The translations under genes were made by a program, and so were the position numbers. The notes beneath the pieces are model-generated. The model was not told the origin of the DNA. It was given only the letters and a program-made list of their open reading frames with translations, and made no database searches. Positions 1 through 64,000 of a stretch of DNA of 64,000 nucleotides are shown in pieces (within the stretch, counting starts at the first letter, position 1; each line of letters starts with the position of its first letter). The stretch covers positions 310,001 through 374,000 of the forward strand of contig NC_014507.1 in assembly GCF_000147875.1 (NCBI RefSeq). Reading direction: 5' to 3'. Source of the stretch: Methanolacinia petrolearia DSM 11571 (GTDB taxonomy: Archaea; Halobacteriota; Methanomicrobia; Methanomicrobiales; Methanomicrobiaceae).

Positions 1-17
1 ACTCCGGAGGAAAAACA

Positions 18-1475
18 ATGAAGAACCAGAATAAAGAAAATACAGGAAGATACGATCGGAATAAACGGAAGACCGTGATGGCTGTGGCTCTTCTTGGGAT
101 GTACATGTCTGTTTTGGACGGCGTTATTATCTCGATCGCTCTTCCAACGATTACTTCTTACTTCGATGCGGACATCGCCTTATCGCAATGGACGATTACG
201 GGTTATTATGTCGCTATGACTGCGGCGATGTTGCTCTTTGCCAGATTGTCCGAGTCTTCGGGGAAGAACAGGATGTTTCTCGCCGGAATGGCGATCTTTA
301 CCATAAGTTCACTTGGCTGTGGCCTTGCACCATCTCTTCCTGTACTCATCGGATTTCGGATCATTCAGGGCCTCGGTGCTGCCATGTCCGTATCTATTGT
401 GATGGCGATCATCTTTGAGCTCTATCCTTTCTCCGAACACGGAAAGGCAATGGGTCTTCTCGGCTCAACCATCGCACTTGCAAGCCTGAGCGGTCCTGTC
501 CTTGGCGGATTTTTGCTTGGTGTATTCGGCTGGCACGCGATCTTCATGATCAATGTACCGATCGGAATATTACTCGTAGCATTCGGCATATATTCGATGG
601 ACCTGGATAAACCGGAAAAATCTGTGAAGGAGAAGATGGACTGGATCGGGGCGGGAACTCTCGCGGTTGCCATTGCATCATCAATGCTCTTCCTCGGCCT
701 TATTGCAGAGGACACCACGATCGGTGTATATGTTATTGCAGCGTTGTTCGTATGTATCGTCTCCCTTGCTCTTTTCATCATAACGGAGCGGCGGAGGTCC
801 GACCCACTGCTCGATCTCTCGGTATTTTCAGAGCGTATGTTTGTCGTGCCCCTGCTCTGCATGGCCCTTGTCTTCACCGCGTATATGATATTAAGTGTCT
901 CGCTGCCTTTCTACCTGGAAGGTGTAATGGATTTCTCATCCCTTGAGGTCGGAGTGGTGTTCGTGCTGGTCGCCGCGATTCTGACGGTTGGGGCTCCCTT
1001 TGTAGGCAGATTCTATGACCTGCACCCCTGGAAATATTTTACCGGAATCGGGCTCTTTATCGGAGCATTTGGATTCCTGGCTGTTGCCTATTTCGCACAG
1101 ATTATGGATCTTACGCTGTTGATCGGTGCCCTGATCATCTTTGCGATTGGTTTTACCCTCTTCCAGAGCCCGATAAACGCAGAGATTATGCATGGTCTGC
1201 CAATAGAGAAATCGGCGCTCGCTTCGGGCCTGAACAGTGCGGGAAGGCAGTATGCAATGGGTCTGGGCTCATCGGTGGCCTCGATAATCTTTGCGTTTCA
1301 GCTGCAGCAGGAGGGGTACACCGGTGTCGTTACCGATGCAGCCCCCTCTCTTATTGCGGACGCGACAACAGTTGCGATGATTGTTGCAGCATTACTATGT
1401 TTTGCCGGGGTGGTGTTGCAGGCACTGAAACGGAATTCCGGAGGAGAAAAGAATACCGCGATGTTGAAAACTTAA
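18..1475 (+). CDS. MFS drug/organic solute exporter, DHA2-like
   Basis: A 485-residue membrane protein of the major facilitator superfamily; the length and about 14 hydrophobic segments fit the DHA2 (drug:H+ antiporter, 14-TM) group. The first helix carries the D1-like motif LDGVIISIALPTI near residues 33-45, and helix 5 carries a motif-C-like antiporter stretch (GSTIALASLSGPVLGGFL, about 149-166), which argues for proton-coupled export. The loop 2-3 motif A is weak (RLSESSGKNR). The start is firm: a strong Shine-Dalgarno (CGGAGG) lies just upstream of the ATG at the very edge of the window. Substrate cannot be deduced. No partner gene is visible; the next gene is convergent. Confidence 0.9.
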   Translation: MKNQNKENTGRYDRNKRKTVMAVALLGMYMSVLDGVIISIALPTITSYFDADIALSQWTITGYYVAMTAAMLLFARLSESSGKNRMFLAGMAIFTISSLGCGLAPSLPVLIGFRIIQGLGAAMSVSIVMAIIFELYPFSEHGKAMGLLGSTIALASLSGPVLGGFLLGVFGWHAIFMINVPIGILLVAFGIYSMDLDKPEKSVKEKMDWIGAGTLAVAIASSMLFLGLIAEDTTIGVYVIAALFVCIVSLALFIITERRRSDPLLDLSVFSERMFVVPLLCMALVFTAYMILSVSLPFYLEGVMDFSSLEVGVVFVLVAAILTVGAPFVGRFYDLHPWKYFTGIGLFIGAFGFLAVAYFAQIMDLTLLIGALIIFAIGFTLFQSPINAEIMHGLPIEKSALASGLNSAGRQYAMGLGSSVASIIFAFQLQQEGYTGVVTDAAPSLIADATTVAMIVAALLCFAGVVLQALKRNSGGEKNTAMLKT

Positions 1476-1500
1476 AAAGAAAAAAGGGGTTGTATGATAT

Positions 1501-1797
1501 TTAAAGGAGGGCAATTGCGTCTTTTCCAGTCATTCCCTCCTTTATGCCGAGTTTTTCTGCAGACGGGTTCGCTGCCGCGATCTCTCCGTTCATCAGGTCG
1601 TCGAGGTCTCCTACGGATTCTCCTTTCGGTCTCACTTTTGCAGCCGCATAGCCGAACTTCTCAAGGGCCATGACGTCGAACGCACCGCACCCGACAAGAC
1701 CCTTATCCGTCCTGGCAAAGACAAGGTTCACCTTCCCTATAGGTATTACGAATCCTTCGATCTCTTTTTTCCCGAGCCTGATTATTTCGCCTTTCAT
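1501..1797 (-). CDS. DUF1805 family protein
   Basis: A 98-residue soluble protein matching the archaeal/bacterial DUF1805 family by its overall pattern (N-terminal KEIEGFVIPIGKVNLVFA strand pair, then KGLVGCGAFDVMALEKFG). The family has no established function. The two Gly-Cys-Gly residues near position 37 are the most conserved-looking element. It is monocistronic; a TATA-like CATATATATG about 30 bases upstream of the ATG (1820-1829) gives a short leader. It sits convergent to the MFS gene and next to the border of the AT-rich island. Confidence 0.8.
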   Translation of the reverse strand: MKGEIIRLGKKEIEGFVIPIGKVNLVFARTDKGLVGCGAFDVMALEKFGYAAAKVRPKGESVGDLDDLMNGEIAAANPSAEKLGIKEGMTGKDAIALL

Positions 1798-1840
1798 TGA
1801 TCAAAGATTCCCGGCCGGGCATATATATGATGCAGATCGT

Positions 1841-1863
1841 CCCGGTTATATGCGGTAACCGGG
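1841..1863. repeat. 7-bp GC-rich inverted repeat at the left edge of the AT-rich island
   Basis: Perfect arms CCCGGTT (1841-1847) and AACCGGG (1857-1863) around a 9-base spacer, just before base composition drops to the AT-rich island. It could be a hairpin, a protein site or chance; no T-run follows it, so an intrinsic terminator is unlikely. No matching copy was seen at the right edge near 4570. Confidence 0.4.
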
Positions 1864-1910
1864 AGTGATCCGGGTGGAAATTGGATGGTCTGGTATGAAT
1901 ATTTCAATTA

Positions 1911-2750
1911 TCAATATTTGGCTAATCTTTCCAATGCAAATTTATAATATTCTTTATCAATTTCAAATCCAACATAATTAGTTTCTAATTTTTTACATGC
2001 AAGTGCAGTACTTCCAATTCCCATAAAAGGGTCCATTACAACAGTCTTTTCATCAAAACCATGTAATTTAATGCACATCTCTGGAAGACGCACAGGAAAG
2101 GATGTTGGATGAGGCCTTGAAGAAAGAATAGTTTCATAAGGAATAAACCAAACATTTCCTCTTTCTCTTTTATCTGAATTTGCGGATTTCCATCTGCCGA
2201 TATTTGATTTATCTTGATATTTTACTCCAATACTTAATTTATCAAGGTTTATGTCACAGTTTTTTGTTAAATGGAAAATGTGTTCATGACATTGGCTTAA
2301 AAATCTTTTACTATTTACAGGTTTATAATGACCAACAGCCATATCTTTTCTTAAGCAGTCATAATTTCCAACGTCTTTTTTTTCGATTGCAATAGATTTT
2401 ATCCAATGAATAATGTTTTGTAATTTGAAATCGCTCCTGAATTCATTCAAAACATCGAAAGGAATCCAAAGATCACTTGGTTTCCCACCTATGTTTAAAA
2501 AAATGGATCCATCATCTTTTAAAATACGCTTAAATTCTTTTGAAATTAAGTTCATCCAATTTAAATAACTATCAAGAGGTTGGTTATCGTTGTGCGTATT
2601 GTATTTTATTCCAATATTATAGGGTGGAGATGTTACAATGATATCGATGAAATTATCTGGAATTTTTTTCATGCCTTTCAAACAATCAACATTATAAATA
2701 ACGTTTAATTCGGCATATTCAGAGTTTTCATTGATGTTATTTTTCTTCAT
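1911..2750 (-). CDS. DNA methyltransferase (N4-cytosine/N6-adenine, beta-class order)
   Basis: A 279-residue DNA methyltransferase. The catalytic motif IV TSPPYN is at residues 40-45 and the AdoMet-binding motif [10 protein letters not shown] is near the C-terminus (about 240-248), followed by the acidic VGFEID; this permuted IV-to-I order is that of beta-class amino-methyltransferases, so the product is m4C or m6A (family knowledge). The middle third (about 110-200) would be the target-recognition region; target site is unknown. The gene is very AT-rich with AAA/ATT-type codons unlike its neighbours, indicating acquisition by transfer. It is divergent from, and only about 100 bases from, a DUF262/DUF1524 nuclease gene, suggesting a two-component modification/restriction pair. 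Confidence 0.9.
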
Positions 2751-2852
2751 CCTTTAGTATTAATTGGTATCTCATTTAGTAGAACTTTCCTTTTTAATTA
2801 TTTATGGATCGGGAAAAGGATTATTAATGCTATCGTCTTTATTTTGAATAAT

Positions 2853-4562
2853 ATGGTTGATGAAAATTTTACAAGCAGAAAAACCGGGATTTCTGATATT
2901 TTATTAAATGATATCAAATATGTTGTTCCTCCATATCAACGTGATTACTCTTGGGAAGTCGAACAATTAGATAAAATGTGGGAAGATTTGAACGAATCCG
3001 TTGAAACAAATAGCCATTTCCTAGGTTCAATGATATTTCAGATATCTGGTAATAAAAAAGAATATATCGTAATTGATGGTCAGCAGAGATTAGCAACAAT
3101 TACTATTTTGTTAGCTGTAATTAGGGATTTGTTGTCAAAAAAGGGAATGGATAATAGTGGTGCAATAAGGATAAATCAAAATTATATCTTAAAAGAATTT
3201 GAAGGTGAAGAAGAGACAAAAAAATTAGAACTAAATCTTAGAAACAAAGATTTTTTTTATAATTGCATCCAGAAATTTTCAGATGAAAGTAGCGAATCTA
3301 AGTTTAAAGATTATGAACAAAATTTTGGTAAATTAGAAAAAACCAATAAAAAAATTAAGGATGCATATTTTTATTTTGAAAAAAGAATATTAGATAATAT
3401 TGAGAATTTGGATTTAGAAAGAACTCAGAAATATCTCAACAATATTACCAAAACAATTCGCGGGAATTTAATATTAATTGAGACATTAGTCGTTTCTGAA
3501 GAAGAAGCTTACCTTATTTTTGAAACAATAAATGATCGTGGCCTTGATCTTTCGGTATCCGATCTTTTTAAAAATTATTTAATCAGGAAATCTTCACAGG
3601 ATACTAGAGATGAAATTGTAGGTATCTGGAATGAAATTGCATTAAGTTTGGATGAAAAAATTCGACCATTTTTACTTCATTATTGGTTATATAAATATGA
3701 AGACACAACGGAAAAAAAGCTATTTTCAAAACTACATGAATTAATTGAGAAAAAAAATGTAAAGGTACTTAATTTTGTCACTGACTTAAAAAAAGAGGCA
3801 ATTGTATATTCTAATTTATTAAATCCAAGTATTTCATATTGGAACGATGATGATACTGTGGAGTTACTTGAAGATTTGAACATATTAGGTATCACTCAAT
3901 GTATGCCAATATTAATGAGTAGTCGATATCATTTTTCTGGAAATAACAAAGAATTTAAAAAGGTAATCAAGGTTTTAATAAATTTCACATTTAGATATAG
4001 GACTATTTGTAATTTGGCTAATAACGCACAGGATAGAGTATTCAAAATAATTACTAAGAAATTGAGGACTGGTGATATTAAATATGCAAATCAAATATCT
4101 CAACAATTAAAAGATATATTTCCTAATAATGAAGAATTTAAGGGTAATTTTATTGAAAAAGAATTTAGAATTCCTAAACTTGCAAAGTATTTATTAGAAC
4201 AGATTGAATTGAAAATCAAGGATTATCCTGAAAATTTGGATTTTAAAAGTTTAACTTTAGAGCATATTTTCCCAAAAAATCCTGATAATGAATGGATTGA
4301 ATATCTAAAAAATCAAAATTCACATTTAATTGAAAATTCTGAAAAATATGTTTATAAAATTGGTAATATGACTCTTTTGGATTTAAAAATGAATAAAGGA
4401 GCAAGTAATTATATTTTTCCAAAAAAGCGTGATGAATATTATTTTAATTCTCATATGAAAATTAATGAAGAGTTAAAAGAAAAAGCTTGTTGGAATGAAA
4501 CGATTATTAATGAAAGGAGCGCAAATTTTGCGAATTTGGCATTGGATATTTGGAAGTTATAG
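2853..4562 (+). CDS. DUF262/DUF1524 (GmrSD-like) restriction nuclease
   Basis: A 569-residue protein with both hallmarks of GmrSD-type restriction enzymes. The N-terminal DUF262 (GmrS-like, nucleotide-dependent) part has VPPYQRDYSW (about residues 25-34) and IDGQQRLATI (about 73-82). The C-terminal DUF1524 HNH nuclease part has LEHIFPK (about 469-475) and GNMTLL followed by NKGASNYIF (about 504-525), the usual His-Asn-type finger. Fused GmrSD proteins are known type IV enzymes acting on modified phage DNA; here a cognate-looking methyltransferase is divergent next door, so the pairing may work differently. I start at the ATG 2853; an in-frame TTG three codons earlier is less likely. Very AT-rich, foreign-looking codon use. 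Confidence 0.88.
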   Translation: MVDENFTSRKTGISDILLNDIKYVVPPYQRDYSWEVEQLDKMWEDLNESVETNSHFLGSMIFQISGNKKEYIVIDGQQRLATITILLAVIRDLLSKKGMDNSGAIRINQNYILKEFEGEEETKKLELNLRNKDFFYNCIQKFSDESSESKFKDYEQNFGKLEKTNKKIKDAYFYFEKRILDNIENLDLERTQKYLNNITKTIRGNLILIETLVVSEEEAYLIFETINDRGLDLSVSDLFKNYLIRKSSQDTRDEIVGIWNEIALSLDEKIRPFLLHYWLYKYEDTTEKKLFSKLHELIEKKNVKVLNFVTDLKKEAIVYSNLLNPSISYWNDDDTVELLEDLNILGITQCMPILMSSRYHFSGNNKEFKKVIKVLINFTFRYRTICNLANNAQDRVFKIITKKLRTGDIKYANQISQQLKDIFPNNEEFKGNFIEKEFRIPKLAKYLLEQIELKIKDYPENLDFKSLTLEHIFPKNPDNEWIEYLKNQNSHLIENSEKYVYKIGNMTLLDLKMNKGASNYIFPKKRDEYYFNSHMKINEELKEKACWNETIINERSANFANLALDIWKL

Positions 4563-4812
4563 ATTTATTTTACTATTTTTTGTCCGGAACGGAAAAGTCT
4601 GCCTTGACGAGCATGTTGTTCCGCTGGGAGTTAATGCAGGATTCGAATGCGCAGGTGTCGTGATAAACGAACAGCACTTTACGAAGACATCCAATATCTG
4701 GGGCATAGAGAACCGGAAGAAAGGTACGAATACGAACAGGATCGCGGTATTCCGGAAGCCTGAATAAGTAAAATCCAAAACTATTTTTTTCAGGTGAGTA
4801 CTTTTATTCCAT
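4563..4812. other. Intergenic stretch at the right edge of the AT-rich island
   Basis: About 250 bases with no supportable gene. A T-rich patch directly after the nuclease stop could act as its terminator. From about 4580 base composition returns to that of the host genome. Both strands have moderately long open frames, but none has a ribosome site or a recognisable product; this may be decayed coding sequence belonging with the pseudogene that follows. Confidence 0.4.
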
Positions 4813-5639
4813 ATGAATTTCATGGGCGTTTTCCCGAATATCGGGTTCATTGCAGTATTGCTGGTATTCTGTTTTTCATTTTCCTGTCTGTACTGGTACT
4901 GATAATGTCTCAACTGCAGGGCCTGCAGAAGGGGACGATGCCGCGAAGCATTGCATTACCTGAAATCGGGAGTTAATTCGTCCCTGTCGGACACGCTTGC
5001 ACTTGCAGGTGAAACATCCCGGGCTCTCGCAGATATCGATCGCAGGTGGACGGGGTCCTCGGGGATGCACAAGAGAGACCTTTGTGGATCGACTCGGCTG
5101 CCTTCATCAGTCCCGGAGGGCAGGTCGTTGCAATAATGTCTGAATCATACAGCGATCTTATCGGTGCAGATCTCTCGTACCAGGATATTGTACAGGAGGC
5201 TCTTGCAACCCGTTCGCCGGTAATGTTGGATTATATGCTTCTGGATGAAGGTGTTATGGGGACACTTCTCGAATATCCCGTATATTCGGAGGATGGTGAA
5301 TATGCAGGAATCTTCTCATCCGCTTTCACTCCCGCAGAGCTGATCGAGCCCTATGCAGAGGATATAAAATCGAAGTACGGCTACTCCGTTATGGCGGCAC
5401 AGCCTGACGGGTTTATTCTTTATGACGAGGGCCCCAAATAGATCGGAAATGAAACGTTCGGAAATCCGGCTTACGAGGCATATCTCTCGCTGATTTCATT
5501 TACGGAGACTTACTCGTCGAACCTCTCGGGTACATATAATTAAACTTTCAAAGCGACAGGTTCTGCCGATGAGGTTCAAAAGCAGGTATTCTGCTGTCTT
5601 GACAAAGAATGGCGTGTAGTGGTGATAAAGGAGATATAA
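4813..5639 (+). pseudogene. Decayed Cache-domain lipoprotein gene
   Basis: Pieces in three frames assemble into one extracellular sensor-like protein. A hydrophobic signal segment begins at the ATG 4813; the lipobox-like Cys-Thr-Gly-Thr-Asp lies in another frame near 4890; then a helical part (about 4950-5045) shifts frame again into a Cache-like core (5046-5438: WIDSAAFISPGGQVVAIMS, then YQDIVQEALATRSPV, ending QPDGFILYDEG). An in-frame TAG at 5439-5441 and a TAA at 5541-5543 interrupt an otherwise continuous tail that ends at 5639. The layout matches the small Cache lipoproteins common in Methanomicrobiales. At least two frameshifts and two stops make it a pseudogene rather than a sequencing slip. 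Confidence 0.75.
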
Positions 5640-5724
5640 GCTCCTCTCTACATACGAATATATATTCAATATCAGTTACCTTTATTTTCCCGAAAGCTGT
5701 TGTGTTACAAAAGGAGCAGGAAAT

Positions 5725-6132
5725 ATGTCTTCAGAAGAACTGTTTGAAAAAACGTTAAAAGAAGTGGACAGGCTCATCCACGAGGGAAGCACCCTCGGCG
5801 ACCCTGTTGAGATTAACGGCTGCACGATAATCCCGGTATTCGCGTACGGGTTCGGTTTCGGAGCCGGATTCGGAGGAAGCGACAAGACCGGACAAAGCGG
5901 AGGAGCCGGTGCAGGGGGCGGAATATCCCCGATAGCACTTGTCGTAATCGATAAGAACACCGAAGGAATCGAGGGTGTGAGGGTCGTTCCGGTGAAAAAG
6001 CCCGGCCCTGTTACCGAGGCGATAAATGCCATCGGGGAGGAGATCATCCCGAAAGTCGTCGAAATGATGAACAAGAAAGAAGAAGAGGGAAAAGAAGAGG
6101 TCAAAAAGGAAGAAACGAAAAAAGGAAAATAA
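5725..6132 (+). CDS. GerW (YtfJ)-family protein
   Basis: A 135-residue soluble protein of the GerW/YtfJ family: an N-terminal helix, the conserved TIIPVFAYGFGFGAGFG segment (about 34-52), a Gly-rich loop, ISPIALVVID and VRVVPVKKPG, then a highly charged Lys/Glu tail. The family is named from Bacillus spore germination but is widespread in non-sporulating bacteria and archaea, where its role is unknown. Strong ribosome site (AAAGGAGCAGG) before the ATG. The DUF2953 gene follows after 18 bases, and the same pairing (ytfJ next to DUF2953 genes) occurs in Firmicutes, so a shared envelope function is plausible inference. Confidence 0.82.
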   Translation: MSSEELFEKTLKEVDRLIHEGSTLGDPVEINGCTIIPVFAYGFGFGAGFGGSDKTGQSGGAGAGGGISPIALVVIDKNTEGIEGVRVVPVKKPGPVTEAINAIGEEIIPKVVEMMNKKEEEGKEEVKKEETKKGK

Positions 6133-6150
6133 CTTTTTTCGGTAGACTGA

Positions 6151-6783
6151 ATGTTCTCTTTTCTTTTAGCCGCAGCATTGATTATAGGAATAATTTTAGT
6201 CGTTTTAGCTGTGCATATCCTGGTTCTGCCCGTAAAGATCTCCGGAAGATTGAGATCGAACCGTAGCGATCTTTTTCTGACATGGATAAGATGGGGATTT
6301 CTCCGTGTATCGGTGAAGGTATCTGCCAGCGGCATTGCGACGTTCTATCTCTTTTCATTCAGGCTTAAGGAGTTTTCCATGGGAAAAGAGGGAACCTCCC
6401 CCGAAGAGACGGAGAAGGATAAACAGCCGTTTGATCCCGGAAAAATAAAGCCTTTGCTCGACGAGGCTGCTGTAATCTTAAGAGAGATAAGTTTCGATTA
6501 TCTCAGGGTGAATGCAAGGGTCGGCCTTGGCGATCCTGCCGGGACAGGGATGCTGTTTGGTCTTGTATCCGCCCTGAAAGGTGTATTAAGCTGTTCTGAT
6601 CGCTTCAAACTGAATGTTCTTCCGGTTTTTGAGACCGAGGCGCTGGAGTGCGATATCGAAGCCGGTTTCAGGATCGGCAGATTTTACAGGATAATAGCCC
6701 CGGCGATCAGGATCTTCAGAATATCGGGTGAGAAGAAAGAGAGAAATAAAGTGGATATCGCCGGGGGTGTTCCTGCCGCATGA
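6151..6783 (+). CDS. DUF2953 membrane-anchored protein
   Basis: A 210-residue protein with one N-terminal transmembrane helix (about residues 2-28) and a DUF2953-like C-terminal half; the stretch VNARVGLGDPAGTGMLFGLVSAL (given here in part, residues about 123-145) has the family's characteristic G-x-G-DPA-x-TG pattern. Function unknown; in other organisms it neighbours GerW/YtfJ genes as here. Second gene of a three-gene operon; its stop overlaps the next start (ATGA). Confidence 0.8.
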   Translation: MFSFLLAAALIIGIILVVLAVHILVLPVKISGRLRSNRSDLFLTWIRWGFLRVSVKVSASGIATFYLFSFRLKEFSMGKEGTSPEETEKDKQPFDPGKIKPLLDEAAVILREISFDYLRVNARVGLGDPAGTGMLFGLVSALKGVLSCSDRFKLNVLPVFETEALECDIEAGFRIGRFYRIIAPAIRIFRISGEKKERNKVDIAGGVPAA

Positions 6784-6983
6784 AGATCGTAAAAGAGAAA
6801 ATCACCTCCGGAAAGGTAACAGCAGGAGGTGTAAAAATTTCATCGGCGGCCGATATATCAGCCTTTGCATATCCCGGTGGATTCGTTTTATCTGTATGCC
6901 CGATATCGATAATAGTGGAGACTGAATCCGGGACATACAGTTTTGACCTGAAGAGGGAAGAGCTCCCTCTTCAGATCCGTTAA
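6780..6983 (+). CDS. Small hypothetical protein, third gene of the GerW operon
   Basis: A 67-residue protein, predicted mainly beta-strand, with no family that I recognise. It starts at an ATG overlapping the DUF2953 stop codon, so it is translationally coupled. It has no signal peptide or membrane segment and a single Cys. The coupling suggests a role with the GerW/DUF2953 pair. Confidence 0.65.
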   Translation: MKIVKEKITSGKVTAGGVKISSAADISAFAYPGGFVLSVCPISIIVETESGTYSFDLKREELPLQIR

Positions 6984-6989
6984 TTTCTT

Positions 6990-8135
6990 TTATTCGAATC
7001 TCAGCGCCTCGATCGGGTTCAGGTTTGCCGCTTTCCATGCAGGATAGAATCCCGAGATTAGACTTGTACCGATCCCGAACAGCATTCCATACGGGATGTA
7101 TACCAGGGTCGAAGGTTCGAAGAGGTACGTAGTACTGTTCAGCATTACCATCAACACCACAAAGCCGGCTACAAAACTGAAGAATGCCCCGACAATCGCA
7201 CCGAAAAGACCGAGGAGGAATGCTTCGTAGAGGAACATCTTCAGGACCTCGCTCTTCTTGGTCCCTATGCTCCTGATGATTCCGATCTCCTTTATCCTCT
7301 CGGTTACGGACATCATCTGGATATTGAATATCGAGACTCCGGCAACTACAAGGGATATTCCGCCTATCGCCGTCGTGAACATCGAGATCTGGCTGAATGC
7401 GCTGGAGATCGCCTCAAGGATCGCTTTTGTATCGAAGATATCTACCACGTCATCCTTTTTGTTCATCTTTGCGTCTATTGAATCCTTTACATCTTCGATA
7501 TCGTCCAGGTTTCTCATTTTGACTACGACGAAGTCATAATCCTCCTGGTCGTATGTCGATGAAAAGAATTTGTCGGTTACGACGAGGGCGGAATCGGGAT
7601 TGATATCGAATCCCATTCCTCTCTCTTTTAGTATTCCTACAATCCTCAGGTTATCGTCACCGAGTTTGACACGGCTGCCTACCTTCAGGTCGTATTCTTC
7701 GGCAATTCTGCTGCCCGCAAGCGCTCCGGCAGAACTCTTCAGGTACTGGCCTTCCTCGAGATCGAGAATCACCGGAATGTCCTGCGTTTCAAAAGCGTAG
7801 ACGGTGACGAAACCTTCTTCTCCCCCTGCCTCGATCTCGTCGGCCGTATTATAGACAGGAATCACATCGTTCGAACCGGCCGCCCTGACGATATCCTTAA
7901 GCATCCTCTTCGTGATCTTGTCGTCAACAACTGAGCCCCCGTGAGAGTAGACGACTACGGAATCTCCGACATCCGAGAGTGAATCGGATATCGACAGCGT
8001 AAGGCTGTTTCCAAGCATTCCCATGGACGCGATTGCGGCAACACCAATGACAATACCGATGACGGCGAGGAGCGATCTCAGCCAGTGAAGCCTCACGCTT
8101 CTCTTCGCAAACTCGAAAAATATCGGTGTGCTCAC
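6990..8135 (-). CDS. MacB/LolC-type ABC transporter permease (module 1)
   Basis: A 381-residue permease with the MacB_PCD-FtsX architecture: TM1 near residues 20-42, a large extracytoplasmic domain (about 45-245) and three C-terminal TM helices (about 255-370). The pre-TM2 sequence MMSVTERIKEIGIIRSIGT is the classic MacB/FtsX coupling motif. It overlaps the ATPase stop by 4 bases and is the last gene of a Yip1-COG1361-ATPase-permease operon. Such MacB-like systems move lipoproteins, peptides or drugs, or act as mechanotransmitters; the secreted COG1361 partner suggests a cell-envelope role. A close paralogue lies at 44683-45909. Confidence 0.92.
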   Translation of the reverse strand: MSTPIFFEFAKRSVRLHWLRSLLAVIGIVIGVAAIASMGMLGNSLTLSISDSLSDVGDSVVVYSHGGSVVDDKITKRMLKDIVRAAGSNDVIPVYNTADEIEAGGEEGFVTVYAFETQDIPVILDLEEGQYLKSSAGALAGSRIAEEYDLKVGSRVKLGDDNLRIVGILKERGMGFDINPDSALVVTDKFFSSTYDQEDYDFVVVKMRNLDDIEDVKDSIDAKMNKKDDVVDIFDTKAILEAISSAFSQISMFTTAIGGISLVVAGVSIFNIQMMSVTERIKEIGIIRSIGTKKSEVLKMFLYEAFLLGLFGAIVGAFFSFVAGFVVLMVMLNSTTYLFEPSTLVYIPYGMLFGIGTSLISGFYPAWKAANLNPIEALRFE

Positions 8136-8797
8136 TGTATTTCACCGTCCGCGATTGTAATAATTCTCTTTGAATATTCGGCTATGTGGTTGTCATGCGT
8201 TACCATGATAATGGTCTTGCCCTGCTCGTTGAGACTCTTTAACAGCTCCATTACCTGCAGTCCGGTCTTTGAATCAAGATTGCCGGTGGGTTCGTCGCAT
8301 AGCAGGATCTTCGGGTCGTTAACAAGTGCACGTGCAATTGCAACCCTCTGTTGCTGCCCGCCCGAAAGTTCGTTGGGCTTGTGGTGGCTCAGGCTCTCGG
8401 TAAGTCCCATCTGCCGGATAAGCTCGTCGCACCTGCCTTCTGTGTCCTTTTTTCGGTATTTGAGAATATACGGGTACTCGACGTTCTCCCTTACGGTAAG
8501 GAGGGGAATCAGGTTGAACTGCTGGAAGATGAACCCAATCGTGTCCCGCCTGAGATCTGTAAGCTGATCGTCGGAGAGCCTGCTGACATCAGTCCCGTTG
8601 ATGTATAACCTGCCTTTCGTAGGGACATCCAGGGAGCCTATCATATTGAGGAGCGTGGATTTGCCAGAACCTGACGGTCCCATTATTGCAATAAAGTCTC
8701 CCTCTTCGATAGAAAGAGAGACATTATTGAGCGCCACCACATCCCCGAAAGTCATGCGGTAGATCCTGGAGACCCCTTCAAGTTGTATTACATGCAT
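8132..8797 (-). CDS. ABC transporter ATP-binding protein (module 1)
   Basis: A 221-residue ATPase of the MacB/LolD group. Walker A GPSGSGKST is near residues 40-48, the Q-loop is in FIFQQFNLIPLLTVREN, the signature is LSGGQQQRVAIARAL, Walker B is ILLCDEPTGNLDS, and the switch His is in VTHDNHIAEY. All catalytic elements are present. It lies between the COG1361 gene and the permease and overlaps the permease start, so the three form one exporter-like unit. Its paralogue is at 43991-44686. Confidence 0.95.
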   Translation of the reverse strand: MHVIQLEGVSRIYRMTFGDVVALNNVSLSIEEGDFIAIMGPSGSGKSTLLNMIGSLDVPTKGRLYINGTDVSRLSDDQLTDLRRDTIGFIFQQFNLIPLLTVRENVEYPYILKYRKKDTEGRCDELIRQMGLTESLSHHKPNELSGGQQQRVAIARALVNDPKILLCDEPTGNLDSKTGLQVMELLKSLNEQGKTIIMVTHDNHIAEYSKRIITIADGEIQ

Positions 8798-8824
8798 GGC
8801 TGTTCCAAAAATAAATTGGGGTGA

Positions 8825-9997
8825 TTATAACCTGCCTTCTTTCTTCCACGAATACAGGATCGCTCCGCCTACTCCTGCAGCAATTATGATGACCAGTATA
8901 ACAAGGCCGACGGGGAACCCGTCACCTGAGGAATCCTGTGACGACTGCCCTGATGACTGGGAGTATGACGCCCCGAGAGAGACCGTCACCTTCTCTTCGT
9001 AGCTGTTTCCGTCTTCATCCTTGTATATTATGCTCAGAGGAATTTCTTTTGTGTTTTCAGCCGTAAACGTGACTTCGAAGCTTGAGAAATCGTCAGGCTC
9101 GAGTTCACCGACTACATAAAGGCGGTTGGGGTCTGTCGGAACAGCGGGATCAGAAGATGTAACGATCACCGATTTTGCATTTTTAAGGCCTGCATTTGTA
9201 ACATCACCTGTCACGGTGTAGTAACTGCTTCCGGAGGACACCTCGACATTGTTTACTACTATCTCGGCATCCATCTTGCCTTCGCCGATCGTGTAGGTAA
9301 GCACCTGCTCTGTTGTATGAAGGTTGATCCCGTTCCTGTATTCAACGTTGAATACGATCTTCCCCGATTCCAAGGGGATGACCTCGAATTCAACCTGCTG
9401 GCTTCCGTCAGACTGGAGTTCTCCGATGAAGTAGCTGTTCTGTATAAACGATGCAGTGTCGCTTTCAGGCTTCACCACGACACCGTTTACTGCATTCTCC
9501 CTCGGGTTTCCGACAAGCACGGTCACCGGGTCCTTGACGTCTTTTCCGAATTCATCGGGAATATCTATTATTGATATCTCCAGTGGTGTGCTCTCGACCT
9601 TGACAGGAATCAGGCCGCTCATACTGCCTCCCCCTGCAAAGTTGATGTAGAATCTCGGGTAATATATGCCGTCGGACGCATCGGCCTTAATGGTGAAGGT
9701 AAAGTCCCTGCTTGTACCTGGCCCGACCGTTCCTACGGTTGAATAAGATTCTTCATTTACGAGAGTAAGATCTTTTGAGAAAAGGTCTGCACTTTGGATC
9801 TCGACGCTTGAAGTTCCTGTATTCTTTATAGTAACCTGAATTGTTCCGGTGTCTCCCTTCATGAAGACCGAAGGACTGACCTCATATGACGTAATCTCGA
9901 TATATGAGGCGGCATCATTCGTAGATGTTGAAGCCGCCGATGCTGCCGTCGCAAGAAATGCCGTCAGTATTAACAAAATTATAATTCCTGATTTCAT
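8825..9997 (-). CDS. Secreted COG1361-type S-layer-like/CARDB protein (module 1)
   Basis: A 390-residue surface protein: signal peptide (about 1-22, ending AAS), two or three beta-sandwich repeats of the COG1361/CARDB type (for example GTIQVTIKNTGTSSVEI near 50-66 and GDVTNAGLKNAKSVIVT near 265-281), a Ser/Gln-rich linker (about 345-360) and a C-terminal transmembrane anchor with a basic end. In methanogens this family is commonly encoded with MacB-like ABC transporters. It probably displays an adhesive or ligand-binding ectodomain working with the permease. The paralogue at 42701-43978 has the same plan. Confidence 0.85.
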   Translation of the reverse strand: MKSGIIILLILTAFLATAASAASTSTNDAASYIEITSYEVSPSVFMKGDTGTIQVTIKNTGTSSVEIQSADLFSKDLTLVNEESYSTVGTVGPGTSRDFTFTIKADASDGIYYPRFYINFAGGGSMSGLIPVKVESTPLEISIIDIPDEFGKDVKDPVTVLVGNPRENAVNGVVVKPESDTASFIQNSYFIGELQSDGSQQVEFEVIPLESGKIVFNVEYRNGINLHTTEQVLTYTIGEGKMDAEIVVNNVEVSSGSSYYTVTGDVTNAGLKNAKSVIVTSSDPAVPTDPNRLYVVGELEPDDFSSFEVTFTAENTKEIPLSIIYKDEDGNSYEEKVTVSLGASYSQSSGQSSQDSSGDGFPVGLVILVIIIAAGVGGAILYSWKKEGRL

Positions 9998-10008
9998 GTT
10001 TTTCTACC

Positions 10009-10644
10009 TCACATGACGAATGAACTCAGGCTGAGAATTATGAATATCACAAGCGGCACGCCAACACATATTGCGGCCTTTTTGAATTCCAGACCTGAGG
10101 ATTCTTTGATCCCGAATAACCAGATATTCGCAGACCATATTGTAAATATTATGCTTACAAAGGATGCAGCCATCATTGGTGCTGAGGTTGTAAATGCCTT
10201 CATGGCAACCTCAATCTCCTGCATGTTGGAAGTTGCCGGGATTACAAGGTTCTGGATTGATGTCATCATTATGGCCGTGGTGATAATTCCCCCGAATATT
10301 TGTGGAATAAAGCCGTACCCGGCAACTTCTGCAAGCTGTTTAAATGTGGCCGTTCCTTTCAGGATATAGATCATTACCAGGAATGCTAAAGCCCATATTG
10401 CCCATGAGATAAACATCCCGATGAAAGCGACGGCGAAACCGAATAGCGAAGCGATGAATGCATATCCTTCCAGGCCTGACCCCATGGCCTCAATGGTCTT
10501 TCCCGAGACTATATATGCAGATATTCCGCTGATAACTGCCGTAATCAGCACTATCAGTACGGGCACCTTCAGGGACGCCTCCTCCCTGCATTTCTTCTCA
10601 AAGAAATGCCCCGGGGTAATCAATATTTCTTTTACCGAAATCAT
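10009..10644 (-). CDS. Yip1-domain membrane protein
   Basis: A 211-residue membrane protein with about five hydrophobic segments and the Yip1 pattern: N-terminal LITPGHFFEKK, then AEVAGYGFIPQIFGGIITT and a final hydrophobic segment. Archaeal Yip1 proteins have no assigned function; they often accompany export genes. It is the promoter-proximal gene of the ABC module 1 operon, 11 bases before the COG1361 gene. The second ABC module lacks a Yip1 gene. Confidence 0.8.
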   Translation of the reverse strand: MISVKEILITPGHFFEKKCREEASLKVPVLIVLITAVISGISAYIVSGKTIEAMGSGLEGYAFIASLFGFAVAFIGMFISWAIWALAFLVMIYILKGTATFKQLAEVAGYGFIPQIFGGIITTAIMMTSIQNLVIPATSNMQEIEVAMKAFTTSAPMMAASFVSIIFTIWSANIWLFGIKESSGLEFKKAAICVGVPLVIFIILSLSSFVM

Positions 10645-10658
10645 GTGTTATTATATAA

Positions 10659-10680
10659 AATGTTAGAAGTATATAACATT
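10659..10680. promoter_or_regulatory. Promoter with 7-bp inverted repeat before the Yip1-ABC operon
   Basis: Perfect arms AATGTTA (10659-10665) and TAACATT (10674-10680) with an 8-base spacer. On the minus strand the right half contains the TATA-like TTATATAC; a start site about 26 bases downstream would leave almost no leader before the ATG at 10644. The position over the core promoter suggests a repressor operator. The cognate regulator is not identified. Confidence 0.5.
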
Positions 10681-10752
10681 ACCTTGCCGGGTGAAAATTA
10701 TGAAAAGGAAACTATACAGGGATCATCAGGTACGGAATCTGTTTCGCAGGTG

Positions 10753-11136
10753 TTATCCTGTTATCCTTTTTTCAAGGGCTTTTGAAAGTGCCAGCCTTAG
10801 GACGGATTCAGGGATTTGCTCGTAAATCCTGCTGCATGATCGTTCCTCACCTTTCTTTCCGGTTCCGCATCCCTCACATGCCATGCCGCAGTACTTTGAG
10901 GGGTCCGGCAGGGGAACAAGTTCTTCGAGAGGCAATCCGTCGATTGTAAGTGAACTGTCGTTACCTTTTTTGCCCTTTAAGATCTCTTCAGAAAATGTAA
11001 TCCTGCATTTATCGGTTCCCCGGGCGTTTTGGAAATCGATAACAACTTCCTTTACGGTCCTGCAGGTGTCGGGGCATACAAGAGGGGGAATTGCCGGGTC
11101 ATCGGCATGCGACCACAGAACTAAGATCTCCTTCAT
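10753..11136 (-). CDS. DUF2703 thioredoxin-like cysteine-rich protein
   Basis: A 127-residue protein of the DUF2703 family, recognised by the start EILVLWSH, the cysteines C21 and C25 (CPDTC), the segment SSLTIDGLPLEELVPLP, a Cys cluster (CGMACEGCG plus a further Cys about eight residues on) and the end ESVLRLALSKAL. The family is thioredoxin-fold-like and is found near metal/redox and arsenic genes; the reaction is unknown. It is 9 bases downstream of the ArsC-like gene in the same direction, so the two are probably co-transcribed and may cooperate in thiol chemistry (inference). Confidence 0.75.
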   Translation of the reverse strand: MKEILVLWSHADDPAIPPLVCPDTCRTVKEVVIDFQNARGTDKCRITFSEEILKGKKGNDSSLTIDGLPLEELVPLPDPSKYCGMACEGCGTGKKGEERSCSRIYEQIPESVLRLALSKALEKRITG

Positions 11137-11145
11137 AAAATCACT

Positions 11146-11565
11146 TCAGATCCTTATAGTTTCGGCAATCTCATCAATAAAGACTTTGAGGCTGTCTCTC
11201 AGCTCCCTGAACCCCGAGAGATTGCCTGTCCCTCCGGCAGGAACACTTATTTCGTGCAACAGGATCTCCTTCGATTTTGGCAGCGAGTATGCGTTCCTCA
11301 TTGCATGGGGGCACATGAACACTATAAGATCGAAGCAATCTCCAGAGTAGGATCCTATTGTCGACGGCCTGTGGTCCCCGGTATCTATGCCTTCCTCTTT
11401 AAGAACGGCACCAGCTGCAGGATCAGGTTCGAGAGGATAGATCCCTGCACTCCTGAAGACGATATCCGGGTATTTCGATCTTCCTATGTATTCGGCCATA
11501 AAGGATCTCACAGAGTTGTGGGTGCATATGAAAAGGACCGATCTGTTTTCGTTCACTATCCTCAT
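11146..11565 (-). CDS. ArsC-like / low-molecular-weight protein tyrosine phosphatase
   Basis: A 139-residue protein with the P-loop of thioredoxin-dependent arsenate reductases and LMW phosphatases: CTHNSVR, C14 to R20. The segment aligned with the ArsC redox helix reads C85-PHAMRN-A92, so the last cysteine of the standard C-x6-C pair is missing; C77 lies nearby and might substitute. It may therefore be a phosphatase, or an arsenate reductase with altered thiol relay (inference). It overlaps the exporter gene upstream by 4 bases and precedes DUF2703, forming an operon-like set. Confidence 0.82.
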   Translation of the reverse strand: MRIVNENRSVLFICTHNSVRSFMAEYIGRSKYPDIVFRSAGIYPLEPDPAAGAVLKEEGIDTGDHRPSTIGSYSGDCFDLIVFMCPHAMRNAYSLPKSKEILLHEISVPAGGTGNLSGFRELRDSLKVFIDEIAETIRI

Positions 11566-12266
11566 ATCCTATGGACCGGTTTTCTCTCCTTCAGCCGGTT
11601 CTGTTTTCTCTTCCAGAGGAACCATGCTGCTGCAGCGCACACAGCAATCGCGATTATTACGATTATGCCGAGGCTCAGGTTATATACCAGCAGGTCTTTC
11701 AGGAATTCCGATCCGAGGGCGATCAGGAAACAACCGGAAAGAGCACCCGCAATTACCGCGAGAATAATCTGCAGTGGCGGAATTCCGATCATCCTGCCGA
11801 CTATGGGCGTTGCAATTCCTCCGGTGCCCTGCATAGGAATCATTACAAATATCGCCAGTCCGAGGGTCGAGAGTTTTTCAAGCCATCTGTGTTTCCTGAA
11901 GAAAGATTCGCCATGCTCCATGAAAGTTTTCATCCATTTTGTTCCGGCAATCGGAATCTTTAGTACGAGATCGAAGTTCAGGACCATGAACAGAGTCGAG
12001 AGGATATCCATCATGGCGATCGAGAACGCAACTGTCCACCATGGTATGCCCAGTGCGATTCCGATGGGAATCACGCTCTCCTTTCCTGCCGGGGGAACGA
12101 AATAGATGAACATAAGAGTCAGCATGGACAAGAACAGGGAATATGGAAGCAGCATCCAGAGTATGAGGATATAAAATCCGAGGATTGCAAAAGGAAGGGC
12201 AAGGTTAAGGACTATTTTCCCTGCATTCAGAATCCTTATCTCTGAATTTGTGTATTCAGCTTCCAT
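11562..12266 (-). CDS. Small multi-drug export family protein (COG2426), copy 1
   Basis: A 234-residue integral membrane protein with about six hydrophobic segments and the family's core motif VPPAGKESVIPIGIALGIPW near residues 58-78, plus GGIATPIVGRMIGIPPLQ. The family is annotated as small multidrug export proteins but the activity is poorly tested. It overlaps the ArsC-like gene. A tandem paralogue lies immediately upstream (12315-12998). Confidence 0.82.
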   Translation of the reverse strand: MEAEYTNSEIRILNAGKIVLNLALPFAILGFYILILWMLLPYSLFLSMLTLMFIYFVPPAGKESVIPIGIALGIPWWTVAFSIAMMDILSTLFMVLNFDLVLKIPIAGTKWMKTFMEHGESFFRKHRWLEKLSTLGLAIFVMIPMQGTGGIATPIVGRMIGIPPLQIILAVIAGALSGCFLIALGSEFLKDLLVYNLSLGIIVIIAIAVCAAAAWFLWKRKQNRLKERKPVHRI

Positions 12267-12314
12267 CCGGTTAGAAATAATGGTTCGATTGCAAATAAAA
12301 CATTATCCCGTAAT

Positions 12315-12998
12315 TCAGCTTTCCCTGCTGTTTTTCATCTTTTTATAAAAGTAATTTGTAGCGGTTGCTATGATCACCAGCGCGACTATTACAAGAGCAA
12401 GGTAGAGCGGGTTTATTGCAAGGACGGATGTTGCAAACTCGAATCCAATTGCAAGGATATAAGAGCCCAGGAAAGAGCCTGCTGCAATTCCGATGAAGAG
12501 CTGCAGCGGCGGAAGGCCCATAATTCTTCCCAGTAAGGTTCCGCCTATACCACCTGATCCCTGGAAGGGAACCATAACGAAGATCATCAGTCCGAATATG
12601 GATAGGCCTTCCAGCCACTTGTATTTCAAGAAAAAAGCGCTCCCTTTGTGCATGAATCCATAGATCCACTTCCCGAGTATCGGGATCTTAAGTGCAAGAT
12701 CGAAGTTGAGGATCATGAAGAGTGCTGCTGCAACGTCCATCATGGCAGTTGTAGTTCCTATGATATACCAGGGTATCCCCGCTGCAATTCCAAGAGGGAT
12801 TACGCTCTCCTTTCCGGCAGGGGGGATGAGGTTGATCGCCATCAGGCCGAGAATAATCTCGAATTTTTCCGGTGTCAGGATTATGTACAGGAGAAATATG
12901 TAGATTCCGATTACAATGAACGGAAGCGTCAGAAAAAGTAATCGTTTGATAAAAGGATCTTTTATTTCCGGGACTTCGGGGGAGATCAGGTCGGTCAT
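12315..12998 (-). CDS. Small multi-drug export family protein (COG2426), copy 2
   Basis: A 227-residue paralogue of the previous gene with the same helices and the core motif LIPPAGKESVIPLGIAAGIP; GGIGGTLLGRIMGLPPLQLF matches the second conserved block. The two copies are roughly half identical by eye and are separated by 48 bases, so the pair arose by tandem duplication. They might form a hetero-oligomer. The gene starts 4 bases after the stop of the aminotransferase gene, which lies upstream of it on the other side of the operon order (13003-14148). Confidence 0.82.
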   Translation of the reverse strand: MTDLISPEVPEIKDPFIKRLLFLTLPFIVIGIYIFLLYIILTPEKFEIILGLMAINLIPPAGKESVIPLGIAAGIPWYIIGTTTAMMDVAAALFMILNFDLALKIPILGKWIYGFMHKGSAFFLKYKWLEGLSIFGLMIFVMVPFQGSGGIGGTLLGRIMGLPPLQLFIGIAAGSFLGSYILAIGFEFATSVLAINPLYLALVIVALVIIATATNYFYKKMKNSRES

Positions 12999-13002
12999 CC
13001 TG

Positions 13003-14148
13003 TCAGTCCCGCCTGTCTTCGAATTCCCTTATACGGCGCATTGCCTCTTTTAATGTATCCATTTTTGCTGCATAAGATATCCTGATCCAGCCCGGTGCAT
13101 TGAAGGCCGTTCCGGGAGTGGCGGCCAGGTGCGCCTCTTCAAGCCACCTCTCGCCTCTCTCCATATCGTCGCCGTTTATATTTACGAAGGCATAGAATGC
13201 CCCGTCGGCAGGAGCGGTCTTAAAGCCCATCGATTCAAGTTCTCCGCATACATACCTGCGTCTTCTGTCGAACTCGACTCTCATATCCTTGATACACGAC
13301 TGATCGCCTTTCAATGCCGCAAGGGCGCCCCACATGGCGAACGTCGCCGGGTGGCTGATCGTATGCTGCTGGACCTTTGTCATCGCCTTCGCGATCTCCG
13401 GTGAGGCGGCTGCATAACCGATCCTCCAGCCGGTCATTGCATATGCCTTCGAAAAGCCGTTTATCGTGATTGTCCTCTCTGCCATATCGTTCATGGCGCC
13501 GATCGAGAGGTGTTCCTTATCGTAAATGAGCTTCTCGTAGATCTCGTCGGATAAGGCGATTATATCGTTGTCCCTGCAGATATCAGCAACAATCGAGAGC
13601 GATTCCTTCGAGAGAACCGAACCTGTCGGATTAGAAGGGGTATTGAGGACGATCATCTTCGTCTTCCCCGTGACCTTTTCAAGCAGGGAGTCATCGATCT
13701 GGAAGTCCTTCCCGTTGAGGCTGTGATGAACGGGAGTTCCGCCTGCAATTCTTACGGCAGGTTCATATGAGACCCATGACGGGTCTATGATGATTACCTC
13801 GTCTCCGGGATTGAGGCAGGCCTCCATCGCCTCGTAGATATTGTTCTTGGCACCGCAGGCGACGACGATCCCCGAGGCATCGACATCAACCCCGTTGTCT
13901 TTCCTGAGTTTCTCCGATATCGCCTCACGAAGCTCCAGAGTTCCCTGGCTTGCCTCGTAGTGGGTCTTGCCCTCCCTTAGGGCATTTATACAGGCGTCGG
14001 TGATATGCTTTGGCGTCTCAAAATCCGGTTCTCCTATGGAAAGGGAGATGACGTCGATACCCTCTGACTTCATCCTCCTGGCGCGATCGGTAATTTCTAT
14101 CGTGGCGGAAGGGGGTATGCTGCTGATTTTTTCTGAAAGCGGCCTCAT
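13003..14148 (-). CDS. Class I/II pyridoxal-phosphate aminotransferase (aspartate aminotransferase-like)
   Basis: A 381-residue fold-type I aminotransferase of the AspC/prephenate aminotransferase-like group. The PLP lysine is in NGFSKAYAMTGWRIGYAA (about residues 230-247); the substrate-binding SLSIGEPDFETP is at about 35-46, and the C-terminal GWIRISYAA has the carboxylate-binding Arg. Likely transfers amino groups between aspartate/glutamate and 2-oxo acids; exact donor cannot be read. It is upstream of the exporter genes on the same strand. Confidence 0.9.
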   Translation of the reverse strand: MRPLSEKISSIPPSATIEITDRARRMKSEGIDVISLSIGEPDFETPKHITDACINALREGKTHYEASQGTLELREAISEKLRKDNGVDVDASGIVVACGAKNNIYEAMEACLNPGDEVIIIDPSWVSYEPAVRIAGGTPVHHSLNGKDFQIDDSLLEKVTGKTKMIVLNTPSNPTGSVLSKESLSIVADICRDNDIIALSDEIYEKLIYDKEHLSIGAMNDMAERTITINGFSKAYAMTGWRIGYAAASPEIAKAMTKVQQHTISHPATFAMWGALAALKGDQSCIKDMRVEFDRRRRYVCGELESMGFKTAPADGAFYAFVNINGDDMERGERWLEEAHLAATPGTAFNAPGWIRISYAAKMDTLKEAMRRIREFEDRRD

Positions 14149-14173
14149 TGGTGAAAAACCCTCTCGGGAATGA

Positions 14174-14581
14174 TTATTTCAGCCTTTTTACAAGTTTTAT
14201 TGCTGATTCGACTGCTCTCTTTGCGTAATCGATACGCTCGGTCGCTTCGAGCCTTGTCATTCCCGGACCTGAGATTCCGAGTGTCACGGGCTTGTCGAAC
14301 TCGAGCGAGAGGTCGATGATCTTCCTTGCGGCATGCTGGACTACGATCTCGTCGTGCTGGGTTGCACCCTCGATAACGCATCCGATCGTAACTACTGCAT
14401 CCACCTTGTTCTCTTTGAGCATCTTTTTGATTGCAAGGGGCATGTCGTATGCTCCGGGGACGTAGATTCTCTCGGTAACTTCCGCACCGAGGAACTTTGC
14501 GTGCTCCTCTCCCTCGATCTCCATCATATAGGTCAGGTCACGGTTGAACTCCGCAACAACAAATCCAAGTTTTACTGTCAT
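14174..14581 (-). CDS. ribH: 6,7-dimethyl-8-ribityllumazine synthase
   Basis: A 135-residue lumazine synthase. It condenses 5-amino-6-ribitylaminouracil with 3,4-dihydroxy-2-butanone 4-phosphate. Seen motifs: [13 protein letters not shown] (substrate loop), [30 protein letters not shown] with the catalytic His, and [17 protein letters not shown]. Flavin supply also feeds F420 precursors in methanogens. The riboflavin synthase gene ribC is 67 bases upstream on the same strand; the two proteins are distant paralogues. Confidence 0.95.
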
Positions 14582-14648
14582 TTTTATCTCCTGTTTTGAA
14601 ATCTTAATTATCCGTTTTATCCGGGTACTCTATTATCGTTTTCGTGTT

Positions 14649-15119
<471 letters not shown>

Positions 15120-15126
15120 TCACTCC

Positions 15127-16257
15127 TCAGGCATTAAGCACTTTTGCTGCTGCCTTTACACCGCATGTACCGCGTTCGTACCCGAGCTGCCTTAGTGCCT
15201 TCTCCGCGGCACCGATGACTGCGAGAACCTCAGGCACCCCTGTGGCGCCCATCGTGCCTATGCGGAATATTTTGCCCTTCAGGCGATCCTGTCCACCGGA
15301 AAATTCTATTCCCTCTTTCTTGACAAGCCCCCTGAATTCACTGTCCTTTATGCCTTCGGGATAGCAGATTGCGGTTGCAGTGTTTGAGTATGTATGCAGT
15401 TCGTCTACAGTCGGGTAGAGATCGAGTTCCCATGCAGCCGCAGCGGCCCTCACCGCATCGGCGAGGTTCCTGTGTCGTGCAATCCTTTTTTCAAGCCCTT
15501 CCTCTTCTACGATCCTGCATGCCTCGCGCAGTGCGAAAAACAGCGGTACAGCAGGCGTATATGGCGTTTCATTCTTTTCGGCGCTCTTTTTGTATTTCTT
15601 GAGATCGAGATAGTAGGGTCTCCATTCGGCAATGTTCTCCCATGCCTTATCGGAAACCGATACTGCGGACAGGCCCGCAGGTGCTGCAAGGCACTTCTGG
15701 GACCCTACTATTGCTACATCCGCACCCCACTTGTCTGCAAGAACCTCGTCACCTCCGATCGAGGTTATTCCGTCCATTATGAAGAGAGCGTCATGCTTTT
15801 TGCAGAGCTTTCCCACTGCTTCGGCAGGATTCTTTATTGCGGCGGAGGTCTCGTTGTGGACGAGAGTTACTGCTTCAACGCCGTTCTCAAGCTCTTCCTC
15901 AAGTCTCTCAAGCGGAAGAGGGGTTCCCCATTCGGACGAGAGCTCAACGGCTTCGCTGGCGTAAATCTTTCCTATATCGTAAAGCCTTTCTCCGAACTTT
16001 CCGTTGACGAGGCATGCAATCTTCTTTTTTGCACAGAAGTTTGCAACAGCTGCCTCCATTCCGGCTGTTCCCGAGCCGGAAAGTATCAGGCAGTCGTTTT
16101 TCGTCCCGAACATCGGTTTTAGCATCCTGTTGATGTCATTAAGGCATTCCCCGAATTCAGGGCCCCTGTGGTTAATTGCCTGGCGAGCCATCGCCATCCG
16201 TACACGCTGCGGCATAGGGACGGGCCCCGGCATCATCAGTAATATTTCATCCTGCAT
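15127..16257 (-). CDS. Class V aminotransferase (alanine-glyoxylate/serine-pyruvate family)
   Basis: A 376-residue PLP enzyme of the class V family. Seen: PGPVPMPQRVRMAMA at the start, LSGSGTAGMEAAV, HNETSAAI, the Asp of FIMDGITSIGG, and the Schiff-base Lys in GSQKCLAAPAGLS (about 190). In methanogens the homologue MJ0959 is a broad-specificity aspartate aminotransferase proposed to serve phosphoserine synthesis; serA is in this same window (40108), so such a role is plausible. The ATG has an upstream promoter region (16258 onward). Confidence 0.9.
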   Translation of the reverse strand: MQDEILLMMPGPVPMPQRVRMAMARQAINHRGPEFGECLNDINRMLKPMFGTKNDCLILSGSGTAGMEAAVANFCAKKKIACLVNGKFGERLYDIGKIYASEAVELSSEWGTPLPLERLEEELENGVEAVTLVHNETSAAIKNPAEAVGKLCKKHDALFIMDGITSIGGDEVLADKWGADVAIVGSQKCLAAPAGLSAVSVSDKAWENIAEWRPYYLDLKKYKKSAEKNETPYTPAVPLFFALREACRIVEEEGLEKRIARHRNLADAVRAAAAAWELDLYPTVDELHTYSNTATAICYPEGIKDSEFRGLVKKEGIEFSGGQDRLKGKIFRIGTMGATGVPEVLAVIGAAEKALRQLGYERGTCGVKAAAKVLNA

Positions 16258-16369
16258 AGAAATCAGTAAGAATATTTAAACGCCAAAGGCAATTTAGGTT
16301 GCGGGTTACAACCGGATCATCCAGATTTGAAACGATAAATAAAACCGGACTTAAAAAAATAGAAAATGA

Positions 16370-16453
16370 TTAACCAATTACTCCTGAGAAGTTATCGGCG
16401 ATAATCTGAAGAATTTGTGCGAGTACTTTTATGAATAATATCCAGTCAAACAT
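16370..16453 (-). CDS. 27-residue amphipathic peptide gene
   Basis: A short ORF with a near-ideal ribosome site (GTGAGGAG, 16459-16466) five bases before its ATG. The peptide begins MFDWILFIKVLAQI and ends in SGVIG. Residues K9, Q13, Q16, D20 and S23 fall on one face of a helix and Ile/Leu/Phe/Val on the other, giving a strongly amphipathic helix with near-neutral charge. The gene has its own TATA-like box, a 5'UTR hairpin and a T-rich stretch after the stop. It resembles phenol-soluble-modulin-like or type I toxin-like peptides in form only; I know no homologue. Confidence 0.6.
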   Translation of the reverse strand: MFDWILFIKVLAQILQIIADNFSGVIG

Positions 16454-16466
16454 TTGTTCTCCTCAC

Positions 16467-16485
16467 TGCCCCTGAAAAAGGGGCA
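16467..16485 (-). promoter_or_regulatory. 5'UTR hairpin abutting the ribosome site of the 27-residue peptide
   Basis: Six-base-pair stem TGCCCC/GGGGCA with a 7-base loop immediately upstream of the GTGAGGAG ribosome site. Placement suggests control of translation or transcript stability. No T-run follows, so it is not a simple terminator. Confidence 0.5.
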
Positions 16486-16716
16486 TTTAATATGTCTGAG
16501 TTTCACTTAAAAAGGATTTTTAATTATCTCGACGGGTGAAAATTTATTATTTTTATAACCACCATTAAGAATATAATTTCATAAAATATCTGCCATTCGA
16601 ATAATATTTCATCAAAGGTCCGAAAAAGTCTCTCCACAATACAATAATTTGCCTTTTTCCTGCAATATTATGCTCTCCAAAAAGAATTATTCAATGCGGT
16701 ACCAATAATTCAGCAT

Positions 16717-17106
16717 ATGTCAGGTGTGGCTATAATATCCGGTTCGGCCTCCGATTCGCATATAGTGGAGAAGGTAAAGGCTGTACTCGATGAGAACAAT
16801 ACGAAATACGATATTCAGGTGCTTTCGGCTCACAGAAATCCGGTCGAACTTGAAAAATACATTGCCGGGTCGGATGCAGAGGTATTCATCTGCATAGCCG
16901 GCCTTTCGGCGGCACTTCCGGGAGTTGTTGCGTCGAGGACCGACAAGCCGGTTATCGGCGTCCCGGTATCCGGAACCCTCGGTGGTCTCGATGCACTTCT
17001 TTCAATCGCCCAGATGCCCAAAGGTGTCCCTGTTGCATGTGTAGGGATAGACAACGGGGCAAATGCAGCGCATCTTGCCCTGAGAATTCTAAAATTGAAG
17101 AAATAG
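16717..17106 (+). CDS. purE: N5-carboxyaminoimidazole ribonucleotide mutase
   Basis: A 129-residue PurE. It converts N5-CAIR to CAIR (or carboxylates AIR, depending on class) in purine synthesis. Motifs: SGSASDSHI at the start, [19 protein letters not shown], and [20 protein letters not shown]. The protein is shorter than the usual 155-165 residues, with a trimmed C-terminus. The ThiC-family gene is convergent, 6 bases away; both enzymes draw on aminoimidazole ribotide. Confidence 0.92.
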
Positions 17107-17112
17107 ATAAGA

Positions 17113-18381
17113 TCAGGAGTCTTTGTAAAGACTTTCCCTTACTATTTTTACTGCGCAGAGATCGCCGCACATCGAGCATGTATCTGTTTCCCCGTCTCTT
17201 TCATGGATCTGTTTTGCATGCTCCCCGAACATTGCAAGCGAGAACTGCTTCTTCCAGTCGAGATCTCTCCTCGCATACGCCATCTCTTCTTCGCCTGTTC
17301 CGAACCAGTTGATACCGGGGCGGATCGTGTCTCCTACATGGGCGGCAAGTTTTGCGACACGGGTTCCCTCCCTGATATCCTCTACGGACGGGAGCGCCAG
17401 GTGCTCTGACGGCGAGACCATGCAAAGGAAGTCGGCACCGTTCATTGCAGCGATCGCACCCCCGATTGCACCTGAGACATGGTCGTAGCCCGGAACGATG
17501 TCCGTTACCAGCGGTCCGAGCAGGTATAGCGGAGCTCCTGCGGTCAGCTCCTTGATCATCCTTACATTGTATTCGATCTGGTCGATCGGGATATGGCCGG
17601 GCCCCTCGATCATTCTCTGGACTCCTGCTTCATGTGCTCTCTGTGCAAGGTCTCCAAGAGTGAGATATTCTACTGCTTTTGCTCTTTTTACGGCATCGAC
17701 CATCGCACCCGGCCTCATCCCGTCGCCGAGGGAGATCACTACATCGTATTCGGCCAGCATCTCGACCAGATAGTCATACTCTGCAAAGAGCGGGTTCTCC
17801 TCGCCGGATGCGGTCATCATCGCTATATGAAAAGCACCCCCCCTTGAGACCACGCCCATCACACGCGGGTCCTTCTTTAAGGCATCAAGCGCCTGCCTGT
17901 TTACACCGCAGTGTAGCGTCAGGAAGTCTACTCCCTGTTTGCAGTGATCCCTTATCACGTTGAACAATGTATCGGAGTCCAGGTCCGGGGCGCTTCCCGC
18001 ACGGCGGACCGCCTCGTAAACCGGTACAGTGCCAACGGTAATGTCAAGATCGAGGATCTTCTTCCTCATCTCCTCAAGGTCGCCGCCTGTCGAGAGATCC
18101 ATTATTGCATCTGCGCCCTCGGAGATTGCGCACTTCGCCTTTTCAATCTCAAGCCCGGGGTCGCACCTTATGCCTGACGTTCCGATATTGACATTTACCT
18201 TTACCGTGCACCCTTCCCCGATTGCACATAGCTTGTGCTCTCTTATGCGGTTTGCCGGGATAACCGCTTTTCCTGCAGCTATGGAGCGGGCAAGCCTTTC
18301 GGGTTCGATATTCTGCGATTCTGCAGTCTTTCGGACGATCTCCGGGATACCGGATTTACATTCCCGTGCGAGGGTTTGCAT
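17113..18381 (-). CDS. thiC: ThiC-family radical SAM enzyme (phosphomethylpyrimidine synthase or 5-hydroxybenzimidazole synthase)
   Basis: A 422-residue ThiC-family protein. Seen: NVNIGTSGIRCDPGLEIEKA, MDLSTGGDLEEMRKKIL, GTVPVYEAV, TLHCGVN, SRGGAFH, SLGDGMRPG, IEGPGHIPIDQIEYN and the C-terminal iron-sulfur cysteines C402, C405 and C409 (CSMCGDLC, spacing CX2CX3C). Bacterial ThiC has CX2CX4C, so the spacing differs by one. ThiC makes HMP phosphate from aminoimidazole ribotide; the paralogue BzaF makes 5-hydroxybenzimidazole, the lower ligand of the methanogen cobamide, from the same substrate. The two cannot be told apart here. No room for a riboswitch: the divergent gene begins 39 bases away. 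Confidence 0.9.
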   Translation of the reverse strand: MQTLARECKSGIPEIVRKTAESQNIEPERLARSIAAGKAVIPANRIREHKLCAIGEGCTVKVNVNIGTSGIRCDPGLEIEKAKCAISEGADAIMDLSTGGDLEEMRKKILDLDITVGTVPVYEAVRRAGSAPDLDSDTLFNVIRDHCKQGVDFLTLHCGVNRQALDALKKDPRVMGVVSRGGAFHIAMMTASGEENPLFAEYDYLVEMLAEYDVVISLGDGMRPGAMVDAVKRAKAVEYLTLGDLAQRAHEAGVQRMIEGPGHIPIDQIEYNVRMIKELTAGAPLYLLGPLVTDIVPGYDHVSGAIGGAIAAMNGADFLCMVSPSEHLALPSVEDIREGTRVAKLAAHVGDTIRPGINWFGTGEEEMAYARRDLDWKKQFSLAMFGEHAKQIHERDGETDTCSMCGDLCAVKIVRESLYKDS

Positions 18382-18420
18382 GGATATACTTTTGTCCCTG
18401 ATAACTTAAACAATCATTAC

Positions 18421-19026
18421 ATGCCTGTAGAATGGATCCCCGGAACCGGATATTTCTCGAATTCCTATGTGTACGGTTCGGTCCTTATCGATACTGGGGC
18501 GACCCCGACGGCTGTTGAGCCCTACCGTGATGATATCGGGACGATTGTCTTAACGCACTGCCATTATGATCATATTGCGCATCTCCGGGAGATCAGGGAT
18601 ATGTGCGGAAACCCGGAGATCTGCATACACGAACTTGACGCGCCCGGAATCACCGAGCCTTCAAGAAGCCTCTCTACCATGTTTGGTGAGAGAGGGCCTG
18701 ATATCGGACCTGATGTTATCCTTTCCGAGGGTGATGAGATCGGGGGTCTTAAGGTAATTCATACTCCCGGTCATACCCCCGGGGGGATATGCCTTTATGA
18801 CGCCGAAGAGATGGTCCTCTTCTCGGGCGACACAGTATTTGCCGACGGAGCCTTCGGGAGGTTTGATTTTCCCGGCGGGAGCCTGGAGCAGCTCAGTAAT
18901 TCTGTTAAAAAGCTCTCGGAGCTCGATGTCGAGGGGTTGTGTCCCGGTCATGGAACTCCTGCTTTTTCAAACGGAAGACGGCACATTCTTGCTGCACTCC
19001 GGGCACTGAATACGGGTTATTTCTGA
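18421..19026 (+). CDS. Metallo-beta-lactamase fold hydrolase (glyoxalase II-like)
   Basis: A 201-residue MBL-fold enzyme. Metal ligands: HCHYDHIAH (about 45-53), the His of HTPGHTPGG (about 117), the Asp of FSGDTVFADG (about 141) and the His of CPGHGTP (about 180). The set is complete for a binuclear site and close to hydroxyacylglutathione hydrolase-like proteins; substrate unknown. I start at the ATG 18421; a longer in-frame extension upstream would run back into the ThiC gene and has no ribosome site. Divergent from thiC and followed by the DUF123 gene. Confidence 0.88.
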   Translation: MPVEWIPGTGYFSNSYVYGSVLIDTGATPTAVEPYRDDIGTIVLTHCHYDHIAHLREIRDMCGNPEICIHELDAPGITEPSRSLSTMFGERGPDIGPDVILSEGDEIGGLKVIHTPGHTPGGICLYDAEEMVLFSGDTVFADGAFGRFDFPGGSLEQLSNSVKKLSELDVEGLCPGHGTPAFSNGRRHILAALRALNTGYF

Positions 19027-19029
19027 ATC

Positions 19030-19464
19030 ATGAATGAAAAAGGGATCTACTGTCTTGTGTTCCGGAACCCCGGGACAACTCTTGGAATTGGAAGTCTCGG
19101 GGATGTGGAATTTTCTCCGGGATGGCATATTTATGTAGGTTCAGCCCTCGGGCAGGCCGGATTTTCAAGAGTAAGACGGCATGTATCCCTTTCTGTGGAA
19201 AAGAACAAAAAACCACGCTGGCATGTAGATTACCTGCTCACTTCCGCTTATTTTGAACTGGAATCCGTTTTCTGTGGTAAAACCGCAGAGCGGCTTGAAT
19301 GTATCCTTGCGGGGCTTTTAGGGGGGGAAAATGTTCCGGGATTCGGTTGCTCGGACTGCAGGTGCGGGTCGCACTTTTTTCACAGGGACGACAATCCGGA
19401 GGATGAAGTCCGGTCCGCCTTTGAAGCCCTGAATCTCCCTGTCCATATGAAAAAAATCAAATAA
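19030..19464 (+). CDS. DUF123 (GIY-YIG-like) protein
   Basis: A 144-residue protein of the DUF123 family, related to the GIY-YIG nuclease fold and sometimes fused to endonuclease III. Family features: GIYCLVF, WHIYVGSALG, RVRRHVS and KKPRWHVDYLL; a Cys pair in CSDCRCGSHFF precedes the end. Function unproven, possibly nucleic-acid cleavage. It begins 3 bases after the MBL hydrolase stop, so the two are probably co-transcribed. Confidence 0.83.
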   Translation: MNEKGIYCLVFRNPGTTLGIGSLGDVEFSPGWHIYVGSALGQAGFSRVRRHVSLSVEKNKKPRWHVDYLLTSAYFELESVFCGKTAERLECILAGLLGGENVPGFGCSDCRCGSHFFHRDDNPEDEVRSAFEALNLPVHMKKIK

Positions 19465-19486
19465 CTTCGAATAGACTAATCTCATT

Positions 19487-20065
19487 ATGAAAGTGCTTGG
19501 GATTTCCGGGAGTATGAGGCCAGAGGGCAACACTTCGATACTTGTTAAGAGGGTAGTGGATTATATCGAAGCCGAAGGTTGTGATGAGTTCAATACCGAA
19601 TATATCTCCCTTGCCGGAAAAAAAATATCGCCGTGTATAGGATGCGACAAGTGCAGGGAGACCAAATGGTGTGTTCTTGATGATGACTGGGACGATATCG
19701 CAGAAAAACTGATGGAATGTGATATCCTGATTCTCGGTTCTCCGACTTATTATTACGATGTCAACGGGCAGACGAAAAACTTCATCGACAGGACCTATTC
19801 GCTCTTCCATGACAGAAAACTTGCAGGAAAATATGCGGTTGTGATCTCGGTCTGCGCAGACAGGGGCGGCGAAAGGACACTTTCGACACTTGAAGGCTTT
19901 GTCAATACGCATGAGTTCGGTTATATCGGATATGTAGCCGGCAAGGGGGCTGCCGCAGGAGATGTCCGCAAGGATGAAAGCGCTATGGCGAAATCGATCG
20001 AAGTGGCTGAAAACATACTGAAAATGGTGAGCAGAACTCATCGTGACGGTAAGAGGAAGCAATAG
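19487..20065 (+). CDS. Iron-sulfur flavoprotein (NADPH-dependent FMN reductase family)
   Basis: A 192-residue flavodoxin-fold protein. The FMN phosphate loop GISGSMRPEGNTS is at residues 4-16, and the compact cluster motif CIGCDKCRETKWC (CX2CX2CX5C, about 48-60) is that of Isf iron-sulfur flavoproteins of methanogens. GSPTYYYDVNGQTKNFIDR contacts FMN. Isf proteins pass electrons from ferredoxin, often in oxidative-stress reduction; partner here unknown. Start has modest ribosome-site support. Confidence 0.87.
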   Translation: MKVLGISGSMRPEGNTSILVKRVVDYIEAEGCDEFNTEYISLAGKKISPCIGCDKCRETKWCVLDDDWDDIAEKLMECDILILGSPTYYYDVNGQTKNFIDRTYSLFHDRKLAGKYAVVISVCADRGGERTLSTLEGFVNTHEFGYIGYVAGKGAAAGDVRKDESAMAKSIEVAENILKMVSRTHRDGKRKQ

Positions 20066-20141
20066 ACATAAGAATTCGGATTCTGATACTTTTATATGAT
20101 ACAGGACGGAAAAGGAGTCTCCGTCCTATGGGGTTGAAGTT

Positions 20142-23100
20142 GTGCCGAGGCTTACAATAGGGAGATATATTACTTCTGAGGATGATTGCATCATCCCTGC
20201 CGAATTTACAATATCTTTTAACAATGTGGAAAAAAACCGGTTTGAAGGGGTGTTCAGCAAATACCGGGTCCTTTATGTCGATTACGATACCAACAGGCTT
20301 TCGGTCAGGCTGCCTGATGAACAGAAGTTTATTCCTGCGGCTGCGGCCGAGATAGAAAAACTGATGGATTATGCACATCTTCTTGAAGAGGGAGACATGG
20401 AGATATGCGAACCCTCGGAGATCAGTCCGGAGGAATTTATTGAAGGGATAAACAGGTTCTCTGCACCTTCAATGAGATCGTATTCCAAATTTCATCATCC
20501 GTCAGATGGTTTTTTTTCTGTGGAATCTCCTGATGTCCCTTCGGAGTTTGGGTCTCTTTCATTCGAAGGAATGGATGAAGATGCGGATTTCAACGAAAAA
20601 ATCGCGGATCTTATAGAGGAGGAACCGGTTCCCGGGACATTAACGGAGGATCTCGTCCAGGATTCTGGAGAACTTAAGATTGACGCCCCCCCCGTGCAGG
20701 AGGAAGAAGTATCCTTTGACGATCTCGACGATATGGATCTCGATCTTATTCCGGAATCCCATGAAGAGATCGTCGGGTTCGATGAAACCGTCTCAGGAGA
20801 AGTTCCATCTCCTGACGAATCTGTCTCCTTCGACGATCTTGACGATATGGATCTGGATCTTCTTCCGGATTCGGAGGAAGCTGTTCCCGAAGCCGGTGAA
20901 AACATCTCTTCTGAAGCTCCTGTATTTGACGAGCCGGTCTCCTTCGATAATCTGGACGACATGGATCTTGACATTCTCTCCAAACCTGAAGAAGCTGTTC
21001 CGGAATCGGGTGAAACGATCTCTTCCGGGGTTTCGCCCGTTGAAGATTCAATCTCCTTCGACGATCTGGATGAGATGGATTTGGATCTTCTTCCGGATTC
21101 CGGTGAGGACATTCCTGAATTTGAGGAACTGACAGGTGTAGAGCCGGATCTTTCGCCGGGCGACGGGGAGCCCGATGTTTCTTTATCTGCCGGGAGTTTC
21201 CCGGAAATTGAAGGATTTGAGGGAAGTATTGTTCTGGAAGAGGACGATTTCCCTGATATAGCCGCCGCTGAAATTCCAGATTCGGGCTCGTTGACCGATA
21301 TTGAAGATGAGGAATTCCCTGGAGAACTGTCGTCAGGATTCGAGGTCAATGACGAATTTTCCGATCTTGAAGACCTTGTCGAAGAATCGGCCGTCGATAC
21401 ATTGCTTGTTGAAGCAAAGGAGCTGGTCTCTGAAGGCAAATATGAAGATGCAATGAATCTTCTCGGCGGATCCGTTCTGGAAAAATCGGGATCTGCCGAC
21501 CTTTGGATCATGAGGGGCGATATCTGCGCCATGGCCGAACACTTAACTGATGCAATCGAGTCATATGAAAGGGCGCTTGAACTGGATCCTGACAATATGA
21601 CTGCGGTTCTCTCTCTTTACCGTCTTTACAAGGAAAGTGAGAATTATTATGATGCTGCGGAGCTTCTGGATTCATATATCAAAAAGAATCCTGAAGATTC
21701 TCATCTCTGGTTCGAAAAGGGATGGCTCAGCGAGAAGAGCGGGGACTTCGGGGAGGCACTTATGGATTACGATCAGGCGATCTCTCTTGATGCAGGATGC
21801 ACCAGGGCGGTTGCATCCAAAGCGCTGCTCCTGATGAGAGAAAAAAGGCCTGAAGAAGCGCTTGAATGTTATGATCTTCTCATCGAAATAAAGCCCGGGA
21901 ATGCTGCGGTGCATCATTCACGCGGCCTGGTCCTGAAAGTCATGGGGGAGTATGATGAGGCGATAGACTCGTTTAAAGAAGCGATCCGGCTCGATCCATC
22001 CGATTCGGATACACTCCTTGAAGTTGCAATTCTCCTGCTTGAAACGGGACGCTTTAAAGATGCACTCGGTTATTACAACAGGCTCATCGATTCGGGATTT
22101 GAAGGAAGCGAAGTGTTTTCAGGGCAGGGAGATGCTTATCTGGCCCTGGGAATGAGCGGAGAAGCATTGTCTTCATATGAGCGTGCAATAGATGCAGGCG
22201 GAAATATCCTTGGGGCATTAAAGGGAAGAGCGGAAATTCTTGCAGCATCCGGTAATCCGGCTGAAGCAGTTGAGGCCTATAACAGTGTTCTTGAGATAAA
22301 CCCCATGGATACGGATGTACTCCGGAAACTTGCCGCTTTATATGAAGATGCAGGTCATCCCGGGCAGGCCCTGACGGCGTACGACAGGATTCTCATAGCA
22401 GATCCAGAGAATTCCTATGCTATATCCGGCCGGATTAAGTGTCTTGTTTCACTCGAGCGATATTCCGAAGCTATCCCCCTGTATGACGGCCTCATCGTAA
22501 CGAGTCCCGGGAGATCGGATCTTATCGCAGGCAAGGCATTCTCACTTGCAAAAACCGGCAGAAAGGATGATGCGGTTGTTTTGTATGTTTCCGCCCTGCA
22601 GCTGGAGCCTGAAAATGTCGGATACCTCCTCGAACTTGTATCAATTCTTTCCGACCTCGGAAGATACGGGGAGTCCCTGTCGTACTATGACAGGCTGATC
22701 AGTCTCGTTCCGGGGGAGTCAGGTTTTGTGATGTCGAGGGCGCTTGCGTTGTATACCCTCGGCAGGTATGAAGACTCGGTGGCGGACTTTGAAAAAGTTC
22801 TCCGGAAAAAGCCTGATGATACCGATGCCCTGATTAATATGGGCACTGCTCTGTTCCGTCTTGGCGACAGGAGGGCGGCGATGGTGTGCTATAAGAGATC
22901 CATCGATTTTGATCCGTCTCTTGAAGAAGAATGGCTGATGAGGGGCATCAGTGCTTCTTCATTTATCGAGTGGGAGATTGACAGAATTCACAGGATTTCG
23001 GAGTCTTCGATTATTTACGGGTCTGGGGACGCGAAGCCTAAGCTGAGGGCATCCAAGATGGAAAAGGAGGATTTCACGCAGGCCGGCACTGGCTCTGTCT

Positions 23101-23438
23101 CATCTCCGGTTATGGAATCGTCGGAATACGATTCTGTAAATATTCCTGATACAAGGACGCCGACAAAGGAGCAGCTTGATGATCCGGATTATCTCTATAA
23201 GAAAGGTGTGGCACTCGCCCGCAGGGGATACTACAGGGCATCTTTGAAATGTTTCAGCAGGATAGAAACACTGACTGAAGATTGTTCCGATGCAGTCTTT
23301 TCAAAAGGAATAATCTATGCCAAAAACGGTTATTTCAATGAAGCGCTTGATTGCTTTGATCGGGTTCTTAAAATGAATCCTTCACATGAAAAGGCGCAGA
23401 AGGCAAAACGGATGGCGGAGATTAAGAGAAAAATATAA
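20142..23438 (+). CDS. Giant TPR protein with 38-residue acidic repeats
   Basis: A 1098-residue soluble protein, GTG start. Residues 1-85 are a beta-rich domain (GRYITSEDDCIIPAEF) resembling PilZ-like modules only loosely. Residues about 180-320 contain four copies of an acidic 38-residue repeat centred on SFDDLDDMDLDLLPDS (Phe at 192, 230, 268, 306). Residues about 410-960 are some 15 TPR units (typical A-x-x-x-Y-D-x-x-L-x-x-x-P), followed by a linker and two final TPRs (about 1005-1090). A scaffold role is likely. It heads a cluster with a coiled-coil protein, another TPR protein and a chemoreceptor. Confidence 0.88.
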   Translation: MPRLTIGRYITSEDDCIIPAEFTISFNNVEKNRFEGVFSKYRVLYVDYDTNRLSVRLPDEQKFIPAAAAEIEKLMDYAHLLEEGDMEICEPSEISPEEFIEGINRFSAPSMRSYSKFHHPSDGFFSVESPDVPSEFGSLSFEGMDEDADFNEKIADLIEEEPVPGTLTEDLVQDSGELKIDAPPVQEEEVSFDDLDDMDLDLIPESHEEIVGFDETVSGEVPSPDESVSFDDLDDMDLDLLPDSEEAVPEAGENISSEAPVFDEPVSFDNLDDMDLDILSKPEEAVPESGETISSGVSPVEDSISFDDLDEMDLDLLPDSGEDIPEFEELTGVEPDLSPGDGEPDVSLSAGSFPEIEGFEGSIVLEEDDFPDIAAAEIPDSGSLTDIEDEEFPGELSSGFEVNDEFSDLEDLVEESAVDTLLVEAKELVSEGKYEDAMNLLGGSVLEKSGSADLWIMRGDICAMAEHLTDAIESYERALELDPDNMTAVLSLYRLYKESENYYDAAELLDSYIKKNPEDSHLWFEKGWLSEKSGDFGEALMDYDQAISLDAGCTRAVASKALLLMREKRPEEALECYDLLIEIKPGNAAVHHSRGLVLKVMGEYDEAIDSFKEAIRLDPSDSDTLLEVAILLLETGRFKDALGYYNRLIDSGFEGSEVFSGQGDAYLALGMSGEALSSYERAIDAGGNILGALKGRAEILAASGNPAEAVEAYNSVLEINPMDTDVLRKLAALYEDAGHPGQALTAYDRILIADPENSYAISGRIKCLVSLERYSEAIPLYDGLIVTSPGRSDLIAGKAFSLAKTGRKDDAVVLYVSALQLEPENVGYLLELVSILSDLGRYGESLSYYDRLISLVPGESGFVMSRALALYTLGRYEDSVADFEKVLRKKPDDTDALINMGTALFRLGDRRAAMVCYKRSIDFDPSLEEEWLMRGISASSFIEWEIDRIHRISESSIIYGSGDAKPKLRASKMEKEDFTQAGTGSVSSPVMESSEYDSVNIPDTRTPTKEQLDDPDYLYKKGVALARRGYYRASLKCFSRIETLTEDCSDAVFSKGIIYAKNGYFNEALDCFDRVLKMNPSHEKAQKAKRMAEIKRKI
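20707..21112 (+). repeat. Four tandem 114-bp coding repeats
   Basis: Within the giant TPR gene, the DNA coding for SFDDLDDMDLDLLPDS recurs with the Phe codon at 20715, 20829, 20943 and 21057, an exact 114-base period. The arms between copies are more diverged (Val/Ser/Glu/Pro-rich) than the 16-residue core, so selection seems to hold the core motif and the spacing. Confidence 0.8.
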
Positions 23439-23471
23439 TATTTATATCGCTGTTCAGGTTCCTCGGCTGAA

Positions 23472-24005
23472 TTACTTCCAAAACATCCATTTTGGTTTTT
23501 CTATCAATTCTTTCTGCCCTGTATTTTCTTTGGTCTGTTCATCAGACTCTTTTTCATCTTTTTCTATACTTTTTATTGCAGACTGGAGCGCAAGGCTGTG
23601 GGCAGCAGCCTGTCCCTGGAGGTGTTCGATCATTTTGGTAAGGTCTTTTATCCTGTCGTCTTTATCCTGGTTGATCTGGTCGGTTGCAGTAACACTCAGG
23701 ACTTCAATTCTTGCGACTTCTTCCTTTAAATCGTCGATCCTGTTGTTTTTCTCGTCCAGGAGTTTTGCATATGCTTCCCTCAGTTCGACCTGAAGTTTAA
23801 TCTCTTCCCTGAGTCTGCTGTTCTCTGTATTTTTACCGTTGAGGGCGGACTTCAGTTCCTTAAGTTCGGCATCCGCCCGATTGTTCCCTGATACCAGGCC
23901 TGAGATGGATTCGATTATCCACTCGTTTCTGCTCAAATCCTCTTTCGCTGCAGTTTTTTCAATCTTTTGGCAAAGTTCTTCATCAACTGTTAAAACAATT
24001 CTCAT
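23472..24005 (-). CDS. Coiled-coil protein with ribbon-helix-helix-like N-terminus
   Basis: A 177-residue protein. The first 40 residues (RIVLTVDEELCQKIEKTA, then SRNEWIIESI) read like a ribbon-helix-helix DNA-binding or dimerisation unit; residues about 45-150 are a long coiled coil; the C-terminus is the aromatic-basic KPKWMFWK, a tail type seen on plasmid/phage mobilisation and replication-associated proteins. The ATG 24005 is chosen because GTGAGG lies just upstream; a GTG three codons earlier would destroy that site. The upstream TPR gene's stop lies in this same ribosome site. Confidence 0.7.
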   Translation of the reverse strand: MRIVLTVDEELCQKIEKTAAKEDLSRNEWIIESISGLVSGNNRADAELKELKSALNGKNTENSRLREEIKLQVELREAYAKLLDEKNNRIDDLKEEVARIEVLSVTATDQINQDKDDRIKDLTKMIEHLQGQAAAHSLALQSAIKSIEKDEKESDEQTKENTGQKELIEKPKWMFWK

Positions 24006-24010
24006 AATCC

Positions 24011-24385
24011 TCACCGCTCACCAATATGAATTTTCTTTATCAGGCTGAAGTTTAGATCAACACACCCGCTTTTCCGTGATATCTCTTTTGCACTCCTGAA
24101 ACAGTTTTCGGCTTCATCTATCCTGTTTAATCGCAGCAGGATCATCCCTTTGTTATTTAAAGCCGAATAGTTTTCGGGGTTCTTCCTGAGGGCTTCATCG
24201 AAGATCCCGGCGGCTTCTTCAAGTCTCTCCGAATAAAAAAGTGCAATTCCCTTTTTAAATATGATTGTGTCGTTTTCCGGGTCTTCTTGCAATGCCCTGT
24301 CAAGACATTCGACAGCTTTCTCCGGCAGCTCCGCCTCCAGAAGAGCAATTCCCTTATTATACCAGTATCTAACTCCGACCTTCAT
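24011..24385 (-). CDS. Small TPR protein
   Basis: A 124-residue protein made of about three TPR units (for example AVECLDRALQEDPEN and AAGIFDEALRKNPENYSAL), followed by a capping helix. Probably a protein-binding adaptor. It is transcribed with the coiled-coil gene, whose start lies 5 bases downstream of this stop. The promoter lies in 24386-24691, shared with the divergent chemoreceptor gene. Confidence 0.78.
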   Translation of the reverse strand: MKVGVRYWYNKGIALLEAELPEKAVECLDRALQEDPENDTIIFKKGIALFYSERLEEAAGIFDEALRKNPENYSALNNKGMILLRLNRIDEAENCFRSAKEISRKSGCVDLNFSLIKKIHIGER

Positions 24386-24691
24386 TTATGTTTAGCACCG
24401 GGAATTTTATAATTCCATATTCCTGTTCTTTCCAATTTTATGTACGAAACGTATATAACAGCTCTTAATCTTTTCCCCACAATCCCATCTGTTTGTTCAA
24501 AGCCGGCTGTTATTAAAAATTTTATTCTCTTATTTTATATATTGTTGTCTCGTTGACTTTACATTTGATAAAAAATATTTCAAAAATGAAACCGTACGGA
24601 AAAAATCCACTTTCGATTTGCATGTCAATTATATAAACTTAATAAGCTTGAATTCGATATTGAAATTATAGTCAAATTTGGTGTGATGGAA
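24386..24691. other. Divergent promoter region, TPR operon and chemoreceptor
   Basis: AT-rich, 306 bases. On the plus strand TTATATAAAC (24629-24638) is the best TATA box for the chemoreceptor, giving a leader of about 30 bases. ACGTATATAAC near 24447-24457 is another TATA candidate. A 38-codon frame starting at 24440 lacks a ribosome site and is not called. No RNA gene is seen. Confidence 0.5.
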
Positions 24692-27688
24692 ATGAGTTTA
24701 GATACCATTAATAATATTCTTAAAAAGGCGCTTGATGGAGACGTCTTGGCAAGAGTAAATGAATCCGAAGTCTCTGATGAATTTAAAAATCTGGCGGCTA
24801 CGGTCAATCGTGTTGTGGAAAAGCTCGGGGATGCGGCGGAAGCCAAAAAGCTCCAGAAACGTGCCGAAGCCTTCCTGCAGTTAAACCCCCAGGGAATTGC
24901 AGTCCTCGCAGGTGACAAGCACCGTCTTGATCTCAATAAAGAGTATGAAAGGATCTGGCGTGGCGGCTATGACGAGCTTATGGCTAAGAAGCTGTATGAT
25001 TTCAACATCGAGATCACCGGCGGCGACGATTTCTACGCCTCTTTCGAGACTAAGAAACCCGCGATATCCGATATGGAGATCTCGTGGGAGAATGGAGAAA
25101 AGACCTATCTCCGTCTTTTCCAGACACCTATTCTTGACGAAAAGGGTGAGATCGATGTCAATTATTACATCTACCAGGATCTCACACCGCAGAGGGAGGA
25201 GATGGCTGAGATTCAAAAGCTCCAGAAGCGTGCCGAAGCCTTCCTGCAGTTAAATCCCCAGGGAATTACGGTTCTTGCTGCTGACAAGCACCGTCTTGAC
25301 CTCAACAAAGAGTATGAAAGGATCTGGCGTGGCGGTTATGACGAGCTTATGGCTAAGAAGCTGTATGATTTCAACATCAATATCACCGGCGGCGACGATT
25401 TCTACGCCTCTTTCGAGACTAAGAAACCCGCGATATCCGATATGGAGATCTCGTGGGAGAATGGAGAAAAGACCTATCTCCGTCTTTTCCAGACTCCGAT
25501 TATTGACGAGAAAGGGGAGATCGATGTCAATTATTATATCTATCAGGATCTCACCGATCAGGTCGAAAAGCTGAACGAAATTAAGACTTTAGAGGAGCAG
25601 TCCAACGCCATCGTCAGCGAAAATCCGATGCCTATACTCCTGTGGAATACCGATCTGACTATCAGAAAATACAATAAGGCGTTTCTTAAATTATCCGGGT
25701 TTTCAGATGCAGCAGCTGAAAACCTGAAACTTTCGGACTTCAAATATCTCAAACAGAGCGGTAAATCCATAAGGGATACAATTGAGGAGAAGAAGGCAAA
25801 CCATGGCGAAGCCGAGATGGAATTCCCCTCCGGGATTAAAGTTCTTGAGAGATACAATATACCGCTTCTTGATGAAAGCGGAAGAGTCGACGCCGTAATG
25901 ACGGTTTACAATGATATTACAATATTAAAGCAGGAGATGGCCGAGACTGCAAAACTCCAGAGACGTGCCGAAGCCTTCCTGCAGGAAAATCCACAGGCTA
26001 TTACAGTTCTTGCACCTGATAAGCACCGTCTTGACCTCAATAAAGAGTACCAGCGTGTATGGCGCGGCGGATATGACGAACTGATGGCGAAGAAACTCTA
26101 CGACTTCAATATCAACATCACCGGCGGCGACGATTTCTACGGCTCTTTCGAGAGCAGACGGCGGGCCGTCACCGAGATGGAGATCTCGTGGGAAAACGGA
26201 GAGAAATCTTATCTTCGTCTGTTCCAGACCCCGATTCTCGATGAAAAAGGCGAGATCGATGTCAACTATTATATCTACCAGGATATGACGCCCGAGGTCA
26301 CTATCAGCAATTACATGAACGGCGAAGTTGACAGGATATCTGAAAACCTTGAAAAACTTTCAAAAGGCAACCTTGATATGAATCTCGATGCCGGTGCAGC
26401 GAATGAGTACACATCGGAAACCCGGCGGATGTTCAACCGTGTCGACAAATCGCTTGGAGAGGCAAAAGAAGCTGTTGAATCCCTTGTTGAAGATTCAAAG
26501 ATGCTTGCACAGGCAGCCATAAACGGCAGGCTTAATGTCCGTTCGGACGCCTCTAAACATGAAGGGAAGTTCAAGCATATTGTCGAAGAGCTTAATAAGA
26601 CAATTGATTCAATAGCAGCACCTATACATGAGGCGATTAGGGTTATAGGCGAATATGCCGAGAACAACTATACCGAATTTTTCGACGATAAAGTTGTTGT
26701 CAAAGGAGAATTTGCAGAGTTCAAGGAATCGATCAACCTGCTCGGCCAGAATACGTCCAATGTAATCAGCGACGTAATAAATGCAGTAGATCATGTCTTT
26801 GTCGGAACCAACGAGGCCAGCAAGGGCTCTGATGAGGTGGCGAAGGCGGCAGAACATGTTGCCATGACAAGCCAGAAATGTGCTGATATCAGCAGGGAGA
26901 TGCTCGACAAGATGACAGCCATTCAGCAGCAGATTGCTGATCTTTCAGCTTCCAACGAGGAGGTCGCCGCAACCTCGCAGGACGTCCTGAAGAACTCCGA
27001 GGAGGTAACTAAGATGGGCAACGACGCACAGGTTCTCGGAAATGATGCAAACCGCAAGATGGCTTCCGTAGTCGAGATTACAAACCGCAGCGCCGAGGAG
27101 ATCAAGGAGCTCAACGACCAGATAAAGGAGATCAACAAGATCGTCAAGATGATTACCGATATCACGAGCCAGATCAATCTCCTTGCACTAAATGCCGCAA
27201 TCGAAGCCGCACGTGCCGGGGAGCACGGGCGTGGATTTGCAGTTGTAGCCGGAGAGGTCAAGAACCTTGCCGCAGATGCGAGGAAAGCCACCGAGCATAT
27301 CGACAAAGTCATCGGTGAGATCCAGAACAACAGTATAAGGACCGCCGACGCAATCCAGACCGCCAGCACCGAGGTAGTCTCCGGTGTCGAGAGTGTCGAT
27401 GCCGCAATTAAAGCTTTAAACACAATTGTAGAGGGTTCTGAGAAGGTCACAATGGATATGAGCGAGATCGCAAAGGCGATCGAGGACCAGGCGAATATTG
27501 CCAATATTGTTGTATCTGCAACAGATGAAGGAAGCCTTCTTTCCAAGGATAACCTCAGGGAGGTCGAGGAGCTCGCAGCACTTGCAGAGGAGGCAAGCGC
27601 ATCGACCGAGGAGATTGGAAGCGCAATCCATGAAGTGAACAAGATGTCCCAGAAGCTCCAGGGCGATATGAAGGCATTTAAAATATAA
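24692..27688 (+). CDS. Soluble methyl-accepting chemotaxis protein with four PAS-type modules
   Basis: A 998-residue cytoplasmic chemoreceptor without transmembrane segments. Residues about 52-174, 175-297 and 420-540 are three copies of one PAS-like module ([11 protein letters not shown], then [20 protein letters not shown] and [11 protein letters not shown]); residues about 298-415 are a different PAS ([20 protein letters not shown]). HAMP-like helices follow (about 545-690), then the signalling domain with tip [20 protein letters not shown] (about 827-846). It should signal to CheA/CheW. Start: GGTG eight bases before the ATG 24692 favours this over the ATG two codons earlier. Confidence 0.92.
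24848..25585 (+). repeat. Near-identical 369-bp tandem duplication inside the chemoreceptor gene
   Basis: The PAS-module DNA beginning at 24848 recurs at 25217 with exactly 369 bases offset and only scattered changes; a third, more diverged copy begins at 25952. The second copy is nearly identical for long runs, which points to recent duplication or gene conversion, and the arrangement is prone to expansion or contraction by recombination. Confidence 0.85.
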
Positions 27689-27831
27689 TAACTCTTTTTT
27701 CTTCGAAAATCCGCGTTTTAAGGGCTCTGTCCCGTATGATTCATCTGCAAATGGAATTTTGATTCTCTGTTTTAAAAATAAAACCGGAATGATCCGGAAA
27801 TCAGGTAAGAAAAAGAATATTTCTTTATTGA

Positions 27832-28926
27832 TTAATCCAGGATTTCGTAGGTTGTCGATCTCTGTTTCAAAACCCTGCCGATATCTTCGGTTATGCGCTT
27901 CATCTCACCGGGATCGAGGTAGTCCGATTCGTCGCCGCCTGCATCCACGGATACCTCATCGGAGAACATCGTTCCTCCGAAGTCGTTTCCTCCTGATAAA
28001 AGGCCTACCTGGGTGAATTTCCGTCCCAGTTTTCCCCACGAGATCTGGATGTTGTCGAAGTTGTCGAGATAGAGCCTTGATACTGCGAAGAGAAGTATGT
28101 CCGTTCTTCCTGTGGCGCCTGGCGGGGCAAGTCCCTTGTTGAACAGGGGAGTGTTGTGGTGGAGATAGGGGAGCGGAACGAGTTCGGTGAATCCTCCGGT
28201 TTCATCCTGTATTCCTCTCAGGACTCTCAGGTGTTCTACCCTGTCCGCCTCGGTCTCCACCGAACCGGGTAATATCGTTGCAGTTGACTTTATCCCCATA
28301 GAATGAGCTTCCTTTATTATCCTGACCCATTCTGCCGTCGGTACCTTGGCCGGGCAGATTGTCTTTCTGACGCTGTCCACGAGGATCTCGGCCGCAGTTC
28401 CCTGGAGAGTTCCGAGGCCAGCACTTCTCATCATCCCGATGACCTCTTTTGTCGAAATCCCGCTTTTTTTTGCAGAATAGGAGATCTCGTCAGGGCTCAT
28501 AGTATGGATATCCGCTTCGGGAATAACATCATGCACCCAGGATATGATCTCAGCGTATCTTTCCGCGTCGAAATCCGGGTGGACTCCTGAAAGAAGGCAG
28601 ATCTCTGTTACGTTTCTCTCCTTTGCCAAGAGAGCCCGTGCCCTGATCTCTTCTTCGTCATGAAGGTAGGCGTCCTCGGCCTTCTTCGGCCTGCCGAAAC
28701 CACAGAAGCCGCAGAGATTTTTGCAGATGTTCGTAACGTGGAGGTTGTGGTTCCTGACATAAGTCACAATGTCTCCTACCTTTCTTTCCCTTAACCGATC
28801 TGCCGCTTCGGCAATCCTGAAGATATTCCGGTCACGGATCATCATCAGCGAGACCGCCTCTTCCTCGGTCATCCTGTGTCCTTCGAGAACATCGTTCAAA
28901 AGGTTCTTAAGCTCTGCGTCCTTCAT
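27832..28926 (-). CDS. cofH: FO synthase subunit 2 (radical SAM)
   Basis: A 364-residue radical SAM enzyme for the deazaflavin core of coenzyme F420: it joins a tyrosine-derived fragment to 5-amino-6-ribitylaminouracil. The cluster motif is C68-KNL-C72-GF-C75 (CX3CX2C) with VTNIC before it. CofH-like blocks include LSGVHPDFDAERYAE, HTMSPDEISY, GLGTLQGTAAEIL and the late ELVPLPYLHHNTPL. CofG is not in this window. The start ATG overlaps the signal-peptidase stop (ATGA), so they are co-transcribed. Confidence 0.93.
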   Translation of the reverse strand: MKDAELKNLLNDVLEGHRMTEEEAVSLMMIRDRNIFRIAEAADRLRERKVGDIVTYVRNHNLHVTNICKNLCGFCGFGRPKKAEDAYLHDEEEIRARALLAKERNVTEICLLSGVHPDFDAERYAEIISWVHDVIPEADIHTMSPDEISYSAKKSGISTKEVIGMMRSAGLGTLQGTAAEILVDSVRKTICPAKVPTAEWVRIIKEAHSMGIKSTATILPGSVETEADRVEHLRVLRGIQDETGGFTELVPLPYLHHNTPLFNKGLAPPGATGRTDILLFAVSRLYLDNFDNIQISWGKLGRKFTQVGLLSGGNDFGGTMFSDEVSVDAGGDESDYLDPGEMKRITEDIGRVLKQRSTTYEILD

Positions 28927-29579
28927 TTCTTCTTTTTCTCCCTGGAATTCAGATACAGTTCATGAGCAAACATAAGGATTATTATCAGTATTGCGAATTC
29001 GATTATGTGCAGCGGGATATATCCTACGAGGGGAATTGCGAACCAGGCCTTTCCTACGATCCATTCCTTTTCAACAGGCATTAGCTGTCCGATTCCTGAA
29101 ATTCCTCCCATTTGGTCGGGGTATGGGTTGTTGTCACCCCAGGTAATGTATCCCCCGTCGCTTGCATTGTCGTACCATTCAACTGCACGATGGATGATCG
29201 GATGAACACTGTCCACCCCGTTCGGCTTGTAGATAATTACGTCTCCGTAGACAGCATTGCCGTAAAGATTAGGATACTCGTTGAATTTACCGTAGCCTGT
29301 CGACAGGCTTTCGTTCCATGTCTGCAGTTCGCCGTACCTGTCTGCGGCGACGACAAAGACGAGGTCTCCTTTATTCATATTTGGAACCATGCTCTCAGAC
29401 TCGACTGCAACCACTGCCGGCCAGGTGCCTGAAAATAAAAAGAGCAGGAGTGCGACAAGGCCTACGACCAGCACGATCCATGCTGCGTCGCGTGCCAGTG
29501 AAAAAGCCGGCTCCTCACTCTTTAAAAACCTTTTAATTAGAGATTCTTTCGGTTTATTACCTGATTCGGGTTTTTTCAT
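28923..29579 (-). CDS. Signal peptidase I, archaeal type
   Basis: A 218-residue membrane protease that cleaves Sec signal peptides. Residues about 33-53 are TM1; the nucleophile is in SESMVPNM (S63); the archaeal His is in HPIIHRAVEW (about 130), and the Asp in WGDNNPYPDQ (about 147). The second TM is near the C-terminus (about 190-210), ending in a basic tail. The N-terminal 30 residues are charged. Start region is supported by proximity to a promoter at 29580-29600. Co-transcribed with cofH. Confidence 0.88.
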   Translation of the reverse strand: MKKPESGNKPKESLIKRFLKSEEPAFSLARDAAWIVLVVGLVALLLFLFSGTWPAVVAVESESMVPNMNKGDLVFVVAADRYGELQTWNESLSTGYGKFNEYPNLYGNAVYGDVIIYKPNGVDSVHPIIHRAVEWYDNASDGGYITWGDNNPYPDQMGGISGIGQLMPVEKEWIVGKAWFAIPLVGYIPLHIIEFAILIIILMFAHELYLNSREKKKK

Positions 29580-29680
29580 AGTTTAACAGAAACTGTTGGA
29601 TCTGTTGCATAAAAATAACTTTTGAAGCACAATGTGAATTTTCGGATAGTTATATATTTGTGTTGCCCAATGATAGATCG

Positions 29681-29908
29681 ATGGAATCCGGTTACCTGAG
29701 CCTCGGGATGGGATTGCTGATTGCAATTATCGTCCTTGCGTTCACTTTCCTGACGGCGCTTATTACTGCCGGCCTGCAGAGCTATAATCTTGCGATATCG
29801 ATTTCATTTGTCATGGGAGGGCTTCTGTGCATATGCCTGTCTGCGGTCTTCAGGAGCTGTCCTTTTTCAAAAAAAGAGAACTGCAATGACAGTCCGGCCG
29901 ACAGGTAG
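29681..29908 (+). CDS. Small two-helix membrane protein
   Basis: A 75-residue protein with two hydrophobic helices (about residues 5-32 and 38-60) and a short Cys-containing hydrophilic end (CPFSKKENC). No family recognised. The ATG 29681 lies about 26 bases after TATATATTTG (29650-29659), as expected for a leaderless archaeal transcript; a GTG seven codons upstream would be closer to the TATA than a transcript start allows. Confidence 0.6.
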   Translation: MESGYLSLGMGLLIAIIVLAFTFLTALITAGLQSYNLAISISFVMGGLLCICLSAVFRSCPFSKKENCNDSPADR

Positions 29909-30096
29909 ATAAAACAAAGACTACATGCCGGTGTCTGTTCCGGGCATTTCCCTTGTATTGACTTTGTAATGGTTTTTCATAGAATCCCTGATCTTCCGGG
30001 CTTATCTCTATCTCCTGAGGAGAAATCGATCTGTTGAATTCTCCCTAACAATTATACCGGATTAACCCCCTAGGGAAGTTGTGGAGTTTGAGTTAT

Positions 30097-31023
30097 ATGA
30101 CCGAGAGAAAGACCGGTTCCGGAGATTCAGCCGGAACGCCGGATGCTGAAAGATTGCTTGAAGAAGGCGACCCGCTGTTTGAGGAGAGCAAATACGAGGA
30201 GGCCCTTTCTGCCTATGATCTGATTCGTGCCACCGATGACGGCTACCTTGCTGCACAAAACAGGAAGGGAAACATCCTCTCCATCCTGGGGAGGAATGAT
30301 GAAGCACTGGAAGTCTTCAGGGACGTCCTGCGGATTGTCCCTGAGAACCCCATTCTATATGATGCAGCTCTTAACAACATGGCAAATGTACTGCGAAGGC
30401 TTGAGAGGTTTGAAGAGGCTCTTGAACTGTACGATAAAGCCCTTGAAGCAGAGCCTGATAATGTAATGGCCTTAAACAACAGGGGCAACGTCCTTTCCGA
30501 TATGGGCCGGGATGAAGAAGCACTTCTGATGTACGAACGGGCACTGGAGATTGAGCCCGGAAACAGTCCGGTACTGGTGAACAAGGCGTATTCACTTATC
30601 GGTCTCAGGAGGAACGATGAAGCGCTTATCGCTCTTGACGGGGCCCTGAGACTAAATCCCGGCAATATTATGGCTATGAATAATAAAGCAAACCTGTTGA
30701 GTGAACTTGGAAGGACGAAGGAAGCGATAAAGATCTACAACCAGGCTCTCGATCTGAATCCCGCCCATGTCCCGACAATTGTAAACTGTGGAATTGCATA
30801 TGCGGCTTCAGGTGAATCCGAACGTGCCCTTGCATACTTCGACCAGGCATTGATCCTCGATCCGTCGAATATACTCGCTCTTGACAACAAAGGCTGTGTT
30901 CTGGTGGATCTCGGCAGGTACAGGGAGGCTCTCGTCGCTTATGAAAGGGCACGCTCGCTTGATCCGGATGATGAGGCGATCAGGAAGAATATTGATGACC
31001 TGATGAAGAGGATCAGAGAGTGA
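30097..31023 (+). CDS. TPR repeat protein
   Basis: A 308-residue protein that is nearly all tetratricopeptide repeats, about eight units (ALELYDKALEAEPDNVMALNN and similar). These are protein-interaction scaffolds; no partner is identifiable. I use the ATG 30097; an in-frame TTG six codons upstream has weaker support. The flavin reductase gene follows after about 23 bases. Confidence 0.83.
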   Translation: MTERKTGSGDSAGTPDAERLLEEGDPLFEESKYEEALSAYDLIRATDDGYLAAQNRKGNILSILGRNDEALEVFRDVLRIVPENPILYDAALNNMANVLRRLERFEEALELYDKALEAEPDNVMALNNRGNVLSDMGRDEEALLMYERALEIEPGNSPVLVNKAYSLIGLRRNDEALIALDGALRLNPGNIMAMNNKANLLSELGRTKEAIKIYNQALDLNPAHVPTIVNCGIAYAASGESERALAYFDQALILDPSNILALDNKGCVLVDLGRYREALVAYERARSLDPDDEAIRKNIDDLMKRIRE

Positions 31024-31046
31024 TCTAAATTCCCTAGGTGTTTCAG

Positions 31047-31595
31047 ATGGAAGATTACGATCTTGGAAAGGTATTCAAGCTGATTGAACCAGGTCCGGTC
31101 GTCCTTGTGACGACTTCCAGCAATGGACGACCTAATATCATGACGATGAGCTGGCACATGGCGATGGAATTCGTTCCGCCTTTGATAGGCTGCATTATCA
31201 GCCCGGAAGATTACAGCTTCGAGGCGCTTTATGCCACAGGGGAGTGTGTCATCGGCATACCTACGGTTGAGATGATGAAGAAAACCGTGGATATAGGGAA
31301 CTGCTCCGGGAAGGACGTCGACAAGTTCGAAGAATTCGGCCTGACTCCGCTTCCGGCCGGGAAAGTGAAGGCCCCGCTTCTGGCGGAGTGCTTCGCCAAC
31401 ATAGAATGCCGGGTCGTCGACAGGAGCATGGTTGACAAATACGGGCTCTTCGTCCTCGAAGCGGTAAAGGCATGGACCGACCCGGAGCACAAAGAAAGGC
31501 GGACTTTCCATGCGAACGGCGACGGAACATTCGTCGTCGACGGGGAGTCCGTCGATCTCAAGGACAGGATGGTGAAGTTTCCAGAGTGTTTGTAG
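31047..31595 (+). CDS. Flavin reductase-family (flavoredoxin-like) protein
   Basis: A 182-residue protein of the FMN-binding split-barrel/flavin reductase family; PGPVVLVTTSSNGRPNIMTMSW (in part, residues about 16-37) and GECVIGIPTVEMMKKTVDIG are the FMN-binding blocks. In archaea and sulfate reducers such proteins carry electrons as flavoredoxins; the partner is unknown. Start ATG 31047 is preceded by TAGGTG; an upstream GTG three codons earlier would overlap that site. Confidence 0.85.
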   Translation: MEDYDLGKVFKLIEPGPVVLVTTSSNGRPNIMTMSWHMAMEFVPPLIGCIISPEDYSFEALYATGECVIGIPTVEMMKKTVDIGNCSGKDVDKFEEFGLTPLPAGKVKAPLLAECFANIECRVVDRSMVDKYGLFVLEAVKAWTDPEHKERRTFHANGDGTFVVDGESVDLKDRMVKFPECL

Positions 31596-31668
31596 CCCGG
31601 TGATGAATCCCGGAATCTTATTTTTTATTCGGGCCTGATCGTTCGGCACAGGTGCATAAAGAAAATAA

Positions 31669-31741
31669 TACCCCCGGGCGGATTCGAACCGCCGTTTCCG
31701 GCTCCAAAGGCCGGAATGATTGACCACTACACTACGGGGGT
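31669..31741 (-). tRNA. tRNA-Gln (anticodon TTG)
   Basis: A 73-base cloverleaf on the minus strand: acceptor stem ACCCCCG paired with CGGGGGT, discriminator A, anticodon arm CCGGC-CTTTGGA-GCCGG giving TTG, and T-arm GGCGG-TTCGAAT-CCGCC. CCA is not encoded and no intron is seen. It stands alone between the flavin reductase and HEAT-repeat genes. Confidence 0.93.
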
Positions 31742-32010
31742 CTGTTTAGTCCTTTATCAGTAAAGGCTCTAATAATTTTGGAACTGTGCGGATATAATTA
31801 TTCTTGAATGCAATATATCATCAGGATGGTTGAAGGGCTCTTGGGCTTCTTTTCAATACAGAAAACCTCTTTTCCATAAGGCGGGAGGAGGGCCCGGTCT
31901 CTTTGCCCTCGATATATTCATATTCTGGACAGATTAATTAAATTGTTTATCACTGTTTTTCGATTGGATTAAAAAACTTTAACAGCTTTAGAGCCCAATT
32001 TCGATTATAT
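31742..32010. other. Upstream region of tRNA-Gln and the HEAT-repeat gene
   Basis: A 269-base stretch. The TATA-like AAAATTATT on the minus strand (31771-31779) is 29 bases before the tRNA 5' end, a good promoter position. The rest is AT-rich with a GC-rich patch at about 31880-31900; TTGTTTATCAC near 31943 could be the TATA of the HEAT-repeat gene. No ORF called. Confidence 0.5.
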
Positions 32011-33270
32011 ATGAGAATCGCAGGGCACCTGGAGACTGTCAACCGGAATAATGGCGATTTTGTCAGGTTATTCGTGCTCGTGGTGTATTTTCTGGTTGTC
32101 GGAATTCTGGCGATATATGCGTTCTCGCCCATTGGAGGGGAGATGGGCTACATCCTCGCCCGTCTTATTCCTCACCTGTTTTATATTCCCCTTGTGCTGA
32201 CCGCTCTTTGGTATCCCAAGAAGAGGCTGGCGCACTTCATCATTTTTTCTTTGATTTTCTTCTGTCTTATCTCCGGATTCCTGATGAACGGGTGGAGCCT
32301 CGATGCCCTGTTTATGGTCTTTACATCTTTCATCTATCTGTGGGTCTTTATCGCCATACTTGCAATTCCGCAGGTCCAGTTGGGAAAAACCGGGGAAGAC
32401 ACGGCATCCGGGGAAAGCATCGCTCCTCCTGCTTTACAGGCGCCTTTAAGTGCCGAATCATCACCGGCACCTGCCGCAAGCGGCGGGAACGCCGGCCTGA
32501 TTAGACGCACACCGTCAATAGGCCCTTCGCAGATAAACCCTCTTATAGAATCGTTCCGGCATGGCGAGGAGCTGGTGACAAGGAACACCTCGGCGGCCCT
32601 CAAGGCGATAGGAGTTCCTGCAATTCCTTATATAGTCAGGGGACTGAAGAGCGATTCTATTCCCGTGAGGGAAAACTGCGCTAGGCTCCTGGGTGAAATG
32701 GATGATACCGACTCTATCGACCTGCTCGTTGCGGCTATGGCAGATCCTTCACGCAGGGTGCACAACGCCGCTACCCAGGCCCTTGCAAGGATCGGAGAAC
32801 CTTCGGTACCAGCCCTGAAGAGAGGTCTTACTAGTGAAAAATGGAAGATCCGGGCAGGTTCCGTAGTCGCCCTGAGAATAATAGGCAGCCATGATGCAGT
32901 GCCCCTCCTCACAGGCATGCTGGATGACAGGAGTCATTATGTCCGAAAAGAGGTCGTCAAATCGCTTGCACGTGTCGGACGGGAGGAGAATCTCGATTAT
33001 CTTGTCGGTATGCTCGGCGACGAGTCACGCGGGGTGAGGCTGGCAGCCGTCGGCGGCCTCGGCCGCAGCGGTAAGGATGAGGCTGTCGAACCGCTTGTCA
33101 GGGTTCTGGAAGAGGAAGAGGATGCCGAAGTCCGTATAAGGGCCGTTCATTCCCTGGAACTGATTGGGACTGCCGTCGCGTACGAAGCGATGAGAGTGGC
33201 GCTTGATGATAATGATCCCGAGGTCTCTTCAGAGGCCGAAGATATACTTAGACAAAATTATAAGATTTGA
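32011..33270 (+). CDS. Membrane-anchored HEAT-repeat (PBS-lyase type) protein
   Basis: A 419-residue protein. Three or four hydrophobic helices occupy residues about 18-118, then a Ser/Ala/Pro linker (about 130-165), then about seven HEAT repeats of the PBS-lyase type (for example AARLLGEMDDTDSIDLLVAAM and VHSLELIGTAVAYEAMRVAL) to the end. HEAT units bind protein partners; the membrane part suggests a surface-associated adaptor. It has no obvious partner in the neighbourhood; the MFS gene is convergent. Confidence 0.85.
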   Translation: MRIAGHLETVNRNNGDFVRLFVLVVYFLVVGILAIYAFSPIGGEMGYILARLIPHLFYIPLVLTALWYPKKRLAHFIIFSLIFFCLISGFLMNGWSLDALFMVFTSFIYLWVFIAILAIPQVQLGKTGEDTASGESIAPPALQAPLSAESSPAPAASGGNAGLIRRTPSIGPSQINPLIESFRHGEELVTRNTSAALKAIGVPAIPYIVRGLKSDSIPVRENCARLLGEMDDTDSIDLLVAAMADPSRRVHNAATQALARIGEPSVPALKRGLTSEKWKIRAGSVVALRIIGSHDAVPLLTGMLDDRSHYVRKEVVKSLARVGREENLDYLVGMLGDESRGVRLAAVGGLGRSGKDEAVEPLVRVLEEEEDAEVRIRAVHSLELIGTAVAYEAMRVALDDNDPEVSSEAEDILRQNYKI

Positions 33271-33279
33271 TTTTTTATT

Positions 33280-34449
33280 TCAGATCTTCCTGCGTATCGA
33301 TTTCCACGGGTAGGGGGTCGCAGAGAAGATCAATATCGATATTACCACAGGGATGACGAGGAGTCCGAAGGCTGTTGAGACGTTCGTAATATCGGCAATA
33401 TACCCGGTAATCGCAACACCCAGTCCGCCTGCGCCAACCGCGAGGCCGAGCATAAGACCTGAGACGGTCCCTGTTCCCTGGGGGGCCATCTCGTGCGACA
33501 TCGCGACCGTAACCGAGAACGAAGACCAGAGGAGGTAGCCGAACGCCATCAGCGATATCAGGGAGATGATTCCATCGGACATTATGAAGAGTGTGAACGG
33601 CAGGATCGAGAGTATAAGGCTTGCAAGGACGTATTCCTTCCGCCCGTATTTATCAGACATTCCCGCTCCTATTACCTGCCCTACGACACCTGCCATGAGC
33701 ATCCCGGATGTCAGGAGGTTTGCAGTTACAAGGCTCATCCCGGTCTTTGCAAGATAGGTCGGGAGGTATGCAACAGACCCGAAGATTACCCATGCCCTGA
33801 AGGCCGATGCCGTCACAAGAAGGGTGATCGGGAGGTATGGGAACTTTGCTTCCGGATCTTTCTTCCCGTTATCTTTGGAGTAACTGTTCTCAAGTTCGGA
33901 TACGGGGGGAAGCACCTTTCTCAGCAGGGGGACGATTAAAATTCCCGGAATTATTATAAGAGCAAGGCCGTGAAGACCGTAGCTCGCGACCGCGACTCCC
34001 GCAAGGATCGGCCCTATGGCGAAGCCGAGGTTCCCTCCGACAACGAACAGCGATGTCAGCCTCCCGCGGTTCGCCCCGGCAGCCATCCTGCTCACAAGAC
34101 CTAGTGCACTCGGGTGAAAGAACGCATGCCCGAGTGCGCCTATGATTGCAAAGGCGATCAGGAAGTAATAGTCCTCCACAAACCCGATGAAGGACATGAA
34201 GAAAGCGGAGATCATCACGCTTACCGCAACCGGCATGCGGATGTTCTTTTTGTCATAAAGCCACCCGACAACCGGCTGTGTGAAGGATGATGAAAGGTTG
34301 TATGCAGTGACGATCAAACCTGCAAGAAAATACGAATACCCGTTCTGGAGAATAAGGAGCGGGAGAATTGCGGGCAGAACCGGTGAATAGATGTCGTTCA
34401 CCATGTGGGCTGCCGAGAGCCCTAGTATAGAGCGTGTAGTTTTCTCCAT
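33280..34449 (-). CDS. MFS transporter
   Basis: A 389-residue, about 12-helix major facilitator protein of the fosmidomycin-resistance/FSR-like group: HMVNDIYSPVLPAILPLLI near the start, FFHPSALGLVSRMA, and NRGRLTSLFVVGGNLGFAIG. Probably an exporter; substrate unknown. Contained in a run of minus-strand genes with the methylase and dph2 upstream. Confidence 0.88.
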   Translation of the reverse strand: MEKTTRSILGLSAAHMVNDIYSPVLPAILPLLILQNGYSYFLAGLIVTAYNLSSSFTQPVVGWLYDKKNIRMPVAVSVMISAFFMSFIGFVEDYYFLIAFAIIGALGHAFFHPSALGLVSRMAAGANRGRLTSLFVVGGNLGFAIGPILAGVAVASYGLHGLALIIIPGILIVPLLRKVLPPVSELENSYSKDNGKKDPEAKFPYLPITLLVTASAFRAWVIFGSVAYLPTYLAKTGMSLVTANLLTSGMLMAGVVGQVIGAGMSDKYGRKEYVLASLILSILPFTLFIMSDGIISLISLMAFGYLLWSSFSVTVAMSHEMAPQGTGTVSGLMLGLAVGAGGLGVAITGYIADITNVSTAFGLLVIPVVISILIFSATPYPWKSIRRKI

Positions 34450-34456
34450 TTCTGTG

Positions 34457-35056
34457 TTATATTTTAGTAATCCGGATTATTTCAACCCTGATCTCAAGAC
34501 TGTCCTTCCTGTGGTGCGCGAAGGTCCTTTTAATCGGAAAGTCGCATCTTACAGTCTCATCGATCACGCCCCTTCCGCTGATATAGGATCTTATGAACGG
34601 GGTGCTGCCCTCGTTGAATATCCCGTAGGTTACACCGGCGCATTTGAGAGCCTTGTCGATAAACGGCCTGTCGGCATATTTTTTCTGGGCGCCGAACGGG
34701 GGATTCATGACGGCGGTGTCGAAGCTTCTGCAATTGAAATCCGGGATGTCGCTTACAACAAAATCGGCCGTTACTCCAGCTCTTTCTGCGTTCCTGTAAG
34801 CTGCCGCAACGGCGGCGGGATCGATGTCCGCTCCAGTGACCTGCTCAGCGCCGAGAAGAGCCGCACCGCATGCAAAGATGCCTGTTCCGCATCCGAGATC
34901 GAGGACAGACCGCCCTTCGATATCTCCTTTCATATATGCATGGTAGAGAAGTCTCGCGGCGACAACAGGAGGTGTCATGTACTGTTCGAGAGCAGGGTCG
35001 GGATTTTCGAACGCCTCGAATCCTTCAAGGAGCATCTCGAGTTTTCTGAGTTTCAT
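34457..35056 (-). CDS. METTL5-like RNA/DNA methyltransferase (COG2263)
   Basis: A 199-residue class I methyltransferase. AdoMet motif VLDLGCGTGIFACGAALLGA is at about residues 44-63, the acidic loop GADIDP follows, and the catalytic NPPFG (N6-adenine type) is at about 120-124 followed by QKKYADRPFI. It matches the archaeal METTL5 family, whose eukaryotic member makes m6A in 18S rRNA; RNA is therefore the likely substrate. It is 7 bases upstream of the MFS gene and 12 bases downstream of dph2. Confidence 0.86.
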   Translation of the reverse strand: MKLRKLEMLLEGFEAFENPDPALEQYMTPPVVAARLLYHAYMKGDIEGRSVLDLGCGTGIFACGAALLGAEQVTGADIDPAAVAAAYRNAERAGVTADFVVSDIPDFNCRSFDTAVMNPPFGAQKKYADRPFIDKALKCAGVTYGIFNEGSTPFIRSYISGRGVIDETVRCDFPIKRTFAHHRKDSLEIRVEIIRITKI

Positions 35057-35068
35057 ATGCCGCCCTCC

Positions 35069-36064
35069 TCACGTGATCTCGTCGATTTCGAACTCTTCCC
35101 ATTCCCTGGCACCGCAGACGATCTCAAACTCCTGCGGGGAGAGAACCGGAACCGGGAATCTTGCCTGGTCGTCATATGCAAGCCTCGGGCATGCCGTATT
35201 GACGTAGACATCATACCCGAAGTTCAGGAGGGCGTCCGGTGTGATCTCGCCGATCTCGATTATGTCGGCCTTGTCCGAGAGAACTTCAAGCTTTCTTGCG
35301 AGCTCCTCTCTCCTCTGCCCTGATTTTTTGCTCAGGAGTATCCCGAAGCTCCGTGCCTCCTTCGCCTTTTCGATAAGTGCATGCCTCTTTATGAGCATGC
35401 GGCGTTCGTCCGGGATCTCGGTTCTGCCTGTGTAGGGATCGAATGCTACGACTCTCGCACCGGTCGCAAGGTGCACTCCGAGCGGATGAAAAAGCCCCGT
35501 TCCGATATAGACGATCTCGCTGCATCCTGTATTTTTTGCAGCTTCAAATGTGCACCCGAGAACCTGGCCCTTAAACGGTGTTCTCTCGCTTCCTGCAGCG
35601 ATTACACATTCGATGCCGCGATCACTGAAAAATTGTATGATATCGTCCAGCAGGTGGACATGCTGGATTGTGGTAATCAGTCCGACTCTTCTGGATTCGA
35701 TCGAGGTTATGGCATCCTCCAGCTGGGAGATGTCGAAATCCTGGCTGAAGTACTCGAAGATGACGTTCTCTCTTTCGTCCACGGGAGCGTGCCCGATATG
35801 GATGAGAATATCGGAGTTTTTCAACAGGTCAAGGTCGAGATCGCAGGCACCCCAGCACGGTTCGCCCGAGATTACGATCTCGTAGCCCGCTCTCCTGAGG
35901 GCTTCCGAAATCCCATGGGCCTTTCTTTTCAGTCCCTCCGGGAACTGGAGAGCGACCTTCCGCACAGGCCTCTCTTTCTCTTTTTCCTTTAACAGTGAGA
36001 GAATTCTTACAGTCAGATCTTCTGGTTGTGCCTGAACACTCTCAGTAGTTCTTTTTGATGACAT
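35069..36064 (-). CDS. dph2: Diphthamide biosynthesis enzyme Dph2
   Basis: A 331-residue archaeal Dph2, an unusual radical SAM enzyme that transfers a 3-amino-3-carboxypropyl group to the modified His of elongation factor 2. Its three cluster cysteines can be matched to GEPCWGACD (about 72), GQVLGCTFEAA (about 170) and NTACPRLAYDD (about 295); the spacing fits the family. It overlaps the hpt stop by 23 bases, which implies one transcript with hpt. Confidence 0.9.
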   Translation of the reverse strand: MSSKRTTESVQAQPEDLTVRILSLLKEKEKERPVRKVALQFPEGLKRKAHGISEALRRAGYEIVISGEPCWGACDLDLDLLKNSDILIHIGHAPVDERENVIFEYFSQDFDISQLEDAITSIESRRVGLITTIQHVHLLDDIIQFFSDRGIECVIAAGSERTPFKGQVLGCTFEAAKNTGCSEIVYIGTGLFHPLGVHLATGARVVAFDPYTGRTEIPDERRMLIKRHALIEKAKEARSFGILLSKKSGQRREELARKLEVLSDKADIIEIGEITPDALLNFGYDVYVNTACPRLAYDDQARFPVPVLSPQEFEIVCGAREWEEFEIDEIT

Positions 36065-36593
36065 TCACACCGGTTTCGTCGACATCGATCTCGACGAGGT
36101 ATTTGTACGGCCTGCCGATGTCGCATTCGCCGCGTTTGATCACAACAAGAACGTCGACAACCTCGGCATTCTTCTGTTCGAGTCCTTTGAGGAGAGCCTT
36201 CATAGTTCCTCCGGTCGAGAAGACATCGTCAACTATTACGACACGGTCACCTTCTTCAATTCCGTTTAAGTAGAGTTCACCCTTCGAATAGCCGGTCGTC
36301 TGGTGAAGCGGAAGTTCCCCGGGGAGTTCGTATTTTCTCTTCCTGACTATTGTCAGGGGGAGGTCGGTTATCAGCGAGAGCGCCACGCCGATATGTATGC
36401 CCATCGCCTCTGCGACAACCAGTTTGTCCGCATGATCCAGATCGAGGTTCCTGAGCATGAGTGCAGCAACCTCCCTGAGGAGTTCAGGTTCGACGATCGG
36501 GACTCCGTCGCTGATGGGGTGGATAAAATAGTTGTATTCTCCTCTTTTTACGATGGGGCATTTTTCCAGTGATTCCACGAGTTTGTTGAACAT
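36042..36593 (-). CDS. hpt: Hypoxanthine/guanine phosphoribosyltransferase, archaeal type
   Basis: A 183-residue phosphoribosyltransferase that salvages purine bases with PRPP. The PRPP loop VVIVDDVFSTGGTM is at about residues 118-131, and EAMGIHIGVALSLITDLP at about 63-80 is the pyrophosphate-side loop of this archaeal family. It overlaps dph2 downstream, and its start overlaps the mfnA stop by a single base. Confidence 0.9.
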   Translation of the reverse strand: MFNKLVESLEKCPIVKRGEYNYFIHPISDGVPIVEPELLREVAALMLRNLDLDHADKLVVAEAMGIHIGVALSLITDLPLTIVRKRKYELPGELPLHQTTGYSKGELYLNGIEEGDRVVIVDDVFSTGGTMKALLKGLEQKNAEVVDVLVVIKRGECDIGRPYKYLVEIDVDETGVNVIKKNY

Positions 36594-37684
36594 TACATCT
36601 CACCAACGTCTTTTAAAAATTCTTCAAGTGTCTCCCTTGTTATATGCGGCATGCATACCGTTCTCATGTGCCCGTGCCGTGTCCTCGATACGATCCATCC
36701 GTCCGGAGTTTCATCGCAGGAGAAAGATGCGACATTTACCGAAGGCTGTACTGCAACGGGATGCCCGAGCTCTTCCATTCCCCTGATGAGGAAGCGTGTG
36801 TTCTCCATGCACCTTTCGACGACTTCAATCATACCTTTTCGCCCGAGATGATCGAGGACCGCGAGCGCTCCCGCCACCGGGCCTCCGGGTCTTGTCCCGC
36901 AGAGCGTGCATTCCTTCTTTACTGTAAGGTATGGGGTGTCCACCTCTGTCGACCTGAAAAAGTCCGGGTTCCTGACCATGATACACCCGCACGGTATCGT
37001 GGACATCCCCATCTTGTGCGGATCGACGGAGATGCTGGATACTCCGTCGAGCCTGAAGTCGAAAGGAGGCGATCCCTTGATGAACGGGAGGACAAGCCCG
37101 CCGAACGCCGCATCGACATGCAGGAAGAGATCCCTGTCCAATGCGATATCCGAGAGGTGCTCTATCGGGTCGACGGTTCCATACTCCGTCGTTCCGGCGA
37201 CACCCACCATTCCTATGGTATTTCCGTCGATCAGGTCTTCCATTCTTTCAGTATCGACGATGTACTTTTCTGTCGACGGGGCCTGCCGCATCTCTATTGA
37301 AAGAATGTCGCATGCCTTCTCAAAAGAGAAATGTGCTGATTCGGGAATTATCACATTCGGGCTCTTTTTACCTGCATTCTCCCTTGCGATCCTGAGAGCC
37401 TGTATATTCGATTCGGTTCCTCCGGATGTTGCATAACCGCACGCTTCGGGGAGACTCATCAGGCTTCCCAGTCTTTCGATAAGTTCTGCCTCAAGCGAGG
37501 CGGTTCCCATAAAAAGTCCCGGGTCTCCAAGATTGGATTCGATAAAAATGTTGTGCGCCCTGACCGCCACCGGGTGCGGAATCGAGCACATCGACGAGAG
37601 CACCTTCCGGTAGCTCCTGTCTTTCTCCTTTATCGAGGAGAGATGCCGGAACAGTTCGTCTTCCCGGAGTCCGTCTTCCAGCAT
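36593..37684 (-). CDS. mfnA: L-tyrosine/L-aspartate decarboxylase
   Basis: A 363-residue PLP decarboxylase. MfnA makes tyramine for methanofuran from tyrosine; archaeal homologues can also make beta-alanine for coenzyme A. Seen: TSGGTESNIQALRIARENA (about 87-105), the PLP lysine in VDPHKMGMSTIPCGC (about 225), and HVDAAFGGLVLPF. A shift between Tyr and Asp preference cannot be read. It is 6 bases downstream of ppsA. Confidence 0.92.
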   Translation of the reverse strand: MLEDGLREDELFRHLSSIKEKDRSYRKVLSSMCSIPHPVAVRAHNIFIESNLGDPGLFMGTASLEAELIERLGSLMSLPEACGYATSGGTESNIQALRIARENAGKKSPNVIIPESAHFSFEKACDILSIEMRQAPSTEKYIVDTERMEDLIDGNTIGMVGVAGTTEYGTVDPIEHLSDIALDRDLFLHVDAAFGGLVLPFIKGSPPFDFRLDGVSSISVDPHKMGMSTIPCGCIMVRNPDFFRSTEVDTPYLTVKKECTLCGTRPGGPVAGALAVLDHLGRKGMIEVVERCMENTRFLIRGMEELGHPVAVQPSVNVASFSCDETPDGWIVSRTRHGHMRTVCMPHITRETLEEFLKDVGEM

Positions 37685-37690
37685 CTGAAG

Positions 37691-39970
37691 TTACTTCCTT
37701 GCAGCATCGAGCAGGATCTTCTTTTCGGTGCGTGCAGCTGTCTCGCGGATCTTCTGCACCGCATCGATGTTTGCCGAGACACTTGTGATTCCCGTCTCGA
37801 CGAGCCACTTCACCATCTCGGGATCCGATCCTGCCTGTCCGCAGATCGAGCACTCGACTCCTCCAGCCCTGCATTTCTCTATTGCGTATTTTATTAACTT
37901 CAGGACAGCCGGGTGCTTGGGCTTGTACATATCCGCGACGTTCTGGTTGTTCCTGTCGATTGCGAGCGTGTACTGGATCAGGTCGTTTGTTCCGAACGAA
38001 GCGAAGGCGATTCCCTCTTTGATGAAATCATCGATTAGTATTGCACTTGAGGGTATCTCGATCATTATTCCGAGAGTTTTGTTATCCACATCCACTCCGA
38101 ATTCACGCATGAGCTCCTTTGCAGCTACGAATTCGTCGGGGTGGCCGACGAGCGGGAACATAATGCCGAGATTGTCGTACCCCTGTTCCCAGAGTCTCTT
38201 GAATGCCTCTATCTGGAGCCTGAACTGGTCTTTGCTCTGGAGATCGCGGCGGATTCCGCGCCACCCGAGCATAGGGTTGTGCTCCTCGGGCTCGTCCTCT
38301 CCGCCCTTCATGTTGCGGAATTCATCCGTCGGTGCATCGATCGTCCTGACCCAGACCGGTTTTCCGGGGAACTCGTCCATGACAGTCTTTATACCGACAT
38401 AGAGTTCGTTTATGAAGTCCTCTTCCTTCTTGTTCCTGATGAACCAGCCGGGAGTCTTTCCGAGACCCAGGATGAGGTGTTCGATCCTGAGCAGGCCTAC
38501 ACCGTCTGCGCCGGTGGCAGCCGCCCTCTTGGCTGCTTCGGGAAGGGATACGTTGACCTTTATGCTCGTTGCTGTAATAATCGGGGCTGAAGAAACGGCA
38601 ACTCCTGCAGGAGCAGCTGCCGCAGGCACGGCACTCTCCGGTATCGAGATCCTGCCTTCATAGACGAGACCCTTCTCTCCGTCGACCGAGACCACCTGGC
38701 CGTCGATGAGAATGCTTGTTGCCTTCTTCGTTCCTACGGCCGCAGGTGTCCCGAGTTCACGGCTTACAATCGCTGCATGGCATGTCATTCCGCCTTCGTC
38801 GGTAATAATTGCCGCTGCCTTCCTCATTGCAGGGACCATGTCCGGGTTGGTCATCTTTGCGACCATAATGTCCCCGGTGTTGACCTTGCTCAGGTCCTTT
38901 GTCGATCCGACGATTACAACTTTTCCTGTTGCGATTCCCGGGGACGCCCCCTGCCCCTCGAGTATGATATTTCCGCTTCCTTCCACCTTTTCACCCTTTT
39001 TAGTAGTAGCTGTGCCTTTTATGGTTGTTATAGGGCGGGACTGGAGAATGAAGATCTCATCTCCTACTATACCCCACTCGACATCCTGCGGGACGCCGTA
39101 ATGCTCTTCCGATATCTTTGCAAACTTTGCCAGCCTTGCTATCTCGGCGTCGGAGAGAACCGCTGTCTTCTGCCTCTCGTCAGGTACCCTGATCTCCTTT
39201 GTGCCGTGCGTTCCGTCAGGAAGGATCTCGATCTCTTTCGTTGCGATATAACGGTCGATTACGCGCCCGGACCTGCTGTCATAGACATAATTATCGGGAG
39301 AGACCATCCCTGATACGACAGCCTCCCCGAGACCCCATGATCCTTCAATTATCGTTGTCGGCTCTCCGGTCACCGGATGGGAGGAGAACATGACGCCCGA
39401 TTTTTCGGAATATACAAGTTTCTGGACGACCACTGCGATATCTACTGCACTGTGGTCGAAACCCTGCTTTACCCTGTAGTATATCGCTCTCGCGCCATAT
39501 AGCGAGGCCCAGCATTTCTGAAGAGACTCGATGAGGTTCTTCTCGCCTGAAATATTGAGATAAGTCTCCTGCTGCCCGGCAAAACTTGCATCAGGCAGGT
39601 CCTCTGCGGTTGCGCTCGACCTTACCGCGACAACCGCATCGTCGCCCATCTTATCGTATGCAGAAATGGTCTCGTTTCTGATATCTTCAGGCATCTTTGC
39701 GGACATCACGATCTCTTTCACTTTTTCCGCTACGTTTTCTAAAAGATCCGAATCTTCAACGTCGATATCTTTGAGAGTGGAAAAGATCTTTTCGTCTATT
39801 CCCGATGTTACAAGGAATTTTCTGAATGCCTGTGCAGTCACGACAAATGCAGGCGGAACAGGAAGGCCCACCGCTGTCATTTCGCCTAAAGAGGCTCCTT
39901 TTCCCCCTACAGACGGAATATCTTCCTTTTTAATATCTGCTAACCACAGAATATCTGGCATTTTGCTCAT
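37691..39970 (-). CDS. ppsA: Phosphoenolpyruvate synthase
   Basis: A 759-residue PEP synthase that converts pyruvate, ATP and water to PEP, AMP and phosphate for gluconeogenesis from acetyl-CoA-derived pyruvate. N-terminal ATP-grasp/PPDK_N (about 1-330, VGGKGASLGEMTA, RSSATAEDLPDASFAGQQET), central phospho-His domain (GGMTCHAAIVSRELGTPAAV, about 395-414), an Ala/Pro hinge (about 450-475), and the TIM-barrel PEP domain (PMLGWRGIRRD and C-terminal CSICGQAGSDPE). It heads the ppsA-mfnA-hpt-dph2 gene run. Confidence 0.95.
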   Translation of the reverse strand: MSKMPDILWLADIKKEDIPSVGGKGASLGEMTAVGLPVPPAFVVTAQAFRKFLVTSGIDEKIFSTLKDIDVEDSDLLENVAEKVKEIVMSAKMPEDIRNETISAYDKMGDDAVVAVRSSATAEDLPDASFAGQQETYLNISGEKNLIESLQKCWASLYGARAIYYRVKQGFDHSAVDIAVVVQKLVYSEKSGVMFSSHPVTGEPTTIIEGSWGLGEAVVSGMVSPDNYVYDSRSGRVIDRYIATKEIEILPDGTHGTKEIRVPDERQKTAVLSDAEIARLAKFAKISEEHYGVPQDVEWGIVGDEIFILQSRPITTIKGTATTKKGEKVEGSGNIILEGQGASPGIATGKVVIVGSTKDLSKVNTGDIMVAKMTNPDMVPAMRKAAAIITDEGGMTCHAAIVSRELGTPAAVGTKKATSILIDGQVVSVDGEKGLVYEGRISIPESAVPAAAAPAGVAVSSAPIITATSIKVNVSLPEAAKRAAATGADGVGLLRIEHLILGLGKTPGWFIRNKKEEDFINELYVGIKTVMDEFPGKPVWVRTIDAPTDEFRNMKGGEDEPEEHNPMLGWRGIRRDLQSKDQFRLQIEAFKRLWEQGYDNLGIMFPLVGHPDEFVAAKELMREFGVDVDNKTLGIMIEIPSSAILIDDFIKEGIAFASFGTNDLIQYTLAIDRNNQNVADMYKPKHPAVLKLIKYAIEKCRAGGVECSICGQAGSDPEMVKWLVETGITSVSANIDAVQKIRETAARTEKKILLDAARK

Positions 39971-40107
39971 GCTGAAAAACCACCCGGTAACAGGTTGTGT
40001 AAATATCTTGAACTACAAGGATAATTTATGTTTGCTAACTGGTGCCGGGCGTGGCGGGAGAAAAATATCAAGATATAATATGTAGAAATAATTACGGGGA
40101 TTATCAA

Positions 40108-41694
40108 GTGACATATAAAGTGCTGGTCAGCGACCCGCTGGCAGATGAAGGAATAGAGATCCTTCGCGGCTTCTGCGAAGTGGATATCAATACAGGCCTC
40201 TCCGAAGACGAACTTATAAAGATAATCGGCGATTATGACGGCCTTCTTGTAAGAAGCGGCACGGAAGTTACCGCGAATGTGATCGAAGCTGCAGCAAAAC
40301 TGAAGTTTATCGGAAGGGCAGGTGCCGGTGTAGACAATATCGATACCAATGCGGCAACCCAGCGCGGCATCATCGTTGCCAATGCTCCTGCAGGAAACAC
40401 CCTTGCAGCATGCGAGCACACCCTTGCCATGATGGCCTCTCTTGCGAGAAAGATCCCTCAGGCGACCGCCTCGGTAAAGAGGGGTGAATGGAAGAGATCG
40501 GCCTTCATGGGTGTCGAGCTGAATGAAAAGACGCTCGGTATAGTAGGATTCGGCAGGATCGGGCAGGAGCTTGCAAGGCGTGCAATCGCTCTCGATATGA
40601 AGGTCGTGGCATACGACCCGTATATCAACGAGGAGAGGGCCAAAGAGCTCGGCGTCGAGGTAATGACCCTCGATCAGCTCTTCCCTGTTGCCGACTTCAT
40701 TACAGTCCACACGCCTCTTATCAAGGAGACGAAGCACCTCATCAACAAGAAGTCCATCGCAGTCATGAAGGATGGCGTCAGGATCATCAACTGTGCACGC
40801 GGAGGCATAATCAACGAATCCGATCTTTATGATGCGATAGTTGCAGGAAAGGTTGCGGGTGCGGCGCTCGACGTATACGAGAACGAACCGCCGAAGGACT
40901 CGAAGATCATAACTCTCGACGAGGTCATAACGACACCGCATCTCGGTGCGTCGACTGTTGAAGCCCAGCTGAATGTCGCAGTCTCGGTTGCGAAGCAGTG
41001 CATCGAGGTTCTTAAGGGCGGATCGGCCAAGTTCGTTGTAAACGCCCCGATGATCTCTCCCGATCAGCAGGACAGGATCGATCCTTATGTGAAACTTGTC
41101 AGGAATATGGGAAGCCTTCTCATACAGCTTGTAGAGGGAAGGATCGAATCCGTAGAGATCGAGTACGGCGGAAAAGCGGCTGAATTCGGAAGCGGTTCTA
41201 AATATATCACAAGAATGGCCCTTAAGGGAATCCTCGATCCGATCCTCCAGACGCCGGTCAATATCGTCAATGCAGAACTGGCGGCAAAGGAGAGAGGCAT
41301 CAGGGTTTCCGAAGTTATCACTGACAAGTCACTTGGATTTACTAACCTTGTCACAATATCGATAAAGACGGACAAGATGTCCGAGACAGTAAGCGGAAAC
41401 GTATCTTCCCCGGAGAAACTCAGAATTGTAAAGATCGGCGAGTACATGACCGATATGACTCCCGGAGGAGATGTAGTCATCTCAAGGCATCATGATGTCC
41501 CCGGTGTTATCGGGCATTTTGCAACGATCATCGGAAAGTACGGCGTAAATATTGCGGGCATGCAGGTAGGAAGGAACCAGCCCGGCGAAGAGGCGGTAAT
41601 GGTCCTCAATGTGGATTCCGAGGTCCCCCAGGAGGCGATGGACAAGATCCTGAAGATTGAAGGAGTTTACACCGCCAAATACGCTCATATATAA
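40108..41694 (+). CDS. serA: D-3-phosphoglycerate dehydrogenase
   Basis: A 528-residue SerA, first enzyme of phosphoserine synthesis. NAD fold GIVGFGRIGQELARRA (about 143-158), catalytic Arg in NCARGGIINE (about 235), Glu in ENEPP, and His in TTPHLGASTVEAQ (about 284); then an ASB domain (about 320-445) and a C-terminal ACT domain for serine feedback (about 452-528). I start at GTG 40108, which gives the normal length; a longer frame back to 40042 lacks a ribosome site. AAGATATAATATG near 40070 is a suitable TATA box. Confidence 0.94.
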   Translation: MTYKVLVSDPLADEGIEILRGFCEVDINTGLSEDELIKIIGDYDGLLVRSGTEVTANVIEAAAKLKFIGRAGAGVDNIDTNAATQRGIIVANAPAGNTLAACEHTLAMMASLARKIPQATASVKRGEWKRSAFMGVELNEKTLGIVGFGRIGQELARRAIALDMKVVAYDPYINEERAKELGVEVMTLDQLFPVADFITVHTPLIKETKHLINKKSIAVMKDGVRIINCARGGIINESDLYDAIVAGKVAGAALDVYENEPPKDSKIITLDEVITTPHLGASTVEAQLNVAVSVAKQCIEVLKGGSAKFVVNAPMISPDQQDRIDPYVKLVRNMGSLLIQLVEGRIESVEIEYGGKAAEFGSGSKYITRMALKGILDPILQTPVNIVNAELAAKERGIRVSEVITDKSLGFTNLVTISIKTDKMSETVSGNVSSPEKLRIVKIGEYMTDMTPGGDVVISRHHDVPGVIGHFATIIGKYGVNIAGMQVGRNQPGEEAVMVLNVDSEVPQEAMDKILKIEGVYTAKYAHI

Positions 41695-41808
41695 TCAAAA
41701 ATCATTTTTTATCGATCTTTTTCTAAACGAACGAAATACGGATGGAGTGCTTTTTTTAGTGGTAAATGAAATACCAGTCATGGTTAGATTATCTGGGATT
41801 TGGTATAT

Positions 41809-42444
41809 ATGAGAATAATATCCTTTCTTTCCGCGATGGTGTCTTTATCGGCACTCCTGAAGACCACTTACGACAGGCTGTATGCGGCTGAGGATACTCA
41901 GCCCGAAATGGAAAGTCCCCTCCATGCCCGGTTCAGGAAAACGATCGAGAGCATGGAGAAGCTCATGGAGAGCATCTACATCGCGTTCGGGTCATCTGTT
42001 CTTGGAATGGTCATCGATCCACCTGATCCCCTCTGGCAGGCAGACCAGGTGTTCAATGAATTTCTGAGAAGCTACAGGGATTTTGTAGGGGAGTTCCGCG
42101 GACTTATAGCAGAGATCCGAAACAGCGGTGAAGATGTCAGGAATAAACTCGGAAGCGAATGGATCACGCTTGACAATCTTGGCAGGCTCTTTGATAAGGG
42201 CAGGATCGAGTGGGATGAAGTTGCATCTGAAGGAAGCCTTAAGATCGCCGATCCCGTCATGAACAACCCCCGGCGGTTTAACAATCACCTTGTCGGCAGA
42301 TTCAGGGAATTTTTGAAGGATGAGATGGATATACATGATTTTGAACCTGTCGATCTCATCTCGTCACTGCTCCGGGAGAACGAGCTGATCAGTATTGCCG
42401 GGGCGCGTCTGATGCGTTTCATCGATGGTGAGGATCAGAAATAA
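41809..42444 (+). CDS. Hypothetical helical protein
   Basis: A 211-residue protein that I do not recognise. It is predicted almost all alpha-helical; residues 1-16 are hydrophobic but too short and interrupted for a confident signal peptide. No cysteines and no catalytic-type motifs. The start is taken as ATG 41809; the in-frame TTG three codons upstream is less likely. No clear ribosome site, so translation may be leaderless. It follows serA by about 110 bases on the same strand. Confidence 0.6.
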   Translation: MRIISFLSAMVSLSALLKTTYDRLYAAEDTQPEMESPLHARFRKTIESMEKLMESIYIAFGSSVLGMVIDPPDPLWQADQVFNEFLRSYRDFVGEFRGLIAEIRNSGEDVRNKLGSEWITLDNLGRLFDKGRIEWDEVASEGSLKIADPVMNNPRRFNNHLVGRFREFLKDEMDIHDFEPVDLISSLLRENELISIAGARLMRFIDGEDQK

Positions 42445-42557
42445 CTCATCTTTATTACTGTTACAGACTTTTCTGCTCTTAAATTCTCTGAATATAAAAT
42501 TTTAGTTTTTTTGCCTTTTCATCGGCCTGGCTGGTTTGATGAAAGTTTATAAATACT

Positions 42558-42581
42558 TTTAGTAGATATCTTTTTACTAAA
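42558..42581. promoter_or_regulatory. 24-bp inverted repeat over the start region of ABC module 2
   Basis: Perfect arms TTTAGTA (42558-42564) and TACTAAA (42575-42581) separated by 10 bases. A TATA-like TTTATAAATA (42547-42556) lies just upstream, so the predicted transcription start falls near the right arm. Position is typical for an archaeal repressor operator. The XRE-type regulator at 46191-46385 is a candidate binder (inference). Confidence 0.5.
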
Positions 42582-42700
42582 TGTAAAGTATATTATACCA
42601 AATCTCAGGGTTCACTGTGTGCATCCTGTTGTTAGGATCAGGATTTGCCCAATGTGTAACTCCTGATCTTTTAGCTGAAATGGAAAGTAGGTTTTCAGAT

Positions 42701-43978
42701 ATGAAAAGAATAAACATATTTCTAATATTATTGGTTTTGTTTGCTGCAATCCCGTTTATTGCAGCAGCAGATGACAGCGAAGATTCATCCTATACGGATG
42801 TAACCGTAACCTCAGTCGAATACGATCCTGAAGTCTTTATGCCCGGAGATGAGGGAACAATCACTATAACTGTAAAGAATACAGGGGATGAAAGTGTAAC
42901 CATCAGCAGGGCTGAGATTTATTCCCAGGATGTAACAAACCTCAATGATGAGGCATATGATACTGTTGGAGCATTGGGTGCAGGAAACTCAATGGAATTT
43001 ACCTTCAATGTGAAGGCGCCTCTGAAAGAGGGCATTTATTATCCGAGATTTTATCTTGATTTCTACGGTTCAAGCGGTCTCTCATACAATGTGCCGGTAA
43101 AAGTGGATGACACGGGATTAACCATCTCGGTTATCAACTCGCCTGATGCATGGCAGGAAGATGTGTCGAAGTCCATCCAGATCCGGGTAGGAAATCCAAG
43201 TCAGGTGACTGCAGACGGTGTAATAATATACGCATCCGGCGACGGGATAGAATCAGATCAGACGAGCTTTTTCGTAGGTGCACTCGAACCGAACGAATAT
43301 GTGGATGTTACATTCGAGATTACTCCGTCAAAGGAGACGACACTGAAACTGAATGCCGAATGGAATAACGGTATGAATTCGCATACGTCCGAGATATCCG
43401 TTCCTGTAGAATTCGGAGAGGATACGACCGGTGCCGATCTGGTCATCAACAATGTCGAGGTCTCCGGAGGAACGGTGACAGGTGATGTCTCAAATGCAGG
43501 ACTTGAAGATGCCTATTCGGTTATTGTGACCGTGGGATCTCCTGCAGAAGCTATAGAGCCGTATAAGCAGTATGTTCTCGGTTCGCTTGAGTCAGACGAC
43601 TTCTCAAGCTTTGAAGTCACATATTCCATTCAGGGAAGCAGTTCTTCGTTCCCGCTTGTAATCACATGGAAGGACGAGAACGGAAACACGTACTCATCCG
43701 AATATACTGTTTCAGCTTCCTCATCGGGCATGGCTGTTGAGGGTGATGATTCTGCTTCATCCGGCGGAGCACCATCTGGAATGGGCAGCGGCGGTCCCAG
43801 TGGCGGCGGAATGGGTATGATGGGTATGAGCGGTGCAGGTTTTGCCAATATGCCCATTGCCGAGATAATCATTGGCCTGATTATTGTAATTGGCCTTGTA
43901 GTCGCATGGAAGAAGGGATACCTTGCAAAGGCAGTCAAAGTCGTGAAGGAGAAGCTGAATAAAGGAGACAGGAAGTAG
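42701..43978 (+). CDS. Secreted COG1361-type S-layer-like protein (module 2)
   Basis: A 425-residue surface protein, paralogue of the one at 8825-9997. Signal peptide about residues 1-23 (MKRINIFLILLVLFAAIPF), beta-sandwich COG1361 repeats (GTITITVKNTGDESVTI; GDVSNAGLEDAYSVIVT), a Gly/Met/Ser-rich linker (about 360-395) and a C-terminal TM anchor with a lysine-rich tail. I choose ATG 42701, preceded by GTAGG, over two in-frame ATG/GTG codons upstream because it gives a clean signal peptide. First gene of an operon with the ABC ATPase and permease. Confidence 0.85.
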   Translation: MKRINIFLILLVLFAAIPFIAAADDSEDSSYTDVTVTSVEYDPEVFMPGDEGTITITVKNTGDESVTISRAEIYSQDVTNLNDEAYDTVGALGAGNSMEFTFNVKAPLKEGIYYPRFYLDFYGSSGLSYNVPVKVDDTGLTISVINSPDAWQEDVSKSIQIRVGNPSQVTADGVIIYASGDGIESDQTSFFVGALEPNEYVDVTFEITPSKETTLKLNAEWNNGMNSHTSEISVPVEFGEDTTGADLVINNVEVSGGTVTGDVSNAGLEDAYSVIVTVGSPAEAIEPYKQYVLGSLESDDFSSFEVTYSIQGSSSSFPLVITWKDENGNTYSSEYTVSASSSGMAVEGDDSASSGGAPSGMGSGGPSGGGMGMMGMSGAGFANMPIAEIIIGLIIVIGLVVAWKKGYLAKAVKVVKEKLNKGDRK

Positions 43979-43990
43979 GAGGTGAAATCA

Positions 43991-44686
43991 ATGACCGACA
44001 GGCCGGTTATCAAACTGGAGAATGTCACAAAGGTCTATTCCCTCCCTACGGATGATGTAATTGCCCTGGATAATATCAACCTTGAGGTAAAGAAAGGTGA
44101 ATTCCTGGCCATTATGGGTACATCCGGTTCGGGGAAATCGACCCTTCTTAACCAGATAGGCTGCCTTGACGTTCCTACATCGGGCAATCTATATATCGAC
44201 GGAAGAAGTGTCAGGGATTTGAATGACAATGAACTGACCGACCTTCGCCGTGATAAGATAGGATACATCTTCCAGAACTTCAACCTGATCCCCCTTCTTG
44301 ATCTTTGTGAGAACGTGGAGTATCCGCTGATTCTCAAGTACAAAAAGAGGGACGATACAGGCCGCCCAAAGAAACTGCTTGAGATGGTTGGTCTTGACGA
44401 GACGAGAGTATGGCATAAACCCAATGAGATATCGGGTGGTCAGAGGCAGAGGGTCGCAATTGCAAGAGCTCTTGTGAACGATCCGGCAATCCTTCTCTGC
44501 GACGAACCGACCGGAAATCTGGATTCAAGGACCAGTGTCCAGATTATGGATATGATAACTGATCTTCATAAAGAGGGCAGGACTATCGTGATGGTGACAC
44601 ACGAACCCGATATCGCAAATTATGCCGAGAAGACGATCGTTATGGGAGACGGGAAGATAATCTCAGAGGGAAGGGGATTCTCATGA
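43991..44686 (+). CDS. ABC transporter ATP-binding protein (module 2)
   Basis: A 231-residue MacB/LolD-type ATPase: Walker A GTSGSGKST (about 41-49), FIFQ-like Q-loop in YIFQNFNLIPLLDLCEN, signature ISGGQRQRVAIARAL, Walker B ILLCDEPTGNLDSRT and the switch His in VTHEPDIANY. A very strong ribosome site (AGGAGGTGA) precedes the ATG 43991. Overlaps the permease start by 4 bases. Paralogue of 8132-8797. Confidence 0.95.
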   Translation: MTDRPVIKLENVTKVYSLPTDDVIALDNINLEVKKGEFLAIMGTSGSGKSTLLNQIGCLDVPTSGNLYIDGRSVRDLNDNELTDLRRDKIGYIFQNFNLIPLLDLCENVEYPLILKYKKRDDTGRPKKLLEMVGLDETRVWHKPNEISGGQRQRVAIARALVNDPAILLCDEPTGNLDSRTSVQIMDMITDLHKEGRTIVMVTHEPDIANYAEKTIVMGDGKIISEGRGFS

Positions 44687-45909
44687 TCTTTGGTGATATC
44701 TTCTTTGACCTCTCTGTAAGGAATGTCAGACTGAACTTCCTGAGATCGCTTCTTGCGGCGATAGGTATAGTCATTGGAGTAGTAGCCATCACCTCAATCG
44801 GAATAATGGGTGCGAACATGACCCTCTCCATCACCGCAGAACTGTCCGAAAGCGGAAATGTCATCATGATATCTCCCGATTCCGGTGGCGGCGGTGGTGG
44901 CATGATGGGCGGCGGTGGCTCAGATGATGAGGACGAATATATCGATAAGACCCAGCTTCGGAAGATTGAGCAGGTTGCGGCAACAGGAGATAATCTTGTT
45001 GTTCCATTATATACCACGAGTGAAAACATCGAAGTGGGAGGAGAGGAAGGAAGGGCCACAATATATGGTATTGATATGACTCTTGTCCCTGATCTTGTTG
45101 ATATAGAAGAGGGATCTATGCCTCTTAGTACAAGCGGAGTTCTTGTCGGTTCGAGCCTTGCGGAGAGATATGATCTGGTAGTCGGCAGCAGGATTAAGAT
45201 CGGAGACGAGGATGTCGAAGACGATGATGATGTTCCTCAGTTCACTGTTCGTGTGACAGGTATACTGGAAGAGAAAGGAATGTCCTCTGATCTGAGTACT
45301 GATAATGCTATAATCATGGATGAAGACCTGTATACCGCACATCTTGGCAGCGAATATGAGTATGACCAGGTGAATATTATTGCCGGTGATATAGACGATA
45401 TCGAAGAACTTGAGGACGACCTTGACTATGCTCTGAATTACAGGGAAGATGAGGTACGTATACAGGACTCTGGTTCGATGATCGATACGATCTCGGAGAC
45501 AGTCGGTACTATGACATCGTTTATGTCGGCAATAGGTGCAATCTCGCTTCTTGTAGCGGCGGTGTCGATATTCAACGTAATGATGATGTCGGTCACCGAG
45601 AGGATCAAGGAGATAGGTATTCTGAGGAGTATAGGTACCAGGAGGAGCGAGATCAGAAAGATGTTCCTCTATGAATCCTTAATTCTCGGAGTGGTAGGTG
45701 CAGGCATTGGTGCCGTTGCGAGTTTCATCGGCGGGTACATCCTTACGTATGGAATGATTGGAACAACCGATTATTTCTTCACGTTTAGCAGCCTTATGTA
45801 TGTCCCGCTCGGAATGGTTCTCGGAATTGTGATATGCGTTCTCTCGGGTGTATATCCGGCATACAGGGCGTCTTGCCTTGACCCTATAGAGGCATTGAGG
45901 TCGGAGTAA
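44683..45909 (+). CDS. MacB/LolC-type ABC transporter permease (module 2)
   Basis: A 408-residue permease with the same architecture as the one at 6990-8135 and the same coupling motif (MMSVTERIKEIGILRSIGT, about 303-321). It differs by a Gly/Met-rich, acidic insertion after TM1 (residues about 67-88), absent from the first copy. Periplasm-side domain about 60-265; last three TM helices about 275-400. Followed by a strong terminator at 45916-45937. Confidence 0.92.
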   Translation: MIFGDIFFDLSVRNVRLNFLRSLLAAIGIVIGVVAITSIGIMGANMTLSITAELSESGNVIMISPDSGGGGGGMMGGGGSDDEDEYIDKTQLRKIEQVAATGDNLVVPLYTTSENIEVGGEEGRATIYGIDMTLVPDLVDIEEGSMPLSTSGVLVGSSLAERYDLVVGSRIKIGDEDVEDDDDVPQFTVRVTGILEEKGMSSDLSTDNAIIMDEDLYTAHLGSEYEYDQVNIIAGDIDDIEELEDDLDYALNYREDEVRIQDSGSMIDTISETVGTMTSFMSAIGAISLLVAAVSIFNVMMMSVTERIKEIGILRSIGTRRSEIRKMFLYESLILGVVGAGIGAVASFIGGYILTYGMIGTTDYFFTFSSLMYVPLGMVLGIVICVLSGVYPAYRASCLDPIEALRSE

Positions 45910-45915
45910 ACCCCG

Positions 45916-45937
45916 GGGATTACATAATCCCTTTTTT
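45916..45937 (+). terminator. Terminator after ABC module 2
   Basis: Seven-base-pair stem GGGATTA/TAATCCC with a 2-base loop followed by six T residues, 6 bases after the permease stop. Confidence 0.75.
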
Positions 45938-46190
45938 AAATTCTTTTTTAATTTTTCATCATTGAATAGAGTATTTTACGTCTGTTATTTTGTTCTCTCT
46001 CCAGGTCTTATTTCCTTGCTCAGCTAAATAACCGGGTGGGGAACTGATGTAAATGGTACGAGACCCTTCCTATAATCGGGTTGAGGCATTCTACAACGAC
46101 ATATTTGGGGTATTCAATAATAAAAAGCTGGAAAATTAAAGGAACAGAAGAATCAGGGTGACTTGTTGGTGGATAAACAGATCCTGGAGT
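45938..46190. other. Spacer with a possible gene remnant
   Basis: About 250 bases between the ABC terminator and the XRE gene. A 28-codon frame (46053-46139, beginning MVRDPSYNRVEAFYND) and a following short frame look protein-like in composition, but the ribosome site (GGGTGGGG) is 15 bases away and there is no family match by eye. It may be the remains of a gene. Not called as a CDS. Confidence 0.35.
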
Positions 46191-46385
46191 TCATCCTTCG
46201 TAGACGAACACTTCCTCGATCTTTACATTGAAATATTTTGCAATCTTAAATGCCAGGTCCAGTGAAGGGTCGTATTTCCCTTTCTCGATTGCGAGAATTG
46301 TCTGCCTTGTCACTCCAAGCTCTTTTGCAAGCCCCTCCTGGGTCAGGTCATGCATAGCACGAAAAACCTTAATCCGATTCTTCAT
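46191..46385 (-). CDS. XRE-family helix-turn-helix regulator
   Basis: A 64-residue single-domain regulator; the HTH is TQEGLAKELGVTRQTILAIE (about residues 15-34), with the family ending NVKIEEVFVYEG. Such proteins (YozG/PhdX-like) pair with multi-TM DUF2178 proteins in many archaea and Firmicutes, as here. I use the ATG at 46385; an ATG three codons earlier is possible. It overlaps the end of the DUF2178 gene by 17 bases, so the two are coupled. Confidence 0.88.
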   Translation of the reverse strand: MKNRIKVFRAMHDLTQEGLAKELGVTRQTILAIEKGKYDPSLDLAFKIAKYFNVKIEEVFVYEG

Positions 46386-46821
46386 CGGAATCATATCCTC
46401 CGTATTTGGTGTTGTAGTAGATCCTGAATGCGACGAAGAGGAAGATGATTCCTACAAGCATTATGAGTTGGCTGAATACGGGTCCGAATATGAGTCGGCG
46501 GACATCTCTCTCAAAATCTATGAACCTTATGATCATTGTAAGAAGTATGGAGAAGGTCAGTATCCAGAAGATTTGGAGAGTTCTCAATGCTGATTTATAG
46601 TTTACAAGTGCAAGTCTCTCGTCCGTCATTCCGGGTTCGACTGTATTCACCTGCTCAAGGATAAAGTAGGCAATAATTATTCCTGCAGCAAGAGCGATAG
46701 TAGTTAATTCCGTTGCGGGAGGGCGGTTGTAATCCGCAGCCCACCAAATAATTCCTATCTCAATCAGGGCAATAAAAGCCACTATTATGTAAGAGGTATT
46801 CCTTTTCAGTGAGAGCTTCAT
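46369..46821 (-). CDS. DUF2178 membrane protein
   Basis: A 150-residue protein with four hydrophobic helices (about 9-28, 37-55, 82-103 and 115-137) and an acidic tail (SDEESD). DUF2178 proteins are found next to small XRE regulators and may act as membrane sensors or anti-regulators, though that is not proven. The ATG 46821 follows a GTGAT site; the GTG three codons upstream is part of it. TATA candidates lie just upstream in the AT-rich DNA. Confidence 0.78.
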   Translation of the reverse strand: MKLSLKRNTSYIIVAFIALIEIGIIWWAADYNRPPATELTTIALAAGIIIAYFILEQVNTVEPGMTDERLALVNYKSALRTLQIFWILTFSILLTMIIRFIDFERDVRRLIFGPVFSQLIMLVGIIFLFVAFRIYYNTKYGGYDSDEESD

Positions 46822-47355
46822 ATCGATCACGGCAAGATTCTCTACAATATGTAGGTTTAATTTTACATTATTATTTGTTTTGTATCAGATAAGAGAACGT
46901 ATCGATGTAAAACTAAAAAATACCTTTCTATTTGTGCAGTTCATCTATACGGATGTCCTGCGAAGATAACCTGTATCCAGCTGCGTTAAAGGGTTGACCT
47001 GCGTTCTGTCTTTCATATGCAGCTTTTATCTTTTTTGAATTCTTCAATGCGGTTATCCCATGAATCCTGCTGCGAGGAAAAGTGCCGTGAAGAAGAGCAG
47101 AAACATCGCCGTAACTCCTGCTGCCTGTAGAGTGGTTTTTTTATTGTGTTCTGTCATCAGATAATCTATGCACTTCTATATATTTTACATATTTCATTTG
47201 ATCATACTGGAGTGATATATTCAGATTTCATATTCTATTTAATATTATATTCAACACAGGCCTGAAAAATGGATTTTTATTCCTTTTTAATGGATTTTCA
47301 GGTCTTTTTTATTCGAGCGCCTTTTTTTGTCGCCGATATGATTGTCTCTATTTCG
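46822..47355. other. 534-base region between the DUF2178 gene and the DGC pseudogene
   Basis: AT-rich near 46850-46920 (promoter of the XRE operon). It holds the 34-residue membrane-peptide frame at 47053-47157 on the minus strand and, just downstream of it, a 39-codon minus-strand frame from TTG 47047 and an overlapping 23-codon ATG frame, neither with a ribosome site. DNA at 47160-47250 is T/A-rich and probably promoter. Otherwise nothing recognised. Confidence 0.4.
47053..47157 (-). CDS. 34-residue single-helix membrane peptide
   Basis: ATG-initiated frame coding for a short basic N-terminus (MTEHNKKTTLQ) followed by one strongly hydrophobic helix to residue 34. AAATATATAG (about 47180-47189, minus strand) stands 23-30 bases before the ATG, which fits a leaderless transcript since there is no ribosome site. 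Short, so chance is not excluded; no homologue known to me. Confidence 0.4.
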   Translation of the reverse strand: MTEHNKKTTLQAAGVTAMFLLFFTALFLAAGFMG

Positions 47356-47654
47356 CTATATAATGGTTCTTCCATCCCGCGTTTTTTTGATCCCGTGATC
47401 GGTTGCAATTATCTGGAGGTCCGGGTTTATGCCGAGGGATTTGATCTTCTTCTTCCCGCAACAGTCTCCGTATCCGTCGAGTGCAAGGATCGTGTCGAAT
47501 TTATCTTGTGGATTTTTTTAAGAGCCCCGGGCCTTCCTGCTTCAATACATTTGTCGATCTTTCCCGGGCAGCGGTTCATGGGGGTTAGCCCGGCCTGTGT
47601 CGTCAGTTTGCCTGTGTTTGAGACGCCGGAGCATGTGATGATGGTAATGCCCAT
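47356..47654 (-). pseudogene. DGC-domain zinc-binding protein gene with one frameshift
   Basis: Two overlapping frames together code for a full-length (about 99 residues) DGC-type protein. The first frame from ATG 47654 reads GITIITCSGVSNTGKLTTQ, then NRCPGKIDKCIEAGRPGAL; at a run of seven A residues (minus strand; T run 47513-47519) the sequence must shift by one base, after which FDTILALDGYGDCCGKKKIK and TDHGIKKTRDGRTII follow to a stop at 47356. Inserting one A restores a single frame. This can be a real lesion, a phase-variable tract, a slippery site or an assembly error. It follows the intact DGC gene by 16 bases. Confidence 0.72.
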
Positions 47655-47670
47655 GATTCCTGAAACCTTT

Positions 47671-48090
47671 TTATTCGGAATTCTTTTTTCCCTTGCCTTC
47701 CCAGCAGGCGGAGACTGCTGTCTCGACATCATCATCCAAGTAGGATTTTGAAGGGCCTTTTGTGATGCCGAGTTCTGTCATGATAAGATGTTGAGACACC
47801 GGGACATCGTTTGTATCTGCAATCTTTTTTGCACAGTTCATCGGGCACCCGTCGAGCACGACAACTCCGCCGGTATCTTTTGCTCTTTTTATGAGGCCTT
47901 TTTCTCCTGTCGCGAGGAGTGCAGTGCATGCGATCTTTCCGAATCCTTCTTCAGTTAGCTGGATTGCCGCAAGGTTTGTGATCTGGCCTGTATTCGCCTG
48001 CCTGGCACAGGGAAAAATGATCCTTTCGGGTTCTTTTCCGCCACACGAGCAGGAGCATTTTTGTTCGTCCGGCAACTTACTGCGCCTCAT
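47671..48090 (-). CDS. DGC-domain putative zinc-binding protein
   Basis: A 139-residue protein of the DGC family, named for the motif VVLDGCPMNCAKKIA (about 74-88); other conserved parts are FPCARQANTGQITNLAAIQL and ACTALLATGEKGLIKRA, and an early Cys-rich patch CSCSCGG. The family binds zinc and is common in anaerobes near arsenic/redox genes; its function is unproven. The start overlaps the thioredoxin stop region (ATG 48090 within it). Fourth intact gene of the ArsR-linked operon. Confidence 0.8.
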   Translation of the reverse strand: MRRSKLPDEQKCSCSCGGKEPERIIFPCARQANTGQITNLAAIQLTEEGFGKIACTALLATGEKGLIKRAKDTGGVVVLDGCPMNCAKKIADTNDVPVSQHLIMTELGITKGPSKSYLDDDVETAVSACWEGKGKKNSE

Positions 48091-48316
48091 CAAGTATCTT
48101 TTTCAGTTCGGCAACATCGGCAACCCTTCCGGAGACCTTGATCTCCCCGTTGACAGCTACTGCGGGGGTGAGCATTACGCCCCGGTTGATTATCTCTTCG
48201 ATATCCTTTATTTTTTGGATATCGGCGGGAATGCCGCTCTCTGCGACTGCCTTTTCAACGTTCTTCATTTGTCGTTTGCATTTCATGCAACCTGTTCCGA
48301 GGACTTCTATCTTCAT
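48077..48316 (-). CDS. Small redox-active thioredoxin-fold protein
   Basis: A 79-residue thioredoxin_3/MTH895-type protein with the active-site GTGCMKCKRQ (CXXC, about residues 9-12) and the cis-Pro loop MLTPAVAVNG (about 48-57). Such small glutaredoxin-like proteins are found next to COG0701 permeases. Start ATG 48316 is chosen because GGAAGTGA lies upstream and it gives the normal length; a frame extending upstream to 48481 would overlap the next gene. Confidence 0.88.
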   Translation of the reverse strand: MKIEVLGTGCMKCKRQMKNVEKAVAESGIPADIQKIKDIEEIINRGVMLTPAVAVNGEIKVSGRVADVAELKKILDEAQ

Positions 48317-48320
48317 TTTT

Positions 48321-48575
48321 TCACTTCCTGTTTTCATATTCTTTAAACAATGCAATCTTGTATTTTGTTTCTGCTGCGTCGGGGATGTAGTTGTAAATCC
48401 TGACCTTTTTGAGAAGAGTCTCGGTAATCTCTGTTTTGCTCCGCAGGTCTGTCTGGCGGACTTCGGCGATAATCTCTTCAAGCATCGTTATGCCGACTAC
48501 CGTACCCTCAACATCGATCTGTTTAACGCGCCTCATTGCATCTGCGGCGCAGCATGGTATGTCTTTATTGGTCAT
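48321..48575 (-). CDS. Small CC-containing protein of the permease operon
   Basis: An 84-residue soluble protein, not assigned to a named family. It begins MTNKDIPCCAADAMRRV with a vicinal Cys pair (residues 8-9), then a beta strand and a helical, basic C-terminal half. Vicinal cysteines can bind arsenic or mercury-type metals; whether it does is inference. A good ribosome site (GGTGAT) precedes it. It lies between the permease (7 bases) and the thioredoxin (4 bases). Confidence 0.7.
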   Translation of the reverse strand: MTNKDIPCCAADAMRRVKQIDVEGTVVGITMLEEIIAEVRQTDLRSKTEITETLLKKVRIYNYIPDAAETKYKIALFKEYENRK

Positions 48576-48582
48576 CTTTGGA

Positions 48583-49656
48583 TCACCCGATTATCATTCC
48601 GTATATAATTCCTGCAATTGCAGACGATAGTATCACAAGAACAGCATAGGCTGCTGTCTTCTTTGCTCCCATAATCCTTGATATCACAAGGAGCGACGGG
48701 AGACTTACGCTGGGCCCTGAGAGGAGGAGGGCGAGTGCCGGCCCTCCTGCCATAATTCCGCTCGTATAGCCGAAGGTCGTCCCTATGACGGGAACTTCAA
48801 GCAGCGTCGGCATGTAGAGGATCGTTCCGACTATTGCTGCAAGAAGGCTTGATGCGAACGAATTCGTCCCGAAGAACGGGCTGAAAGTCTCGGGCGGGAT
48901 GAAGTACGAGATCATCCCGAGGATGAATGTTCCCGCAATCAGTATGGGAAAGATCTTTTTTGTCAGGTCCCATGTCTCCAGCCCCCATTCCGAAACCTCG
49001 TCTCTCTCGAAGAAGTAGATTGCCAGCACGGCAATGCCGATGGTGAGTGCATAGATTACAGGGAATTTAATCATCCAGTCTGCCTGTGCTGTACCGGCGA
49101 TCAGGATTCCTACCAGGAATACGAAGAAGAGCGGGACTACCCACCTTGGGCGATCTGTTTCTCCACCGGCCGGAACTGACGGCATTGCGATCATATTCTT
49201 TTTTGTCTCCTCATCATGCGACCTGAAAATGGCCGCCATTATAAGGCCGATGATTATCGCCATTGTGATTGCAAATGCGGCTCTTGCTACTCCGAGATCA
49301 AAGCCGAGCACATTTGCCGTGTAGACGATCGCGAGGATGTTGATCGCAGGTCCTGCGTAGAGAAAGGTTGTTGCAGGCCCGATCCCGCTTCCGCGTTTGA
49401 AAAGGCCTGCAAACATCGGGAGGATCGTGCACGAACAGACTGCGAGCACCGTTCCGGAGATCGATGCAAGGCCGTATGCTATGCTTTTCCTGGCATCGGG
49501 ACTGAAATATTTCAATATCACTTCTTTCTTTACAAATGCGGCGATTGCCCCGGCGATAAAGAAAGCGGGAATCAGGCAGGTGAGAACATGATCTGCGAGG
49601 TATCCTGCGAGGGTATTCCAGCCGACTATAAATGATCCGATAATTGCCTCAATCAT
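48583..49656 (-). CDS. COG0701/DUF318 permease (ArsP-like)
   Basis: A 357-residue membrane protein of the DUF318/COG0701 permease family. About eight to ten helices; signature blocks are CSCTILPMFAGLFKRGSGIG (about 58-77), FLYAGPAINILAIVYTAN and the C-terminal ALALLLSGPSVSLPSLLVI. Members include ArsP organoarsenical permeases, so metalloid or metal export is plausible. It is the first gene of an operon with the CC protein, thioredoxin and DGC proteins, divergent from an ArsR gene. Confidence 0.88.
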   Translation of the reverse strand: MIEAIIGSFIVGWNTLAGYLADHVLTCLIPAFFIAGAIAAFVKKEVILKYFSPDARKSIAYGLASISGTVLAVCSCTILPMFAGLFKRGSGIGPATTFLYAGPAINILAIVYTANVLGFDLGVARAAFAITMAIIIGLIMAAIFRSHDEETKKNMIAMPSVPAGGETDRPRWVVPLFFVFLVGILIAGTAQADWMIKFPVIYALTIGIAVLAIYFFERDEVSEWGLETWDLTKKIFPILIAGTFILGMISYFIPPETFSPFFGTNSFASSLLAAIVGTILYMPTLLEVPVIGTTFGYTSGIMAGGPALALLLSGPSVSLPSLLVISRIMGAKKTAAYAVLVILSSAIAGIIYGMIIG

Positions 49657-49751
49657 CTTTTTCTTCTCCGGTTTTCTCCTCTCTCTTCACAGGTTGGAGG
49701 AGTTTCAAATTTATTTGAATTAGTCTTTGATTATGTTGCACATATACTTTG

Positions 49752-49775
49752 CCATTTCAACGTTTTTTGAAATGG
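49752..49775. promoter_or_regulatory. 24-bp palindrome between the permease operon and the ArsR gene
   Basis: Perfect 8-base arms CCATTTCA (49752-49759) and TGAAATGG (49768-49775) with an 8-base spacer, mid-way between the divergent genes (about 96 and 84 bases from the two start codons). Flanking TATA candidates are GTTTATATATCG (about 49808-49819, plus) and CAAATAAATTTG (49701-49712). The likely binder is the adjacent ArsR protein. Confidence 0.6.
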
Positions 49776-49858
49776 TTTAGCTCTTTTTTTCATCGGGAGA
49801 ATACCGGTGTTTATATATCGGGTGTAATTTCATATTCCTTTTAACTGGAGATCGGTTA

Positions 49859-50218
49859 ATGGAGAAGAAATGCAGCTGCTCTGAAGAAACCATGTCGCTT
49901 CCGGATGAGATTGTCATGTCGCTCCGGAAATATGGCGGGATTGCCGGACTTCTCAAACGTCTGCCTGATGATGAAACGCTTGCTTCATCCGGCGAGATCC
50001 ACAAAGCGCTTTCTGACCCGATTCGCCTGAAGATAATGTCTATGCTCGGCATCCAGCCGCTCTGTGTCTGTGTTTTGAAGGCCGGTCTTGGAATCGCGGA
50101 CTCCAGACTTTCTTATCATCTCTCGGTGATGAAGAGGGCAGGCCTGATAGAGGGGGAACAGCAGGGCAACTGGATTATTTACAGTTTGACGGAGGAAGGG
50201 GGAAAATGGGTTTTGTAG
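49859..50218 (+). CDS. ArsR-family metal/metalloid-responsive repressor
   Basis: A 119-residue winged-helix regulator. Helix pair DPIRLKIMSMLGIQPLCVC and recognition region SRLSYHLSVMKRAGL are typical, and the wing follows (EGEQQGNWIIYSLTEEG). Cysteines are in an N-terminal pair (CSC, residues 5-7) and LCVCVLKAG (about 78-86), the place of the ArsR metal site, so thiol-based sensing is likely. It is divergent from the permease operon, with the palindrome between them. Confidence 0.9.
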   Translation: MEKKCSCSEETMSLPDEIVMSLRKYGGIAGLLKRLPDDETLASSGEIHKALSDPIRLKIMSMLGIQPLCVCVLKAGLGIADSRLSYHLSVMKRAGLIEGEQQGNWIIYSLTEEGGKWVL

Positions 50219-50234
50219 CGCAATGACCGGGAGT

Positions 50235-50654
50235 TTAGATAATTCCCGAGTATATCATGTTTTTATCGCTTATCAAACGGATAATGTCTCCGTTTTTAAG
50301 TCCATTATTAAAGTCTGTGCTTTTGATAGTTATTTTGTCACCCAAGTCGAATGAATCGCCCTCTAAGTTGTCGTCCGATAAACTGATTGTCTCGGTTGTA
50401 TGATCGTCTCTGATTGTTACTACTTTCAGATCCGATTTTTTGACCCAGTCTCCTCCCTTGTGCCAAAATTTCAGTTCATGGTTTGTATTGTTGTAGGGTT
50501 CCTGTAGGATGTCTATTGAATCGCTTCTTTCTGCCGGCAGGAGGCCGAACAGTGTTACTGAAAAAATGGAAACCAGAAGCACTGCAAGTGCGATCATCAT
50601 CATCTCACCTATGACTGGTGATAGGGCGCTGTCATCCGGCGGATTATGGTGCAT
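50235..50654 (-). CDS. Archaeal type IV pilin (single)
   Basis: A 139-residue pilin with the class III signal: SALSPVIGEMMMIALAVLLV (about 9-28) is the prepilin-peptidase leader and N-terminal helix; the rest is a small beta-rich head. Unlike the pilins of the operon at 56-59.7 kb it has SPVIGEMM in place of SPVIGVML. Convergent with the ArsR gene. Its promoter carries a variant of the shared pilin palindrome (50689-50704). Confidence 0.82.
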   Translation of the reverse strand: MHHNPPDDSALSPVIGEMMMIALAVLLVSIFSVTLFGLLPAERSDSIDILQEPYNNTNHELKFWHKGGDWVKKSDLKVVTIRDDHTTETISLSDDNLEGDSFDLGDKITIKSTDFNNGLKNGDIIRLISDKNMIYSGII

Positions 50655-50688
50655 ATGTTAATTTACATTTCATTTCGGTTTAAGTTTT

Positions 50689-50704
50689 GTTGTTTTATAT
50701 CAAT
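50689..50704. promoter_or_regulatory. Pilin-type palindrome over TATA (variant)
   Basis: GTTGTT-TTAT-ATCAAT on the plus strand differs from ATTGTT-N4-AACAAT at two positions. On the minus strand it contains GATATAAAAC, the TATA candidate of the pilin gene that starts at 50654, about 42 bases away. Confidence 0.45.
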
Positions 50705-50835
50705 TATTTTTTAAAATTATTCTGACTGTGTCGACACTGTCACTTTTGAATCGCGCGCGAATGTCTGTTCATGCCGGGGATTGGGATCTCCATGGTTTCT
50801 GTGATGTATGGTGTGGGGGTGTTGGGACATTTCTT

Positions 50836-51690
50836 CTATAATGAATTAGGGGATGCAAAGAGGTATTCGAGTGCATATGCCGAGTATTCCTGGAAATGGT
50901 CCTGTGCAAAATTAAGGATGTAATTATCGATCGTTTTACTGTTATTGGGGAAATGAACGTCTGAAAGGTATTTTTTAACCATCCTGCTGCGAATATGCGA
51001 ATCTACAGGGAAGAGTTCATAGCGGCGGAAGGCAAAGATCAGTATCCATTCTGCAACAGTTGGTTTCACCCCTCTGAATCCCGAGATGATCTTTATTGCA
51101 TCCTCTGATTTCATGGACTCGATCTTTTTTGACCACAGGGGGTCTTCTGCAACTTTTTTTGCTGCAGAATGGATGTTGTTGGCCTTGTATCCGAGGTTGC
51201 AGGTTTTCAGCTTTGACAGCCCTTCTTTAACCAGTGTTTCGGCTGTGGGGAATGTGTGGTAAATTTTCCCGTCAAGCTCGATCTCATCACCGAATTTCTG
51301 TGAAATTCTGGTAAAGCAGTCCTCTCCTGGGCTGGTGCGCTTTTTATTTATCGTCAGCTGGAAACAGAGGCATTCCCAGGGGTCCTGGCCGACCAGTCTC
51401 AGTCCCGGGTTGGCTTCTATGGCACTTTTCAGGTACATGTCGTCACTGAAAGAATCATAGAATTCTTTAAGGTTGTAATCCAGGGAAAAATATTCTCTAT
51501 AGTATCTTTCTGAGCATCCCGAAAAGTATATTTTGTCATCGAGCTGTCTGGTTTTGATTACATTGTCTTTGACGACTCCGTACCACCAGCCGTTGACCTT
51601 TTCCCATCGCGGAGCCTGTCCGCTTGCAAGGGTGCTATCAAGGCTAAAAGGGGAGTCTTCATTGATCTCTATTGATCTATAACCCTCCAT
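50836..51690 (-). CDS. OGG1-like HhH-GPD DNA glycosylase
   Basis: A 284-residue glycosylase. The OGG_N-type domain is about residues 10-95 (APRWEKVNGWWYGVV, LVGQDPWECLCFQLT at about 96-110) and the HhH-GPD hairpin with the catalytic loop is GVKPTVAEWILIF and RRYELFPVDSHIRSRM (about 207-236). The Asp of PVDSH (about 230) is conserved, but the Lys expected after GVG-x is Thr (about 211). It may therefore be a monofunctional glycosylase or use another nucleophile. The product is read as base-excision repair of oxidised or alkylated bases; substrate uncertain. Confidence 0.82.
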   Translation of the reverse strand: MEGYRSIEINEDSPFSLDSTLASGQAPRWEKVNGWWYGVVKDNVIKTRQLDDKIYFSGCSERYYREYFSLDYNLKEFYDSFSDDMYLKSAIEANPGLRLVGQDPWECLCFQLTINKKRTSPGEDCFTRISQKFGDEIELDGKIYHTFPTAETLVKEGLSKLKTCNLGYKANNIHSAAKKVAEDPLWSKKIESMKSEDAIKIISGFRGVKPTVAEWILIFAFRRYELFPVDSHIRSRMVKKYLSDVHFPNNSKTIDNYILNFAQDHFQEYSAYALEYLFASPNSL

Positions 51691-51747
51691 TTGAATCTTC
51701 TATTGCCCGGGTATATAGAAAAATATTGTTCCCTGCGAAAAAAATAA

Positions 51748-51763
51748 ATTGTTATATAACAAT
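51748..51763. promoter_or_regulatory. Perfect 16-bp palindrome over the promoter of a pilin pair
   Basis: ATTGTTATATAACAAT, embedding the TATA-like TTATATAA. Its centre is about 64 bases before the ATG at 51820. It shares the arms ATTGTT and AACAAT with the site at 59725-59744. Confidence 0.6.
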
Positions 51764-51819
51764 ATTATTTTAATAGGTGCTGGTACAGTTTATACTGTTT
51801 TCTTTGTCGGGGTTGATGG

Positions 51820-52383
51820 ATGAGATTCTTTGTTGAAGATGCTGTCTCAGCGGTTATCGGTGTGATGCTGATGCTTGCTGTTACAATAATTATTGCCTCG
51901 ACTGTGGCCGCCTTTGCAGGGGGTGCTTCAACTACCTTTGAGGATACTCCGTCGGCAAGCCTTGCGGTGTATTGTGACGGTTCTGTTGACGATGGTAATT
52001 TCAATATAATATTCGAGCATCTCGGTGGTGATAAGATTTCTACCGACGACCTGAAGATAGTTACCTGGATCGAGGATGGGGGTGGGGGTGTGATCAAGTC
52101 TAATCACACTGCCAAATCGCCGCGTTCGTCCTATGATCCATATTTGAGGCTTCCATGCGTCTATGACAGTCAGATGTCTCTATCTAACGATTCCGAGTTC
52201 GGTGAGGCATTGTGGAAACCGGGGGCTGTTGCAGGAACCGACAGCACTGATGCGACCCGGGAGTTTCTGGGAATTCCCGAAGGTGACTCTCTTGGTAATT
52301 ATGGGGGCACTCCCGTGGAGGTTACGATCGTATACCTTCCGAGCGGAAATACGATCCTGAAGACGGAGTTCTTATTGGAGTAA
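51820..52383 (+). CDS. Type IV pilin-like protein
   Basis: A 187-residue protein with an N-terminal pilin leader: short basic start then VEDAVSAVIGVMLMLAVTII (about 5-24), in which the usual Pro of SPVIG is Ala. The head domain contains the family's FEHLGGDKISTDDLKIVTW segment. Likely processed by a prepilin peptidase and assembled in a surface filament or displayed on the membrane. First of a two-gene unit; 7 bases to the next gene. Confidence 0.8.
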   Translation: MRFFVEDAVSAVIGVMLMLAVTIIIASTVAAFAGGASTTFEDTPSASLAVYCDGSVDDGNFNIIFEHLGGDKISTDDLKIVTWIEDGGGGVIKSNHTAKSPRSSYDPYLRLPCVYDSQMSLSNDSEFGEALWKPGAVAGTDSTDATREFLGIPEGDSLGNYGGTPVEVTIVYLPSGNTILKTEFLLE

Positions 52384-52390
52384 TTTTGCT

Positions 52391-52942
52391 ATGAAATTTT
52401 ATAGGGATCATTTATCCGGGCTCTCGGAGGTATTCGGTGTGATGCTTATGCTTACTGTCACATTGATAATTGCCTGTGTGGTCGCGGCGTTTGCCTGCGG
52501 TCATTCATTTGACGCCGTGGATGATTCAATCTCTGCAAATATTGTAGCTTCAGATTGGGGTAGGGACGATATTTCACCTTATATTATCTTCGATCACCTC
52601 TCCGGTGATCCTGTCGATCTCAACAGTATCGAGATCAACCTTGCTAACCGCTCTTCTGCCAAAGACAAGACTGTTGTCAGCAACAAGGATGGTCCTACTG
52701 GTTTTGATGGGAATAGTCATGCATATATTGAAAATTACGGGAATATTGATGACAAAACAGTGACTGTCGGCGATCGTTTTATCCTCCGTGTCGATGACGT
52801 GGTGGGCGATGAAATTTACTGGAAAAATGCAGAGGCCGGTACCGGTTTTTCCGTGCAGGCCGATGAATACCTGGATTACAGGATAATCGATTTAAGGTCG
52901 GGAAGGGCGATCAGTGCAGGTTCGATACCTGTGGAGATCTGA
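52391..52942 (+). CDS. Divergent pilin-like protein
   Basis: A 183-residue protein, same head pattern (IIFDHLSGDPVDLNSIEINL) as the other pilins, but the leader is degenerate: LSGLSEVFGVMLMLTVTLII replaces the AVSPVIGVML core, and the helix contains Cys residues (IIACVVAAFACG). It may still be an accessory filament subunit or a pseudopilin. Second gene of its unit; ends before a 740-base non-coding stretch. Confidence 0.7.
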   Translation: MKFYRDHLSGLSEVFGVMLMLTVTLIIACVVAAFACGHSFDAVDDSISANIVASDWGRDDISPYIIFDHLSGDPVDLNSIEINLANRSSAKDKTVVSNKDGPTGFDGNSHAYIENYGNIDDKTVTVGDRFILRVDDVVGDEIYWKNAEAGTGFSVQADEYLDYRIIDLRSGRAISAGSIPVEI

Positions 52943-53684
52943 CTTTTTTTAAGTATTTCTCTTTGCATTTTCAATTTAATTTTTTAAATTAAATATTTCG
53001 GTTTGTTTGATCTCTGTGGGCGAAGCGCGTGCAAATCCTCCTCCTGTTACTGGTGGGGATATTTATTGATCCTTTATCTTTCGGAATGAGATAATTCGAT
53101 CTAATTCTCTGTTTTATTTCGCTGATTTGCAAACAGCATAATAATTTTAAAATAGTTTGTTAAACAACAATTAAAATTGTCCATCCTTAGACATCGCATC
53201 TTTCTCTTGGGGGCTGAATGACAGATCCGGCTTTTTTAGAGATTTATGCCATTATGGACGTTTTAATCCCATAATTTCGATCGGGCGGGGGGCTTGCACT
53301 TATTATGTCTGTTGTCCTGTCGAAAAAAGGGAAAATCGATAATGGAACTTTTTTCATTATCTCTCTCGATCAACAAAACAGCTGCATTCCTGTTATTTAT
53401 CCGGGATGCGGTTTTCTGTTCTTTAAAATATTATTGTGCATTGTCAATCGCAATATTAAAATATATTTAGTTAGATCAACTTTATTTGCCCACAATGTGA
53501 AATGGTCTAAACCTGCATAGAGAGTGCACCGCAATCTGTCCTTTTTTTGCAGGTCAATCACCGTTTTGGGCGTGGCGGGCTGCACGGGGGACACTAAATA
53601 CCTTACATCCGGTGGGGTAGATTATTCATCATAATCACTTTTATCCTCCTTTCATCTCGCTTTTAAACGAATTTAGGTGTAAAA
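52943..53684. other. 742-base region before the beta-propeller gene
   Basis: No clear gene. It holds a variant pilin palindrome (53156-53171), an 18-codon frame at 53218-53274 preceded by a G-rich site, and an open plus-strand frame at 53305-53520 of unremarkable composition. A short stretch at 53530-53630 has a lipobox-like Val-Ala-Gly-Cys-Thr-Gly in one frame and may be a decayed lipoprotein gene. T-rich sequence after 52942 is a possible terminator. Confidence 0.4.
53156..53171. promoter_or_regulatory. Pilin-type palindrome, orphan copy
   Basis: TTTGTT-AAAC-AACAAT has one mismatch from ATTGTT-N4-AACAAT. It does not stand immediately before a recognised gene; the nearest frame is an 18-codon one at 53218. 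It may mark a lost pilin promoter. Confidence 0.4.
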
Positions 53685-55130
53685 ATGAAAAAAACTACAT
53701 TGATGCTATTTATAGCAGGAATGATGGTCCTGGCACTTTTCGTGCCGGCAGCAATGGCAGCGAGCTATCCGCAGAACGGGCAGTTCATTGCGCAATACGA
53801 TGAGGATAAACTTGCGAAAGACACGTCATCGGAGAATGGAGGAACAACTTATTATGCCGGTGAGGCGACTAAGGCGGCTGCCTCGCTTGTAAGTGCGACT
53901 ACAAGGTCTCTTGATCAATATGACTGGCCGCAGTTTATGTATGATGAGGCAAATATGGGGGATTCTCCATGTAGTAGTCTGCCGGATGACAACACTTCTG
54001 TTGTTATTTTTGATGACCGCGAAGTCATAGGGACCGTTAACCCTATTGTAGCAGATGGTAAAATTTTCCTTTATACTGGTTATGCAGGTTTTGACGAGCC
54101 CTCCGGACTCACTGAGATTAACCTTACCTGTATAGACGAAAGTACTATGACTGTTGACTGGGATTTCCCTCTCCCGCGAACACAGCATCTGGGTTCATGG
54201 GGTGCACCTGCAACTGACGGGACATATGTCTATGCAGCCTCGGACAACAAGATCTATAAGATCCGTATTTCCGATTGCTATGAGATGTGGAATTTTACTA
54301 CAATAGAGAATGCTATGTGCAATGGCGGTCTTACAGTCACCGATGACTATGTCTTTGGAAGCGACTGGTATGGTGACTACTATTGTCTTTTCAAGGACAA
54401 CGGCAGCCAAAAATGGGTTTTCAACAACTCAGACACTCGGAACTATGATATGACATATTCACAGTCGACACCTGCATATGATCCCGATGAAGGCACCGCA
54501 GGAATGATGTATGTCTGTGGATGGGGGTATGACAGCAATACTACTTACAGCGGCTTCCTGTACAAGGTAAATGTTGCCACGGGCAGAGAAGTTTGGAGTA
54601 AAGGCGTTGGAACCGGATATTCCGAATCATTCTGTGGTTCGCCGTCAACAGATGGTACCAATGTATATGTAGCGTCATACAGCTTCTCGAGCGACGGCAA
54701 TTTGTATGCTTACGAAATTGACGGAACCTACATCAACAAGACGCCAATTGAGCGTACAGATGCCACGCCCTCGCTTGATACTGAAAATGACCTTGTATAT
54801 GTATCTGGAGGATGGAACGGTGGATCATGGGGCAGTGCAGATCCTGGTGTAAGGTGCTTCCAGATGGATGAATACCTGACCCCCGTATGGGATCGTGAGA
54901 ATGAGGAGATGGGCGGATGGACATGCTCGGTAGCCATTGGTGACGGATATGTATTCGTTGGTAAGGAATCTGGTGACATGAATTCGTTCTGCTACAACAC
55001 AACCTATGCACTAAATGCCAGCACAGGTGCAACCGAGTGGTTCTATCCTGCAGGAGGAGCCACAGCGGCAATTGCAAATGACAAGGTTTACACTGCCGGA
55101 AATGACGGATTCCTTTACATATTCAGCTGA
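53685..55130 (+). CDS. Secreted PQQ-like beta-propeller protein
   Basis: A 481-residue exported protein: signal peptide residues 1-25 (MKKTTLMLFIAGMMVLALF), then a beta-propeller built of PQQ-type blades (repeats ending GTYVYAASDNKIYKIRISDC, GTAGMMYVCGWGYDS, DGYVFVGKESGD, ANDKVYTAGNDGFLYIF). There is no C-terminal anchor. These proteins are usual in methanogen surfaces and probably mediate protein-protein or glycan contacts. It lies between two pilin groups; a terminator follows. Confidence 0.85.
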   Translation: MKKTTLMLFIAGMMVLALFVPAAMAASYPQNGQFIAQYDEDKLAKDTSSENGGTTYYAGEATKAAASLVSATTRSLDQYDWPQFMYDEANMGDSPCSSLPDDNTSVVIFDDREVIGTVNPIVADGKIFLYTGYAGFDEPSGLTEINLTCIDESTMTVDWDFPLPRTQHLGSWGAPATDGTYVYAASDNKIYKIRISDCYEMWNFTTIENAMCNGGLTVTDDYVFGSDWYGDYYCLFKDNGSQKWVFNNSDTRNYDMTYSQSTPAYDPDEGTAGMMYVCGWGYDSNTTYSGFLYKVNVATGREVWSKGVGTGYSESFCGSPSTDGTNVYVASYSFSSDGNLYAYEIDGTYINKTPIERTDATPSLDTENDLVYVSGGWNGGSWGSADPGVRCFQMDEYLTPVWDRENEEMGGWTCSVAIGDGYVFVGKESGDMNSFCYNTTYALNASTGATEWFYPAGGATAAIANDKVYTAGNDGFLYIFS

Positions 55131-55159
55131 ACAGATTGATCGTTCAGTTGAGGCAAAAG

Positions 55160-55190
55160 GATGATTCCCGTCATCTTCTTTTTTTTTAAA
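55160..55190 (+). terminator. Terminator after the beta-propeller gene
   Basis: Stem GATGA/TCATC with a 6-base loop followed by a T-rich run of about 13 bases, 30 bases after the stop codon. Confidence 0.6.
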
Positions 55191-56003
55191 TTAAACTATT
55201 CAGATACAGTTCCATAAAAAAACTGTAAAGCAGAAAATTTTGTCTTAAACCCGCAAATCTGATTTATTCACGCACAAAGTATTAACAAAGCATTCCAATA
55301 TCATGGATTAGTGATGAAATGTTTCAGTCTGGGCTATAAGATATTATAAACTCGGAGAGCAGTTCTGATATACTTGGTTGTGAATTATTCTGTTTTCAGA
55401 CATCGCAGGGTGCTGAAAAATTCCTCAAGAAAATATCGTGTGCATGTACTTCCAGAAGATTTTAACATACTGGTTTTAGATCTGACGAGGAAAACTGAGG
55501 AGATTTGATTAGTCTTTTGTTTTCCTGAAAAAAGAACCAATAATCAGATACTATGCATATCAAAATCAGATACCTTTGTGGTAGGTTCGGTAATTAAATC
55601 CTCATTACTATTTTGGAAAGGATGATACGAAAGAATACATCCGAAGGGCAGAATTGTTGTTTTCATCTTTATATGATTACAGGATCTAAGGGGCGTGGGC
55701 TCTCCGGGGATTATAATGATAAAATCGTAGTTCTGTCCATATGCTTCTTTTAATCAACATTGGAGAAATCGTGGCAATTAATTAACGTCTGGTCGCAGAA
55801 GTGATGGGTTCAGTATGGGATCACTTGTATTTCCGGCCTTCTGGAATAGCCTGCCGAAAAAAGATCATGGTCTCTGACTAAAACATATTGTCAAAGAACT
55901 GTTACCTGTGAAAGGGATCCTGAATTTATAAAGAAAGGGTTTTTTGTAAGAATTAGTGCCTTGATCCTTATTATCACCTCTGTTTATCATACTCATCATG
56001 TCT
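55191..56003. other. About 810 bases without a supportable gene
   Basis: AT-rich DNA between the beta-propeller gene and the pilin operon. A stretch near 55355-55505 is open in one plus-strand frame (contains YRVHVLPEDFNILVLDL) but has no proper start or ribosome site; it may be a decayed gene. No palindrome of the pilin type was found here. I cannot exclude a non-coding RNA. Confidence 0.4.
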
Positions 56004-56834
56004 TCACTCATTGGTTTTATCCGGGAAGACGAGATCTCCCTGTCCAAGAATCTCTCCCGAAGGCTTGTGTGACAATATCCAGTTGTTGCCCGAACCGAAC
56101 TCAAAGGAAAACGACTGGGTTATCCCGGCATCGTTTATGGCAACAATAGACCATGGCTGGCCTCCGTCGTCGGTGTATACCTTGAACTGGTCTCCTGTGC
56201 GTATTATGGTGTCATCTTCTGTTTCGGGACTGATCTTGACAAAGTAGCCGTAATGCTTGTTGTTAATCATATCAGCTAATTCATCAAGCGTGAAGTCTAC
56301 TTCTCTGCCGGGGTCACCATAATAACTAAGCTCTATTCTGGTGACGATGCCCCATCCGTCCCAGCATGAATCTCCTACTTCATATACTGGTTCGAAAGCC
56401 CCGGAAGATACCTGCGCCCGTACCGAATCGTAATCGACAACTATACCTAGATCGTTTGAATTGAATGACATTTGCAGATCCTTGAGATCGATCGGGTCTC
56501 CTCCAAGGTGCGTGAAAGTAAGGCCGTGCTGGTCATTCACTGTTGATGGTAAGTGCACATTATAGTAGCCGGCCTGCACCCAATCTTCGTCTCCCGTCTC
56601 AATGTCTTCGGCATAAGTGGTGACTGATATCAGATCTCCTGTTGTCACGTCCGAATCGAAATCAAGCACAGGCTCTGATAGCACGACATTCGGTCCAGTC
56701 TTCTTGTCAAGCCCCATGTCTCCGGCTAAACCGGAGACGACCGCTGCAATGATTATTGTCACCACGAGCATCAGCATCACGCCTATCACTGGCGAAGCCG
56801 CCTCTGTTTCGCGATCGTTTTTTATCTTTTTCAT
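56004..56834 (-). CDS. Type IV pilin, operon gene 6 (largest)
   Basis: A 276-residue pilin, the longest in the locus. Leader ETEAASPVIGVMLMLVVTII (about 9-28), helix to about residue 42, then a large head with the family LTFTHLGGDPIDLKDLQMSF and a long insert (about 120-220) not found in the shorter pilins. Last gene of the operon, 57 bases after its upstream neighbour. Confidence 0.85.
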   Translation of the reverse strand: MKKIKNDRETEAASPVIGVMLMLVVTIIIAAVVSGLAGDMGLDKKTGPNVVLSEPVLDFDSDVTTGDLISVTTYAEDIETGDEDWVQAGYYNVHLPSTVNDQHGLTFTHLGGDPIDLKDLQMSFNSNDLGIVVDYDSVRAQVSSGAFEPVYEVGDSCWDGWGIVTRIELSYYGDPGREVDFTLDELADMINNKHYGYFVKISPETEDDTIIRTGDQFKVYTDDGGQPWSIVAINDAGITQSFSFEFGSGNNWILSHKPSGEILGQGDLVFPDKTNE

Positions 56835-56891
56835 TTGAAATCCTCCTGAAAATGCCGTAAACCCTGCCGAAATCTGCAGGACTGGCGGTTT

Positions 56892-57422
56892 TTACCTCAG
56901 GACAAACTCTCCTGTCTGGATCGCCTTCGCACTCTCCTTGTCGAGAATCATGTAATTGACATGCCCATAATATGGGATCGTGAAGTTAATCGCCGCATTG
57001 TCAGGTTTGAATATGAACGCCTTCTCCTCGGCATTGTTATCGTCGCAGGTGAGAACCATCCTGTCGCCGCCGGTTATGAAACCATCCGTATCTCCTCCCA
57101 TCTCGCTGAGATAGTCATAATCGCTGTGGCCTGTCATATTGTCGAGGTTCGACAAAGTGATACTCCTGTCATCGTACTCTAACTGTACAAGGACCTCATC
57201 TATCAGGAGTTCGTCTCCGCCGGTGTGTTTGAACATGATCGTCCCGTTGCCGTCAAGATCGGGATCGACCGTGAATGCAACATTCGGTACTTTGCTCTCT
57301 GTAGAGCTCATTCCTCCTGCAAATCCCGATACAACTGCCGCGATGATTATAGTGACAACGATCATCAGCATTACTCCGATGACGGGTGAAACCGCTTCTG
57401 TCTTTTTACTAAACAACCTCAT
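56892..57422 (-). CDS. Type IV pilin, operon gene 5
   Basis: A 176-residue pilin: leader KKTEAVSPVIGVMLMIVVTI (about 6-25), head with IMFKHTGGDELLIDEVLVQL and a metal-binding-like TGGDRMVLTCDDNN. Its start overlaps the stop of gene 4 (4 bases), showing translational coupling. Cys residue near the end of the head. Confidence 0.87.
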   Translation of the reverse strand: MRLFSKKTEAVSPVIGVMLMIVVTIIIAAVVSGFAGGMSSTESKVPNVAFTVDPDLDGNGTIMFKHTGGDELLIDEVLVQLEYDDRSITLSNLDNMTGHSDYDYLSEMGGDTDGFITGGDRMVLTCDDNNAEEKAFIFKPDNAAINFTIPYYGHVNYMILDKESAKAIQTGEFVLR

Positions 57423-57997
57423 TGTACCCTCACGTCCTTGTCAAATATTGCCTTCTGGGAACTGGTGTCCACAAGCCTTATACTAATAATATCTCCTATT
57501 TCGACATCTTCCGGATCAAGGCCGGTTATTGCTTCAAATCCTTCTCCGTTGCCGGTCGTAATGATCTGGCCCGGGTTCCAGATGAAGTTCCCATAATTAG
57601 TGTCATCGTCTCCTACGTCACCTACTTTGACATCGGTCAGGTACGGGACTGTTGCATTTACGGTATTTCCTTCGGTATCAGTAAATCCCTCTACCGAAAC
57701 GCCCTGCGTTCTCTCCTGGACCGGAGTGCCTGTTGAGTTTACATAGCTGACATAGAACCTGAGATCGGCTGTTTTGAGGGAATCTCCTGAGACATGCTTT
57801 AACGTCATCACTACGTTGTCTGCGTCCTCTTTCACGATACTGCACTGTATCGCCGCTGTGGGTGCTGTATTCTGGTTGTCGCTCATTCCTCCTGCAAATC
57901 CCGAAACAATAGCTGCGATAATCACGGTCACCACAATCATCAGCATCACGCCGATAACTGGTGAAACCGCATCTTCTCTTATTTCCATTTTCTTCAT
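57419..57997 (-). CDS. Type IV pilin, operon gene 4
   Basis: A 192-residue pilin: leader IREDAVSPVIGVMLMIVVTV (about 6-25), head with VVMTLKHVSGDSLKTADLRF. The ATG at 57997 has a second in-frame ATG three codons on. It is 22 bases after gene 3 and overlaps gene 5. Confidence 0.87.
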   Translation of the reverse strand: MKKMEIREDAVSPVIGVMLMIVVTVIIAAIVSGFAGGMSDNQNTAPTAAIQCSIVKEDADNVVMTLKHVSGDSLKTADLRFYVSYVNSTGTPVQERTQGVSVEGFTDTEGNTVNATVPYLTDVKVGDVGDDDTNYGNFIWNPGQIITTGNGEGFEAITGLDPEDVEIGDIISIRLVDTSSQKAIFDKDVRVQ

Positions 57998-58019
57998 TTT
58001 TTCACCTTGAATTTCTAAT

Positions 58020-58517
58020 TTATATAGCGATCACGCCTTCCGAGATGATCTGCCCGCTCTCCCTGTCAATTATCTTGTAGGTTCCGATCTCGTCGGTTGT
58101 CAGGTAAAAATCGGGATCCTCCCAGCCGAGGTATGCACCGTCAACTCCGCTTCCGTTGCCGTCACTGTCCGCAGTCAGGTAGAACTGGTTGCCCGTGGTA
58201 ATCTGCGTATCTTTTGAATAGGAATAAATAGGATCAACCTTTTCAAGTTCGGATATGCCTGCAAAACTTCTTGTATCCTCCCCGTTTGTCAGTATTATAT
58301 TGCAGTCCACAAGATCCACAAAGTCTCCTGATTCGTGGGTGAAAAGGAGTCCGTTGTCCGTTGCCTTGCATGATATAATTGCTGTTGGTGCCTTCCTGTC
58401 TTCGTCGGAATAGCCCCCGGCAAAACCTGAGACGACTGCTGCAATAATTATTGTCACTACTATCATCAGCATCACACCTATGACTGGTGAAACTGCATCT
58501 TCGGTTTTTAATATCAT
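58020..58517 (-). CDS. Type IV pilin, operon gene 3
   Basis: A 165-residue pilin, the shortest of the operon: leader KTEDAVSPVIGVMLMIVVTI (about 4-23), head with LLFTHESGDFVDLVDCNIIL and TGNQFYLTADSDGNG, a Ca-binding-like acidic loop. Its start overlaps the stop of gene 2 by 4 bases. Confidence 0.87.
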   Translation of the reverse strand: MILKTEDAVSPVIGVMLMIVVTIIIAAVVSGFAGGYSDEDRKAPTAIISCKATDNGLLFTHESGDFVDLVDCNIILTNGEDTRSFAGISELEKVDPIYSYSKDTQITTGNQFYLTADSDGNGSGVDGAYLGWEDPDFYLTTDEIGTYKIIDRESGQIISEGVIAI

Positions 58518-59077
58518 ATCACAGTCACCTCGTCCGACCAGATGATCGTGTTGGCCGGTTCATATATCATGTTAATCTCGATCTTATCGCCTGCCTGGGG
58601 GGACGCTACATTAAGGAGATATTCCGGACCTCCGGTGAATTTCTCACCGGTGTGCCAGTAGCAGCCGGTTTCCCCGAAGAAATTGTCGGTACTTGTCCCT
58701 GTAAAACTCAGGAAAGCATTCGGGGTGTAGTGGGCGGGGCGTGTAACAGCTGATTTCGTAAATTCATAAGAACTGAGTGTGCCGTTTTCATCCTCGTGGT
58801 AGGACACGATCTTTAGGTCTGCCGTGTCGATCGCCTCACCTCCTTTCATGGTCGCCTCTACATAAGGTTCTACATCGCCATGGGTGCTGGCAATAACATA
58901 TGCAGAATAAACCTTAAACTCGAAAGTGGCTACCGGGGTGTCTGTCGATGAGTCCGTAAGTCCTCCGGCAAATCCCGAGACGACTGCTGCTATAATGATA
59001 GTCACAACAAGCATCAGCATCACGCCTATGACTGGTGATACTCCGCTCTCTTTATCTTCCGGTAAAATGTTCATCAA
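58514..59077 (-). CDS. Type IV pilin, operon gene 2
   Basis: A 187-residue pilin: leader KESGVSPVIGVMLMLVVTII (about 9-28), then head segments EATMKGGEAIDTADLKIVSY and GCYWHTGEKFTGGPEYLLNV. It overlaps both neighbours by 4 bases. The head differs strongly from those of its neighbours despite the near-identical leader. Confidence 0.87.
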   Translation of the reverse strand: MMNILPEDKESGVSPVIGVMLMLVVTIIIAAVVSGFAGGLTDSSTDTPVATFEFKVYSAYVIASTHGDVEPYVEATMKGGEAIDTADLKIVSYHEDENGTLSSYEFTKSAVTRPAHYTPNAFLSFTGTSTDNFFGETGCYWHTGEKFTGGPEYLLNVASPQAGDKIEINMIYEPANTIIWSDEVTVI

Positions 59078-59685
59078 TAGATCACCTCTCCGCTGAAGAT
59101 CGTTTTCCCGCTTGGAATGTGAATGATCTCAACCTCGATCGGCTCGTCGCCTACTGTTCCGGAAGTTATGATACTTTTGATCGACGCCTGATCGATCGTC
59201 GTATAGATGTCGCCCGGCATCATGGTTGAGTTGCCCCAATACTTGACCGGCACTCCATTTGAAACAGTACACGGATAACCGTTGTTTGAAACGAGTGAAC
59301 CATTGCCTGCCTCATAATCCGTCGCATCAAAGTAATTTGCAGGGTCCATCGGATTGAGCGAGCCGTCTGTCGTGTGTTTGTAGATTCCTTTCACCTCGGT
59401 TCCGTCAATTGTGCGGGTGATGTCGTGGAAATAGGTTATGATCTTCAGTTCACTCGTATCCAGCGAATCTCCTCCGAGATGTGTGAAAACAAGTTTCGGG
59501 TAAGTCCCTTCAGTCTTCAGCTGCACATCCAATTGCGCAGTTGGTGTCTCTTCCTGGTCTGAGACCATACCTCCTGCGTATGCCGAGACTGCCGCGGCGA
59601 TGATTATCGTCACGACAAGCATCAGCATAACCCCTATCACGGGAGAAACAGCCTCCAAACTCAAATCTCTATGCTTTTTTTCCAT
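59074..59685 (-). CDS. Type IV pilin, operon gene 1
   Basis: A 203-residue pilin: leader SLEAVSPVIGVMLMLVVTII (about 9-28), head with KLVFTHLGGDSLDTSELKII. The start ATG 59685 has the site GGTGGTAT at the right distance and gives a normal leader; an extension of 23 codons upstream adds a basic stretch with no known role. First gene of the operon, downstream of the palindrome at 59725-59744. Confidence 0.87.
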   Translation of the reverse strand: MEKKHRDLSLEAVSPVIGVMLMLVVTIIIAAAVSAYAGGMVSDQEETPTAQLDVQLKTEGTYPKLVFTHLGGDSLDTSELKIITYFHDITRTIDGTEVKGIYKHTTDGSLNPMDPANYFDATDYEAGNGSLVSNNGYPCTVSNGVPVKYWGNSTMMPGDIYTTIDQASIKSIITSGTVGDEPIEVEIIHIPSGKTIFSGEVIY

Positions 59686-59724
59686 GCCAGATACCACCAA
59701 AGGTAGTAATTTCCAAACCAAATC

Positions 59725-59744
59725 AAATTGTTTTTTAACAATTT
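59725..59744. promoter_or_regulatory. 20-bp palindrome before the pilin operon
   Basis: Arms AAATTGTT and AACAATTT with a 4-base T spacer; perfect. On the minus strand the core reads TTAAAAAA, a weak TATA candidate about 49 bases before the ATG. The arms ATTGTT and AACAAT are the same as those of the site at 51748. Confidence 0.6.
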
Positions 59745-60002
59745 TTTTTGACAATGGATATTTTTTATTAGATTTTGAGGGCTGATAAATATAGTGAAAT
59801 TAACCCTATTGCTAAAATTCATGTTTTTTGCATTGGTTTTGGTCAAAATGAGAAATTACTGTTAAATTTTTATTTTTACTGGCGTCAGTGCGACTGTGGG
59901 GTAATTGAGCATCCTCACTTATTGCCAAGTATAATTTATAAAAAACAAATTTTTTTTATTAGCGCTACAAACCTTACATGGAAGTTAAGTTCGGGTACAT
60001 TC

Positions 60003-62624
60003 ATGAGCGTCCTGAAAATAAAAAATCCCCGGGGAGTTGTATTTTTAATCATACTGGTCGTAATCGGCGTTTTAATAGCCGTACCGGCATCTGCCAGGTA
60101 TCCCTCTCCTGAAGGATCAAATGCCGGAGTAAATCCCGGCGATACCGTGTTCAACGGGGAAAGGGGTCTCAATTTCTCTACTTTCCAGACTATGCCGCCT
60201 CTTGAGGCGCCTCTCTGGCTTGCCTGTGATGACAGCGGATCTGCGCTTGCCATGCAGACACTGAAAGATTCTGCCGTTCTCTCCGGGAGGCTTAATGTCG
60301 GTTCTTCCTATCTCGACAGGCCGTTTAAACTCTATAACGGTTCGTGGGGAAATTCCATCTGTATCGTCTCCGAACCGGATGGCGGGATAGAAATACGAAC
60401 AGGAACAGCGCTCGGGACCGATGTGAACCCGGCGACAACCGATACCAAAACACCTGCTGTAATTCCTCTCAATATGAACGTCCAGTTCAAAATCGACTCG
60501 ACGAACCTGAACAATGGGAATTTTGTCAATCCGTGGTATGAATACAGCCTTAAAACAGCCAGCGGTCTCAAACTGAGCACAGTTACAAATATGAACGGCG
60601 ATTCCGTCTCACTCACGGATCTGATGGAAGACCCTACTAAAAACAATAATACCCTTGCATTCAGCATCGGCGACCAGAACCTGAATCCGGAGGAGGGGTC
60701 CTATGTGATGGAGTTTACTGCATATAACGGTCAGAACTCATTTTATACTGCAGAGTATGATTTCGATGTCGTCCGCTACACCCTCGCAGCGTCGGTATCG
60801 CCATCAACAGTTCAGATGGGCGATTCTACAACACTGACGATTACCGGGAGGCCTTATACCTACTACACGATCTCGATAGAAGATACGATGGAAGGGAAGC
60901 CCGAGCTCTCTCCCACCGGCAATTATGATATCTACGTGAACGAGTATGAAGCGGTAGTTCATCCCGACTGGAGCGGAACTGTCACAGTCCAGCTCAATAT
61001 CCCTGAAGTAGAAGGCGATTACAGCCGCACGACACGAAATTTCTACCCGAAGATCTATGAAACCAATAACCCGGATACCTATACAACTGCTCAAATTACC
61101 GTGGAGCCGGGAACAAGTAAGGATATAGAGCTCTACGATCTTCCGCTGAGCGACGAACAGTATTACTGTCTCGGCGATACCATTCCGGTAGAAGGAACAC
61201 TCGCCGCCGCTGCGAGCGATGATATGTATATCTACTTCTACATAACCGGCTACAATCTTGATTCTAACGGAGACAAACCCTCAAGTCCTTCTACCGGGGT
61301 CGTAGATTATGACAACTCTACATTCGATTATGTGAAAATTTCGAAAGGAAGTGCTGAATTCTACTTTGACTGGGATACATCGGGGACGGGGCTTTCATCA
61401 GGGACATATACAATTTTTGCAACTACGGAGCCTGTCGGTTATGAAAGCCGCGGGCTTTCCGAAGAAGAGGTCAAGGATTATCTTGCCGTAGATTTAAACG
61501 ACGCCTCGATAAACGTTAAATTCCCTGAAGAAGCTCCCGGCTTTTTTGCCCAGGGTGACCATGTTGTCTCTCTCTGGTCTGCAAGAGGCAGCCCTAACTC
61601 CTCCTCTTACACCGGCACTATCCGCTACTGGATCATCGGGAAGAATTTCAAATATACAGGTTATACACAGTTTCCTCTCCTGAAGGTAGATTCGGACAGC
61701 ACTGATGCAGAGCAGTTAAGCATACTTGCCGAGGATAACGATTTCCCCGGGTACTCGGGCCTGAACCTTCCCCGGAGTTTCTCGAATAACATGAGCGAGG
61801 GCAGCTTTTATGTTATATACCAGCACCCCATGAACAACCAGGTTTTCGATGTTCTCCCCGAAGAAGGGAACAGCTATTCAGGAACAATAACAACAATTGT
61901 CACTACCAGCGGAAAGACTATCGATTTCTCGTCGCTCCAGTCGGATTCGGCACTTGCCGCAATTGAAGAAGCATTTGATTCGCCTTATATCGACGACACG
62001 ATGGTTAAACAGAAATTCGTCATAGAAAGAGCGAGAGTAAATGTAGACCCGGTCATTGACTACGAGGTCGGGGAGGCAGTACCTATCACGGGTACTACAA
62101 ATCTTGAATGCGCAATAGATTACCCGTACAACCAGATCGATCTTTCCGGGGACAGCCTGACGCTGGCGGTCTATGAGGCTGATATGTATTACTCCGGAAA
62201 GACCCAGAGCACATACAGGGTCTACAGCGACAGTACGCACCCGGGAAGAGATACTGTCGACCTGGACTCAAGGAGTTTTTCTTTTGAAATTCCTGCAGAC
62301 ATCTCCGCACAGATGAAACCCGGGGATTATGTAGGTGTAATGAAATGCGAAGAGATCAAGTTCGAAAAGCCCTTCCTGTTTACCCTGCACGAAGAAGGAT
62401 ACGGCAAAGAGCAGGCATCCGCAAGCCAGAATGTTGGTGAAGGACTTTCGGATCAGCCGCAGTCTACTAAAAAGACCGCTACTGCCACATCACAATATAC
62501 GCGTTCTGCGACGACCCGGGCAACAACAGAACCCACGGCAAAGTCATCGGGACCAGGGCCGTTATTCTACATAATATCACTTTCATCCGTTGCGTGGGCG
62601 GTATTGTACCGGAAGAGGAGGTGA
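60003..62624 (+). CDS. S-layer-type surface glycoprotein (DUF3821-like)
   Basis: An 873-residue surface protein. Signal/TM segment about residues 10-33 (GVVFLIILVVIGVLIAVPAS), then the DUF3821-type start (NAGVNPGDTVFNGERGLNFS), several beta domains, and a Ser/Thr-rich C-terminal part (about 825-850) with a TM segment and the basic ending YRKRR. It is preceded by GPGP, not the usual PGF. The type is found in Methanomicrobiales as the S-layer-like (MEMAR_RS02690) family. Start at ATG 60003 gives the signal peptide; a frame running 76 codons further upstream has no coding character. Confidence 0.83.
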   Translation: MSVLKIKNPRGVVFLIILVVIGVLIAVPASARYPSPEGSNAGVNPGDTVFNGERGLNFSTFQTMPPLEAPLWLACDDSGSALAMQTLKDSAVLSGRLNVGSSYLDRPFKLYNGSWGNSICIVSEPDGGIEIRTGTALGTDVNPATTDTKTPAVIPLNMNVQFKIDSTNLNNGNFVNPWYEYSLKTASGLKLSTVTNMNGDSVSLTDLMEDPTKNNNTLAFSIGDQNLNPEEGSYVMEFTAYNGQNSFYTAEYDFDVVRYTLAASVSPSTVQMGDSTTLTITGRPYTYYTISIEDTMEGKPELSPTGNYDIYVNEYEAVVHPDWSGTVTVQLNIPEVEGDYSRTTRNFYPKIYETNNPDTYTTAQITVEPGTSKDIELYDLPLSDEQYYCLGDTIPVEGTLAAAASDDMYIYFYITGYNLDSNGDKPSSPSTGVVDYDNSTFDYVKISKGSAEFYFDWDTSGTGLSSGTYTIFATTEPVGYESRGLSEEEVKDYLAVDLNDASINVKFPEEAPGFFAQGDHVVSLWSARGSPNSSSYTGTIRYWIIGKNFKYTGYTQFPLLKVDSDSTDAEQLSILAEDNDFPGYSGLNLPRSFSNNMSEGSFYVIYQHPMNNQVFDVLPEEGNSYSGTITTIVTTSGKTIDFSSLQSDSALAAIEEAFDSPYIDDTMVKQKFVIERARVNVDPVIDYEVGEAVPITGTTNLECAIDYPYNQIDLSGDSLTLAVYEADMYYSGKTQSTYRVYSDSTHPGRDTVDLDSRSFSFEIPADISAQMKPGDYVGVMKCEEIKFEKPFLFTLHEEGYGKEQASASQNVGEGLSDQPQSTKKTATATSQYTRSATTRATTEPTAKSSGPGPLFYIISLSSVAWAVLYRKRR

Positions 62625-62628
62625 ATAT

Positions 62629-64000
62629 ATGGATCTCGCGATTAACCAGGACCTTCTCTCCAAAATTACAATTGCAATCGTTATTGGTATAGTCATTGTG
62701 GGTGCGATTATCGGCCTTAAGGTCGCAGGATTTCTTGGAGGGGATGAATCCGGAAGTATAACCTCAGGTCCGAATTCATTATCTACAGCTACGGAAAGTT
62801 CGTCGACGATCAGAACCCAAACCTCATCACAAAGTACAAATGAAGATTCCGATGAAAAAGTCGTAGATTTTAACTGGACTTATAAGGATAAACCCTTTTC
62901 AATAGACTTCACAATTGAAAATTCGACTTACAACTCCTTCAAAACGAATCATCCGTTATATTCTTCCGATGAAGAAACCGGCGATGTCATCACCGAATAT
63001 ATTGTAACAGACGGAGACGGCGGGCTTGTCAGGGGGCTTGCAAATTATATACTGGAGCAGTCGGTGGAGAACGGCTGGGGCGATTACGACACAATCATGA
63101 ACACGATTGCCTGTATAGAGCAGTTCGGACCGGGAGACTTTGAAAATACCGCGAACGACGGCAGCTACAGGTACCCGCTCGAAACGGTGTGGGAAGGCGA
63201 GGGCGACCGGGAGGATATGAGTATCCTTGCTGCGTCAATTCTTGATCAAATGGGATATCCTGTTGCGATCATGGTCTATCCGGACCAGTATGACCGCGGT
63301 CAGGTAATATGGGAATATCCTGCAATCGGTATCAGGTGCGAAGAGGGAACGGACGGTAAGACATATACGGTTCTCGGGAGCCTGCCTGTCGGAGACGTGA
63401 ACTGCTACATCCAGGCGGGTACCTTCAATATACCGTCCATGCAAAGTTTCAAACCCGAAAACGGTTATTTTGAAGGAAACGGGGCTGTCGAATATTCCGG
63501 CGGACAGACCGCTGCCGCCGGAGAAGTTTCATGGGATATTCCTGCCGCTACACTGGAAACACCCGAAAATTTCACTACCCGGCCCGGAATGGTGCCGGTT
63601 GTATGCAGAATTGAAAATGCATCCTGGGTTGCCGGTGATTCATACGTGTATATCGACGTACTCAACTCGTCAGTACTTCCCGGCGAGATCCCCGGGGAGC
63701 TTTCAAAGGCCGAACCCGTAATATTCGATTCTTTGATCGACCCGGAAAATGGCATAGAGATCGTCCGCGACGATGAGATAGACTCTACCATGACACCCCT
63801 GCTTAGGAGACCGTCTCCACTGGAAGAGATATCTGATACGGAGTTTAAGGCCGGTATTTCCGAGTTTCTCGGACTTCCGCCCGGTCCTGTCGGCCTGGTG
63901 GATGAGATCAACGAGGCAAACAACGCCCTGGAGGACGAGTACTGGGAGAACGTATGGTACGATACGAATGTGAACTATTATGACCAGACCTGGTACCTCA
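62629..64000 (+). CDS. Transglutaminase-fold surface protein (partial, runs off the window)
   Basis: The 3' end is missing; 457 residues are visible. N-terminal TM anchor about residues 12-38, a Ser/Thr-rich linker (about 44-75), then a transglutaminase-like domain: NGWGDYDTIMNTIACIEQF and EGDREDMSILAASILDQMGY at about 191-210, where the usual catalytic Cys of GDCED is Arg (194); no HAW-type His follows. The start has a strong site (GGAGGTGA) right after the S-layer stop, so the two are co-transcribed. It may be a structural pseudo-enzyme; the C-terminal part cannot be judged. Confidence 0.8.
   Translation, partial: MDLAINQDLLSKITIAIVIGIVIVGAIIGLKVAGFLGGDESGSITSGPNSLSTATESSSTIRTQTSSQSTNEDSDEKVVDFNWTYKDKPFSIDFTIENSTYNSFKTNHPLYSSDEETGDVITEYIVTDGDGGLVRGLANYILEQSVENGWGDYDTIMNTIACIEQFGPGDFENTANDGSYRYPLETVWEGEGDREDMSILAASILDQMGYPVAIMVYPDQYDRGQVIWEYPAIGIRCEEGTDGKTYTVLGSLPVGDVNCYIQAGTFNIPSMQSFKPENGYFEGNGAVEYSGGQTAAAGEVSWDIPAATLETPENFTTRPGMVPVVCRIENASWVAGDSYVYIDVLNSSVLPGEIPGELSKAEPVIFDSLIDPENGIEIVRDDEIDSTMTPLLRRPSPLEEISDTEFKAGISEFLGLPPGPVGLVDEINEANNALEDEYWENVWYDTNVNYYDQTWYL

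What the first reader, a model, noticed from the sequence alone, without database searches (positions are those of the whole stretch)
16345..16562. A self-contained gene for a 27-residue amphipathic peptide with a 5'UTR hairpin
Seen: on the minus strand a TATA-like box, a leader of about 70 bases with a 6-bp hairpin abutting a near-consensus ribosome site, a 27-codon ORF at 16370-16453 and a T-rich end. The encoded helix puts K9, Q13, Q16, D20 and S23 on one face and hydrophobic residues on the other. Such compact units are known for type I toxins and phenol-soluble-modulin-like peptides in bacteria; nothing comparable is described to my knowledge in methanogens. The role as toxin, membrane regulator or signalling peptide is inference.
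Basis: partly seen in the sequence, partly recalled or inferred. Interest (0 to 1): 0.62.

Follow-up and report, generated by a model that had tools for sequence, protein, structure and literature searches.

The report
Conserved MFDW membrane-helix micropeptide gene
The tiny 27-residue peptide gene is real: it belongs to a previously unannotated family of 24-27-residue hydrophobic helical peptides that many methane-producing archaea of one order keep under strong selection, with its own promoter and a hairpin at the start of its messenger RNA; what it does in the membrane is not yet known.

Summary
The ORF at 16370-16453 (-) encodes MFDWILFIKVLAQILQIIADNFSGVIG. The genome length equals that published for Methanolacinia (Methanoplanus) petrolearia. 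Whole-genome searches of 232 genomes of the order found 27 intact members in 26 genomes (24-27 aa; one frame runs on to 37 aa; MFDW invariant; helix with a polar stripe). At least six unrelated loci carry the gene, and decayed copies exist elsewhere. dN/dS is about 0.09 in the best-sampled genus and about 0.15-0.23 in the window's own genus. No member was found outside the order among 393 genomes of the phylum, in viral contigs, in plasmids, or credibly in phages; no known protein family matches. Each unit carries its own Shine-Dalgarno and usually a TATA box and T-run. In all six members at the window's locus the predicted transcript starts at the foot of a strong hairpin of unrelated sequence (combined p about 4e-8, resting on predicted start sites). 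The 'toxin' reading is possible but untested: no antisense RNA or antitoxin signal was found, and the peptides are neutral to acidic. The favoured mechanism is a conditionally expressed one-helix membrane peptide that docks on a membrane partner or self-assembles. New family; kind known; function inferred.

The parts
16506..16513 (-). TATA-like box TTTTTAAG; the block ATTAAAAATC[C/T]TTTTTAAGTG is conserved to G016
16484..16484 (-). predicted transcription start (25 nt from the TATA centre, uncertain by about 3 nt)
   Evidence: inference
16467..16485 (-). 5'-terminal hairpin UGCCCCU-UUUUC-AGGGGCA (7 bp); in G016 the pairs change on both sides at two positions (C-G to U-A, U-A to G-C)
16459..16464 (-). 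Shine-Dalgarno GAGGAG, 5 nt before ATG, not inside the hairpin
16370..16453 (-). micropeptide gene, 27 codons plus stop: MFDWILFIKVLAQILQIIADNFSGVIG
16353..16359 (-). T-run (TTTTTTT), probable terminator; a T-run of 4 or more within 70 nt after the stop in 25 of 27 members

Best explanation
The feature is a genuine monocistronic gene for a one-helix membrane microprotein, a member of a family ('MFDW peptides') that seems restricted to the Methanomicrobiales. Shown from sequence: a conserved coding region under protein-level selection, own ribosome site, TATA-like box and T-run, and a structurally conserved hairpin at the predicted 5' end in the members at the aminotransferase locus. Inferred: a short mRNA of roughly 130 nt, protected or gated by its 5' stem-loop, is translated into a peptide that inserts into the cytoplasmic membrane as a single helix. 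The invariant MFDW end sits at the interface and the polar stripe (D3, K/N/S/T9, Q16, D/E/Q20) makes specific contacts with a membrane protein complex, tuning it when the gene is induced, as the accessory small proteins MtrR and MtrI do for the Mtr complex in Methanosarcina.
For: Invariant MFDW and strong purifying selection (dN/dS 0.09 in the best-sampled genus, 0.15-0.23 in the window's genus) point to a specific contact. Single standalone copies at conserved places within clades (upstream of the class V aminotransferase in one family; between thg1 and ileS in genus g34) but in different contexts between clades, like the standalone mtrI gene (PMC12774963). No toxin-typical antisense signal. 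High mean hydrophobicity (0.43-0.73 on the Eisenberg scale) with the polar residues on one side. 5'-terminal hairpin in all six aminotransferase-locus members.
Against: No partner has been identified; the varied contexts give no hint of one. Patchy presence, extra copies and decayed copies would also fit a toxin-like gene. The start site is predicted, not mapped, and there are no expression data.
Confidence: 0.45

Rival explanations
1. A type I-toxin-like peptide (works like TisB or ZorO): normally silenced at RNA level, it inserts into the membrane when made, depolarises it and slows growth.
For: Size and design match: TisB is 29 aa with a narrow polar strip D5-K12-Q19-D22-K26, and ZorO has a 5'UTR structure that hides its ribosome site (PMC8309996); here D3-K9-Q16-D20. 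Structured leaders, weak CTG/TTG starts in 16 of 27 members, second copies and relics.
Against: No conserved antisense block and no antisense TATA enrichment. SD pairing is not above shuffled leaders family-wide (p = 0.18). Net charge -2 to 0. Single conserved copies under strong selection in most carriers.
Confidence: 0.3
2. A secreted or surface-active peptide (phenol-soluble-modulin-like, leaderless bacteriocin or signal).
For: Short helix with a hydrophobic face.
Against: No signal sequence, transporter or immunity gene shared by the loci; neutral to acidic and more hydrophobic than such peptides usually are (general knowledge).
Confidence: 0.07
3. A leader peptide or upstream ORF that controls the downstream aminotransferase.
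For: In the window it lies 112 bp upstream on the same strand.
Against: In genus g34 the next gene downstream (ileS) is convergent. The aminotransferase has its own conserved promoter-like block near its ATG. A T-run lies between. Purifying selection acts on the peptide.
Confidence: 0.03
4. A chance ORF.
For: Very short.
Against: Conservation in 26 genomes, synonymous-change bias and syntenic placement.
Confidence: 0.01

Closest known systems
TisB / ZorO type I toxins of E. coli
   Same: 29 aa, one hydrophobic helix with a narrow polar strip (TisB), structured 5' leader
   Different: TisB has charged residues at four strip positions and a net positive charge; type I toxins have an antisense RNA antitoxin; no sequence relation found; reported only from bacteria in the papers read (PMC8309996; PMC12390103)
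MtrI (68 aa) and MtrR (49 aa) of Methanosarcina mazei
   Same: small methanogen proteins, MtrI a standalone gene in varied context, MtrR membrane-localised; both bind the membrane Mtr complex
   Different: longer; MtrI has a zinc ribbon and lies on the membrane complex; MtrI reported from Methanosarcinales; no sequence comparison was run
sORF_05 protein of M. mazei
   Same: hydrophobic helical small membrane protein of a methanogen whose overexpression slows growth (PMC11456600)
   Different: lies in an operon with a trimethylamine permease; sequences not compared
smalltalk / DUF6486 (NF033879, PF20096)
   Same: models of 29-31 positions that align weakly with the Trp and hydrophobic helix
   Different: E 0.065-0.21, 11.7-13.1 bits against cut-offs of 22.7 and 24.7; the model does not find these ORFs in the methanogen genomes tested

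Membership tests
Type I toxin-antitoxin | short hydrophobic membrane helix as toxin | tested here: met
   (sequence only)
Type I toxin-antitoxin | antisense RNA antitoxin at or near the locus | tested here: inconclusive
   no conserved antisense block, antisense TATA scores equal to shuffled; a trans-encoded RNA was not tested
Type I toxin-antitoxin | ribosome site hidden in leader structure | tested here: inconclusive
   leaders are more structured than shuffles but SD accessibility is not lower family-wide
Type I toxin-antitoxin | toxicity on overexpression | not testable with these tools
   needs experiment
Phenol-soluble modulins | sequence relation to the known families | tested here: not met
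   no Pfam or NCBIfam match to such a family
Leader peptide / upstream ORF | co-directional downstream gene regulated in common | tested here: not met
   downstream ileS is convergent in g34; separate promoter-like block for the aminotransferase
smalltalk / DUF6486 | score above the curated cut-off | tested here: not met
PyrD_leader (RF02373) | score above the gathering threshold | tested here: not met
   25.3 bits against 47, E 0.081
Known phage or defence protein | PHROGs / PADLOC match | tested here: not met

The most novel reading that the evidence does not exclude
The family is the first archaeal counterpart of type I-toxin-like membrane peptides: RNA-gated, often translated from weak start codons, and able to reduce membrane energy so that hydrogenotrophic methanogens enter dormancy.
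Probability: 0.25. Interest if true: 0.8.

Novelty: new variant of a known kind. Interest (0 to 1): 0.5.

Why it matters
It adds a conserved microprotein family, probably missed because of its size, to an order of hydrogen-using methanogens. If it tunes a membrane complex it is a new handle on methanogen energy metabolism; if it is toxin-like it would extend type I-like systems to archaea. The CTG starts behind strong Shine-Dalgarno sequences in 13 members also make a natural test of non-AUG initiation in archaea.

Tried and rejected
Chance ORF (rejected by conservation). Leader peptide of the aminotransferase (contexts differ, separate promoter-like block). Family-wide hiding of the Shine-Dalgarno (not significant against shuffles; in g34 the pairing arm may lie upstream of the predicted start). 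cis-antisense RNA (no signal). smalltalk/DUF6486 kinship (below cut-offs). Solved structures (best E 0.32). Scans of genome contigs and viral contigs gave only unconfirmed pattern matches, which is weak evidence of absence because tblastn confirmation of so short a peptide is insensitive. Plasmids: none; phages: one match at E 10 inside a capsid gene. No structure prediction was run (single proteins under 30 aa are not accepted). A first hmmsearch call failed on incompatible options and was repeated.

Full report
What is there. The minus strand at 16370-16453 encodes MFDWILFIKVLAQILQIIADNFSGVIG. The genome is one contig of 2,843,290 bases, the length published for Methanoplanus petrolearius SEBR 4847 (PMC3035365), now Methanolacinia petrolearia. 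Upstream lie the Shine-Dalgarno GAGGAG, a 7-bp hairpin and TTTTTAAG; a T-run follows the stop.

Conservation. In the family, tblastn finds the peptide at the same locus in the two other genomes of the genus (96% and 62% identity) and in G024 of another genus, E 0.005. A profile then finds it across the order: G176, G195, G158 and others at E down to 1e-14. Inspection of the same locus, after weak profile hits, added G007 (MFDWLGFAIMLLKFITENWDSLTGLF) and G022 (MFDWLGLIIMILKFVSENLDSIAALF), which the updated profile recovers at E 9e-9 and 1e-9, though it was built with them. In all there are 27 intact loci in 26 of 232 genomes; in one, G191, the frame runs on to 37 aa. In a sample of 393 genomes of the phylum every match lies in the order. 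A DNA pattern (ribosome site + HTG + FDW codons) found no further family member among the new candidates that were read; ten of its listed matches got no locus and most of these were not read.

Selection and coding. MFDW is invariant among intact members (G173 has a stop at W4 and counts as decayed). Pooled Nei-Gojobori dN/dS is 0.087 in genus g34, 0.15 over a wider set of 23, and 0.23 in the window's genus (0.15 for G000 vs G016), on JC-corrected counts. Pairs are not independent.

Context. In the window's family the gene sits upstream of a class V aminotransferase; in g34, between tRNA-His guanylyltransferase (thg1) and the convergent ileS; other copies lie elsewhere, so it is standalone (gene names by recognition of the sequences, not by a family scan). 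Decayed copies: G173, G167, G023 (W4Q, L10R, I14K; pN/pS 0.45) and a relic without start codon or Shine-Dalgarno at one orthologous locus in eight genomes of g19, one of which (G078) also has an intact copy about 410 bp away.

Transcript anatomy. TATA-like scores upstream exceed shuffles (7.29 against 6.54); antisense scores do not (6.57 against 6.51). In the six aminotransferase-locus members the start predicted from the TATA box falls within 3 nt of the first paired base of a 7-14 bp hairpin. Against dinucleotide shuffles the combined Fisher p over five leaders (G015 dropped as near-identical to G000) is 4e-8; about 1% of 34-nt stretches in the window have such a hairpin. Caveats: the starts are predicted, the TATA motif was chosen per leader after the hairpins had been seen, and the leaders are related, although the hairpin sequences are not, except within the genus, where two pairs change on both sides between G000 and G016. 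In g34 the predicted leader is about 26 nt and its pairing is not above chance for the Shine-Dalgarno.

Start codons. 13 CTG, 11 ATG, 3 TTG; six CTG members have no other start codon (ATG, GTG or TTG) in the open frame.

Function. The peptide is a hydrophobic helix with polar residues on one side; the moment is high but not extreme (2.9-16% of shuffles reach it). No Pfam, NCBIfam, PHROGs, PADLOC or PDB relative at a meaningful score. Strong sequence constraint with an invariant MFDW favours a specific membrane partner or self-assembly; the toxin-like reading stays open. Type I systems were, in the two papers read, reported only from bacteria (PMC8309996; PMC12390103).

Noticed in passing
L009, L011, L013, L016-L020, L022, L023, L028, L086, L088 (about position 1498): CTG start codons behind a Shine-Dalgarno in 13 family members.
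   Followed up: partly
window 16258-16310 (-), and the same place in related loci: Conserved CTAAATT(G/T)CC block and ACTGATTTTTATG before the aminotransferase, probably its promoter and start.
   Followed up: partly
window 16448-16518 (-): Sub-threshold Rfam PyrD_leader match, 25.3 bits against 47; probably chance, a hairpin plus ribosome site.
   Followed up: no
L090-L093, L096, L097, L099, L102: Relic of the peptide gene at one orthologous locus in eight g19 genomes, start codon and Shine-Dalgarno lost.
   Followed up: partly
L026 about 0.3-1 kb upstream of the peptide gene: Remnant of what looks like an IS630-type transposase next to one copy (recognised by eye).
   Followed up: no
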